This document shows positions 1 through 44,000 of a stretch of DNA of 44,000 bases, one piece after another. Position 1 is the first letter of the stretch. Every line of letters starts with the position of its first letter. The translations under genes were made by a program, and so were the position numbers. A model generated the notes under the pieces. It worked only from the letters and a program-made list of their open reading frames with translations, did not search any database and was not told the DNA's origin. Source of the DNA: an uncultured Opitutales bacterium (GTDB lineage: Bacteria; Verrucomicrobiota; Verrucomicrobiia; Opitutales; Intestinicryptomonadaceae); the NCBI GenBank assembly GCA_944389195.1, contig CALXLM010000029.1:1-44000 (forward strand), written 5' to 3'.

Positions 1-1031
1 CATTTTTTTTAGCCGCATCAAAACTTAATGAACTATACCCTTCTTATCCCTCGGCCTTATCGCCTCCAGTCTTTAAAAGGGCCCGCCATTAAGAACCTGC
101 TCCCTTCACCAGTCAACCATTTTTTTCGCCTTTTTTTATACCCTTTCCTCCCTCTCCCCAATACACACCCACTCCTCCCTCCATACTCATCACTACTTTA
201 CTTATAACATTTATCTATAATGCATTGAGCACAAAAAAAACAAATACGTATCGATACCAACGGCTATCCTCCTGGTTTACTCACAAAAACCATTCCTTCT
301 CTTGCAATATTTTTTCAGATATCACCGTGTATCCTGATTCTGCCAGTTTGCTTTCAGCACAACTTTTGCAGCGGCACATTATCCGAAAAGAACCCGACGA
401 AAAATTTTCAACCCAATTTACTTCGCACGCAATCGGATTCGTCAAAATACTTTTAAGCGAGCCGCAAAATTCCTGCCGATTCGAACGTGCTTAAATTTTT
501 AATCTGAAGGCTGCCGACTTCCCAATGGGAAATTCTAATAACATTTGAAACTTGGACCCTTTCAAGCCTCAAACAGCATTTGTTAATGTGCGGCGGAGTT
601 TTCAAAGTACCGCAAGGCTGCACGAAAAAACAACCGCCGCCGCCGGAATTTCTTCGCAGAGAGAAGATGCGGAATCGTGCGCCTCTACCGCGTCTTCATT
701 TGTGAAATACGCGGTTATTTCCGCATCGCCCACATTCCTTCAAAACTCCGATAAGACCGCCTTACGGCAATATCGCAAGTCCCGCAAAAAATAAATCCGG
801 TTGCCGTTTATTTTTTTTACTTTCGCTGCTTCTTACAGCATAATTCGCATTTATATAGACTTCGTGAAATGCGTTCGGCGCGCGCATCGCCGCCAAATCT
901 AATGCTGTAATTTTTTTATGCAGTTAACGCATGCAAGCCGTGTAAACTAAATTTGCTGGAATAAACACCAAAAGTTCTTCCTCCCCCGCGGCGGATCCGC
1001 GCCACGCATTCAGAATTTATCCGTTAAGAAC

Positions 1032-1070
1032 GGACGGAAGTTTTACGCGCCTTCCTGAAGGCACCCGTCC
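1032..1070. repeat. Nested hairpin upstream of comF
   Basis: The outer arms GGACGG (1032-1037) and CCGTCC (1065-1070) enclose an inner stem GCCTT/AAGGC (1049-1053 and 1058-1062) with a CCTG loop. It could be a structured leader RNA or the 3' end of an unrecognised small RNA. It matches no riboswitch class I know. Confidence 0.35.
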
Positions 1071-1087
1071 AATCGTCGGGAAAAGCA

Positions 1088-1109
1088 AATTTATAAAAAA
1101 TTATAAATT
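1088..1109. repeat. Perfect AT-only inverted repeat in comF promoter region
   Basis: AATTTATAA (1088-1096) and TTATAAATT (1101-1109) are separated by AAAA. The repeat lies directly upstream of a TATAAAAT-like -10 element and about 70 bases before comF. It may be an operator or simply AT-rich promoter DNA. Confidence 0.4.
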
Positions 1110-1181
1110 GATATAAAATAATATTACGGAGAACAAAAGTCTTGCAAAGTCCGCGTTCCGCAAGGAGAATAAAAGTGTCGA

Positions 1182-1943
1182 ATGAAATTGCCGTTTAAGA
1201 TATTAAAAATGTTAGCCGAAACCGCATTGGATTTTGTATTTCCGCGGTACTGCCTTCTTTGCGGTAAGATAAATCCCAAAGGCGAATACGAACATCTGTG
1301 CCCCGAATGCGAGGTTTCGCTTAGAATATTAAAGGGCGCCAGATGTACGCTGTGCTCCGAACCCATTGGTCCCGAATCCATGCCCAACATACACGGATGT
1401 CCCAAATGTATCGACCGCAAATTTCAATTCGATAAAAGCTTTTGCCTCTGCGCTTTCGACGGCGCGGCAAGGGAAATGGTGCATGAATTGAAATACCGGA
1501 CCGGCGCCCACATTGTGCGCGACATGGCAAAAGTCGCAAAAAAATTTCCGGAGTTGGCCGACTATATAAGAAACGCCGTTTTGGTTCCCATACCGCTCCA
1601 CGCCGCAAAGGCCCTGAAACGCAGATACAACCAAAGCGACCTCATAGCATCAATGCTCGTAAAAACGTTTCCCGAATCGAACGCAAAAATTAGAAAAATT
1701 TTAAGGCGCACGCGGAAAACCGCAACCCAAACGACGCTCGACCGCGAATCGCGCGCGGATAACGTAAAAGACGCCTTTGCCCTCGCAAAGGCCAAGTCGG
1801 CCGAAACATTACCGAAGAACACCAATATCGTGCTCGTCGACGACGTGATGACAAGCGGGGCGACGCTGTCGGAGTGTGCCAAAATTTTAAAGAAATCCGG
1901 ATTTAAAAGCGTGTCGGCCTTCGCATTTGCAAGAAGGCTCTGA
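1182..1943 (+). CDS. comF: ComF family phosphoribosyltransferase-like protein
   Basis: This 253-residue protein has the ComF layout. The N-terminus has two Cys4 zinc-finger-like pairs (C24/C27/C40/C43 and C55/C58/C73/C76). The C-terminus is a type I phosphoribosyltransferase fold with the PRPP-binding loop IVLVDDVMTSGAT at about 217-229. ComF proteins are cytosolic and act in uptake or processing of transforming DNA, although many non-competent bacteria keep the gene and its exact reaction is unsettled. Length is typical for the family. The ATG at 1182 has AAGGAG at 1162-1167, a rather long spacing. A GTG at 1175 is in another frame and stops quickly. No other competence gene is nearby, so a role in competence is not implied by context. 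A parS site follows 68 bases after the stop. Confidence 0.85.
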   Translation: MKLPFKILKMLAETALDFVFPRYCLLCGKINPKGEYEHLCPECEVSLRILKGARCTLCSEPIGPESMPNIHGCPKCIDRKFQFDKSFCLCAFDGAAREMVHELKYRTGAHIVRDMAKVAKKFPELADYIRNAVLVPIPLHAAKALKRRYNQSDLIASMLVKTFPESNAKIRKILRRTRKTATQTTLDRESRADNVKDAFALAKAKSAETLPKNTNIVLVDDVMTSGATLSECAKILKKSGFKSVSAFAFARRL

Positions 1944-2011
1944 CACGCGCGCGTTCTCCACCCAAAAACCGCAATACCCGAAAACGGGCGGCAAAACTTG
2001 ACAGATAAAAA

Positions 2012-2027
2012 TGTTCCACGTGGAACA
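2012..2027. promoter_or_regulatory. parS chromosome-partition site (ParB binding)
   Basis: The sequence TGTTCCACGTGGAACA is a perfect 16-bp palindrome identical to a known form of the conserved bacterial parS motif. It lies between comF and the next gene, 13 bases before that gene's start codon. ParB-CTP clamps load at such sites, which cluster near the replication origin. A second identical copy lies at 4428-4443. parA and parB are not in the window. Confidence 0.88.
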
Positions 2028-2040
2028 AAAACAGTAAAAG

Positions 2041-3021
2041 ATGAGAAGAACCGGAAGAAGAGCCTTTATAAAGACCATCGCAAAAGCGGGAGCTGCTGTG
2101 TTGTTGCCGGCGTGTAAAAGCCGGCCGACAAAACCCACCGTGGAAGAGCCGCCCGCGCTCGGCGCGCTTTACAAGACCTCCCCCTTCAAGGTAAACGGGG
2201 AACGCCTCGCCGCTCTCGACAAAATCCAAAGCCTCGCCGACGCGTTTGAATGCGATAAATTCAAAGCCTACTGCAGGGAGGCGGAATGCGGAAGGCAACC
2301 CGGCGGCGAAATCCCCGAAATAATGCGCAATGCGGAATTCGCCCTGGACAAGATTATATGGAGCATGGAAAATCTCCCGAAGCCGGAGCGAGGGGCGCGG
2401 CTTTTCCTTCTATACAACATGGGCTATGTAATACAGACGCCGACAGCGGCGTTCGCCGTGGACACCGTGCACCCGCGAGTGGAAATGCTGGCGCCCCGAC
2501 TGGACTTTCTGTTGCTGACGCACCGGCATACGGACCACTATTCGCAGCGGCTCGTGTCGGCGATGGGGGAAAAGCCAGTCGTCTCCAACTTTATCTCCAA
2601 CCGGCACAAACACGTTTACGACGAGCAATTTTACGAATTTGGAAAAATAAGCGTGCGCGCAACAATCGCCCACCATGGAAAAACAACTCCCCGCTTCGTT
2701 TCCGTGTATGAAATCTCCTGCGACGATTCCGAGACGCGCCCCAGGATACTGCATGCGGGCGACGCAGGGAAATGGGAGCAAATAAAGCCCCAGAAAGCGC
2801 CCGACGTGTTTATCCCGCATGTATCCGTCGGCCTCGACATAAGAAAATGCGCGGACGAAACGGTCAAGCCGAAGCTCGTGCTGATGTCGCACCTTCTTGA
2901 GATGGCCCACCCGACTTACAAATGGAGGCACCCCCTGAAGCTCGGGTTGAAAAAATGCGGGCAAATTAAAAATGCGACTGCCATCATGCCCTTTTGGGGG
3001 GAAAGGGTGGATTTGGCATAA
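2041..3021 (+). CDS. Exported metallo-beta-lactamase-fold hydrolase, lipoprotein
   Basis: This 326-residue protein has a twin-arginine-type signal (TGRRAFIK, residues 4-11) running into a lipobox LLPAC with the cysteine at 25, so it is probably exported folded and then lipidated. The metallo-beta-lactamase fold spans about 120-326. The metal motif THRHTDHY supplies H161, H163, D165 and H166. Further likely ligands are H211 (AHHGK), D241 (HAGDAG) and H284 (MSHLLE). Family members hydrolyse many ester, lactone or phosphodiester bonds, so the substrate cannot be named. The residues between 45 and 115 show no domain I recognise. The start codon has only a purine-rich AAAAG before it, and the parS site occupies its leader. 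The gene converges on mnmG across a shared terminator. Confidence 0.75.
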   Translation: MRRTGRRAFIKTIAKAGAAVLLPACKSRPTKPTVEEPPALGALYKTSPFKVNGERLAALDKIQSLADAFECDKFKAYCREAECGRQPGGEIPEIMRNAEFALDKIIWSMENLPKPERGARLFLLYNMGYVIQTPTAAFAVDTVHPRVEMLAPRLDFLLLTHRHTDHYSQRLVSAMGEKPVVSNFISNRHKHVYDEQFYEFGKISVRATIAHHGKTTPRFVSVYEISCDDSETRPRILHAGDAGKWEQIKPQKAPDVFIPHVSVGLDIRKCADETVKPKLVLMSHLLEMAHPTYKWRHPLKLGLKKCGQIKNATAIMPFWGERVDLA

Positions 3022-3106
3022 AAAGCCTTTTTCTCAAATAAGCGCCAAAAAGCGCCCTATTCGGCCGTTTGCACCGCCGCCCTGCCCTTCCCATTGGCAC
3101 CTCGAG

Positions 3107-3131
3107 AAAAACGCCTTTTAGGGGCGTTTTT
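3107..3131. terminator. Bidirectional terminator between convergent genes
   Basis: AAAAACGCC (3107-3115) and GGCGTTTTT (3123-3131) form a 9-bp stem with a T run on each strand. It sits between the ends of the metallo-beta-lactamase-fold gene (+) and mnmG (-), so it can serve both. Confidence 0.6.
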
Positions 3132-3292
3132 GAAGGCCGTTTTTTTTAAAAGCCATAAAAAATTCCGCGAAATAAAAAAACGCCGACCCCAAAACCTGAA
3201 AACCGAATTTCCCGCAAACGCGCAAAAAAAACACACCCGATAGAAACGGCGGCACAGGAAATTACCCAAAAAAAAGCCCCAAAGGCTCGAGC

Positions 3293-5221
3293 CTAACAAT
3301 CACCGCGTTTTTTTGCCGCAGCCTTTATCGAAACCATAAGAACGTTTATGTCCGCCGGGGAAACCCCGGAAATTCTCGCCGCCTGGGCGACGGTCGAAGG
3401 CCTTGCCGCCGCGAGCTTTTGGGAAGCTTCAATCCTCAAACCCACCGCTTTTGCAAAGTCGAAACCCTCTGGAATTTTTACGCTCTCAAACGCCGCCGAT
3501 TTTTCTATCTGCCGCAAATCGCGCTCCAGATAGCCTTTGTACACAATCCTGTATTCAATCTCTTCGGCGGCATTGGCCGACAAACTTCCAAAACCGTCCG
3601 GAAGCTGCACGCCTGACAGGCCGCCCGCGCGCCGCATTTTTTGTGCCGTGCCGTCGTTTTCAAACTTTGAAACCCAGCGGTCGACGGCTTCTATTTTCGA
3701 CCTTATCCTTTCGGCCCTGTCCGGCGGAAGAAGACCGAGCCTCTCGGCGTGGCGGAAAAGCCTGTATTCGGCGCTCGCATGGTTTAAAAGCAGGCGGTAC
3801 TCCGCCCGGCTCGTAAACATGCGGTATGGCTCGTTTGTCCCCTTTGTGACGAGATCGTCTATAAGAACCCCTATATAGCTTTCGTGGCGCTTCAAGACCA
3901 CGGGCTCCAATCCGAACACCTTTGCGGCCGCATTTGCGCCCGCCACAAGCCCCTGCCCCGCGGCCTCCTCGTATCCGCTTGTGCCGTTTATTTGCCCTGC
4001 GCAAAACAGACCCTCCACCACCTTCGATTCGAGAGTGTGCCGCAGTTGCGTCGGCGGGGCAAAATCGTACTCCACCGCATAGGCCGGCCTCAGCATTCTC
4101 GCCTTTTCGAGCCCAGGAATGGTTTTTAAAATCTCAAGCTGGACATCGACGGGCATAGATGTAGAAAGCCCGTTTATGTACCATTCGTCGGTAAAGCGCC
4201 CCTCCGGCTCGAGAAAAAGCCGGTGGCCGTCCTTGTGGGAAAACCTTACGATTTTATCCTCTATGCTCGGGCAATACCTCGGCCCCACGCCTTTTATTTC
4301 TCCGCCGTACATCGCCGAACGGTGAAGGTTTGCCAGAATAATCTTCGCCGTATCGGAATTTGTGGAGGTTTCGAAGCACGCAAGCTGTTCGCGCCCGAAG
4401 CCGGGAAAACCCGCCCAAGGGCGGGAATGTTCCACGTGGAACATTTCGCCGCATTCCGCGCCGCCCGGCGGAAGCCGCCGCCCCGAATCGGCGGGGAAGC
4501 CTCCGCATTCCGTGCGGGTGTCGTAAAATCCGAACAGGGTGGGGGGGGTGTCGCCGTATTGCACGGCACATTTGGAAAAATCGATCGAAGCCCCAGATAT
4601 GCGGGCCGGAGTGCCCGTTTTGAGGCGCCCGATCTCGATACCCGCCGCGGCCAAACTTCCGGAAAGGTTTTGCGCGCAAAAATCGCCCATGCGTCCGCCC
4701 TCCGTTTTTGAAGACCCCACATGCATCAACCCTTTAAGAAAAGTTCCCGTCGTAAGAACGACCGTTTTGCCGTAAAAATCTACGCCGAGATTCGTTTTTA
4801 CGCCCCTTATGGCGCCGTTTTCGACTATTATCCCCTCGACTACGGCTTGAAACAGCGACACCCCCCGCGCCGACTCAAGAACGCTTTTCATTCTGAACTG
4901 GTATGCTTTCTTGTCGCACTGCGCGCGCGGTGAACGAACCGCCGGCCCCTTGGACGAATTGAGAACCCTAAACTGTATGCCCGTAGCGTCGGCATTGACC
5001 GCCATCTCGCCGCCGAACGCGTCTATTTCCCGAACGATATGCCCCTTCGCCAAACCGCCTATTGCCGGATTGCAGCTCATCTGCGCCACGGTGTCTATGT
5101 TTCCGGACAGCAGCAGAGTTTTTGCGCCCATGCGCGCAGCGGCAAGCGCGGCCTCGCATCCGGCGTGACCCGCTCCGCACACGATAACGTCGTAGGGCGC
5201 TTCTTTACTTAAATCAAGCAT
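3293..5221 (-). CDS. mnmG: tRNA uridine-5-carboxymethylaminomethyl modification enzyme MnmG (GidA)
   Basis: MnmG with MnmE modifies uridine 34 of certain tRNAs, using FAD. The sequence has the FAD motif [17 protein letters not shown] near the N-terminus, [14 protein letters not shown], the [13 protein letters not shown] block, the [14 protein letters not shown] block and the C-terminal ASRISGV-like motif ([12 protein letters not shown]). I place the start at ATG 5221 (642 residues), since GGTGGA precedes it by about 11 bases. ATG 5230 is possible, and an upstream extension to 5383 reads as low-complexity sequence and is unlikely to be coding. Compared with E. coli MnmG there is an extra loop of roughly 20-45 residues after the GDTPP segment. 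The middle of this loop, MFHVEH, is encoded exactly by a parS palindrome (4428-4443). An 8-G run (4541-4548) codes for part of the preceding segment. mnmG is a classic neighbour of replication origins. Confidence 0.93.
4428..4443. promoter_or_regulatory. parS site embedded in the mnmG coding sequence
   Basis: This is the same 16-bp palindrome TGTTCCACGTGGAACA as at 2012-2027, without a mismatch. It lies in frame in mnmG and is read as M-F-H-V-E-H at about residues 260-265 of the shorter protein, within an insertion absent from E. coli MnmG. Because the site is palindromic, both strands encode the same hexapeptide. Confidence 0.88.
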
Positions 5222-5845
5222 TCGCGGCATTTTCCACCATTCGCCGTTTCGCGCAAGAATTTTTTCAACATTATTATGTTTGCAGGTAGAAGCGGGGAAG
5301 GGGGAGGGGAAAGAGGGGGGAGCGCCAAGCCGGACGCGACCAGTAATAGCCCAAAAAATTCCGAAAAGCCGCCCAGTGCGCAATAATTCCGCATTTCCAC
5401 CGGCTTAACGTTGAATGACGACATGCGCGCCCGCCCGAAAAACCGCGGACTTTTCAAAAAAAACAGCGCGTCTTTGGAAAGCCCGGCGCGCACAAATTGG
5501 AAATTATGCGCGAACCGAAGCTTTGGAAAACGCCTTTGGCGCCCAGGCTTTTCCGGAAAATATTAAGATACTGCGCCGTGGGAATATATTGGGCTCCGCC
5601 TTCTTCCGAAAAACACTTAACGCATTTTAACAGTAATATTTTAACGGACAAGAAAATGTGAACGCATTGATGCCTTCAGAAAAAAAACGGGATGAGGTAA
5701 AATTGATATCTTTAAGTTTGGCTTTTTGCCGATTTTTAAATTCAAAAGCATTTTATAATCAAGTTCTTCTATAAAAATCCTGCACTTTCTGGAGTTTGTC
5801 TCAAAAAATCTTGTTTATATCGTTAAATTAATATAGTCAGGTTGT
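5222..5845. other. Divergent intergenic region between mnmG and the GH20 gene
   Basis: About 620 bases without a supportable gene. The mnmG side holds a purine-rich run near 5285-5320. The GH20 side (from about 5690) becomes strongly AT-rich and should contain that gene's promoter. I cannot assign a convincing -35/-10 pair. No RNA gene or repeat was seen. Confidence 0.5.
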
Positions 5846-7393
5846 ATGAAACGTTTATTTTTCATTTTAACGCTTGCAGGAACTTTGTTTTCTCTTACCC
5901 CCGCTTGGGCGGCTCCGGAGAGCAAAGCAGACACAAAAACCAAAGAAACCATGCTCGACAGGCTTTGTCCGCAACCGAAAGAAGCGGAATTTTTCGAAGG
6001 CAACTATTTGCTCGAACCAAACGCCCGCGTTGCAATAACAACCGAAAAAGAATTGTCCGAAGCGGAAAAATCGGAAATTAGAAACATTTTTTTTAAATAT
6101 TGGAAGTTTGCGCCCCTAATTGACTTTAGCAAAAAAACTGAAAACGCAAATTTGGGCGACGAAGGGTATCTTATAAATATAGGGTCTTTCCTCAGCATAG
6201 ACGGGAAAGACGCAACGGGCGTTAAGCAATCTCTCAAAACGCTCCGCCAACTCGCAGAGGCGAGCCGCAACGGAGACGGTTTTGTTTTCCAAAACGCGCG
6301 CATTAAAGACTTTGCGACGCTCAAATTCAGGGGAATACACCTTTGCATATTCCCGGAAACAACAATCGAACAGCTTGAAAAATACATAAGGCTTGCGAGT
6401 TATTACAAATTCAACTATGTCGTAATAGAGCCGTGGGGCGTTTTCCCGTACAAATCGCATCCGGAATTCGCGTACGCCGACAAGAAGCTCGACCCGGCAA
6501 AATTTAAAAAAATAATAAACTTGTGCTACGAGCTCGGCATTACTCCGATTCCCCAAGTCAGCGTTCTCGGACACGGAACGCAAAGCCGCATATCGACCGA
6601 AAAACATGCCGTTTTGGCAAACCACCCCGAACTCGAAAATATTTTCGAGCTTTACGGCTGGAGCTACTGCATGACGAGCAAAAAGGCCGAAAAAATCCTA
6701 AAAGATTTATTAGCTGAAATTTACGAATTTTACGGCAAGCCGCCCTTCTTCCATATAGGTTGCGACGAAGCATACGATATGGGAACATGCTATTCATGCA
6801 GCAAACAAAACATTACCGAACTTTTAACGTCGCATCTAGTCAAATTCAACAAGTACGTCAACAGTCTCGGAGCCCGCACAATTATATGGCACGACATGCT
6901 TTTGGACCGCGCCGACCCGCGCTGGAAAAACCATGTGGCAATGGGCAACGCCGAAATGGCGAAAGCCCTCGAAACCCTGCCGAAAAATATCATAATAGCC
7001 GACTGGCAATATAGCTATCAGGATAAAAATCAGATGAAATTTGCGACTCCGAAGCATTTTAAAGACGCCGGGCACGACGTCATCGTATGTCCATGGGAGG
7101 TAAACAAAGGTATTCTGGCGCTAGCAAAAACCGCCAAGGACGACAATTTGTTCGGATTCCTCGAAACCACATGGCACCATCTGTACGGGACAAAAAGATT
7201 CTTCTCGTTTTTCTATGCTTCGGGCGACGCGGCATGGAACGGGGGAGCCCCGCTGAGAGACACCGGCAGTGTGCGCATGGGCATGCCTATGCTAAAGCAT
7301 CTTTGGCAAATAGGCAGCGATATGAAGGATATTCCGTACGAAGCCAACGGAAATTCCGAAAAGCAAATATCGACATCGCTGTCGAACCGCTAA
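5846..7393 (+). CDS. Secreted beta-N-acetylhexosaminidase-like protein, GH20
   Basis: This 515-residue protein begins with a Sec signal peptide (hydrophobic residues 4-20, cleavage likely after AWA at about 22). The GH20 pattern follows. A short N-terminal alpha/beta domain spans about 40-155. The TIM barrel starts at FRGIHLCIF (161-169). The catalytic Asp-Glu pair is D307-E308 in FHIGCDEAYD. Aromatic barrel residues follow (IIWHDM, WQYSYQ, CPWEVNK). GH20 enzymes release N-acetylglucosamine or N-acetylgalactosamine by substrate-assisted catalysis, in the periplasm or outside the cell, from mucins, chitooligosaccharides or peptidoglycan. The catalytic motif is HIGCDE rather than the usual H-x-G-G-D-E. 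The gene stands alone, with no transporter or regulator beside it. The Shine-Dalgarno sequence is weak. Confidence 0.8.
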   Translation: MKRLFFILTLAGTLFSLTPAWAAPESKADTKTKETMLDRLCPQPKEAEFFEGNYLLEPNARVAITTEKELSEAEKSEIRNIFFKYWKFAPLIDFSKKTENANLGDEGYLINIGSFLSIDGKDATGVKQSLKTLRQLAEASRNGDGFVFQNARIKDFATLKFRGIHLCIFPETTIEQLEKYIRLASYYKFNYVVIEPWGVFPYKSHPEFAYADKKLDPAKFKKIINLCYELGITPIPQVSVLGHGTQSRISTEKHAVLANHPELENIFELYGWSYCMTSKKAEKILKDLLAEIYEFYGKPPFFHIGCDEAYDMGTCYSCSKQNITELLTSHLVKFNKYVNSLGARTIIWHDMLLDRADPRWKNHVAMGNAEMAKALETLPKNIIIADWQYSYQDKNQMKFATPKHFKDAGHDVIVCPWEVNKGILALAKTAKDDNLFGFLETTWHHLYGTKRFFSFFYASGDAAWNGGAPLRDTGSVRMGMPMLKHLWQIGSDMKDIPYEANGNSEKQISTSLSNR

Positions 7394-7973
7394 CCTTAAC
7401 CCGAAAAATTTTTTACAGGGGAAACGGATGCTTCAGCCTGCGGCGTCTCGCGGCTGAAGCGCATTAAACCGCAAACATTCCGCAGTTTTTTGCTTTGTAA
7501 AAGACATGCCAATGGCCCCGTGCCCTGCGGAGATAAACGCATTCTTCCCGGAATAAACGAAACACGCAAAAAGCCTCCTAATCGCTTCGGTCCCTCTTGA
7601 TGCGCCGAAATGGAAGCGGGCACTTCGGCAAAAGCCGGTGCCGATAAAGGAAACAGAAGGCAGCCGTAAAAATGGCGTTCGGCCCTCAAAAGACGGGAAT
7701 GCATGTTTGGGATCTTGGCGCCGCCGCGGAAGCGCAAAATTCTTGGAGTCTGAAGGGACTTGCTCGATGCGCCCGATAAGCATGCCCCGTAAATTCGGAG
7801 GAGGGGCGTGCGGTGCTTCCGCATTTTTTAGGAAACGCGTCCCGTCCACCCCTGCGCCTTCCGGGGCGCACAGTTAAAATGCGGCTGTTTTAGCCAAAAA
7901 AAACGGACTCGCAAACGAAGATTATTTATTGACAAATTTTTTAGAAACTCCGACTTTAGACCCGTCAAGCATA
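7394..7973. other. Intergenic region upstream of the atp operon
   Basis: About 580 bases. A stem GCTTCAGCC/GGCTGAAGC (7430-7438 and 7452-7460) lies 37 bases after the GH20 stop and may help end that transcript, though it lacks a T run. A second small stem (TGCGCC/GGCGCA near 7852-7869) lies closer to atpB. Open frames on both strands here have no recognisable domain. The usual atpI gene is not present. Confidence 0.5.
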
Positions 7974-8927
7974 ATGAAAGATATGGGAAAGCCGTTAAAA
8001 TTTTCCGCAGTGTTGTTATTTGCCCAGTGCATAGGAGCATCACCTGCTGCGGCGGCGTCCGTGAAGGGGGAATGCCTGTTCGACATATGCGGCTTCCCCG
8101 TCACAAATTCGATGCTGACAACCTGGATATTCGCGTTTGTAGTAATAGCGCTGTTCAGGCTCTTGATTCCGGGAGGGGCGAAACTCTCGCCGGGGTGGGG
8201 GCAGCAGATATTGGAGGGTATTATAGACGGATTGAGGTCGATTTTTGAGCCCCTCATGGGCAAAAAGGCCTTTGCGGAAGCTTTCCCGCTTTTGCTCGGA
8301 TTTTTTGCGTATATTTTAATAATGAATTGGAGCGGACTTCTGCCCGGAGTCGGTTCCGTGGGAGAAATGCAATCGGCCAAAAACGTAACCGAAACGGCGG
8401 CTTACGTTTCGGAAGGGTTCCGGGCGGTCGATTCCTCGCCGGGCGTTTACGAAAAATTTGTGCCGTTTTTGCGCCCGGCAAACACAGACCTCAACACGAC
8501 GCTCGCGTTGGCGGTATTATCCTTCGGAGCCTGGATCTATTTTGTGGTAAAGTACGTTGGGGTGGGAGGCTTTATCAAGGAAACGTTCGGGAACAAGGCA
8601 GACAGAAGGGAAATCGCCCTGCCGATATATCTTTCACTGTTTTTGGTTTTTTTCGCGGTGGGCTGCATCGACATAGTTTCAATTATAATGAGGCTGCTGT
8701 CGCTGTCCTTCCGTCTTTTCGGAAACAATTTTGGCGGAGAAGTTCTTTTGGAAAACATGCACGAATTGGCAATCGGGCTTCCGCGTTGGGCGTCGTGGGT
8801 TATTCCCATACCGTTTTATCTCCTCGAAATGCTCATAGGCCTCATTCAGGCTTTCCTTTTCTCTCTTTTGACGGCCGTTTACATAGGTCTTTTGACCGGA
8901 CAGCACGAACGTGAGGAAAACAAATAA
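7974..8927 (+). CDS. atpB: ATP synthase F0 subunit a
   Basis: Subunit a forms the proton half-channels against the c ring in the inner membrane. The C-terminal part is diagnostic: SLSFRLFGNNFGGE carries the essential arginine, followed by a hydrophobic helix rich in LIGLIQAFLFSLL. Several membrane helices are evident. I chose ATG 7974 (317 residues) because translation then begins with a short charged stretch and a hydrophobic segment ending in PAAAAS, like a cleavable signal. A TTG at 7929 would add 15 residues and an ATG at 7983 would remove three. No clear Shine-Dalgarno sequence decides between them. At over 310 residues it is longer than the E. coli protein (271), mostly through an extended N-terminus and a loop around FVPFLRPANTD. 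It is the first gene of the operon. Confidence 0.9.
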   Translation: MKDMGKPLKFSAVLLFAQCIGASPAAAASVKGECLFDICGFPVTNSMLTTWIFAFVVIALFRLLIPGGAKLSPGWGQQILEGIIDGLRSIFEPLMGKKAFAEAFPLLLGFFAYILIMNWSGLLPGVGSVGEMQSAKNVTETAAYVSEGFRAVDSSPGVYEKFVPFLRPANTDLNTTLALAVLSFGAWIYFVVKYVGVGGFIKETFGNKADRREIALPIYLSLFLVFFAVGCIDIVSIIMRLLSLSFRLFGNNFGGEVLLENMHELAIGLPRWASWVIPIPFYLLEMLIGLIQAFLFSLLTAVYIGLLTGQHEREENK

Positions 8928-8959
8928 TTTAATCCAAAAACAAACAAAGTAAAAACATC

Positions 8960-9187
8960 ATGAACATATTGGCAGAAGCTATAAATCAAATGGGTTCGAT
9001 AAGCGGCAGCATACAGGGGGCTCTCGGCTGCCTCGGGGCGGCTCTCGGCGTGGGGCTGGTCGGCATGAAATCGGTCGATGCGGTCGGCCGCAATCCGGGA
9101 GCTTTCGGACAGATAATGGTACTCGGCATTCTCGGCATGGCGCTTGCGGAAGCCGTGGCGTTTTACGCTCTGTTCTTGGGCAAATAA
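8960..9187 (+). CDS. atpE: ATP synthase F0 subunit c, H+-type
   Basis: This 75-residue double-helix proteolipid forms the rotor ring. Helix 1 is glycine-rich (GALGCLGAALGVGLVG), the loop is VGRNPGAFGQ, and helix 2 has the ion-binding glutamate in ALAEAVAFY. In Na+-binding c subunits such as that of Ilyobacter, a glutamine in helix 1 and a Ser/Thr directly after the glutamate help bind Na+. Here those places are Val and Ala, so the ring is predicted to carry protons. That is notable because a Na+-pumping decarboxylase is encoded at 42141-43941. It lies 32 bases after atpB. Confidence 0.95.
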   Translation: MNILAEAINQMGSISGSIQGALGCLGAALGVGLVGMKSVDAVGRNPGAFGQIMVLGILGMALAEAVAFYALFLGK

Positions 9188-9202
9188 GGGAACCTCTCTG
9201 CC

Positions 9203-9733
9203 ATGTCAGCGATATTTGCGGCGGGAGAAAATCCGTTAAGTTTTCTCACGCAATTCGGAATAGAGTGGCAGTTGCTTGTCAGCCAGGGGGTGTCGTTCGC
9301 GATTGTCGCGGCGGCGCTTTACCGCTTTGTGTTCAAACCCGTCATAGCGGCCTCCAACGAGCGCAAACAAAAGATTGAACAGGGCTTGAAAGACGCCGAA
9401 GAGGCCAAAAGCAAACTGGCCGCAGCACAAGCCGAAGCCGAGAAAAAATCGGCGGAGGCTGCGGCCGAAGCCGCAAAAATACTCAAGGCCGCGCGCGACG
9501 ACGCAAAGGAAACCGTCGAGCGGGCGGCAAGGGAGGCGTCGGCAAAGGCAGCCGAAATACGCGAGCGCAACGACAGGCAACTTGAGCGCGACAAAATCCG
9601 CATGAAGGACGAGCTTAAAGACGAGCTTTCCGGGCTGGTTGCGCAAGCGGCCGAAGCCGTTGTCGGGAAGGTTTTAAACGACAAGCAGCGCGGCGAACTT
9701 GCCGAAATGGCGGCAAAGGAGCTTCGAAAATAA
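9203..9733 (+). CDS. atpF: ATP synthase F0 subunit b
   Basis: This 176-residue peripheral stalk subunit has one N-terminal membrane helix (about 20-42), then the FKPVIAASNERKQKIEQGL junction and a long Ala/Glu/Lys-rich coiled coil (about 55-160). Coding lies 15 bases after atpE, and its stop is directly followed by the GTG start of atpH. Family length is about 156-175, so this is normal. Confidence 0.93.
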   Translation: MSAIFAAGENPLSFLTQFGIEWQLLVSQGVSFAIVAAALYRFVFKPVIAASNERKQKIEQGLKDAEEAKSKLAAAQAEAEKKSAEAAAEAAKILKAARDDAKETVERAAREASAKAAEIRERNDRQLERDKIRMKDELKDELSGLVAQAAEAVVGKVLNDKQRGELAEMAAKELRK

Positions 9734-9734
9734 C

Positions 9735-10136
9735 GTGAAAACGCGCACATTGGCTAAAATATTGGCGGAAGAGTCTGCGGGGGCAAACGGGGCGGTTGAT
9801 CCCAACCGCGTGGCCGCCGTTTGCGACTATGTGGAAAAAAACGTTCCGCCGTTGCGCAAAATACCGACGCTCAAAGCCTACATGCGCATCTTAAAGCCGA
9901 TACTAAAAAAAGAGGAGGCCTTAGTGGAAGTTTCCGGGGAAATATCCGAAAAGGCCTTCGACGACATAAAGAAGTTCGTGGCCGAAAAAACAGGGAGGTC
10001 GGACCTGCGCTTTAAAAAGATTGAAAACGCCGAAATTCTCGGGGGGGTCCGCATAACGTGCGCGGACACTATTTGGGAGACTTCCGCGTTGTCCTCGCTC
10101 GAGGATCTCCTTCCGGGGCAAAATAACAAATTTTAG
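9735..10136 (+). CDS. atpH: ATP synthase F1 subunit delta, short form
   Basis: Delta (OSCP) joins the F1 head to the b stalk. I place the start at GTG 9735, one base after the atpF stop with AGGAG at 9718-9722. An ATG at 9699 would overlap atpF by 35 bases. This gives 133 residues, against about 175-180 in most bacteria. The C-terminal domain is intact ([17 protein letters not shown] followed by a short terminal helix). The missing part is in the N-terminal six-helix domain that binds the top of alpha. Gene order between atpF and atpA makes the identity secure despite low similarity. Confidence 0.87.
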
Positions 10137-10140
10137 CAAG

Positions 10141-11673
10141 ATGAATGACATACTTAACCAGATAAGTTCGCGCATAGAAAAAATCGAAAATCAAAACCGC
10201 AAGCGCAATGTCGGCAAAATAACGTCGCTGGCAGACGGCGTGGCTCACCTCGACGGATTGAGCGAAGCCATGTACAACGAAATGATAAGTTTTAAGGACG
10301 GGGTTTTCGGCATAGCTCTCAATTTGGCGGAAGACGAAGTAGGGTGCATTCTTTTGGGAGACGCCTTAAATCTCAAAGAGGGGGACGAGGGGCGCACTAC
10401 TGGCAAGCTGCTAAGCGTGCCCGTAGGAAAAAACCTGTTGGGCAGGGTGGTGGACGTTCTCGGTCGGCCGCTCGACGGCAAGGGTGACATTTTGGCTGAA
10501 GAGTTCTATCCTGTGGAAAAAATAGCGCCCGGAATATTGCCGCGCCGCTCGGTCAACCAGCCGCTTCAAACAGGCATACTTGAAATAGACTCCATGATTC
10601 CGATAGGGCGCGGCCAACGCGAACTTATAATCGGCGACCGCTGCACCGGGAAAACGTCGATAGCCCTCGATGCGATAATCAACCAGGCACGCATAAACAA
10701 AGAGGGGCTGGCTTCGGCGGACCCGTCGTTCCGCCCGGTATATTCTATATACGTGGCAATCGGGCAAAAAAACGCAAATATTGCGCGCACAATTCAGCTT
10801 TTGGAAAAGCACGGCGCAATGGAGTACACAATAATCGTTGCGGCAAGCGCCTCCGAAAACGCCGCCAATCTGTATATCGCCCCGTATTCCGGATGCGCGA
10901 TGGGCGAGTGGTTTATGCAAAACGGCATGGACGCCTTTGTCGTATATGACGACCTTTCCAAGCACGCTGCGGCGTACAGGCAGGTTTCGCTTCTTCTGAA
11001 AAGGCCTTCCGGCCGCGAAGCTTACCCGGGCGACGTTTTTTATCTGCACTCGAGACTATTAGAGAGGGCGGCGCGCCTAAACGACGACAACGGCGGCGGG
11101 TCCCTGACGGCGCTGCCCATCATAGAAACGCAGCAGGGCGACGTAAGCGCATATATCCCGACCAACGTAATATCCATCACCGACGGCCAAATTTTCCTTG
11201 AAACCGACCTTTTCAACCAGGGGGTTCGGCCGGCAATTTCTGTGGGGATATCGGTGTCGCGCGTGGGTTCGTCGGCGCAGCTGAAGGCGTTCAAACAGGT
11301 TGCCGGCAAACTCAAGGGCGAATACGCGCAATACAAGGAACTTGCCGCCTTTGCCCAGTTCGGTTCGGATCTCGACGCCCGCACGAAGTCGATTATAGAC
11401 AAGGGCGACAGGCTTGTGGAAATCCTCAAGCAGACAAACAATTCCCCGAAAAACGTGGAAATTGAAATCGCCGTGCTTTGGGCCCTGCAAAACGGATATT
11501 TTGAAAACATACCCGTTGAAAAGATTTCGGACGCGGAGCGCAGTCTGGAAAATTACGCTTCTACGCGCGGGAAAGAGACAATCGAAAAAATACTAAAGGA
11601 AAAATCCATATCGGAAGAGCTATCGGCGGAATTGAAGTCGATGTGCGACCAGTGGCGTAAAACATTCGCATAA
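10141..11673 (+). CDS. atpA: ATP synthase F1 subunit alpha
   Basis: This 510-residue non-catalytic nucleotide-binding subunit has the Walker A loop GDRCTGKT at 165-172. Most bacterial alphas have Gln where this one has Cys168. The arginine finger segment [12 protein letters not shown] and the [12 protein letters not shown] block are conserved. Length is normal. The start lies four bases after the atpH stop, so the two are probably translationally coupled. Confidence 0.97.
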
Positions 11674-11681
11674 TACCGCCA

Positions 11682-12575
11682 ATGAAAGGAATGAGGGAAA
11701 TCAGAAACCGCATTAAGGCGGTGAAGGGAACGGGGCAGATTACGCACGCGATGGAGCTTGTGGCCGCCTCTAAAATGCGAAAGGCCCAACAGGCCGCCGA
11801 AAACGGCCGCGCCTACGCAACCTTGCTGATGGATATGACCGAAACGGTAATCGGCCACATAGGCTCCGCTTTAAGCGGGAAAAGCGGCTCAAAAAACCGC
11901 ACTAAACGCCTTATAATAGTATTTTCCACCGACAAGGGCCTGTGCGGCTCGCTGAATACAAATCTTTTCAAAACCATTTCCGAAATCGGCGGCGACGTCG
12001 AATACATAGCGGTGGGCAACCGCGCGGCGCGTTTCATAGCGCGCCTGGGCAAACCGCTCAAGGCGAGCTTTTCGCTCAGCGACCATGTCAGATTTTCCGA
12101 AGTGCGCAAAATAGCCGAATTTGCAATAAAGCTTGCAAAGGACCAGGGGGATATCACCTCCATTGAAGTCCTGTATCCGCTTTTCGTCAACACGCTCAAG
12201 CAGGAGCCAACCCTCGTTAAAATCGCGCCCGTTGACAATCTTGACGAATTTGTGGCCAGGCTTCGCAAAACCTACAAACTCGACACCGAAGTCCGCCCGA
12301 AAGACTCGCGCGAAATATTGTTCGAACCGTCGCCGAAGGAAATTCTCGACGAACTTCCGCGCTACTATATCAAACAGGCGCTTTATCACATGGCTCTCGA
12401 CGCCAAAGCGTCGGAACACTCGGCGAGAATGGTCGCCATGAAATCGGCGAGCGACAACGCCGACGCCCTCGTCCATTCCCTTACAAGAGAGTACAACAAG
12501 GCGCGGCAAGAAGCCATTACAACCGAAATAATCGAACTTGCCGCCGCCGCGCAAGCGGTGGACGGCGACGGCTAA
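11682..12575 (+). CDS. atpG: ATP synthase F1 subunit gamma
   Basis: This 297-residue central shaft has the two conserved ends of gamma: the N-terminal helix MREIRNRIKAVKGTGQIT...AMELVAASKM and the C-terminal helix with SARMVAMKSASDNA and ITTEIIELAA. The Rossmann-like middle contains STDKGLCGSLN. The ATG at 11682 lies eight bases after atpA. A second in-frame ATG at 11691 is possible, with AAAGGA before it. Confidence 0.95.
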   Translation: MKGMREIRNRIKAVKGTGQITHAMELVAASKMRKAQQAAENGRAYATLLMDMTETVIGHIGSALSGKSGSKNRTKRLIIVFSTDKGLCGSLNTNLFKTISEIGGDVEYIAVGNRAARFIARLGKPLKASFSLSDHVRFSEVRKIAEFAIKLAKDQGDITSIEVLYPLFVNTLKQEPTLVKIAPVDNLDEFVARLRKTYKLDTEVRPKDSREILFEPSPKEILDELPRYYIKQALYHMALDAKASEHSARMVAMKSASDNADALVHSLTREYNKARQEAITTEIIELAAAAQAVDGDG

Positions 12576-12589
12576 AAAATTTAATATAA

Positions 12590-14026
<1,437 letters not shown>

Positions 14027-14446
14027 ATGGCCCTATCGCTGGAAATTATAACGCCCGACGGAGTCGCATGGCATAGCGACAATGTGGATTATGTCGCGCT
14101 TCCGACAAAGAGCGGCGAAATACAGGTTTTGCCCGGACACGTTCCTCTTATAACGATGCTCGAAGCCGGCAGCGTAGAGGTTTCCGTTCAAGGGCGGGCC
14201 GAAAACATTGCAGTTGACGTAGGATACGCCCGCATAATGGGCGACGTTGTTTCTATTCTCACTGAAGCGGCGGTTAATGTAGAGCAAATCGACGTCCGCC
14301 ATGCGGAACAAGCGAAGGAAAACGCGTTAAAGGCGATTCAGGAGGCAAAGAAAAACATGCTCAGCCAAGAAGAAATCGAAAGGCTCGAAGCCGTTGCCCG
14401 CTTCTCGATAGCCCAACTTTTGGCCAAAGGCAAAAAGAAATCGTAA
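14027..14446 (+). CDS. atpC: ATP synthase F1 subunit epsilon
   Basis: This 139-residue subunit has the N-terminal beta-sandwich (EIITPDGVAW, LPTKSGEIQVLPGHVPL) and a C-terminal helical pair (about 90-135) that can inhibit ATP hydrolysis. The start codon follows the atpD stop with no gap. It is the last gene of the operon. Confidence 0.95.
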   Translation: MALSLEIITPDGVAWHSDNVDYVALPTKSGEIQVLPGHVPLITMLEAGSVEVSVQGRAENIAVDVGYARIMGDVVSILTEAAVNVEQIDVRHAEQAKENALKAIQEAKKNMLSQEEIERLEAVARFSIAQLLAKGKKKS

Positions 14447-14906
14447 TTTCTCGCTATTACAATACTTGCACAAATTTAAACCTAACCCTACTTCCAATAT
14501 TTGGGTAAAATTTTTAAAAGTCCTAAAACGAAGTAATCAGATTACCTGCTTTGTTTTTTATTAAAACGTTCCATATATGGGAACTTATTTTCTTTCATGC
14601 GCGTTTAAACGTTAATTCTTTGTAAAAACGCAGATTCGCTCAAAGGGGCAACCGGCGACATTCGGCACGGCCCGTTTTTAGACAGGCTATTAACGCGTTG
14701 AAGGAGAGATTTATATAAGTTTTTTAACAGACAGATTACCAGCCTTTCCCCATTCGCGCGCCTTAATACGCCCGAATCAGAATAGTTGCCAAAGTTAAAA
14801 CAGCTTGAAGTTAAAGCGCAAACATCGGCCGCAATTCCCGAATAAAAAAACGCGCGCCCCGACGGGCGCGCAAAAAGCAAGCGCTGAAACGCGATAACCC
14901 CCACTT
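14447..14906. other. Intergenic region after the atp operon
   Basis: About 460 bases with no supportable gene. Small inverted repeats occur: GTAAT/ATTAC at 14443-14460 overlapping the atpC stop, GTAATCAGATTAC near 14531-14544 followed by a T-rich run (weak candidate terminator for atp), and GTTCC/GGAAC around ATATATG near 14568-14585. The terminator of the opposing gene lies at 14852-14871. Confidence 0.45.
14852..14871 (-). terminator. Rho-independent terminator of the exported protein gene
   Basis: GCGCGCCC (14852-14859) pairs with GGGCGCGC (14864-14871) around a 4-base loop. Read on the minus strand it is followed by a run of seven T (14844-14850 complement). It lies about 35 bases after the stop of the gene ending at 14907. 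Confidence 0.8.
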
Positions 14907-15836
14907 TTACTTTCCTATTTCAAGTATAAGGTCGTTTTCGGTCTTCGAATCGCGTCCGAATGCGCCGATATATAGCTTGGCCGTGTGTTTGCCGAGCTTA
15001 AATTCGTCGCCAAGCTTGTATTCGGAACCGTTTAGCGTGACGCTGCGTATATTCGCCAATCCGGAACGCTTATCCTGGAATTCGAGCAGGCCGTATTTGC
15101 CGGATTTCGCCTTTTCGGAAACGGAAACCTCCACATCGCACTTGTCAAACTGCGCGCGCCGCTGAAAGAAGGCATGGGGAAGTTTCCCGTCTTTTTCCTT
15201 GAAAGTCCACTTGAACATCCATTCGTCGTTTTGGTCGGAAATAATGGAGTCAATTAGGGCGCCGCCGCCGAAATTCAAATCTGAAGCCCCCTCCAGCGAT
15301 ATTTCAAAACCCGCCCTAAGCTCGTTTTTTATTATGGGATTGGCAGGAAACGTGCACACGAGATCGCCGCGAACGCTTAATTTTGTGTCGGTAAGCGCCA
15401 AAACACCGCGCCCGGCCCGGACAGCTTCGTGCCAAAAGGTCACCTCAAACGGACCGCCGGTTTCAACCACGCATTTTTCCCACTCCTGGCGAGTCACGCC
15501 GTTGTTTACAGTAGCAAGCGAAAGGCTTAATTTTCTTCTTGTTTTAAAATTCCTGTTCTTTGCAAAACTTCTCGAGTTGTCGCCGGTATGGAATTGCGAC
15601 ACGTTGAAATTGCCGTCTATTTCAAAAACCCAGTTCCCTGGACGCACCGTGACGGTGTCGTTCGATCCGGGTTTTCCGGGAAGTGGCTCCGTCTCAAAAT
15701 TTACGTTGTTGCCCCATACGCAATTAGACCATTTTGCGTTTCTGTCCTCCGCTCCGTAATTTCCCGGATAATACGACATCGCACCGGCCGATACGGACAA
15801 AAGAAACAACGGTAGAATGTATGCTATTTTTTTCAT
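14907..15836 (-). CDS. Exported protein of unknown function
   Basis: I do not recognise the family. From ATG 15836 the protein is 309 residues and starts with a clear Sec signal (MKKIAYILPLFLLSVSAGA, cleavage near 19-20). An upstream extension to 15911 would place a second non-signal stretch before it and is less likely. The mature part is rich in Gly, Asn and beta-forming residues, for example a segment with PGSNDTVTVRPGNWVFEIDG. This resembles the start of beta-helix or autotransporter-like repeat proteins in general character only. There is no transmembrane anchor, no lipobox and no PEP-CTERM motif. The gene has its own terminator. It lies 140 bases downstream of the Rrf2 regulator gene on the same strand, so joint transcription is possible. 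Confidence 0.65.
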   Translation of the reverse strand: MKKIAYILPLFLLSVSAGAMSYYPGNYGAEDRNAKWSNCVWGNNVNFETEPLPGKPGSNDTVTVRPGNWVFEIDGNFNVSQFHTGDNSRSFAKNRNFKTRRKLSLSLATVNNGVTRQEWEKCVVETGGPFEVTFWHEAVRAGRGVLALTDTKLSVRGDLVCTFPANPIIKNELRAGFEISLEGASDLNFGGGALIDSIISDQNDEWMFKWTFKEKDGKLPHAFFQRRAQFDKCDVEVSVSEKAKSGKYGLLEFQDKRSGLANIRSVTLNGSEYKLGDEFKLGKHTAKLYIGAFGRDSKTENDLILEIGK

Positions 15837-15976
15837 AATGCAAAAAAGTAGAATATTACAATCGGCGGAAAGAACAGTTGCACTAACCGCATTAATGCAA
15901 AATTTTTCCATACTCCGCCCCGAAAGTCAACCATTTATCGGGCCTTCTTTTAATCCGCGCCCTTATTAAAGAGCCC

Positions 15977-16378
15977 CTACGACAAATCGCCGATGCTTGT
16001 TTTGTTAAAATATTCGCAAAATTTTTCGTTCAGCTGGCAAATAATTCCGCCAAACACACATTTTTTTCTGTCGCACAAGGCGTTTTGGTAAATACACCCG
16101 TTATCCAACAGGGGCGGGCCAAACAGCAAATAAACTTCCATAAGTTTTCGCCCCTTTTGTTCTTCCGAAACAAAAAAACCGCCTCCCGGTCCTTTTGCGG
16201 CGCTCAAAACCCCGCCAACTACAAGCCTGCGAAGCACCTTTGACAGATGGTTTGTTGACATTCCCGTTCGGCGCGATATCTCTCCGGCGCTTAACACGCC
16301 ACCATGGCCGACAAGTATCTTCAGGGAATGCAGCGCAAGCGAAAGCGACTCCGATATGTTTAACAGTCTGCCATCCAT
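15977..16378 (-). CDS. Rrf2 family transcriptional regulator with a cysteine-rich C-terminus
   Basis: This 133-residue protein has an N-terminal winged helix typical of Rrf2: LHSLKILVGHGG, SAGEISRRTGMSTNHLSKVLRRL at about 31-52, and a GPGGGFF wing at 63-69. The C-terminal half has Cys at 95, 102, 107, 114 and 121. In the Rrf2 members IscR and NsrR, three cysteines in this region hold an iron-sulfur cluster. The spacing here (C95-x6-C102-x4-C107) is compatible with a cluster but not identical to either, so redox, iron or NO sensing is an inference. A short palindrome lies just upstream of its start. It could regulate itself, the exported protein gene beyond it, or genes elsewhere. Confidence 0.8.
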   Translation of the reverse strand: MDGRLLNISESLSLALHSLKILVGHGGVLSAGEISRRTGMSTNHLSKVLRRLVVGGVLSAAKGPGGGFFVSEEQKGRKLMEVYLLFGPPLLDNGCIYQNALCDRKKCVFGGIICQLNEKFCEYFNKTSIGDLS

Positions 16379-16884
16379 AGAATAATAACGGTATTAAAGT
16401 ACCATAATTCTCCATTTCAAGCTTTTAGTTGAAAAATAAAAAATCACCCCGACAAAAAAAATACCTCGTCAACATCATAATGGCCGCTGTCTCCGACTTT
16501 TAATCGGTACCGGGCAAAATCGTTTCCGCTTTGGAGGGGGATTTGGCCGACAGCAAATTCTGCATTTAAAAATATTATTAAGCTTAAATAAAACCAAAAC
16601 AGACCATTTGCATAAGACAATCCGAACGAGCCGGTTGCTTTATTGCTTTGACAGCTTGCCGAAACGCGGCGCCAGGCCTACTTATCTAAAATATTTACCC
16701 TTTAGGCACCCGTTCGTCCTTATGAAAAACGGATTTTTCGAAAATTTCACAACAATTTCCCCCCATTCAAAGCGGTTCAAATATGTGCCGGCGAAAAATT
16801 CCCTCCCGACGCGTCATAAGCCGCAACCGAAGATATGCAGACAACAGCCGCAACAAACTCCAGCGTTTTTTCAGCCGAAAAAAA
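16379..16884. other. Intergenic region between the Rrf2 gene and greA
   Basis: About 500 bases. Apart from the Rrf2 promoter side and the greA terminator at the far end I see no gene, RNA or long repeat. An open frame on the + strand (16608-17060) runs into greA in the opposite direction and has no domain. Confidence 0.45.
16390..16403. promoter_or_regulatory. Possible operator upstream of the Rrf2 gene
   Basis: GGTA (16390-16393) and TACC (16400-16403) flank TTAAAG, with partly matching AT-rich flanks. The site lies 11 bases upstream of the Rrf2 start codon, where an autoregulatory operator or the promoter is expected. The arms are short. Confidence 0.25.
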
Positions 16885-16905
16885 CGCCGGATAAAAAATC
16901 CGGCG
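16878..16905 (-). terminator. Rho-independent terminator of greA
   Basis: CGCCGGAT (16885-16892) pairs with ATCCGGCG (16898-16905) around AAAAA. Read on the minus strand the stem is followed by seven T (complement of 16878-16884). It lies about 30 bases after the greA stop. A CTTTT on the other side gives weak activity in the + direction. Confidence 0.85.
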
Positions 16906-16933
16906 CTTTTCCAAAAGGATATTTTCGCTTTCT

Positions 16934-18967
16934 TTATTTGCTGTCCGCAAAACGCGAAACTTTTTCTATCGTCCACCTCGTGACGTGGTTGTTTATGTTT
17001 GTTTCCACGGTTTCGCCGCACTTGTGCTCGAGGAGCGCCTGCGCCAGCGGAGTCTGGTAGGAGAATATGTTCTTTTCCGTATTGCTGTCCCACGCCCCCA
17101 TGATTGAACACGTGAGCGACTCTCCCTTGTCTGACTTGAGCGAAACGATGGAACCGATACCGACCTTGTCGAAAGGAGTGGTGTTGAAATCGAAAACAGT
17201 GGCGCTCGAAATGTCGCGCTCGAGTTGCGCCCTTCTGGCGCAAAGAAGTTCGTCGTGCTCGCGCGCCATTTTGTATTCCGAATTTTCGCGCAAGTCTCCG
17301 AGTTCGCGCGCGGCCTCGATTGCCAGTTTGCTGGCGGGCAGCTGGTTCTTGATGATGTCCTCCAGCTCTTCCCTTCGCGCCGCAAGACTCCATTCCGAAA
17401 CGAGTATGCGCTGGTCCTGCATATCCGATTTTGATGCGACAAGCGACTGTACCGACGGAAACTTCTTTATGAAGCGAGCCAATATCGATTTTTTTGTCAA
17501 TTCTTCAAAGCCCTGGTTTAACAGGAGTGTCTGCGCAAGGTCGCGCGCCGTTTCAGCCGTAGATTTCGATAGAAGGTCCCCCACGAGTTCCTTGTCTGCG
17601 TCGAGTTCATCGGCAAGCGGAATTTTCGCCGTAGTGGCTATTGTTTCGCGCTGTAGCGCGCAATCGTCAACGGCAGCCAAGAGAGCGCTAAAAAGATCCT
17701 CGCCTATAAGGTCGGTGAGCATATCGGCGTACTTTTCTTCATTGCGGTTCTTTACTATCCACAGGATAACAGGGCCGTGGAGAGTCTGCTCGGAAAGCCA
17801 TTTTTCAAGATGTTCCTTAATGAGCTTGCGCGACGTTCCCCTGCCGTCGTCGGCTATTTCGGCGTTTTTAACGTAGTGCGATTTTCTTGAAACGTCCCAG
17901 CTTAAGAGAAAGTCAACGCATTCCTTGGTGAGCCTTCCGTCGCTATATTTCAACAAATCGAGGATTCTCTCGCGCCAATCCTCCGTATAGATTCTTGTGA
18001 GCAGGTCGAGAAAGCGCTCTATGTACGACGACGGCAGATTTTTCGCCAAATTGTTCAGTCCGTCTTTGGGATCTTTTGCAACCGCCTTGAGAATAATTTG
18101 TTTGCTCTGCGGGGCTATTTCGTCAACTTTCGCTTCGTCGCCCTCGTACAGATAGCGTATGAGGTTGTTTCTTACCCAAATGCCGTGCAGACAATCGGCG
18201 TCGTTGAGCATTTTGGAGCTGTCCATGGCCTTTTTTATCGCCTCGGTAAGCTCCTCCTTAATTTTTTCGAGGGACGATTTTATTTCCTCAACGCCTTCTC
18301 CGGTTGCGGTTTTATAAAGCTTTTCGGCCAAGAGAATCTTCTTTTTAGGCTCGCGGTTCAGGAAGTATTCGCGCAGAACTTCCTGTTCCGGCTTCATGGC
18401 CTCCTCTTCCTCGCGCAAAACATACGACTCGTTCTTATTCTTCGGGCATGCCACGCAGGGGTCGCGAAAAAGAATCTCCTTCGTCTTATTCCACCATGTG
18501 CGGTATTTTTTTTCGGCGTCTTTATTTGCCTTGTCGAAATCAGCCTGCGGCACGCCCTCTAAATTGAGAGGCTTGTATCCGAACAACTGTTTAAATACCC
18601 TTTCAAGCTCTATCTGGCTCGCCGCTCGGTCGGGTTTGGTGGCTATATATTTTACGACAAACGCCCCGCCGTCGTTCTTCATTTCCTCTTCAAGCTTGGC
18701 GCGGTCCGTGCGGTAGCGCACCAAAAGATTGTCTTCGTCGAGAATCTCGAGTTTATCCACGCAAAACGCCGGATCCATCGAATGGCCGGGTTTCCCCTCA
18801 AAATCAATTATAAGCCTATTAGCGGCCGGATCGTACGACTTTATTTGACCGAAACCCCAACTTCCGTGAAGACAGTATGCGCCGTCTTTCATCGCTTCAA
18901 GGGCCGCCCGCTTGTTGCGAAGCCTCGGATTTTTACTAACGATTTTATCGATGGATTCTGAATTCAT
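16934..18967 (-). CDS. greA: Transcript cleavage factor GreA with a very long N-terminal region
   Basis: From ATG 18967 the protein is 677 residues, more than four times the usual 158. The last 150 or so are GreA: a coiled-coil start, GDLRENSEYKMAREHDE with the acidic tip residues D and E kept, then the FKBP-like domain (VGIGSIVSLKSDKGE, TPLAQALLEHKCGE). GreA enters the RNA polymerase secondary channel and stimulates cleavage of backtracked RNA. The first 500 residues begin with a small beta domain (HGSWGFGQIKSYD, about 34-47, rather like a transcription-factor Tudor-type fold) and continue as mostly alpha-helical sequence of unknown role. A GreA of about 700 residues is known from Chlamydiae, so this looks like a PVC-group trait. 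An upstream start at 19042 is less likely. There is no clear Shine-Dalgarno sequence. Confidence 0.88.
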   Translation of the reverse strand: MNSESIDKIVSKNPRLRNKRAALEAMKDGAYCLHGSWGFGQIKSYDPAANRLIIDFEGKPGHSMDPAFCVDKLEILDEDNLLVRYRTDRAKLEEEMKNDGGAFVVKYIATKPDRAASQIELERVFKQLFGYKPLNLEGVPQADFDKANKDAEKKYRTWWNKTKEILFRDPCVACPKNKNESYVLREEEEAMKPEQEVLREYFLNREPKKKILLAEKLYKTATGEGVEEIKSSLEKIKEELTEAIKKAMDSSKMLNDADCLHGIWVRNNLIRYLYEGDEAKVDEIAPQSKQIILKAVAKDPKDGLNNLAKNLPSSYIERFLDLLTRIYTEDWRERILDLLKYSDGRLTKECVDFLLSWDVSRKSHYVKNAEIADDGRGTSRKLIKEHLEKWLSEQTLHGPVILWIVKNRNEEKYADMLTDLIGEDLFSALLAAVDDCALQRETIATTAKIPLADELDADKELVGDLLSKSTAETARDLAQTLLLNQGFEELTKKSILARFIKKFPSVQSLVASKSDMQDQRILVSEWSLAARREELEDIIKNQLPASKLAIEAARELGDLRENSEYKMAREHDELLCARRAQLERDISSATVFDFNTTPFDKVGIGSIVSLKSDKGESLTCSIMGAWDSNTEKNIFSYQTPLAQALLEHKCGETVETNINNHVTRWTIEKVSRFADSK

Positions 18968-19278
18968 TTTTTTGCGATTTTTTCGCGCCGTTGACAATGG
19001 CGTCGAACAGAACGGCCGCTTTGCCAGACGCAAGCGATCCAATCTTTAACGGCGCTATTTATTTTTATATATCTAATTTGACGCTAAAATCCAGTTTGTC
19101 AAATTATCTTTAGCTCTTTTTGTTAATAAGTTGCGTATTATTTTTACGGTAAATCTTGACTTTTTCTGCCGCTGAATTATTCTGCGCGCCGACAAATTTA
19201 GGCACAAAAGGAAAGCCGGCGGCAGGCTTTTTTACAAGGATCCGCCCGAATTTAGACTTATATCCGGCTTCGTCTTCC
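18968..19278. other. Divergent intergenic region between greA and rsmB
   Basis: About 310 bases, AT-rich in the centre (19050-19160), holding the promoters of both genes. An in-frame TTG at 19156 could extend rsmB upstream. No other feature seen. Confidence 0.4.
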
Positions 19279-20643
19279 ATGCCTTTTTATCCTCTAAAAA
19301 ATTCTGCCGCTATTAAAAAAGATTTACAGACAATGCAGCACGCCAAAAAGTACGAATTTAATTCAGCCGTTCTAAAAGCTGTGGAATCTTGCGCGGCCGG
19401 AAGGCGCAAGGCCGACTCCGTAATGGAAGAGTGTTTTCCAACCGGCTGCGGATTTTCAAGAAGCGCCGCTGAAGCCGTCCTGCTACAATGGCTGAGAAAC
19501 AGAATGCTTATAGATGCGGCCGTTTTTTCGCTCTGTAAAAAAAATCCGAAAAAAAACGCGCTAAACGTCTTGCGCGCCGCCGCCGCTGACGCAATGTCTT
19601 CCGAAGGGACAAAATTTGCGCAGGTCGTGCATAACTGGGTTGGATTCTCGAAAACAAAAATATCCGGAAACGAAAGCGGCTTTGTAAACGCCGTTTTGAG
19701 AAAGCTTCCGGACGCCGTTGAAAAATTGAGGCGTTCCTCAGGCTCCGCGGAATCGCTCGCCATAAAATACAGCCATCCGCAGTGGCTTGTAGAAAAATGG
19801 ACAAAACAATTCGGCGCTGAAAAAACGCTTGAAATTTTGGAATGCAGCCAAACGCCGTCCGAGGTATTTTTTAGAGTGTCCCCATTTCCGCAAGCAAGCA
19901 AACTTTTTAGTGACTATGCCGTTTGCTTCTCTAAAACAGAATTTGAAAATTTTTTCAAATTGAAGGGCGGCTTTTGGAGCCGCGCAAAAGAACTTCTCAA
20001 GAGCCGGTTTTTTTACGTTCAGGATCCCTCCACTTATTTTGCCCCCCTCCAGTTTTCGCCCATGCCCGGATCGTACTTAGACCTATGTGCCGCTCCGGGA
20101 GGAAAGTCACGCGCGATAGCCGACCTCATTTTAAAAAACGGCTCCGCAGAAAAATCAAAGAATTCACTTTTAGTTGGCGTAGATCTCCCCGAAAGGGCGG
20201 GACAACTTGCCGAGAATTTCTCGAAAATAGACTTTATGAAAGCCGAAGTCGCAGAATGCGACATTTTAGACGGAGAAAGCCTAAGCGAAACTTTGTCGTC
20301 TAAAAATCTTCCGCTTGAATACGACGGCGTATTTGTGGACGCTCCTTGTTCCAACACGGGGGTTTTGCGAAGACGCCCCGACGCGAGGTACAGGATAAGC
20401 GAAAACGACATTGCCGCCTGCGCAAAAAAACAATTGGAAATACTTGAAACCGCAAAAAAATTTGTAAAACCAGGCGGAAAATTGGAATACTCTACATGTT
20501 CGATTGAAAAAGAAGAAAATTCGGAAGTGGTCCATAGATTCCTGTCGAAAAATAAAAATTTTTCGCTAATCTCTGAAAATATTTTGCTTCCCAAATACGA
20601 AAACGACGGAGCGGGATATGCGCTCATTCAAAGAGACGTTTAA
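19279..20643 (+). CDS. rsmB: 16S rRNA (cytosine-C5) methyltransferase, RsmB family
   Basis: RsmB transfers a methyl group from S-adenosylmethionine to C967 of 16S rRNA. The protein has an N-terminal NusB-like helical domain (about 20-140) and a Rossmann methyltransferase domain. The S-adenosylmethionine motif is LDLCAAPGGKS, the first catalytic cysteine lies in VDAPCSNTGVLRRRPD and the second in YSTCSIEKEENS. Starting at ATG 19279 it is 454 residues. ATG 19333 (shorter by 18) and TTG 19156 (longer by 41) are alternatives, and no ribosome binding site decides. It ends at a strong terminator, so it is probably a single-gene transcript. The assignment within the RsmB/RsmF group rests on the NusB-like domain. 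Confidence 0.88.
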   Translation: MPFYPLKNSAAIKKDLQTMQHAKKYEFNSAVLKAVESCAAGRRKADSVMEECFPTGCGFSRSAAEAVLLQWLRNRMLIDAAVFSLCKKNPKKNALNVLRAAAADAMSSEGTKFAQVVHNWVGFSKTKISGNESGFVNAVLRKLPDAVEKLRRSSGSAESLAIKYSHPQWLVEKWTKQFGAEKTLEILECSQTPSEVFFRVSPFPQASKLFSDYAVCFSKTEFENFFKLKGGFWSRAKELLKSRFFYVQDPSTYFAPLQFSPMPGSYLDLCAAPGGKSRAIADLILKNGSAEKSKNSLLVGVDLPERAGQLAENFSKIDFMKAEVAECDILDGESLSETLSSKNLPLEYDGVFVDAPCSNTGVLRRRPDARYRISENDIAACAKKQLEILETAKKFVKPGGKLEYSTCSIEKEENSEVVHRFLSKNKNFSLISENILLPKYENDGAGYALIQRDV

Positions 20644-20699
20644 CGCTTTGCGAATTTGTCCGATGTAAAGCCGAGTTGCATTTGCAACGGCCAAAATCG

Positions 20700-20738
20700 A
20701 AAAAAGCTTTCGCTCTGGGAAACAGGCGAAAGTTTTTT
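20700..20738. terminator. Terminator after rsmB
   Basis: CTTTCGC (20707-20713) pairs with GCGAAAG (20726-20732), followed by six T (20733-20738). A run of A before the stem means it can also act on the minus strand. Confidence 0.75.
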
Positions 20739-21197
20739 ATTTTCGGCTCATTTTTGAGAGTGAGAATATATAAGATTAATTTATATATATAATCCGTATT
20801 ATTATTGTTTGTCAAAAGTATGAATAACTTTTCAACAAATTGAAAATAAAATATATGTATTAAAAAATTGTTAACTTTTGCATATCGATAAAATGAAATT
20901 ATATTCATAATGCAGGTGGTATTACAAAAAAACACATTTTATTCTAAACAGAGTTAACATTTTATTTGCGTGTTATTCACAAAGCATGAGTATTTTGTAT
21001 TAGGCGCGTTTTAGATTACCGAAAAGCTTGTCTCATACGATTGATAAAAGAATCTTGCCAAATAAAAAAGTTATGAAAATAGTTGCAAAATCGGTAAAAA
21101 TAAGATGAAAATAACGCGAATATATTTTTCGGCGTTTGCCGAAGAATTGGAAAATCTCAAACCTGACCGAAAGCGGCGGGGATAAAGGATTGTTTTT
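20739..21197. other. AT-rich regulatory region upstream of the transhydrogenase operon
   Basis: About 460 bases, the most AT-rich stretch of the window, with alternating TATATA sequence (20768-20792) and several TTAAC/GTTAA elements. TTATTCACA at 20973-20981 fits the DnaA-box consensus TTATNCACA, but it is the only one. I see no gene. The region must hold the promoter of the downstream operon. A purine-rich GCGGCGGGGATAAAGGA precedes the first start codon. Confidence 0.5.
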
Positions 21198-21650
21198 ATG
21201 GCTAATGGTGAATATGAAGAAATTTTGAAGGCGTATGCTCCGCGCCGGGAAAATCTTGTGACGGCGTTTCAAGATATTCAGGAAAAGGAAGGCTACATAT
21301 CGGAAGGGGCGCTTGCGGCTGCTGCGGAGTACTTTTCGGTTTCGAAGGCCGACGCTTATTCGGTTGTGAGTTTCTACGCGCAGTTCAAGTTTAAAAGGCC
21401 CGGAAAACATACCATAAAGGTATGCAAAGGAACGGCATGCCATGTCAGGGGTTCCGGTTCTCTGCTTGCCGCGCTTGAGGAGAGGCTTGGAATAAAGGAG
21501 GGCGAAACTACGCCGGACGGTTTGATAAGCCTCGAACGTGTGGCGTGTCTTGGTGCCTGCGCTTTGGCGCCTGCAATAGTTGTGGACGACAAAGTGCACG
21601 CCCGCATAACTTTGGCGCAACTTGAAAAAATCTTGAAAGGCTTGCAATAA
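21198..21650 (+). CDS. NuoE/HydC-like [2Fe-2S] subunit of an electron-transfer complex
   Basis: This 150-residue thioredoxin-fold iron-sulfur protein matches the 24-kDa (NuoE) family, called HydC or HymA in bifurcating hydrogenases. The N-terminal helical bundle is at about 5-65. The four cluster ligands are C76 and C81 (CKGTACHVRG) and C117 and C121 (CLGAC). It would pass electrons to or from the NuoF-like partner encoded next. The gap to that gene is one base, so translation is tightly coupled. There is no membrane arm of complex I in the window, so the complex is expected to be soluble. Confidence 0.92.
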   Translation: MANGEYEEILKAYAPRRENLVTAFQDIQEKEGYISEGALAAAAEYFSVSKADAYSVVSFYAQFKFKRPGKHTIKVCKGTACHVRGSGSLLAALEERLGIKEGETTPDGLISLERVACLGACALAPAIVVDDKVHARITLAQLEKILKGLQ

Positions 21651-21651
21651 C

Positions 21652-23508
21652 ATGGAGATTTTAAAATCGCAAAGGGAGTCTGCGCAAAAGGCGTGGGACG
21701 ATTTTTCCGACGCCGGCAAAGCGCGCGTTCTTGTCGGGGCGGCGACTTGCGGACGCGCCGCGGGAGCTCTCGACGTCATGGAGGAGTTTAAAAAGGAGCT
21801 GTCTGCCGCGGGCTTGTCTGACAAGGTCGAAGTTGTGGAGACGGCGTGCATAGGATTATGCTATGCCGAGCCGCTTGTAGAAATAAGGGCGGCGGGTATT
21901 CCGCCGGTTTTATATTCGAATGTTCATCCGAAAGACGTTTCGGAGCTGGTCAAAAGCCATATCATGGCTGGGAAGGCCGTTGTCGGGAAAGCCGAAGCGG
22001 TGATGGTCGAAAGCCCGTACGAAGGCATAGTCCCGTTTAAAAAGCATCCGATGATGGAGCTGCAAAAAAGGATAGTTTTAAGGAATTGCGGCGTCATAAA
22101 CCCGTCTAGTTTTGAACACTATCTGGCGCGCGGCGGATACAAAGGGCTTGAGCGTGCTTTTTCAATGACGCCCGAAGACGTCATTGAAGAGATGAAGAAA
22201 AGCGGGCTTCGCGGGCGCGGCGGCGCCGGTTTCCCGACCGGAATGAAATGGGGTTTTGCGCGGGCGTCGAAATCCGACGAAAAGTACATAATATGCAACG
22301 CCGACGAGGGCGATCCGGGCGCGTTTATGGACAGGTCGGTTCTCGAGGGCGATCCGCACAGCGTCATAGAGGGGCTGATGATAGCCGGATACGCGATAGG
22401 AGCGCAGCACGCCTACATATATGTAAGGAGCGAATATCCGTTGGCTATCGAGCGTTTGAGAACCGCCATAAAGCAGGCCGAGGAAGCCGGGCTTTTAAAG
22501 CGCAAGCTTGAAAACGGTTTTGAATTTGAGATAAAAATCAAAAAGGGGTCCGGGGCGTTCGTATGCGGGGAGGAGACCTCGCTTATGGCGAGCATAGAAG
22601 GCGTGAGGGCAATGCCGCGCCCGAAACCGCCGTTTCCGGCAAACAGCGGCCTTTTCAAGAAGCCAACAAACATAAACAATGTCGAAACACTTGCGGCGGT
22701 AAGTTCTATCATGCGCGACGGCGCCGAAAGCTATGCGGCTTTAGGTTCGGAGAAAAGCAAGGGGACGAAGACGTTTTCGCTTGCCGGGAAAATAGTGCGC
22801 ACGGGTTTGATAGAGGTCGAGCTCGGCATAAAGCTTGGCGACATCATAAACAAAATAGGAGGAGGCTGTCCGGACGGCAAAAAATTCAAGGCGGTCCAGA
22901 CGGGGGGGCCGTCGGGAGGGTGCCTTACAAGCCAGCATTTTGATCTGCCCGTAGATTATGAAAATCTCGGCGCGGTGGGATCCATTGTAGGCTCCGGGGG
23001 AATGGTCGTCATGAACGAGGATTCCTGCATGGTCGAGGTTGCAAAATATTTTGTCAACTTTACCGAGAACGAATCGTGCGGCAAATGTGTCCCGTGCAGA
23101 ATGGGGACTCAGCACGTTCATATGATACTTGAAAAAATAACCTCCGGCAAGGGGGAGCTTGAGGATATAGAGCGCCTTAAAAAGATAGCGTTTACCATGA
23201 AGCAGTCGTCGCTGTGCGGCCTCGGGCAGACGGCGCCGAATCCGATTCTGACTACGCTGCGGTATTTCGAGGACGAATACATGGCCCACATAAAGGAGAA
23301 GCGCTGTCCGGCGCTCGTTTGTCCCGGGCTCGTGACGTTTAGGGTTGACGCCGAAAAATGCACGGGCTGCACGCTTTGCGAACGGGCGTGTCCGACCGGG
23401 GCTATTTCCGGAGGGCCAAAAAAGCCGCACGTTATAGATGGGGAAAAATGCATATCGTGCGGGGCGTGTTTCCAAACCTGCAAATTCGGGGCAATTTCAA
23501 GGGAATAA
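21652..23508 (+). CDS. NuoF/HydB-like NADH-binding flavoprotein with terminal ferredoxin domain
   Basis: This 618-residue protein has three parts, as in HydB of bifurcating hydrogenases. An N-terminal thioredoxin-like [2Fe-2S] domain (about 25-105) has C33, C66 and C70. The NADH/FMN domain of NuoF contains GLRGRGGAGFPTGMKW (186-201), NADEGDPGAFMDR (217-228) and a FMN-binding GAFVCGEETSL segment. The C476-x2-C479-x2-C482 and C522 set holds a [4Fe-4S] cluster. A C-terminal 2x[4Fe-4S] ferredoxin domain has C570/573/576/580 and C600/603/606/610. Complex I NuoF lacks the added N- and C-terminal domains, which places this with the HydB/soluble group. Expected role: two-electron exchange with NAD(H) at FMN, possibly the bifurcating site. 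The next gene starts six bases after the stop. Confidence 0.92.
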   Translation: MEILKSQRESAQKAWDDFSDAGKARVLVGAATCGRAAGALDVMEEFKKELSAAGLSDKVEVVETACIGLCYAEPLVEIRAAGIPPVLYSNVHPKDVSELVKSHIMAGKAVVGKAEAVMVESPYEGIVPFKKHPMMELQKRIVLRNCGVINPSSFEHYLARGGYKGLERAFSMTPEDVIEEMKKSGLRGRGGAGFPTGMKWGFARASKSDEKYIICNADEGDPGAFMDRSVLEGDPHSVIEGLMIAGYAIGAQHAYIYVRSEYPLAIERLRTAIKQAEEAGLLKRKLENGFEFEIKIKKGSGAFVCGEETSLMASIEGVRAMPRPKPPFPANSGLFKKPTNINNVETLAAVSSIMRDGAESYAALGSEKSKGTKTFSLAGKIVRTGLIEVELGIKLGDIINKIGGGCPDGKKFKAVQTGGPSGGCLTSQHFDLPVDYENLGAVGSIVGSGGMVVMNEDSCMVEVAKYFVNFTENESCGKCVPCRMGTQHVHMILEKITSGKGELEDIERLKKIAFTMKQSSLCGLGQTAPNPILTTLRYFEDEYMAHIKEKRCPALVCPGLVTFRVDAEKCTGCTLCERACPTGAISGGPKKPHVIDGEKCISCGACFQTCKFGAISRE

Positions 23509-23514
23509 TTTATT

Positions 23515-25953
23515 ATGAGCACTTTCAAACTTACCATAGACGGAAAGGTTGTCGAGGCGCAACCGGGAATGACCGTTTTACAGGCGGCTAAAAGCGCGGG
23601 GATATTCATACCGTCGCTTTGCGCGCACGACGAGCTTTCGCCTTACGGGGCGTGCCGCCTTTGCGTCGTCGAAATAGACGGGGTTCGCGGAACGCCGACG
23701 TCCTGTACGACTCCCGCCGCCGAGGGAATGGTCGTGCGCACGAACACCGACCAGCTCCAGCTTCAAAGGCGGCGCACGATAGAGCTGATGATGAGCGGGC
23801 ATCCGTCGCCGTGTTTTTCGTGCGACTCTCGCGCCGACTGCGAGGTTGAGAAATCTCAGCCCACGCGCGCCGGCCACGCGACCCGCTGCGGCACATGTTC
23901 AAATCGGCCCGGCTGCGAGCTGCGCGAAGTGGCCATGGGAAACTTTACCCGCGATATCGGGCTGCCCCTCATTTACGACGAATCCAAGGTGGAGCGCAAC
24001 GACCCGTTCATCGACAAAGACTACAATCTTTGCATTCTTTGCGGAAGATGTTTCAGGGTTTGCGAAAAAGTCCACGGCAAGCCGGCAATCAGCATAGCCA
24101 ACCGCGGCAAAAAGGCCAAAATATCGTCCGAGTTTGAAAAGGCGTGGAGCGCGGAGGAATGCAAATTCTGCGGGGCGTGCGTGGACGAGTGCCCGACGGG
24201 CGCGCTTACCGACCGTTGGGGAAAATGGTTCGGAAAACCCGACAAAATATCCGAAACCATATGCGCGATATGCCCGAAACATTGCCGCGTGGCGGTAAAA
24301 ATAAAGGACGGAAGGATAGTTTCGGCAAAGTCGGTGTCTCTTAAAAGAGAGGACGCCCTGTGCGCACTCGGACGTTTCGGGATTCCGCAAATAATGAACT
24401 CGCGCTCCCGCCTTTTGAGGGCGCAGATGCGGAAAGAGGGCGAGCTTGTGCCGGTGTCGGGTCCGGAGATAATCAAGAGGTTCATAGAAATATGCCGCAG
24501 CGCCGAGGGAAAGATTCTCGTGACGGAACACACGGGCGGCTTTTACGAGTCGCGCAAGGGCATAAGGGCCTTAGCCGACCGTTTTGGCGCAAAGCTGGTA
24601 AAGTTGTCGAACGACAGCGACGGATTGGACGAAGAGACAAAAAGGGAGATAGCGGAAGGAAAATTCGAAGCGGCGTTTATAGTGGGTTCCTATCTCGACG
24701 AGTCTCTGGCCTCGAAGATTCCGCATTTGATAATAGCCGACTTCATGAAAACGCCCGAACAGGAATCGGCCGAGCTTGTGATTCCCTTCAGCATATTCGG
24801 GGAGACCGCCGGAACGTTTGCGTCTTCAGGCGGCGAAAAGATAATGTCGGCGGCGGCGGTCGCTTCGCGTTCCGACCAGAGGCCCTTAAGCGGTTTTCTT
24901 TCTGAAGTTTGCAGAGAGTGCGGCGTTGACGTCAAGGCTTTCGATTTCAAGCTGGAGGGCCTGCCGGCGGGATTTAAAGATCCTGCCGAGGACAAGCGCA
25001 ACATGCCCGAAAGGTTTCTCGGGCACTTTTTGGCCGATTTCGTTCCCGATTTGGAAATGCTTGGGTTGCGCGCGTCGCCGCATAAAAAGGCGGCAAAGAT
25101 GGCGGATTTCGACGCTGGATTTGAAATTCTTGAAAAGCGCAGCGTGGCGCCGAATTTTCACGAGGTGACCGTAAAGGCGCCGGATATGGCGAAATTCGTG
25201 CAACCGGGGCAGTTTGCAATACTTATGGCAAACGCCGACAGCGAAAGGTCGCCGTTTACAATTATAGATTGGGACGCCGAAGCCGGCTGGGTGAAATTCA
25301 TATTGGAGGAGGTCGGACGTTCGAGCGCCGAAATAGGCGCGCTCAAAAAGGGCGACAGGCTCGCCGTCGTCAGCGGGCCTTTGGGGACGCCGGTAAATCT
25401 CGACGCGTTTGCGAAGGGTTCAAAGGCATTGCTGCTTGGCGGGTGCTACGGCATAGGGGCCATTTATCCCATAGCCAGGGCGCTTTCGGAGCGCGGCGTG
25501 GAGGTGACATGCGCCATAGAGGCGTCGTCGGCATACATGCTCTATTTTAAGGACGAGTTGAAATCGGTTTCGAAGAAGCTGGTTGTAAGAACCCGCGATG
25601 GCAGCGAAGGCGAAAAGGGCGGATGCAGGGACGTGCTGAAGGAAAGCGGCAAAGATTACGACTCCATCGTCGCGATAGGCTGCGTTTTCATGATGAAGCA
25701 GTGCGCCCAGGCCGCGCCCAAAGACGCAAAGCATGCGCTGTGCGCGCTCAATCCGATTATGGTTGACGGAACCGGCATGTGCGGGGCATGCCGCGTGAGC
25801 GTGGGGGGCGAAACAAAGTTTGCGTGCGTGGACGGCCCGTTCTTCCCGCTGCTTGACGTTGACTTTGCGGAGCTTGGCAAGCGACGCACGGCCTATAAAC
25901 TTTTGGAAATAGAGGCAATGCCGCGCCATATCGGCGGCAAATGCCACTCTTGA
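23515..25953 (+). CDS. Fusion of NuoG/HydA-like iron-sulfur protein with NfnA-like flavoprotein
   Basis: This 812-residue protein joins two families. Residues 1-70 are a [2Fe-2S] ferredoxin domain (C36, C47, C50, C64). Residues 96-134 hold two successive H-x3-C-x2-C-x5-C motifs (H96/C100/C103/C109 and H121/C125/C128/C134). Then come two [4Fe-4S] ferredoxin motifs (C173/176/179/183 and C216/219/222/226) and a molybdopterin-oxidoreductase-type cluster motif (C250/C253/C257/C283). Residues about 300-520 look like a shortened molybdopterin-type domain, as in NuoG. No hydrogenase H-cluster motifs are present. From about 535 the protein is NfnA/PyrK-like: an FAD site around RSPFT (578-582), a nucleotide-binding GGCYGIGAIYPIARAL (642-657) and a [2Fe-2S] motif with C743, C756, C759 and C771 (GTGMCGACRVSVGG). 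Such a protein would wire the NADH module directly to the NADP module. The frame is continuous, with no stop or shift. Confidence 0.85.
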   Translation: MSTFKLTIDGKVVEAQPGMTVLQAAKSAGIFIPSLCAHDELSPYGACRLCVVEIDGVRGTPTSCTTPAAEGMVVRTNTDQLQLQRRRTIELMMSGHPSPCFSCDSRADCEVEKSQPTRAGHATRCGTCSNRPGCELREVAMGNFTRDIGLPLIYDESKVERNDPFIDKDYNLCILCGRCFRVCEKVHGKPAISIANRGKKAKISSEFEKAWSAEECKFCGACVDECPTGALTDRWGKWFGKPDKISETICAICPKHCRVAVKIKDGRIVSAKSVSLKREDALCALGRFGIPQIMNSRSRLLRAQMRKEGELVPVSGPEIIKRFIEICRSAEGKILVTEHTGGFYESRKGIRALADRFGAKLVKLSNDSDGLDEETKREIAEGKFEAAFIVGSYLDESLASKIPHLIIADFMKTPEQESAELVIPFSIFGETAGTFASSGGEKIMSAAAVASRSDQRPLSGFLSEVCRECGVDVKAFDFKLEGLPAGFKDPAEDKRNMPERFLGHFLADFVPDLEMLGLRASPHKKAAKMADFDAGFEILEKRSVAPNFHEVTVKAPDMAKFVQPGQFAILMANADSERSPFTIIDWDAEAGWVKFILEEVGRSSAEIGALKKGDRLAVVSGPLGTPVNLDAFAKGSKALLLGGCYGIGAIYPIARALSERGVEVTCAIEASSAYMLYFKDELKSVSKKLVVRTRDGSEGEKGGCRDVLKESGKDYDSIVAIGCVFMMKQCAQAAPKDAKHALCALNPIMVDGTGMCGACRVSVGGETKFACVDGPFFPLLDVDFAELGKRRTAYKLLEIEAMPRHIGGKCHS

Positions 25954-25963
25954 GGATTAGAAA

Positions 25964-27412
25964 ATGGCAGAAGAAAAACCGAGAAAACTTAAGGCGTCGG
26001 GACTTCCGCGCCTAAAAATGCCCGAACAGGATCCTATCCGCAGGGCCACGAATTTTGAAGAGGTGCCCTACGGCGTGTCGCTTCAAATGGCGATGGACGA
26101 GGCCAGCCGCTGTCTGCAATGTCCGAAACCGCGCTGCATTGCGGCGTGTCCGGTGAACATACGCATACCGGAATTTATAGCCGAAATAGCCAAGGGCGAC
26201 CCGAAATCGGCGGCGATCAAACTTAAGAAGCAGACGGCGCTTCCGGCCGTTTGCGGCAGGGTTTGCCCGCAGGAAAGCCAGTGCGAGGGAAGCTGCGTTT
26301 TGGGTTTGAGGGGAGATCCGGTCGCGATAGGGACTTTGGAGCGCTTTTCGGCCGACTATGTGAGGCTTAACAATCTCGAGGAACTTCCCGAGAAGGCGGC
26401 GCCTACCGGCAAAAGGGTCGCGATTATCGGTTGCGGGCCCGCCGGCATCACCGCCGCCGCCGATTTGGCGATTTCCGGGCACGAAGTCGAAATTTTCGAA
26501 GCTCTCCACCTTCCCGGCGGAGTGCTTATGTACGGGATACCCCAATTCCGCCTGCCGAAGGAGATTGTGGTGCACGAAGTCGAATCGCTCAAGAAACTCG
26601 GCGTGAAGATACACCTAAACTACTTGGTGGGAAAGATGCGGACGGTCGATACTCTCCTTTCGGGCGGATTCGACGCAATTTTCATAGGTTCGGGCGCGGG
26701 GCTCCCCATATTTTTGGGCATTCCGGGCGAAAACAGCGTGGGGGTTTTTTCGGCTAACGAATTTTTGACGCGCTTTAATCTCATGAAAGCCTACGATTTT
26801 CCAAACCACGGCACGACGCCCATCAATGCGCGGCATATTGTCACCGTGGGAGGCGGAAACGTAGCTATGGACTCGTCGAGAACGGCCCTTAGAATAGGCG
26901 CGAAATCAACGCTCGTTTACAGGCGCGCGCGCGAACAGATGCCCGCCCGCGCAGAGGAAGTCCACCATGCCGAACAGGAGGGCGTAAACTTTCAGATGCT
27001 TACAAACCCCAAACGGGTGATAGCCGATGAAAACGGGAAAATAACGGCGGTTGAGTGTGTGAAAATGGAACTCGGAGAACCCGACGCTTCCGGCAGGCGC
27101 AGCGTTTCGGAAATACCGGGAAGCGAATTCCAAATTCCGTGCGACGCCCTCGTGGTGGCGATAGGAAACAGGCCGAATCCGCTTTTGCCGATGACTTGCG
27201 CATCGTTGAAGACTACCAAAAAGGGAACCATCGAGGTGGATCCGGAAACATTGCAGACGTCGATTCCGCAGGTGTTTGCCGGAGGCGACGTCGTCAGCGG
27301 CGCGGCTACCGTAATAAGCGCAATGGGGCAGGCTAAGATAGCCGCGCGCAGCATAAACAAATTCCTCAGGGGCGAACCTCTAAAAGATGAGACCGTGCCT
27401 GCTTCTGTCTAA
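25964..27412 (+). CDS. NfnB-like NADP(H)-dependent flavoprotein (GltD family)
   Basis: This 482-residue protein is like the large subunit of NADH-dependent ferredoxin:NADP oxidoreductase, and like the small subunit of glutamate synthase. Two [4Fe-4S] sites are at the N-terminus (C50/C53/C58/C62 and C97/C101/C107/C111). An FAD motif IIGCGPAGITAAADLA starts at 154 and an NADP motif VGGGNVAMDSSRTALR starts at 295, followed by VYRRAREQMPA. The closing FAD segment VFAGGDVVSGAATV is intact. In Nfn, the FAD here is the bifurcating flavin. A GltD role would need the large glutamate synthase subunit, which is absent, and the NfnA half is fused to the gene just upstream (10-base gap). The C-terminus overlaps surE by 26 bases. 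Confidence 0.87.
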   Translation: MAEEKPRKLKASGLPRLKMPEQDPIRRATNFEEVPYGVSLQMAMDEASRCLQCPKPRCIAACPVNIRIPEFIAEIAKGDPKSAAIKLKKQTALPAVCGRVCPQESQCEGSCVLGLRGDPVAIGTLERFSADYVRLNNLEELPEKAAPTGKRVAIIGCGPAGITAAADLAISGHEVEIFEALHLPGGVLMYGIPQFRLPKEIVVHEVESLKKLGVKIHLNYLVGKMRTVDTLLSGGFDAIFIGSGAGLPIFLGIPGENSVGVFSANEFLTRFNLMKAYDFPNHGTTPINARHIVTVGGGNVAMDSSRTALRIGAKSTLVYRRAREQMPARAEEVHHAEQEGVNFQMLTNPKRVIADENGKITAVECVKMELGEPDASGRRSVSEIPGSEFQIPCDALVVAIGNRPNPLLPMTCASLKTTKKGTIEVDPETLQTSIPQVFAGGDVVSGAATVISAMGQAKIAARSINKFLRGEPLKDETVPASV

Positions 27413-28151
27413 CGACGACGGTTTGGATTCTCCGTTCCTGCCGGTTTTCGCTAAAACGCTGGCTGGGGTGGCCGACTTAAAAATTGTCGTTCCGGCTGGG
27501 GAGCAGAGCTGGATAGGCAGGGCGTACAGCCGCCATGCCGAGCTTGCGGTCGAAAGGCGCGAATTTTTCGGGCTGGACTGCCATACCGTCACCGGAACGC
27601 CGTCCGATTGCGTGAACATAGCTCTCGGCCATTTGTGCGAAAAAATGCCCGACGCGGTCGTTTCCGGCCTGAACATAGGGCAGAATGTGGCCCTGCCTAT
27701 TCTTTGGAGCAGCGGAACTTTCGCAGCGGCGGTCGAAGGCGCCGGGTGGGGCTTGCCGGCGTTTGCGTTTTCGATGAGGCTTGAAAAAGTTTATTACGAG
27801 TTTTGCAGGCTCCGCCACGGACCCGTTCCGGAATCCCTTTTGCGCAATATAGAGGCGGCGGCGGGGCATGCGGCGGAGTTTCTTCTGGAGGCGCTCGAAA
27901 AGGGCGTCTGCGGAGACGGCGAGGTTGTGAACGTAAACTATCCGGAAAAGTACACCCGCAGAAACGCTTTTTTAAAATGTGTTCCCGCGCGGGCGGCGCT
28001 AAAGTCGGTTTATGTGAAAAGCGGCGACGGGAAATACAAATTTTCGTATTCGATAGGCCTTTCGGGAGGGTCGCCGAAAGAGCCTACGGACGTCGAATGT
28101 CTGGAAAAATCCGCCGCGTGCTATTCGAAAATACGCGTCGTCGGGGACTAA
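27387..28151 (+). CDS. surE: 5'-nucleotidase SurE
   Basis: SurE is a divalent-metal-dependent nucleoside monophosphate phosphatase of the cytoplasm, linked to stationary-phase survival. The 254-residue protein has the signature SNDDG (D10, D11) near its start, TGTPSDCVNIAL, and VSGLNIGQNV with the conserved asparagine, then SGTFAAAVEGA. Length is normal. The ATG at 27387 lies inside the end of the NfnB-like gene, so it is probably translated by coupling and belongs to the same transcript. A degenerate copy of part of its 3' end follows the stop by one base. Confidence 0.93.
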   Translation: MRPCLLLSNDDGLDSPFLPVFAKTLAGVADLKIVVPAGEQSWIGRAYSRHAELAVERREFFGLDCHTVTGTPSDCVNIALGHLCEKMPDAVVSGLNIGQNVALPILWSSGTFAAAVEGAGWGLPAFAFSMRLEKVYYEFCRLRHGPVPESLLRNIEAAAGHAAEFLLEALEKGVCGDGEVVNVNYPEKYTRRNAFLKCVPARAALKSVYVKSGDGKYKFSYSIGLSGGSPKEPTDVECLEKSAACYSKIRVVGD

Positions 28152-28152
28152 A

Positions 28153-28295
28153 CGGCGGCGGGGCATGCGGCGGAGTTTTTTCTGGAGGCCCCCGAAAGGG
28201 GCGAATGCGGAGAAGGCGGGGTTGTGAACGTAAACTGTCCGGGAAAGCACACCCGCAGAAACGCCTTTTTAAAATGCGTTCCGGCGCGGGCGGCG
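28153..28295 (+). pseudogene. Decayed tandem copy of part of the surE 3' end
   Basis: Positions 28153-28295 repeat 27856-27998 of surE at a fixed distance of 297 bases with no insertion or deletion. By eye I count about 14 differences in 143 bases, roughly 90% identity. Since 297 is a multiple of three, the copy is in frame with surE but lies behind its stop codon. The remaining 3' part of surE (after 27998) is not recognisable in the copy. It has no start codon or ribosome binding site of its own, so I treat it as a relic of a tandem duplication. Confidence 0.8.
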
Positions 28296-28413
28296 GCGTT
28301 GTGGCGGACGGTTTGCCGGCCGAAAACTGCGGCGGATTTCAACGGGAAGTTTTTTGTTGAAGATGGGCGGCGGGGTGTTATTGTGGATAGTTTAATATAG
28401 GATAGGCAGCGTT

Positions 28414-30240
28414 ATGAAAAAAAATACGAAAAAAACGGCTTCTAAAAAATCCGAGCCCGCAAAGCTGATGAAGGGCACGGACGTAGTCGTTAGATGTCTC
28501 GAGAACGAGGGCGTGGATACGATATTCGCGTATCCCGGAGGATCGATTATCGACATGCACAACGCCCTTACGCGCACGGATAAAATCAGGGTAATTCTTC
28601 CCCGCCACGAACAGGGAGGCGGATTTATGGCGCAAGGATATGCGCGCTCCACAGGGAAAGTAGGCGTGTGCATGGCCACGAGCGGCCCCGGCGCGATGAA
28701 CCTGCTTACGGCGATATCAGACGCCTATATGGACAGCGTTCCGATTGTCGCAATAACCGGACAGGTCTTTCAGTCTCTGATAGGGAAAAGCGCCTTTCAG
28801 GAAACCGACGTTTTCGGAATGACGCTGCCTGTCGTAAAACACAGCTATTTGGTTCTCGACGCAAACAACCTGCCGCAGACGATAAAAGAGGCGTTTATAA
28901 TAGCCAAAACCGGAAGGCCCGGTCCCGTTTTGATAGACATTCCCAAAGACGTCCAACAGCAGATGGTGTCGCCGAATTTCGACGCCAAGCCGGAGCTGCC
29001 CGGCTTGCAGGTTCCGCCGCGCGCCGACGACGAGAGCCTTTTGAAAATACTTTCGCTGATATCGGCGTCTAAAAAGCCCGTAATTTATGCTGGGGGCGGA
29101 ATAATCTCTGCCGACGCCTCGAAAGAGCTCGACGCGTTCTCGAAATATTTTGGCATACCCGTGGCAAACACGCTTATGGGCATAGGCTCAGTTGACCCGC
29201 TTGAGGAGAAAAACCTCTATTGGTTCGGCATGCACGGAACGTTTGCCGGCAACAGCGCTGTGCTCAACTCCGACCTCTTGCTGGCTTTCGGCACGCGGTT
29301 TAGCGACCGCATAACGGGCGCGGTTTCGAAATTCGCCCCGAAGGCGAAAGTGGTCCATCTCGACATCGACTTTGCCGAGCAAAACAAAAACATAAAAGTT
29401 TTTTACGGAGTCCACAGCGAGGTCAAATACGCCTTAAAACGGCTCTTGGAACTCGCCAAAGAGCGCAAAACTCCGAAACCGGACCTGACAGAATGGCTCG
29501 ACAGCGTCAAGTGCTGGAAACGCCGGTATAAATATCCGTTTTCGTACAGGCAGCGCAAAAACCTGACCGCCCAAGAGGCGATATCGGCTTTGTACAAAGA
29601 AAGCGGCGGCAGGGTTGTTGTGACCACGGGCGTCGGACAGCACCAGATGTGGACCCCGCAAAACTTCGTGTTTTCAAAGCCGCGCCAATTCATAAGTTCG
29701 CTCGGCGCCGGCACGATGGGCTTTGGGCTTCCCGCGGCGATAGGGGTTAAGATTGCGCGCCCAAAGGAAAAGGTTGTCGATATCGACGGCGACGGCTCGT
29801 TTCAGATGAACATTCAGGAGATGGCGACCGCGGTGGCGGAAAACGTCCCCGTGAAAGTTATGCTTTTAAACAACCAATTCCTCGGCATGGTGATGCAGTG
29901 GGAAGATATGATGTACGGCGGCACCCGCGGAAATACCAACCTTTCTCTCGATCCCAATAATATGGGGGGGCCCGAAAACCTTGGCGCGATATACCCCGAC
30001 TATTGCAAAATCGCCGGCGGGTATGGCTGGGAAAGCCGCCGCGTTTCGAGGCGAGAGGAGCTACCCGGGGCGGTGCGCGAAATGCTCGCCTCTTCAAAGC
30101 CCTATTTGCTCGAGGTTGTGATCGAACACGACGAGCACGTCTTGCCGTTTATTCCGCCGGGAAAATCGGCGCAGGACATCATAGTCGAATGTTCTTCGTG
30201 CCCGAAATTCGGGGAGTGCGAGATAGCCAAACACAAATAA
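28414..30240 (+). CDS. ilvB: Acetolactate synthase large subunit (thiamine diphosphate enzyme)
   Basis: This enzyme condenses two pyruvates to acetolactate, or pyruvate with 2-oxobutyrate, in branched-chain amino acid synthesis. The 608-residue protein has the N-terminal pyrimidine-binding domain with the catalytic glutamate E66 in [16 protein letters not shown], a central domain, and the ThDP motif [15 protein letters not shown] followed by [14 protein letters not shown], which matches acetolactate synthases rather than pyruvate decarboxylases. No regulatory small subunit (ilvN) follows. The C-terminus has an added tail with Cys at 593, 596 and 602 ([10 protein letters not shown]), which is unusual for the family. 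The Shine-Dalgarno sequence is weak. The cyclophilin gene follows after 14 bases. Confidence 0.92.
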
Positions 30241-30254
30241 AAAAGGAAGACGAT

Positions 30255-30737
30255 ATGAAAGAAAACGTTTTTGTGACCCTTAAGACAAACAGGGGAGACA
30301 TAAAGGTAAAGCTGTTTCCGAAAATTGCCCCGAAAGCCTGCGAGAATTTTGTGGGGCTTTCGAAAAAGGGGTATTACGACGGCATCACGTTTCACCGCGT
30401 AATAAAGGATTTTATGATACAGGGGGGCGACCCTACCGGCAGCGGTTGCGGCGGAGAGTCTATTTGGGGAAGGCCTTTTGCCGACGAGTTCGACCCCCAA
30501 ACGACGTTCGACAGGGAGGGTTTGCTGGCCATGGCCAATGCCGGCCCGGGAACTAACGGCAGCCAGTTTTTTATAACCACCGTGCCGACGCCATGGCTTA
30601 ACATGCACCATACTATTTTCGGGGAGGTTGTAGAGGGCTTTGATACCGTTAAAAAGATTGAAAATTGCAAAACGGGCTTTATGGACAAGCCCGCCGAGGA
30701 GCAAAAAATTCTTTCGGTAGAGGTCTCCGAAGAATAA
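30255..30737 (+). CDS. Peptidyl-prolyl cis-trans isomerase, cyclophilin type
   Basis: This 160-residue single-domain cyclophilin catalyses proline isomerisation during protein folding. The active-site blocks are [14 protein letters not shown] with the catalytic arginine, [10 protein letters not shown], and [10 protein letters not shown]. No signal peptide is present, so it is cytoplasmic. The ATG at 30255 has AAGGAAG at 30243-30249, one of the clearer ribosome binding sites here. It shares a transcript with ilvB and ends at a strong terminator. Confidence 0.93.
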
Positions 30738-30764
30738 AAAACGGGGAGTTTTTCATTTTTTTTG

Positions 30765-30790
30765 CCGCCGGGACAACCCCGGCGGTTTTT
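30765..30790 (+). terminator. Rho-independent terminator after the cyclophilin gene
   Basis: CCGCCGGG (30765-30772) pairs with CCCGGCGG (30778-30785) around ACAAC, followed by five T (30786-30790). It separates the ilvB transcript from the glycoside hydrolase cluster. Confidence 0.9.
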
Positions 30791-30863
30791 CTGTCTTTAC
30801 ATAGCGGTGCGCAATCAATAAATTGCAGCTACACATTTAACCGCTTAACTTGATATCTGTATT

Positions 30864-32399
30864 ATGATGAAAACGCATATTATTAAGGCGATGTTTGTTG
30901 CGGCGTTCGGAATCGCCGGGTGCAATCTCGGCGCGCAATGGCTGAAAGTGGAGGAAATAGAGCCGAAACTGCCGCTTCCAAATTCTAATTGGGTTGAAAT
31001 AGGGAAAATCAGGCACAAATCTTCGTCCGAAATAAAGGACTCGAAAATATCGATAGGTTTTGAATGTCTCGACCGCGACATGTTCGAACCCGAAAAGGTT
31101 TACGACAAGCTCGCCGAAACCGGCATAAAAAAGGCGCGCTGCCAGACCGGTTGGGGAAAGACCGAAAAAGTCAAGGGCGTTTACGATTTCAAGTGGCTCG
31201 ACGACATAGTAAACAACCTCACAGCCCGCGGCATAGAGCCGTATTTCAATCTCGGGTTCGGCAACGCAATCTATATGGGGAAGACCAAAACCCCGACAGC
31301 CGTCGGCTACGTTCCGCTTTATTACGGAGAGGAGTGCCTGAACGCTTGGAAGAACTATGTGGACGCGCTTTCGAAACGCTACAAGGACAAGGTGAAAATA
31401 TACGAAATATGGAACGAGCCGTCGCATATAGGGTTTTGGCTTCCGAAGGAGCCCGACGTGCGCGAATACGCCAAGCTTATAAGAATCTCGGCCGAGATAA
31501 TACGCAAGAATGTTCCCGATGCAAAAATAGGCGCCACTGTGGCGGGCGCGGGACGGCCGTTTCAATACGAGTATTTTAAAAATGGAGGCGCAGACTGCAT
31601 CGACTTTTTCGCCGTGCACTCCTATTGCATAATACCCGAAGAACGCCACGACGTGGAGGTGCGCGTGTCGCGCGATTGGATAGAGCGCTATTCGAAAGGT
31701 AGAAAAATAGAAATATGGCAGACCGAGGCCGGTTTTGCTTCGTACTTTCCGAAGAAACATTTTAGGCGCACCATCACTGCGGGCGGCGAGTACATGCAGG
31801 CAAAATGGATGCTTAGGCGCACGATTCTCGACCTCGCCGCCGGATACGGGTTGTCTTCGCACTTCCAATGCGTGGACTTTAAAAAAGGATATCAAATGGG
31901 GCAGGGCGGTGCTCCGCTTTTCGGTCGGTACGGAGTATTCGAGAACATCACTTACAAGCCCAAAAAAATATTCCATGTATTTAAAAATTTGACGCCTATT
32001 CTCGACGAATCCGCGCAGCCCCGCCCGTTTTTCGGATATGTGAGCACCCTAAAGGCGGTTGCCGACAGGCTGGGGGCCTCGAGGCTTTTCGATTCGGCAA
32101 AAAGGGTTGAGACATTCGAGCGCAACGGATATCCGATGTTTGCCATATGGCTCGCCGAAGACGTTCAAACCCAAATGGCTCCGATAGCGAATTGCTCGTT
32201 TAATTATGTGGACGGGCCGAAGCCGCTTAAACGCCCCGTATTGCTCGATCCGATATCGGGCAAGGTCTTTGAGTGCAAAAAAATAGTCCCCGAGAAGGGG
32301 AACGTATATGCATATCTCGACGGCGTTCCGTTGGCGGATTATCCTCTCATAATTACGGACTACGATGCCGTCAGGGATATAATAAAACTTAATAAGTAG
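30864..32399 (+). CDS. Exported clan GH-A glycoside hydrolase, GH39-like
   Basis: This 511-residue protein has an N-terminal signal ending in IAGC (C20), which fits a lipobox. Cleavage by signal peptidase I a few residues later is also possible. The TIM barrel shows the two clan GH-A glutamates: E185 in YEIWNEPS as acid/base and E288 in IWQTEAGF as nucleophile. Other barrel segments are ARCQTGWG (92-99) and FFAVHSYC (248-255). GH39 (xylosidase, iduronidase) or a related GH-A family such as GH5/GH30/GH51 would fit. The substrate is not predictable. The C-terminal 120 residues look like a beta domain. It is the first of four exported hydrolase-like genes on one strand. ATG 30864 and 30867 are equally possible starts. 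Confidence 0.72.
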   Translation: MMKTHIIKAMFVAAFGIAGCNLGAQWLKVEEIEPKLPLPNSNWVEIGKIRHKSSSEIKDSKISIGFECLDRDMFEPEKVYDKLAETGIKKARCQTGWGKTEKVKGVYDFKWLDDIVNNLTARGIEPYFNLGFGNAIYMGKTKTPTAVGYVPLYYGEECLNAWKNYVDALSKRYKDKVKIYEIWNEPSHIGFWLPKEPDVREYAKLIRISAEIIRKNVPDAKIGATVAGAGRPFQYEYFKNGGADCIDFFAVHSYCIIPEERHDVEVRVSRDWIERYSKGRKIEIWQTEAGFASYFPKKHFRRTITAGGEYMQAKWMLRRTILDLAAGYGLSSHFQCVDFKKGYQMGQGGAPLFGRYGVFENITYKPKKIFHVFKNLTPILDESAQPRPFFGYVSTLKAVADRLGASRLFDSAKRVETFERNGYPMFAIWLAEDVQTQMAPIANCSFNYVDGPKPLKRPVLLDPISGKVFECKKIVPEKGNVYAYLDGVPLADYPLIITDYDAVRDIIKLNK

Positions 32400-32414
32400 A
32401 AAAGTTCGGAAACG

Positions 32415-34298
32415 ATGAAATCTAATGTAAGTTTCGCGGTGTTGTGCCTTCTTTTCGGCGCGGTTTTTGCGTGCGGGGCTACAAAGGAGAAGTTTTTTGC
32501 ATACAGGTCGTTTTGGCCGGAGACCGAGGCGATGAAGCAGTTCGCCGATGCGGGCGTGGACACGTACGCGGTGATGCCGTCCAATTCGTTCAACACATTG
32601 GGGGAGCCGTACTGCAAATTTCCTCCGTTCTGGGTTTGGGACGAGACGTATTTGTGGGACATTGTGGACAGGCAGTTCGACCTTGTGATAGAGCAGAATC
32701 CGAATGCAAAATTTATCTGCATGATTGACATAAACAGCCCGATTTGGCTTTTAAGGCGCATCAACAGGAAGTATGGTATGGGGGGTGACAGCTACCAGGA
32801 GATATCGAATTCGCTCTGCGTAAAGGAGTGGAGAGAGCTCACCGAAAAGATGCTGAAGGCGTATGTCAAGCACATGGAGGAAAAATACGGCGACAGGGTA
32901 AAGTATTACATAGTGGCCGGCGGCGGGACGAGCGAATGGTATTGTACGTCAAAGGGCCGGGCGCTTCCGCAAAAGGAGGAGCTTTGGAACAAATGGCGCA
33001 AAAAGAACGGGCTGAAGGAATGCGACGTACCGTCGTATAAGCAGTTAAACTCGCCGTCGTTCGGGGTATATTTCAACCCCGAGACCCAAAAGGCGGTGGT
33101 GGAGTACGCGCGTTTTACGGAAGAGATGATATCGAACGGCATGTTGGGCTTTGCAAAAATAGTGCGAGATATCGTCGGAGACAAAAAACAGGTCGGCGCG
33201 TTTTGCGGTTTCATACCAATGCAGTTTAGCGGCAAGCTCGACAACTCGAAAACATACACTTCCGACATTGTGGATTTTATAGGAAGCCCCGGAGGGTACG
33301 ATAACCGGAATCTCGGCAACGGAGGCGCCACGGACGCTCCGCTGAAATCGCTGTCCCTTACAAACAAGCATTGGTTTCAGGAGATAGACCATCGCACCCA
33401 TACATACAATAACAAATTGACTCCCTACGTTTCTATAGGCGGCATTCACGAGCATGGGGGGGTAAATACGCAGGCGGGAACCGACGCTATATTAAAAAGG
33501 GAATTCTCGTATGCGATAGTCATGCAAAATTCGCTGTGGTGTTTCGACATGTGGGGCGGAGTGTTTAAAACGCCCGAGACGATGAATCTTATAAAACGCG
33601 CCCACCGGTTGTGGGATATGCATAAGAACGACAACCTTCCATACAAGGCGGAAGTCGTTTTCGTTATAGATCCCGAAAGCGGATCTTATTCAAAATACGC
33701 CTCCTCGTCTCTAATGAGAAAATTGTTGTACGCTACGGGAGCGCCCTTTGATATTTTGGACTTTAGGGACATTTCGAAAGTCGATTTTTCGAAATACAAA
33801 GTTGCGGTGTTCCCGCATTCGTTTGAAATAACTCCGGAGAAAAGGGAGATTTTGGAAAAGCACGTGTTTAAGGGCGGCAGAACTGTGCTTACAATCGGGG
33901 CTTTCGGCGCTACCGACGGCGAAAAAATCGACGTAAATTTTGTAAAGGAGCTTACCGGCTTCGACTACAATACAAAAGGGATAAACCGGAAAGATATGGG
34001 CGCTTGGGTAAGCGTATATTCCGGCAAGTCAAGCGTTTTTACCCGCAAATCCGTCAGGAAAATATTGGAGGATGCCGGCGTCCACATGTACACCGACGAG
34101 CCCTTGCCTGTTTTTGCCAACGACAGGCTCGTGGCCGTGCATGTAAAAAACGGGGGCAAAAAGGAGATAAAACTTCCGCGCAAGGCAAAGAAGATAGTGG
34201 AACTGTTCACCGAAAAGACCGTAGGGGAAAATACAGACAAGTTTGTTTACGACTTTAAATCTCCCGACACCGCGCTGTTTGAACTTATTGACGAATAG
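32415..34298 (+). CDS. Secreted glycoside hydrolase-like protein with GH42-type C-terminal domain
   Basis: This 627-residue protein has a signal peptide (hydrophobic residues 7-19, cleavage near VFA-C). The first 400 residues resemble a TIM barrel. E174 (GGGTSEWYC) and E323 (FQEIDHRTH) are plausible acid/base and nucleophile, as in clan GH-A. Residues about 410-525 (VVFVIDPESGSY, PFDILDF, YKVAVFPHSFEITPEKREIL, FKGGRTVLTIGAF) resemble the glutamine-amidotransferase-like trimerisation domain of GH42 beta-galactosidases. The C-terminus is a small beta domain. The catalytic assignment is inference, since the barrel is too divergent for me to name a family. It lies 15 bases after the preceding gene and is probably cotranscribed. 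Confidence 0.6.
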   Translation: MKSNVSFAVLCLLFGAVFACGATKEKFFAYRSFWPETEAMKQFADAGVDTYAVMPSNSFNTLGEPYCKFPPFWVWDETYLWDIVDRQFDLVIEQNPNAKFICMIDINSPIWLLRRINRKYGMGGDSYQEISNSLCVKEWRELTEKMLKAYVKHMEEKYGDRVKYYIVAGGGTSEWYCTSKGRALPQKEELWNKWRKKNGLKECDVPSYKQLNSPSFGVYFNPETQKAVVEYARFTEEMISNGMLGFAKIVRDIVGDKKQVGAFCGFIPMQFSGKLDNSKTYTSDIVDFIGSPGGYDNRNLGNGGATDAPLKSLSLTNKHWFQEIDHRTHTYNNKLTPYVSIGGIHEHGGVNTQAGTDAILKREFSYAIVMQNSLWCFDMWGGVFKTPETMNLIKRAHRLWDMHKNDNLPYKAEVVFVIDPESGSYSKYASSSLMRKLLYATGAPFDILDFRDISKVDFSKYKVAVFPHSFEITPEKREILEKHVFKGGRTVLTIGAFGATDGEKIDVNFVKELTGFDYNTKGINRKDMGAWVSVYSGKSSVFTRKSVRKILEDAGVHMYTDEPLPVFANDRLVAVHVKNGGKKEIKLPRKAKKIVELFTEKTVGENTDKFVYDFKSPDTALFELIDE

Positions 34299-34399
34299 GG
34301 CGATTGCCGGGCGAAATATTTTCGGCAATTTCCGCCGCATTGCGCCCTGCGCGGAACAAAAAATTCAAAAATTGGCGCAGTTTTATTTATATCCTATCT

Positions 34400-35998
34400 A
34401 TGAAAATTGAAATAATTAGGACAACGGCAAGGCTATGCGGTTTTATGTTAACCGCCGCAATGGCGGTTTCATGCGCCGATTTTTCGGAGGATAAAAATCC
34501 CGCTTCAAACGGGGACCGGCTTTTCATTATAAACGAGGACGATTCGCGCTTCTTAAGCAGAAATTCCGTCGAAGATATGACGCGTGAATACGCGCGCGCA
34601 TACATCGACAAACTCAAGGATTCAAAAGTCACGCACTTTTTTATTTGCAGGAATGCGCAAAGGGCGATGTTCCGCAGCGGGTCGCGCCAGGCGATTTGGG
34701 AGGATTCGGCGCGGGGCGAAAGATGTTATGATTACGTGCGCGGGCACAGGTGGGTTCAAAAGTGGATTGAAAACGCAAAGTACACGGAGGAAAACGGCCT
34801 GGAACTCGGCAGGATATGGATAGAAAAGTGCAGGGAGGTCGGCATATCCCCGTGGATTTCAATGCGCATGAACGATATGCATTGCCCGAACATACCCGAT
34901 TACATCGGGCACGATAGATTTTGGCTCGACAATCCGCAGTTCAGGCGCGTTCCGAAATATGAAAAGGGAAAGCCGTGGGATATTTTTGCCCTAAATTATA
35001 AAAACAAAGAGGTGCGCGACTACCAGCTGTCGTTTGTGCGCGAGCTTTTCGAGCGCTACGATTTTGACGGCCTGGAACTCGACTGGATGCGGTTTTCCCT
35101 GCATTTAACACCCGGCAAAGGCGAGGAGGATTCGCCGTGCCTTGACGAATTCATGCGCGAAGTGAAGGCTCTTGCAAAAGAGTACGGGAAAAAGCGCGGA
35201 AGAAAAATAGGCGTTGCCGTGCGCGTTCACGCGACTCCCGACGCGGCGAAATACGCGGGGTTGAATGTTGAAAAGTGGGCGCGCGAGGGTCTTGTAGATA
35301 TTGTAATACCGTCGTCGGCGTGGATATCGGATTTCGACATTCCGGTGTCGGAATGGAAAAAGGCCCTTGCAGATTCGCCGAACGTAAAAATTATCCCCGG
35401 CGCCGAACACGGCACGGCGGGCGGCCTGATGCTGCCGCGAATGTCGATAGATTTGCCGATGCTAAACGGCTGGATTGCCAACGCCAAATTTAACGGGGCA
35501 AATAGTTTTTATTTCTTTAACCTGATTTATTTTCCCGAAATCATGCAAAAGGCCGCCGAGCGCGGGCTGGACGCTGTAAATTCGCCGCGCAGGCACCCCC
35601 TTTCTTACCGCGACCTTATGGAGGCGCGCAGCAATTCCGATCGGAATATTATGCTGCCTAAAAACATATCGGAAGGCAAAACGGAAAACTTCAAAATACT
35701 TTTCGGCCTTTTGCCCCAAAAAATCGGGGACGGCGACATATCGGCGGTGGCGGGCATAGACAGGATTTCAGGAAAAATCGAAATCGGCGCGTCTTTAAAC
35801 GGCGTTCCGGCCGTGCGCCAGGAGCCGGAAACACGGATTCAAGAGCACGGCGGCGGCTCTAAGGCGGTCAGGTTTTTCTTTCCGAAATCGGCGGTTAAAG
35901 AGGGCTATAACGAACTTTCGCTGGTCGGAAAGTCGGGGAAATGCCGCGTGGTTTGGTTGGAGCTCGATTACGCTGTTGGCGGAGACAGCCGAAAGTAA
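34400..35998 (+). CDS. Lipoprotein, TIM-barrel glycoside hydrolase-like
   Basis: From ATG 34400 this is a 532-residue protein with a lipoprotein signal (lipobox AVSC, C25). An extension upstream to 34304 would bury the signal and is rejected. The middle part has the strand motif YDFDGLELDWMRFS, followed by KIGVAVRVHATP, VDIVIPSSAW and IIPGAEHG. This is the pattern of hypothetical glycosyl-hydrolase-like TIM barrels of the COG1649/GHL10 type, in which the acidic residues of LELDW are the presumed active site. The C-terminal 130 residues look like a beta-sandwich. The start codon is preceded by TTTATATCCTATCT with no Shine-Dalgarno sequence, so the mRNA leader may be very short. Substrate unknown. 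Confidence 0.6.
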   Translation: MKIEIIRTTARLCGFMLTAAMAVSCADFSEDKNPASNGDRLFIINEDDSRFLSRNSVEDMTREYARAYIDKLKDSKVTHFFICRNAQRAMFRSGSRQAIWEDSARGERCYDYVRGHRWVQKWIENAKYTEENGLELGRIWIEKCREVGISPWISMRMNDMHCPNIPDYIGHDRFWLDNPQFRRVPKYEKGKPWDIFALNYKNKEVRDYQLSFVRELFERYDFDGLELDWMRFSLHLTPGKGEEDSPCLDEFMREVKALAKEYGKKRGRKIGVAVRVHATPDAAKYAGLNVEKWAREGLVDIVIPSSAWISDFDIPVSEWKKALADSPNVKIIPGAEHGTAGGLMLPRMSIDLPMLNGWIANAKFNGANSFYFFNLIYFPEIMQKAAERGLDAVNSPRRHPLSYRDLMEARSNSDRNIMLPKNISEGKTENFKILFGLLPQKIGDGDISAVAGIDRISGKIEIGASLNGVPAVRQEPETRIQEHGGGSKAVRFFFPKSAVKEGYNELSLVGKSGKCRVVWLELDYAVGGDSRK

Positions 35999-36144
35999 GC
36001 CTCTAAACTTGGCAGCGCCGTCAAGTTAAATTGCAAACGCGGCGGCTTACGGATTATTTGAGGGTCTTTCTTTTTATTGCCAGTTTTTATATTGTAATTT
36101 CAAACCATATCATATATTTCCCAAAAATCTCAAAAAGGGGAAAT

Positions 36145-38415
36145 ATGTTGAAAAAATTATTAATTGCAGTTGCCGCCATTTTTTGCGTCGAAGGGTTGTC
36201 GGCGGCGGGGGCCAAATGGATAAGTGTTTCGGAGGGGAATGCCGATGTTCCGAATACGTGGATTGCCTTTAGAAAAGATTTTAATTTGGAAAAAGTTCCC
36301 GATACGGAAAAAGTTATAATAGCGGCCGATTCCAAATATTGGTTGTGGATTAACGGAAAGCTTGCGGTTTTTGAGGGCGGTTTAAAACGCGGCCCCAATC
36401 CTTCGGACGGTTATTACGATGAAATAGACATAGCCCCGTTTTTAAAGTCGGGAGAAAATAAAATAGCGGTTCTTTTATGGTATTTCGGCAAGGACGGCTT
36501 TTCCCATAAGGGCAGCGGGAAGGCAGGATTGTTTTTTGAGTCGGAGGGAGAGACCGGATTGAAAAGTTCCGCCGATTGGCTTTCGAAAATACATCCCGGG
36601 TACGGAATGGCGGGTTATCCCGTTCCGAATTACCGTTTGTCGGAATCGAACATCAAGTTCGACGCCAACCGCGACATGCCCGGGTGGCAAACTGCGGACG
36701 CTGCCGAAAAATGGGGATTTAAAAAATCGAGGGAGTGCGGGGAATGGGGGTCTCCGCCGTGGAACGGCCATCAAAAGCGTCCCATTCCCATGTGGAAACT
36801 GCGGCAGGTCCGTTCCGCGGAGTTTGTTCGCGCGAAGGGCAAAGAATTTGACACCGTGACGGCGAAACTGCCTTATAACATGCAGATGACGCCGATTATA
36901 ACCGTAAACGATCCCGACGGGAACAGCCTTATCGGAATAAAAACGGACCACGTTAAAATAGCGGATATCTGGAACGTAAGGGCCGAATATGTCACAAAAA
37001 AGGGGAAACAGACTTACGAGTCTCTCGGGTGGATGAACGGTCACCACATAATCCTTGAGGTGCCGAGGAATGTGAAGGTGGAGCGCGTCGAATACCGGGA
37101 GTCCGGGTACGGAACGGAGCCTTCGGGAAAATTTTCTTGCGACGACCCGTTCTTTTCGGCGTTTTGGGAAAAGGCGCTTCGCACCCTCTATGTTAATATG
37201 CGCGACAATTATTTCGATTGTCCCGAACGCGAGCGCGCACAGTGGTGGGGAGACGTAGTTGTATTGATGGGCGAGAGCTTTTACACATATTCGGTTTCGT
37301 CGCACGCGCTCATGAGAAAGGGGATACGCGAGCTTGTCTCGTGGGCGAAACCCGACGGCGTGCTGTTTTCGCCCATACCGGGCAATTATTCTTCGGAATT
37401 ACCCGGGCAAATGCTGGCGAGCGTGGGCAGATACGGCTTTTGGAACTACTACATGAACACGGGCGATATCGACACCCTGAAGTTCGCATATCCTGCCGTG
37501 AAAAAATATCTCGGCCTTTGGAAGCTTGACGAAACCGGGCTTACCGCGCCGCGCAAAACGGGTTGGCCGTGGGGGGACTGGGGGACGAGCCTCGACAAGC
37601 GCCTGATTTTTGCCGCTTGGCATTACATTGCGCTTGATTCCGCGGCACTCATGGCGGACGAATTGGGCTTGGGCGAAGACGCCAAGGAATACCGACTTTC
37701 GATGGAAAAATTGAAGGCGGGCTTCAACAAATGCTGGAACGGCGCCGCATACAGGCATCCGGAATACAACGACGCAACCGACGACCGCGTCCAGGCTTTG
37801 GCGGTAATATCGGGAATAGCTGACAAATCCAAATACGAATCCATTTTCAAATTGTTTAAAACGCAGTTTTACGCCAGCCCGTATATGGAAAAATACGTAA
37901 TGGAGGCGCTTTTTTTGATGGGCAGGGGTGAATACGCGCTGGAAAGGGCGAAAAAGCGTTTCGCCAATATGGTGGAAAATAAAAATTATACCACGCTTTT
38001 TGAAAGGTGGGAAGTCGGCGGAGATTTGGGAGGTTCGGTGAACCATGCGTGGAGCGGCGGACCGCTGACTGTGATTGCGCAGTATCTGTGCGGATTGTAC
38101 CCGTTAGAGCCTGCATGGAAAACATTTAAGGTGGAGCCTTATCCGGCAAAATTTAAAAGGGCGTCGATAGAGGTTCCGAGCGTCGCCGGAAAGATAAAAT
38201 CGGCGTTTGTATGCGACGGCGGGCGTTTCCTTCTCGATTTGTCGGTGCCGCGCGGAACTGAGGCGGTTGTGGTTCTTCCGGCGTTTTGCTCGGGCAAAAA
38301 AATCTCCATAAACGGAAAGAGCGGATTGTCGGAGTTCGGCGCCGGGAAATTTGCAAACCCCAAAAAGACAACATTCAAGCTTCCAGCGGGCGAATATTCG
38401 ATAGTTGCGGAATGA
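36145..38415 (+). CDS. Secreted alpha-L-rhamnosidase-like protein, GH78 family
   Basis: From ATG 36145 (AAAAGGGG at 36133-36140) the protein is 756 residues, with a signal peptide (about 1-22). The N-terminal beta domains (25-325) include a carbohydrate-binding-like sheet (WIAFRKDFNL, WLWINGKLAVFEGG) seen in bacterial rhamnosidases. The (alpha/alpha)6 barrel carries DCPERERAQWWGD at 358-370, the GH78 motif with the general acid, then PGQMLASVGRYGFWNYYMNTGD and TLFERW...SVNHAWSGGPLTVIAQY near the end. The C-terminal domain (about 640-756) is a beta-sandwich. GH78 enzymes remove terminal L-rhamnose from plant or bacterial glycans. GH106 and other barrel families lack this motif set. It is the last gene of the hydrolase cluster. 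Confidence 0.78.
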   Translation: MLKKLLIAVAAIFCVEGLSAAGAKWISVSEGNADVPNTWIAFRKDFNLEKVPDTEKVIIAADSKYWLWINGKLAVFEGGLKRGPNPSDGYYDEIDIAPFLKSGENKIAVLLWYFGKDGFSHKGSGKAGLFFESEGETGLKSSADWLSKIHPGYGMAGYPVPNYRLSESNIKFDANRDMPGWQTADAAEKWGFKKSRECGEWGSPPWNGHQKRPIPMWKLRQVRSAEFVRAKGKEFDTVTAKLPYNMQMTPIITVNDPDGNSLIGIKTDHVKIADIWNVRAEYVTKKGKQTYESLGWMNGHHIILEVPRNVKVERVEYRESGYGTEPSGKFSCDDPFFSAFWEKALRTLYVNMRDNYFDCPERERAQWWGDVVVLMGESFYTYSVSSHALMRKGIRELVSWAKPDGVLFSPIPGNYSSELPGQMLASVGRYGFWNYYMNTGDIDTLKFAYPAVKKYLGLWKLDETGLTAPRKTGWPWGDWGTSLDKRLIFAAWHYIALDSAALMADELGLGEDAKEYRLSMEKLKAGFNKCWNGAAYRHPEYNDATDDRVQALAVISGIADKSKYESIFKLFKTQFYASPYMEKYVMEALFLMGRGEYALERAKKRFANMVENKNYTTLFERWEVGGDLGGSVNHAWSGGPLTVIAQYLCGLYPLEPAWKTFKVEPYPAKFKRASIEVPSVAGKIKSAFVCDGGRFLLDLSVPRGTEAVVVLPAFCSGKKISINGKSGLSEFGAGKFANPKKTTFKLPAGEYSIVAE

Positions 38416-38755
38416 ATCGCGGGGGATTTTGCCGCATAAAACCGCGCATTTGCAAAGAACGGCAAATGCAAAAATTGAAGGCGGTATTTTATATGCGGAC
38501 CATTGCTCCGCAAGGCAGGCTTTTGGGCCGCGCGCTCTCGGCCTGATTTTTGCTTTAAAAGCAAAAGTTCCGGTTAAAAAAATGTTTTAAGGAATCCGAA
38601 AAGTCGATTTTTTATAGTGATTTTTCGGTTATTTTAGGCGCGCGCTTTGTTGGGCGCGCTTTGGATAATCTGCCGTTTTTTTTATGGAATTTGTTGCATT
38701 TTGAAATTCGCAAACGTTTGGCCGGGCGTCGCCTTTGCGTAAATTTTTTTAAAAC
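38416..38755. other. Intergenic region after the hydrolase cluster
   Basis: About 340 bases with no supportable gene. It includes a small AT-rich palindrome TTTTGCTTT-A-AAAGCAAAA (about 38548-38566) and the candidate terminator at 38640-38662. Confidence 0.45.
38640..38662 (+). terminator. Candidate terminator of the hydrolase cluster
   Basis: GCGCGC (38640-38645) can pair with GCGCGC (38654-38659) around an 8-base loop, followed by only three T. It is weak and lies about 220 bases after the GH78 gene. Confidence 0.3.
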
Positions 38756-39223
38756 TTGAAATTAGGTTTGACTAAGAGAGTTATAAATGATTCAAAAAGT
38801 GGTCAAATTGATATTTTGAAAACGCTATTGGCAGGTATGCTTTTTGCGCTGTTGGGAATATTTTTACCCAATGGATCCACTCTTTGCGCCGTTGCCGAAA
38901 GTTCTGAAGACGGCGCTTCATCCGAAGTTTTTTCGATAGTTTTACCCGATAAAAGTTGCGAGATTTATTCGATTGCCCCGCTGATTCATTATACCGTACC
39001 GGATAAATTGCGCGGCAAAAGGCGCGGGGTGTCGAAATCGGAGTCGGTTTTCGCCCCGTTTTTTGCAGCGTGCGTTTTGAGCATTGCGTTGGCCGGGCTG
39101 TTTTACGCGAAATTTTTTGTTTCCGCCAGTGCGCGCCTTTGCGCGGCGCCGTCTTATTTGGCGTTTGTTTTGTCGGGTCCGGGGGCGCAGCCGGGCCGCA
39201 GGATTTTTGCGCTGCTTATCTGA
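38756..39223 (+). CDS. Small putative membrane protein of unknown function
   Basis: I do not recognise this protein (155 residues from a TTG at 38756, or 128 from ATG 38837). It has a hydrophobic N-terminal segment (LLAGMLFALLGIFLP), a polar stretch of about 55 residues, and a second hydrophobic segment (FFAACVLSIALAGLFYAKFFV) with a short hydrophobic tail. Third codon positions are GC-rich, like the neighbouring genes, which is why I keep it. There is no convincing ribosome binding site. It lies 93 bases before secA and might be cotranscribed. Confidence 0.42.
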   Translation: MKLGLTKRVINDSKSGQIDILKTLLAGMLFALLGIFLPNGSTLCAVAESSEDGASSEVFSIVLPDKSCEIYSIAPLIHYTVPDKLRGKRRGVSKSESVFAPFFAACVLSIALAGLFYAKFFVSASARLCAAPSYLAFVLSGPGAQPGRRIFALLI

Positions 39224-39316
39224 TTGCCTAAAAATGTCTGTTTTCGTCTGCTTCGGCGGACGTCACCGGCATGATGCGGGGCGAATGCGCCCGCTTAACG
39301 GACAACGGTAAAAGAA

Positions 39317-42082
39317 ATGGCAAATGCAGCATCGCTGTTTGCGCGGTTGAAAAATAGAAATTTTCTCCGCAAGACGGCAAAAATAATACAACTTATAGAA
39401 AAGTTTGAGGTTAGCTACGCGGATTTTGGAGAGGACGACTTCCGCAAAAAGACCCTTGAACTTAGGCGGCGCGTTTTAAGCGGCGAAAACATTCGGAAGA
39501 TTATACCCGAATCTTTTGCGCTTGTGCGTTCGGCCGCGCGCATGCTTTTGGGAAGGCAGATTTCCGTCTGCGGGCAGGATTTCAAGTGGGATATGGTACA
39601 TTACCGCGTTCAACTTCAGGCTGGAATCGCGCTTTCGCACAATATGGTAGGCGAGATAGCCACCGGCGAAGGCAAAACTCTCATAGCAACTCTTCCCTTG
39701 TATCTTTATTCGCTTTTCGGCAAGGGGTGCCATATAGCGACCGTCAACGAATATCTGGCCCGGCGCGATTGCGAGTGGATGCGGCCGCTATATTCGCTGC
39801 TTGGATTGACTTGCGCGTGCGTCTATTCGGGGCAGCGCCCGTCCGAAAAGAGGGCGGCGTATGCCGCAGACATAACCTATGGCACTGCTTCCGAATTCGG
39901 CTTCGACTACCTGCGCGACAATTCCGTCACGGCGTCTCCCGGAGAAAAGGTTCAAAGGGGTTTTTTCTTCTGCTTGGTTGACGAAGCTGATTCTATATTG
40001 GCGGACGAAGCCCGCACGCCGCTGATTATTTCGGGAGCGGACACTGCGGGCGGGGAGAACCCTTACGGCGGGGTTTTGAAGGGGGTTAGGAATCTTGTGT
40101 CGGCCCAGAACAGGCTATGCGGCGCGTTGGCTGCGGAAGTGTTTGAGAAGCTCGGCAAAAAAGGCGAACCGGAAGTTTCGGACATAGAAAAATTGATTCA
40201 GGTAAGGGCGGGTGCGCCGCGCAATAAAATCCTGAAGCGCATTTTAAAAATGGGCGTAGCAAACGTTGCTCTTGAAAAAATGCAAACCGGACTCGCCACG
40301 AATTTTGGGGAGTGCGCCAGGCATAAACTGATTGAAAAACTCTACTATTGCGTCGATGAAAAGACAAACACGGTATCCCTGACCCGCAAAGGCCGCGAAT
40401 TTTTAAACCCCGGCAATCCGGACGCGTTTACATTTCCCGATACTGAAAGCGAACTGCTGGCGGTGGAAACTGCGGCGGACATTTCCGGCCCGGAAAAATT
40501 GCGGAGAAAGTCTGAGATTTCGGCAAAAGCCCTTGAAACGGCCGGCAGGCTCCGGGCTGTTTCCCAGCTGCTTAGGGCCTTTTCCCTTTACGAGCGGGAC
40601 GTCGATTACATAGTGCGCGGCGGGCGCGTCGAAATAATAGATCCGAACACGGGAAGGGTGATGCCCGGCCGCAGGTGGAGCGACGGCCTGCACCAGGCTG
40701 TCGAGGCCAAAGAGGGGCTTGAAATCGAAGCCGAAAACGCGACTTACGCTACGATTTCAATACAGAATTATTTTAGAATGTATTCAAGGCTGTCGGGCAT
40801 GACCGGAACCGCCACGGAACTTTCCGACGAGTTTTTGCAAACCTATAAAATGGGCGTAATGGAAATTCCCCCGAATAGGCCTTGCCGCAGGCGGGACGAG
40901 CCCGATTTGATATTTTTGACTCGCGCGGAGAAATACGCGCGGATAGTTGAGATGGCAAAATCTTTAAGCGTTTCCGGACGGCCGGTCCTCATAGGGACGG
41001 GAAGCGTGGAAGAGTCGGAAACGCTCTCGAGAATGCTTAAAATGAGGGGAATACGGCACAACCTTCTCAATGCCAAAAATGACGCCCGCGAAGCCGCCCT
41101 TGTGGCGCAGGCGGGCGGGCGGGGCATGGTCACTGTCGCAACCAATATGGCCGGGCGTGGAACCGACATAAAACTCGCCGAAGGCGTCAACGAATTGGGC
41201 GGGCTTTTTATAATATCTTCGGAGCATAATTATTCCCGGCGCATAGACCGCCAGCTAATGGGAAGGTGCGCCCGCCAAGGCGACAACGGACAAACCCAGT
41301 TTGTGGTGAGCCTTGAAGACGAGTTTTTGCGAAGGCACGCTGACGTGTCTCCGTTTCAAAACGCCATAAAATCAAAACACAGGGCGGGCGTTCCATTTTC
41401 CCATCCGCTTTTCGGGAGAATAATAAGGCGCACTCAGGACAAATTGGAGGGCGACTATTCCGCTGAGCGCAAAAACCTTTTGAAGTTCGACAATCCCGCA
41501 AACAGGCAAAGAGGGGTCGCCTATGCCTTGCGCGACGAAATTTTGTCGGCTTCCATCGACGCAGTTTATTCGTCGGCGGCGCGGGAAATTGCGGAATATT
41601 GCATCAAAACCGCGCTTCCTTCCGAAGATTGCGAAGTTTCGGAGGGGCATATTTCCCAACTTGAAGATGAGCTTGGGCGGTTTTTCGGAAGGCGGAATTG
41701 GCTGTTGCGCTTCGAAGAAGGGCGGAGGGGCGAGATTGTTGAGAGGATTGAAGATGGGATTATGGAGTCTTTCAAACAGGTTTTCGGCGCTGCCGGAGCC
41801 GAAAATGGGGAAAGGGCGAAACGCATGGCCGCTTTAAGCGCATTCGACAGGGCGTGGCGGGACCACATAGCGCGCCTTGAAGAGTTGCGCGAAGCCGTAT
41901 ATCTGCGCGGATACGCCCAAAAAGATCCGTACTGCGAATTTGAAAAAGAGGCCTTCGAATCGTTTAGGGATTTCTTTCGGGGATTTAGGGAGGCGCTTTT
42001 TGGCGGTCTATCCGGTTTCTCCGTATCCGGAATTTCTCCGGGTGCAGCGGTGAAAAGCGGATACCGCGCGATAACGGCTTAG
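39317..42082 (+). CDS. Divergent SecA-like preprotein translocase ATPase
   Basis: SecA drives protein export through SecYEG using ATP. This 921-residue protein has the whole motor: GEIATGEGKTLIAT (Walker A, lysine 120), LVDEADSILADEARTPLIISG (DEAD box, about 220), MTGTATELSDEF, VATNMAGRGTDIKLAEGV and RQGDNGQTQFVVSLEDEF, plus the scaffold WRDHIARLEELREAVYLRGYAQKDP. Several blocks differ from housekeeping SecA. The Q-motif is LQAGIALSHNM rather than the usual VQLIGG form, the helicase block is SSEHNYSRRIDRQLMGRCARQGD rather than [23 protein letters not shown], and the zinc-binding C-terminal tail is missing. It may be a SecA2-type paralogue or a lineage-specific sole SecA. I therefore give no gene symbol. 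A small membrane protein is encoded upstream, and no accessory Sec gene is seen. Confidence 0.85.
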   Translation: MANAASLFARLKNRNFLRKTAKIIQLIEKFEVSYADFGEDDFRKKTLELRRRVLSGENIRKIIPESFALVRSAARMLLGRQISVCGQDFKWDMVHYRVQLQAGIALSHNMVGEIATGEGKTLIATLPLYLYSLFGKGCHIATVNEYLARRDCEWMRPLYSLLGLTCACVYSGQRPSEKRAAYAADITYGTASEFGFDYLRDNSVTASPGEKVQRGFFFCLVDEADSILADEARTPLIISGADTAGGENPYGGVLKGVRNLVSAQNRLCGALAAEVFEKLGKKGEPEVSDIEKLIQVRAGAPRNKILKRILKMGVANVALEKMQTGLATNFGECARHKLIEKLYYCVDEKTNTVSLTRKGREFLNPGNPDAFTFPDTESELLAVETAADISGPEKLRRKSEISAKALETAGRLRAVSQLLRAFSLYERDVDYIVRGGRVEIIDPNTGRVMPGRRWSDGLHQAVEAKEGLEIEAENATYATISIQNYFRMYSRLSGMTGTATELSDEFLQTYKMGVMEIPPNRPCRRRDEPDLIFLTRAEKYARIVEMAKSLSVSGRPVLIGTGSVEESETLSRMLKMRGIRHNLLNAKNDAREAALVAQAGGRGMVTVATNMAGRGTDIKLAEGVNELGGLFIISSEHNYSRRIDRQLMGRCARQGDNGQTQFVVSLEDEFLRRHADVSPFQNAIKSKHRAGVPFSHPLFGRIIRRTQDKLEGDYSAERKNLLKFDNPANRQRGVAYALRDEILSASIDAVYSSAAREIAEYCIKTALPSEDCEVSEGHISQLEDELGRFFGRRNWLLRFEEGRRGEIVERIEDGIMESFKQVFGAAGAENGERAKRMAALSAFDRAWRDHIARLEELREAVYLRGYAQKDPYCEFEKEAFESFRDFFRGFREALFGGLSGFSVSGISPGAAVKSGYRAITA

Positions 42083-42140
42083 TTTTTTGGGTATGGGACT
42101 AAATTTTTAACAACGTTAAAACAAAAAAAAGGATAAAAAC

Positions 42141-42326
42141 ATGTTTCTGACATCGGCAGCAGTTCCGTTAAACATGTCGTTTCCGCAAATGCTTTCTTTT
42201 TGCGGAATCGGCTTTTTGGTAGTCATGATAGTATTGGCGCTTCTGAGCGTCTTTACCGCGTTTGTGGGAGGGGTTTTCTCCTCCTTGGACAAAAGGCGGC
42301 AATCCGGGCAGGACCGCGCAAATTGA
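42141..42326 (+). CDS. Na+-pumping decarboxylase gamma-like subunit (OadG family)
   Basis: This 61-residue protein has one membrane helix (about 17-45, LSFCGIGFLVVMIVLALLSVF) and a short charged C-terminus. The size, topology and position directly before the beta subunit fit the gamma subunit of oxaloacetate/methylmalonyl-CoA-type decarboxylases, which holds the complex together at the membrane. AAAGGATAA precedes the ATG. Sequence alone is too short for certainty. Confidence 0.7.
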   Translation: MFLTSAAVPLNMSFPQMLSFCGIGFLVVMIVLALLSVFTAFVGGVFSSLDKRRQSGQDRAN

Positions 42327-42345
42327 AGAACAGGAGGCTTGTAAT

Positions 42346-43941
42346 ATGATAAACAGTCTGTGCGATTTGTTCATGGGAACGGGGTTTCTGTACGTCGATT
42401 GGCGTATGGTCGTAATGTGGGGCGTGGTTCTCGTATTGTTTTATCTTGCCGTTTACAAGGGCTTCGAACCGCTTCTTCTGATTCCGATTGCGTTCGGAGC
42501 GCTACTTGCGAACCTTCCGACGGAGGGCGTCGTAAACAAGCCGGCCGGAGCGGTGATATCTCCGGCGGCCGCGACGGTTAAGCAGGTTTTTGTTTCAAAC
42601 GGCGACGCCGTGTTTGTCCCGAGAGTGGTAAAACAGTTGCCTAAAACCGTTTCGGACATAATAGGCGGCGGAGACATTTCCGCAGCCGAGGCGCAGCGGC
42701 GCGTCGCCGAATATTTTAAATTTGTCGCCGATATTACTTCGCCCGAAGGACGTGGGGACGTGTTTAAAAAAGCCAAGGGAATCCCTGATTTGTTGGCGAT
42801 AATCTCCCCGGCAACGGAAACGCCGAAAACGGCCGCAGCTGCGGCAGATGCGTCGGCAAAGTTCACGGTCGAATTTAAGGGGCGCAAGCTCGAACTTAAG
42901 GGCGAGGACATTCTGGTTTGGGCTTCGGCTTCCGGAAATGTTTCGGGGATTTTTGCCAAAGCCGGAGAGAGGGTTGAAAACGGCGAAAGCATCTTGGACG
43001 TTTACAGCCCGCGCACGGGAGGCTTGTATTATTACCTTCAAATGGGCGTTCTTCTGGAGATATTCCCCCCGCTTATTTTCCTCGGCGTGGGTGCGCTTAC
43101 CGACTTCGGCCCGCTTATTGCAAACCCGAAAACTCTCATATTGGGCGGGGCGGCGCAGTTTGGGGTTTTCATGACGTTTATAGGCGCGGCGTTTTTGAAT
43201 TTTACCACGCCCGAAGCCGCGTCAATCGGCATTATCGGCGGAGCGGACGGACCGACCTCCATATTCATTACGAACAAGCTCGCCCCCGACCTGCTCGCCC
43301 CCATTGCGGTGGCGGCGTATAGCTATATGGCGCTTGTTCCGATTATACAGCCGCCGATTATGCGCCTGTTGACGACGGAGTCCGAAAGAAAAATAAGAAT
43401 GAAGAGCATGCGCAAAATAGGGAAACTCGAAAAGCTGATATTTGCGCTGATAGTGACGGTATTTTGCATACTTTTGGTTCCGGACGTTTCGGCTCTTGTC
43501 GGAATGCTTATGCTCGGAAATTTCCTGAGGGAGTGCGGGGTTTGCGAAAGGCTGAGCAAGGCGGCGCAAAACGAGCTTATAAACGTCACCACGATTTTTC
43601 TCGGAACGTCTGTGGGCATCACGATGACGGGCGACAGATTCATAAGGGTTGAAACGCTTTCGATACTCGCTTTAGGCGTTGTTGCGTTCGGATTTTCCAC
43701 GGCCGCAGGCGTTGTGATGGCAAAGTTCATGAATCTGTTCCTCAAGGACAAAATAAATCCGCTGATAGGTTCCGCGGGGGTTTCGGCGGTTCCGATGGCC
43801 GCGCGCGTTTCGCAAATCGAAGGTCAGAAGGCCGACCCGTCGAATTTTCTGCTTATGCACGCCATGGGGCCGAATGTCGCCGGCGTCATAGGCACGGCTC
43901 TCGTAGCAGGATATTTTATAGCGACCATATCGGCAAAATAA
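42346..43941 (+). CDS. Na+-translocating decarboxylase beta subunit with an inserted domain
   Basis: This membrane subunit couples decarboxylation of carboxybiotin to Na+ export. ATG 42346 follows AGGAGG (42332-42337) and gives 531 residues, against about 375-435 for the family. Core motifs are intact: EPLLLIPIAFGALLANLP (41-58), LTDFGPLIANP (251-261), IGIIGGADGPTSIF (294-307) with the essential aspartate, SAVPMAARVSQ and MHAMGPNVAGVIGTA. The extra length is an insertion at about 62-225 between the first helices and the rest. Its two ends (66-90 and about 186-220, the latter with ASGNVSGIFAKAGERVENGESILDV) resemble the two halves of a biotinyl domain, without an MKM biotinylation motif. Its substrate class (oxaloacetate, methylmalonyl-CoA, glutaconyl-CoA or malonate) depends on an alpha subunit that is not in the window. 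Confidence 0.9.
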   Translation: MINSLCDLFMGTGFLYVDWRMVVMWGVVLVLFYLAVYKGFEPLLLIPIAFGALLANLPTEGVVNKPAGAVISPAAATVKQVFVSNGDAVFVPRVVKQLPKTVSDIIGGGDISAAEAQRRVAEYFKFVADITSPEGRGDVFKKAKGIPDLLAIISPATETPKTAAAAADASAKFTVEFKGRKLELKGEDILVWASASGNVSGIFAKAGERVENGESILDVYSPRTGGLYYYLQMGVLLEIFPPLIFLGVGALTDFGPLIANPKTLILGGAAQFGVFMTFIGAAFLNFTTPEAASIGIIGGADGPTSIFITNKLAPDLLAPIAVAAYSYMALVPIIQPPIMRLLTTESERKIRMKSMRKIGKLEKLIFALIVTVFCILLVPDVSALVGMLMLGNFLRECGVCERLSKAAQNELINVTTIFLGTSVGITMTGDRFIRVETLSILALGVVAFGFSTAAGVVMAKFMNLFLKDKINPLIGSAGVSAVPMAARVSQIEGQKADPSNFLLMHAMGPNVAGVIGTALVAGYFIATISAK

Positions 43942-43947
43942 CCTTGA

Positions 43948-43992
43948 CCCTCCCCGCGCGTCCCGAAATTTTGGCCGCGCGGGGAGGGCTTT
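43948..43992 (+). terminator. Terminator after the decarboxylase beta gene
   Basis: CCCTCCCCGCGCG (43948-43960) pairs perfectly over 13 bp with CGCGCGGGGAGGG (43976-43988), followed by a short CTTTG. The stem is very strong though the T run is poor. It suggests that the transcript ends here and an alpha subunit does not follow directly. Confidence 0.7.
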
Positions 43993-44000
43993 GAAAATAT

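Follow-up and report, generated by a model that had tools for sequence, protein, structure and literature searches.

The electron-bifurcating enzymes of the Bfu family, which are HydABC-like (PMC9304861), combine a NuoE/NuoF pair of the BfuC/BfuB kind with a NuoG-like chain, BfuA, whose clusters are given as A1-A5 in the available part of the Bfu review (PMC9304861). For the NiFe-HydABCSL enzyme, the accessible text of PMC8880783 describes a path FMN-B1-A1-A2-A3-S1-[NiFe], which takes one arm of a Y, with A4/A5 as the third arm; in HydABC, two protomers are connected through the His-ligated cluster, at a distance of 8.8-9.0 angstrom (PMC9499530). The Stn transhydrogenase (StnABC; PMC10482914, available part) has NuoE/NuoF-like subunits together with NuoG-like and GltD-like parts, which are joined in StnC in one chain of 1172 aa; the same part of that paper contains no description of an NfnS part of StnC. 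Another related system is NfnSL/NfnAB, with solved structures for both of its chains, and the available text of the Nfn review mentions neither NuoG nor NuoF. AadN, considered as a relative, was set aside because it is a fused Nfn, and NuoG does not occur in the available part of its paper (PMC9973337).

The window analyzed here is a stretch of 44,000 nucleotides from an uncultured Opitutales bacterium. Between 21198 and 27412 it carries an operon in which a Bfu-type NuoE/NuoF pair is followed by a NuoG-like chain bearing an NfnS-like domain and by NfnL as a gene of its own:

21198..21650, + strand: NuoE-like (BfuC-like) gene, thioredoxin-like [2Fe-2S] protein (Pfam PF01257, NCBIfam NuoE models)
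21652..23508, + strand: NuoF-like gene, Bfu/HydB kind, two Fer4 sites at its C-terminus (Pfam; match to 7t2r_B)
23515..25953, + strand: fusion protein ORF, 812 aa, with a NuoG-like N-terminal part, a degenerate molybdopterin-enzyme-like middle and an NfnS-like C-terminal domain
25964..27412, + strand: NfnL/GltD-like gene (495 bits to 4ylf_B and 477 bits to 5jca_L, solved NfnB/NfnL chains)

The NuoE and NuoF domains, the match of NuoF to HydB of the NiFe bifurcating hydrogenase (7t2r_B; 770 bits, residues 23-617, the B2 His/Cys stretch among them) and its H546-x5-C552-x4-C557 place the pair, by sequence, in the Bfu core. As in that family, the pair lies beside a NuoG-like chain; unlike it, the fusion protein has a further site beyond A1-A5, carries the NfnS-like domain in-chain and is accompanied by a separate NfnL. 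NuoF residues 459-557 (22840-23325) cover a site that in a relative was assigned as [2Fe-2S] in one structure and as zinc in another, and the window's NuoF keeps this His/Cys stretch. The system does not belong with Stn, in which the GltD-like and NuoG-like parts form one chain, whereas here NfnL is a separate gene and the fusion bears an NfnS-like domain; moreover, the FAD-near cluster has Lys K170 in StnC (PMC10482914, available part), whereas the window's NfnL keeps the corresponding Glu, E126 of LERF, as well as arginine R196 of FRLPK. By sequence, NfnS-like and NfnL-like chains with their cofactor residues are present; unlike in NfnSL/NfnAB, NfnS follows a NuoG-like part in the same chain. 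The loci L033-L036 share the order NuoE-NuoF-fusion-NfnL in 4/4; NfnL is cut in L037, and L038 ends inside the fusion. The operon may hold two flavin bifurcation sites, and its content points to flavin sites of the Bfu and Nfn types in a combination that would be undescribed.

Within the fusion protein the following sites were recognized:

23620..23706, + strand: [2Fe-2S] ligands C36, C47, C50 and C64 (Fer2_4 match; invariant in 17/17 homologues)
23800..23841, + strand: motif 1, H96-C100-C103-C109, N5-type His-Cys3 site (PF10588 match and single-motif HMM; ligands in 17/17)
23842..23916, + strand: insert (residues 110-134) with motif 2, C125-C128-C134 (cysteines in 17/17; gap in 6/6 single-motif homologues)
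23875-23916, + strand: full motif 2 pattern, H121/C125/C128/C134 (H121 codon 23875-23877, not conserved)
24031..24192, + strand: two-cluster ferredoxin-like domain, C173 to C226 (PF22117 Fer4_Nqo3; cysteines invariant in 17/17)
24262..24363, + strand: Fe4S4 site of the molybdopterin-enzyme kind, C250, C253, C257 and C283 (PF04879; cysteines invariant in 17/17)
25120..25929, + strand: NfnS-like FAD/NAD domain (match of residues 536-798 to 5jca_S, 202 bits)

PF04879 scored 22.6 bits on the fusion, just below the Pfam cut-off of 22.7, and the N5 domain is partial, PF10588 covering residues 85-111 (Pfam). Domain and structure-sequence matches identify the C-terminal domain as NfnS/DHODB-like, with D751, C756, C759 and C771 as its likely [2Fe-2S] ligands.

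The earlier note had described two consecutive His-Cys3 motifs, and both are present, H96/C100/C103/C109 at 23800-23841 and H121/C125/C128/C134 at 23875-23916. Of all open stretches in the six frames of the window that reach 60 aa or more, H-x3-C-x2-C-x5-C occurs at these two places only; when the fusion protein was shuffled 200,000 times, one or more matches arose in 0.09% of the shuffles and two in none. Conservation was assessed on a 17-row alignment, from which L033-L037 were left out as copies of L004, L005, L008, L007 and L009, and to which six single-motif ORFs were added. H96, C100, C103, C109, C125, C128 and C134 are identical in 17/17 distinct homologues, so the motif pair is not due to chance. 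The residues at position 121, instead, are H, N, H, S, I, S, V, S, S, I, A, V, A, A, I, V, T across the 17 sequences, so that the full double pattern, second His included, is confined to the window protein and L004, and motif 2 has to be read as a site of three cysteines rather than as another His-Cys3 site. The two-motif pattern is real in the window protein, but a second His-Cys3 motif is not supported, since its His is kept in 2/17 only. In 6/6 single-motif homologues the one motif pairs with motif 1, and motif 2 faces a gap; motif 1, matched by PF10588 in 17/17 members, is the standard N5-type site of NuoG/HydA/FdhF proteins, whereas motif 2 does not belong to the N5 type with a conserved His. 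The earlier suggestion of an added site is borne out by this gap and by the recurrence of an extra site, with four cysteines, in 10/10 proteins of a related group; that the second motif replaces the first is not supported, all four motif 1 ligands being invariant in 17/17. The remaining invariant cysteines of residues 60-240 fall in recognized cluster sets, thus leaving no spare invariant cysteine nearby as a fourth ligand.

The two motifs were also compared by an HMM built from 32 distinct single-motif fragments (32 of 39), scoring 42-residue pieces of equal size for both; this replaces an earlier comparison, in which the motif 2 pieces were scored without their left flank. Motif 1 scored 22.4-35.1 bits and motif 2 3.1-13.0 bits, with motif 1 ahead in 17/17. 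Most of the difference is carried by the left flank, since motif 1 was ahead in 11/17, nearly even, with the motif alone, and in 14/17 with the motif and right flank. Motif 1 and its left flank are shared with the N5 domain (PF10588) of NuoG/Nqo3 and with HydA at its His-ligated cluster; unlike the fusion, single-motif proteins are without the insert.

Spread was sampled within three phyla. The fusion occurs in 17/54 genomes, its own genome counted (in G011 it is split over two contig pieces), and was not seen in three genomes of the same genus, G003, G010 and G013; six related loci carry the name Opitutales or Verrucomicrobiota. A motif-region profile matched at E 1e-30 or better in 3/387 genomes drawn from the own phylum. 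One protein, L048, matches across both motifs among 296 genomes of Bacteroidota, the phylum of L039, and ten such proteins (L082-L091) were found among 100 relatives of the L048 genome, itself counted. The 68 distinct ORFs examined include 39 with one motif and six with none. Among further hits, one motif is present in L065-L076 (12/12) and in ten ORFs of L049-L062, where L052, L054, L055 and L060 are off-pattern; L093, FdhF-like as judged by eye, has one motif, and L092, Stn-like as judged by eye, has a C-x2-C-x-C-x6-C pattern as in 9bov_A. The single motif of L049, L050, L051, L053, L056, L057, L059 and L061 has its His two residues before the first Cys (N-H-x-C), not four, and these proteins are mostly short and HoxU-like. 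Among the plasmid matches listed (best 20 of 231, 40 of 83 and 30 of 50) the names were mostly FdhF, group A6 hydrogenase or none, and eight scans of viral_contigs gave five relatives, all through one FdhF-like query. Both motifs were found in no solved chain among the alignments listed (best 5 of 82, 5 of 72, 3 of 78 and 2 of 82); neither the insert nor an NfnS-NuoG fusion is described in the open-licence paper listings searched or in the passages available from them. Elsewhere in the window, a 608-aa ORF (28414-30240), acetolactate synthase-like when its sequence is judged by eye, ends in a tail (30190-30240) with C-x2-C-x5-C-E, like motif 2.

L082-L091 resemble the window family in having a second site in an insert of near-equal length directly after the His-Cys3 motif; they differ in having four insert cysteines instead of three, and GltD at the C-terminus. 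In 10/10 the cysteines stand at +4, +7, +13, +20, +30, +31 and +37 from the His, that is His-Cys3 plus four more, versus +4, +7, +13, +29, +32 and +38 in the window family; +29/+32/+38 and +30/+31/+37 cannot be matched without a gap. In the MAFFT alignment the +20 cysteine falls opposite a gap next to P116; counted from the His, the +20 residue is a proline in 17/17 of the window family, which, with three insert cysteines in 17/17, does not fall in the four-cysteine group. At L094:4090-11368 the four-cysteine L048 protein is encoded directly behind bzd-type benzoyl-CoA reductase genes, which pass the NCBIfam cut-offs for BzdN, BzdO and BzdQ; the window's NuoE and NuoF had no match in L094 (19 kb) or L095 (10.9 kb). 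BzdV, labeled “putative NADPH:ferredoxin oxidoreductase” in the available part of PMC5658619, is a candidate name for the L094 protein by gene position only, and is offered just as a lead. A further relative, L064, has a NuoG-like and a GltD-like part and a NuoF neighbor; it keeps the flanking domains and is without the His-Cys3 motif and the insert, so that at least one related protein can do without the His-cluster arm.

A tree of 56 rows, calculated with the insert region left out and with 28/39 of the single-motif ORFs and 1/6 of the ORFs without the pattern, has a branch with support 96/85 that separates the 17 three-cysteine rows, the 10 four-cysteine rows and L064 from the rest, long branches being flagged. 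A single origin of the three- and four-cysteine inserts is likely, because both groups, together with L064, lie on one side of this supported branch. The presence of the insert needs two changes on the tree, as for one gain and one loss; a clade of the two insert groups without L064 was not rejected, at a p-AU of 0.142, a value that does not support it either.

What the sequences show for motif 2 is an additional set of conserved cysteines next to the His-cluster; its metal, its fourth ligand and its place in an electron path are putative assignments from sequence. The reading that we favor, with somewhat better than even confidence, is that motif 1 is an ordinary His-Cys3 [4Fe-4S] site and that motif 2 is an added metal site behind it, most likely a second Fe-S cluster on C125/C128/C134, probably of the [4Fe-4S] type. 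Points against it are the presence of three cysteines only, the gap needed to match the insert cysteines of the two groups, the p-AU of 0.142 for these groups alone, the HMM preference residing mainly in the left flank, the lack of both motifs in L064, and the AlphaFold models: these reached a mean pLDDT of 46.7 (9 rows, residues 1-300) and 55.2 (12 rows, residues 1-240), with about 25-41 in the motif region of both, below 50 throughout. The version put forward in the earlier note, two complete His-Cys3 [4Fe-4S] sites produced by local duplication, appears very improbable: the offset between the motifs is exactly 25 residues in 17/17, and the window protein and L004 have the full pattern, but H121 is mostly replaced, the motifs agree at 6/18 residues in the window protein and 4/18 in L018, and the DNA at 23600-24100 shows no tandem repeat. 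Local duplication by itself, for which the same exact register speaks and the same low identity and missing repeat count against, is a possible origin of motif 2.

Motif 2 could also be a structural zinc site, formed by the three cysteines and another ligand, which would stabilize the insert with no redox role. A set of three cysteines with one variable position would also fit zinc, and a Cys3-His site of HydB was assigned to Zn in one structure and to [2Fe-2S] in another (PMC9499530; PMC8880783, in their available parts). The four cysteines of the related group's insert, and a C-x2-C-x5-C spacing equal to that of the neighboring cluster site, speak instead for a cluster, although each is compatible with zinc too, and we consider the zinc site unlikely. 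That the region holds one cluster only, with the seven residues shared or some cysteines spare for ligand swap or a disulfide, would explain why the candidate ligands are one below two full sets and why both motifs are lost together in L064; a complete His-Cys3 set and three more cysteines are nevertheless all invariant, and L082-L091 have eight candidate ligands, which makes this explanation improbable.

Motif 1 is the counterpart of N5 in complex I and of HydA's His-ligated cluster, and the His-cluster would correspond to A3 of the NiFe enzyme. Taken with the data on A4/A5, A3 and the protomer link, this would make motif 2 one added metal site on the His-cluster arm, placed at the tip of this arm of the Y-shaped cluster chain, while the chain to the NuoF flavin would stay as in relatives. 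The fourth ligand may be a non-cysteine residue, come from a partner subunit, or be missing; a three-cysteine cluster would have one distinct iron site, like the site-differentiated clusters of NfnL and StnC, for which the available texts report Glu (PMC9503767) and Lys (PMC10482914), respectively, as the non-cysteine ligand. The site might act as an added relay, or as a docking port for ferredoxin, NfnL or the neighboring protomer, the ferredoxin port being suggested by the bzd neighborhood of one relative and by the BzdV label. A more specific proposal, which we hold only tentatively and regard as doubtful, is that the insert is a single-origin second [4Fe-4S] module at the tip of the NuoG His-arm, which in Opitutales would have three cysteine ligands and serve as an electron port within a complex that combines two bifurcating systems, the Bfu NuoE/NuoF core and a complete NfnS/NfnL pair. 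According to PMC9499530, it is unknown what the Y-junction at the His-ligated cluster does; the proteins with three cysteines, those with four, and L064, which has neither site, represent a natural experiment on the role of the His-cluster arm.
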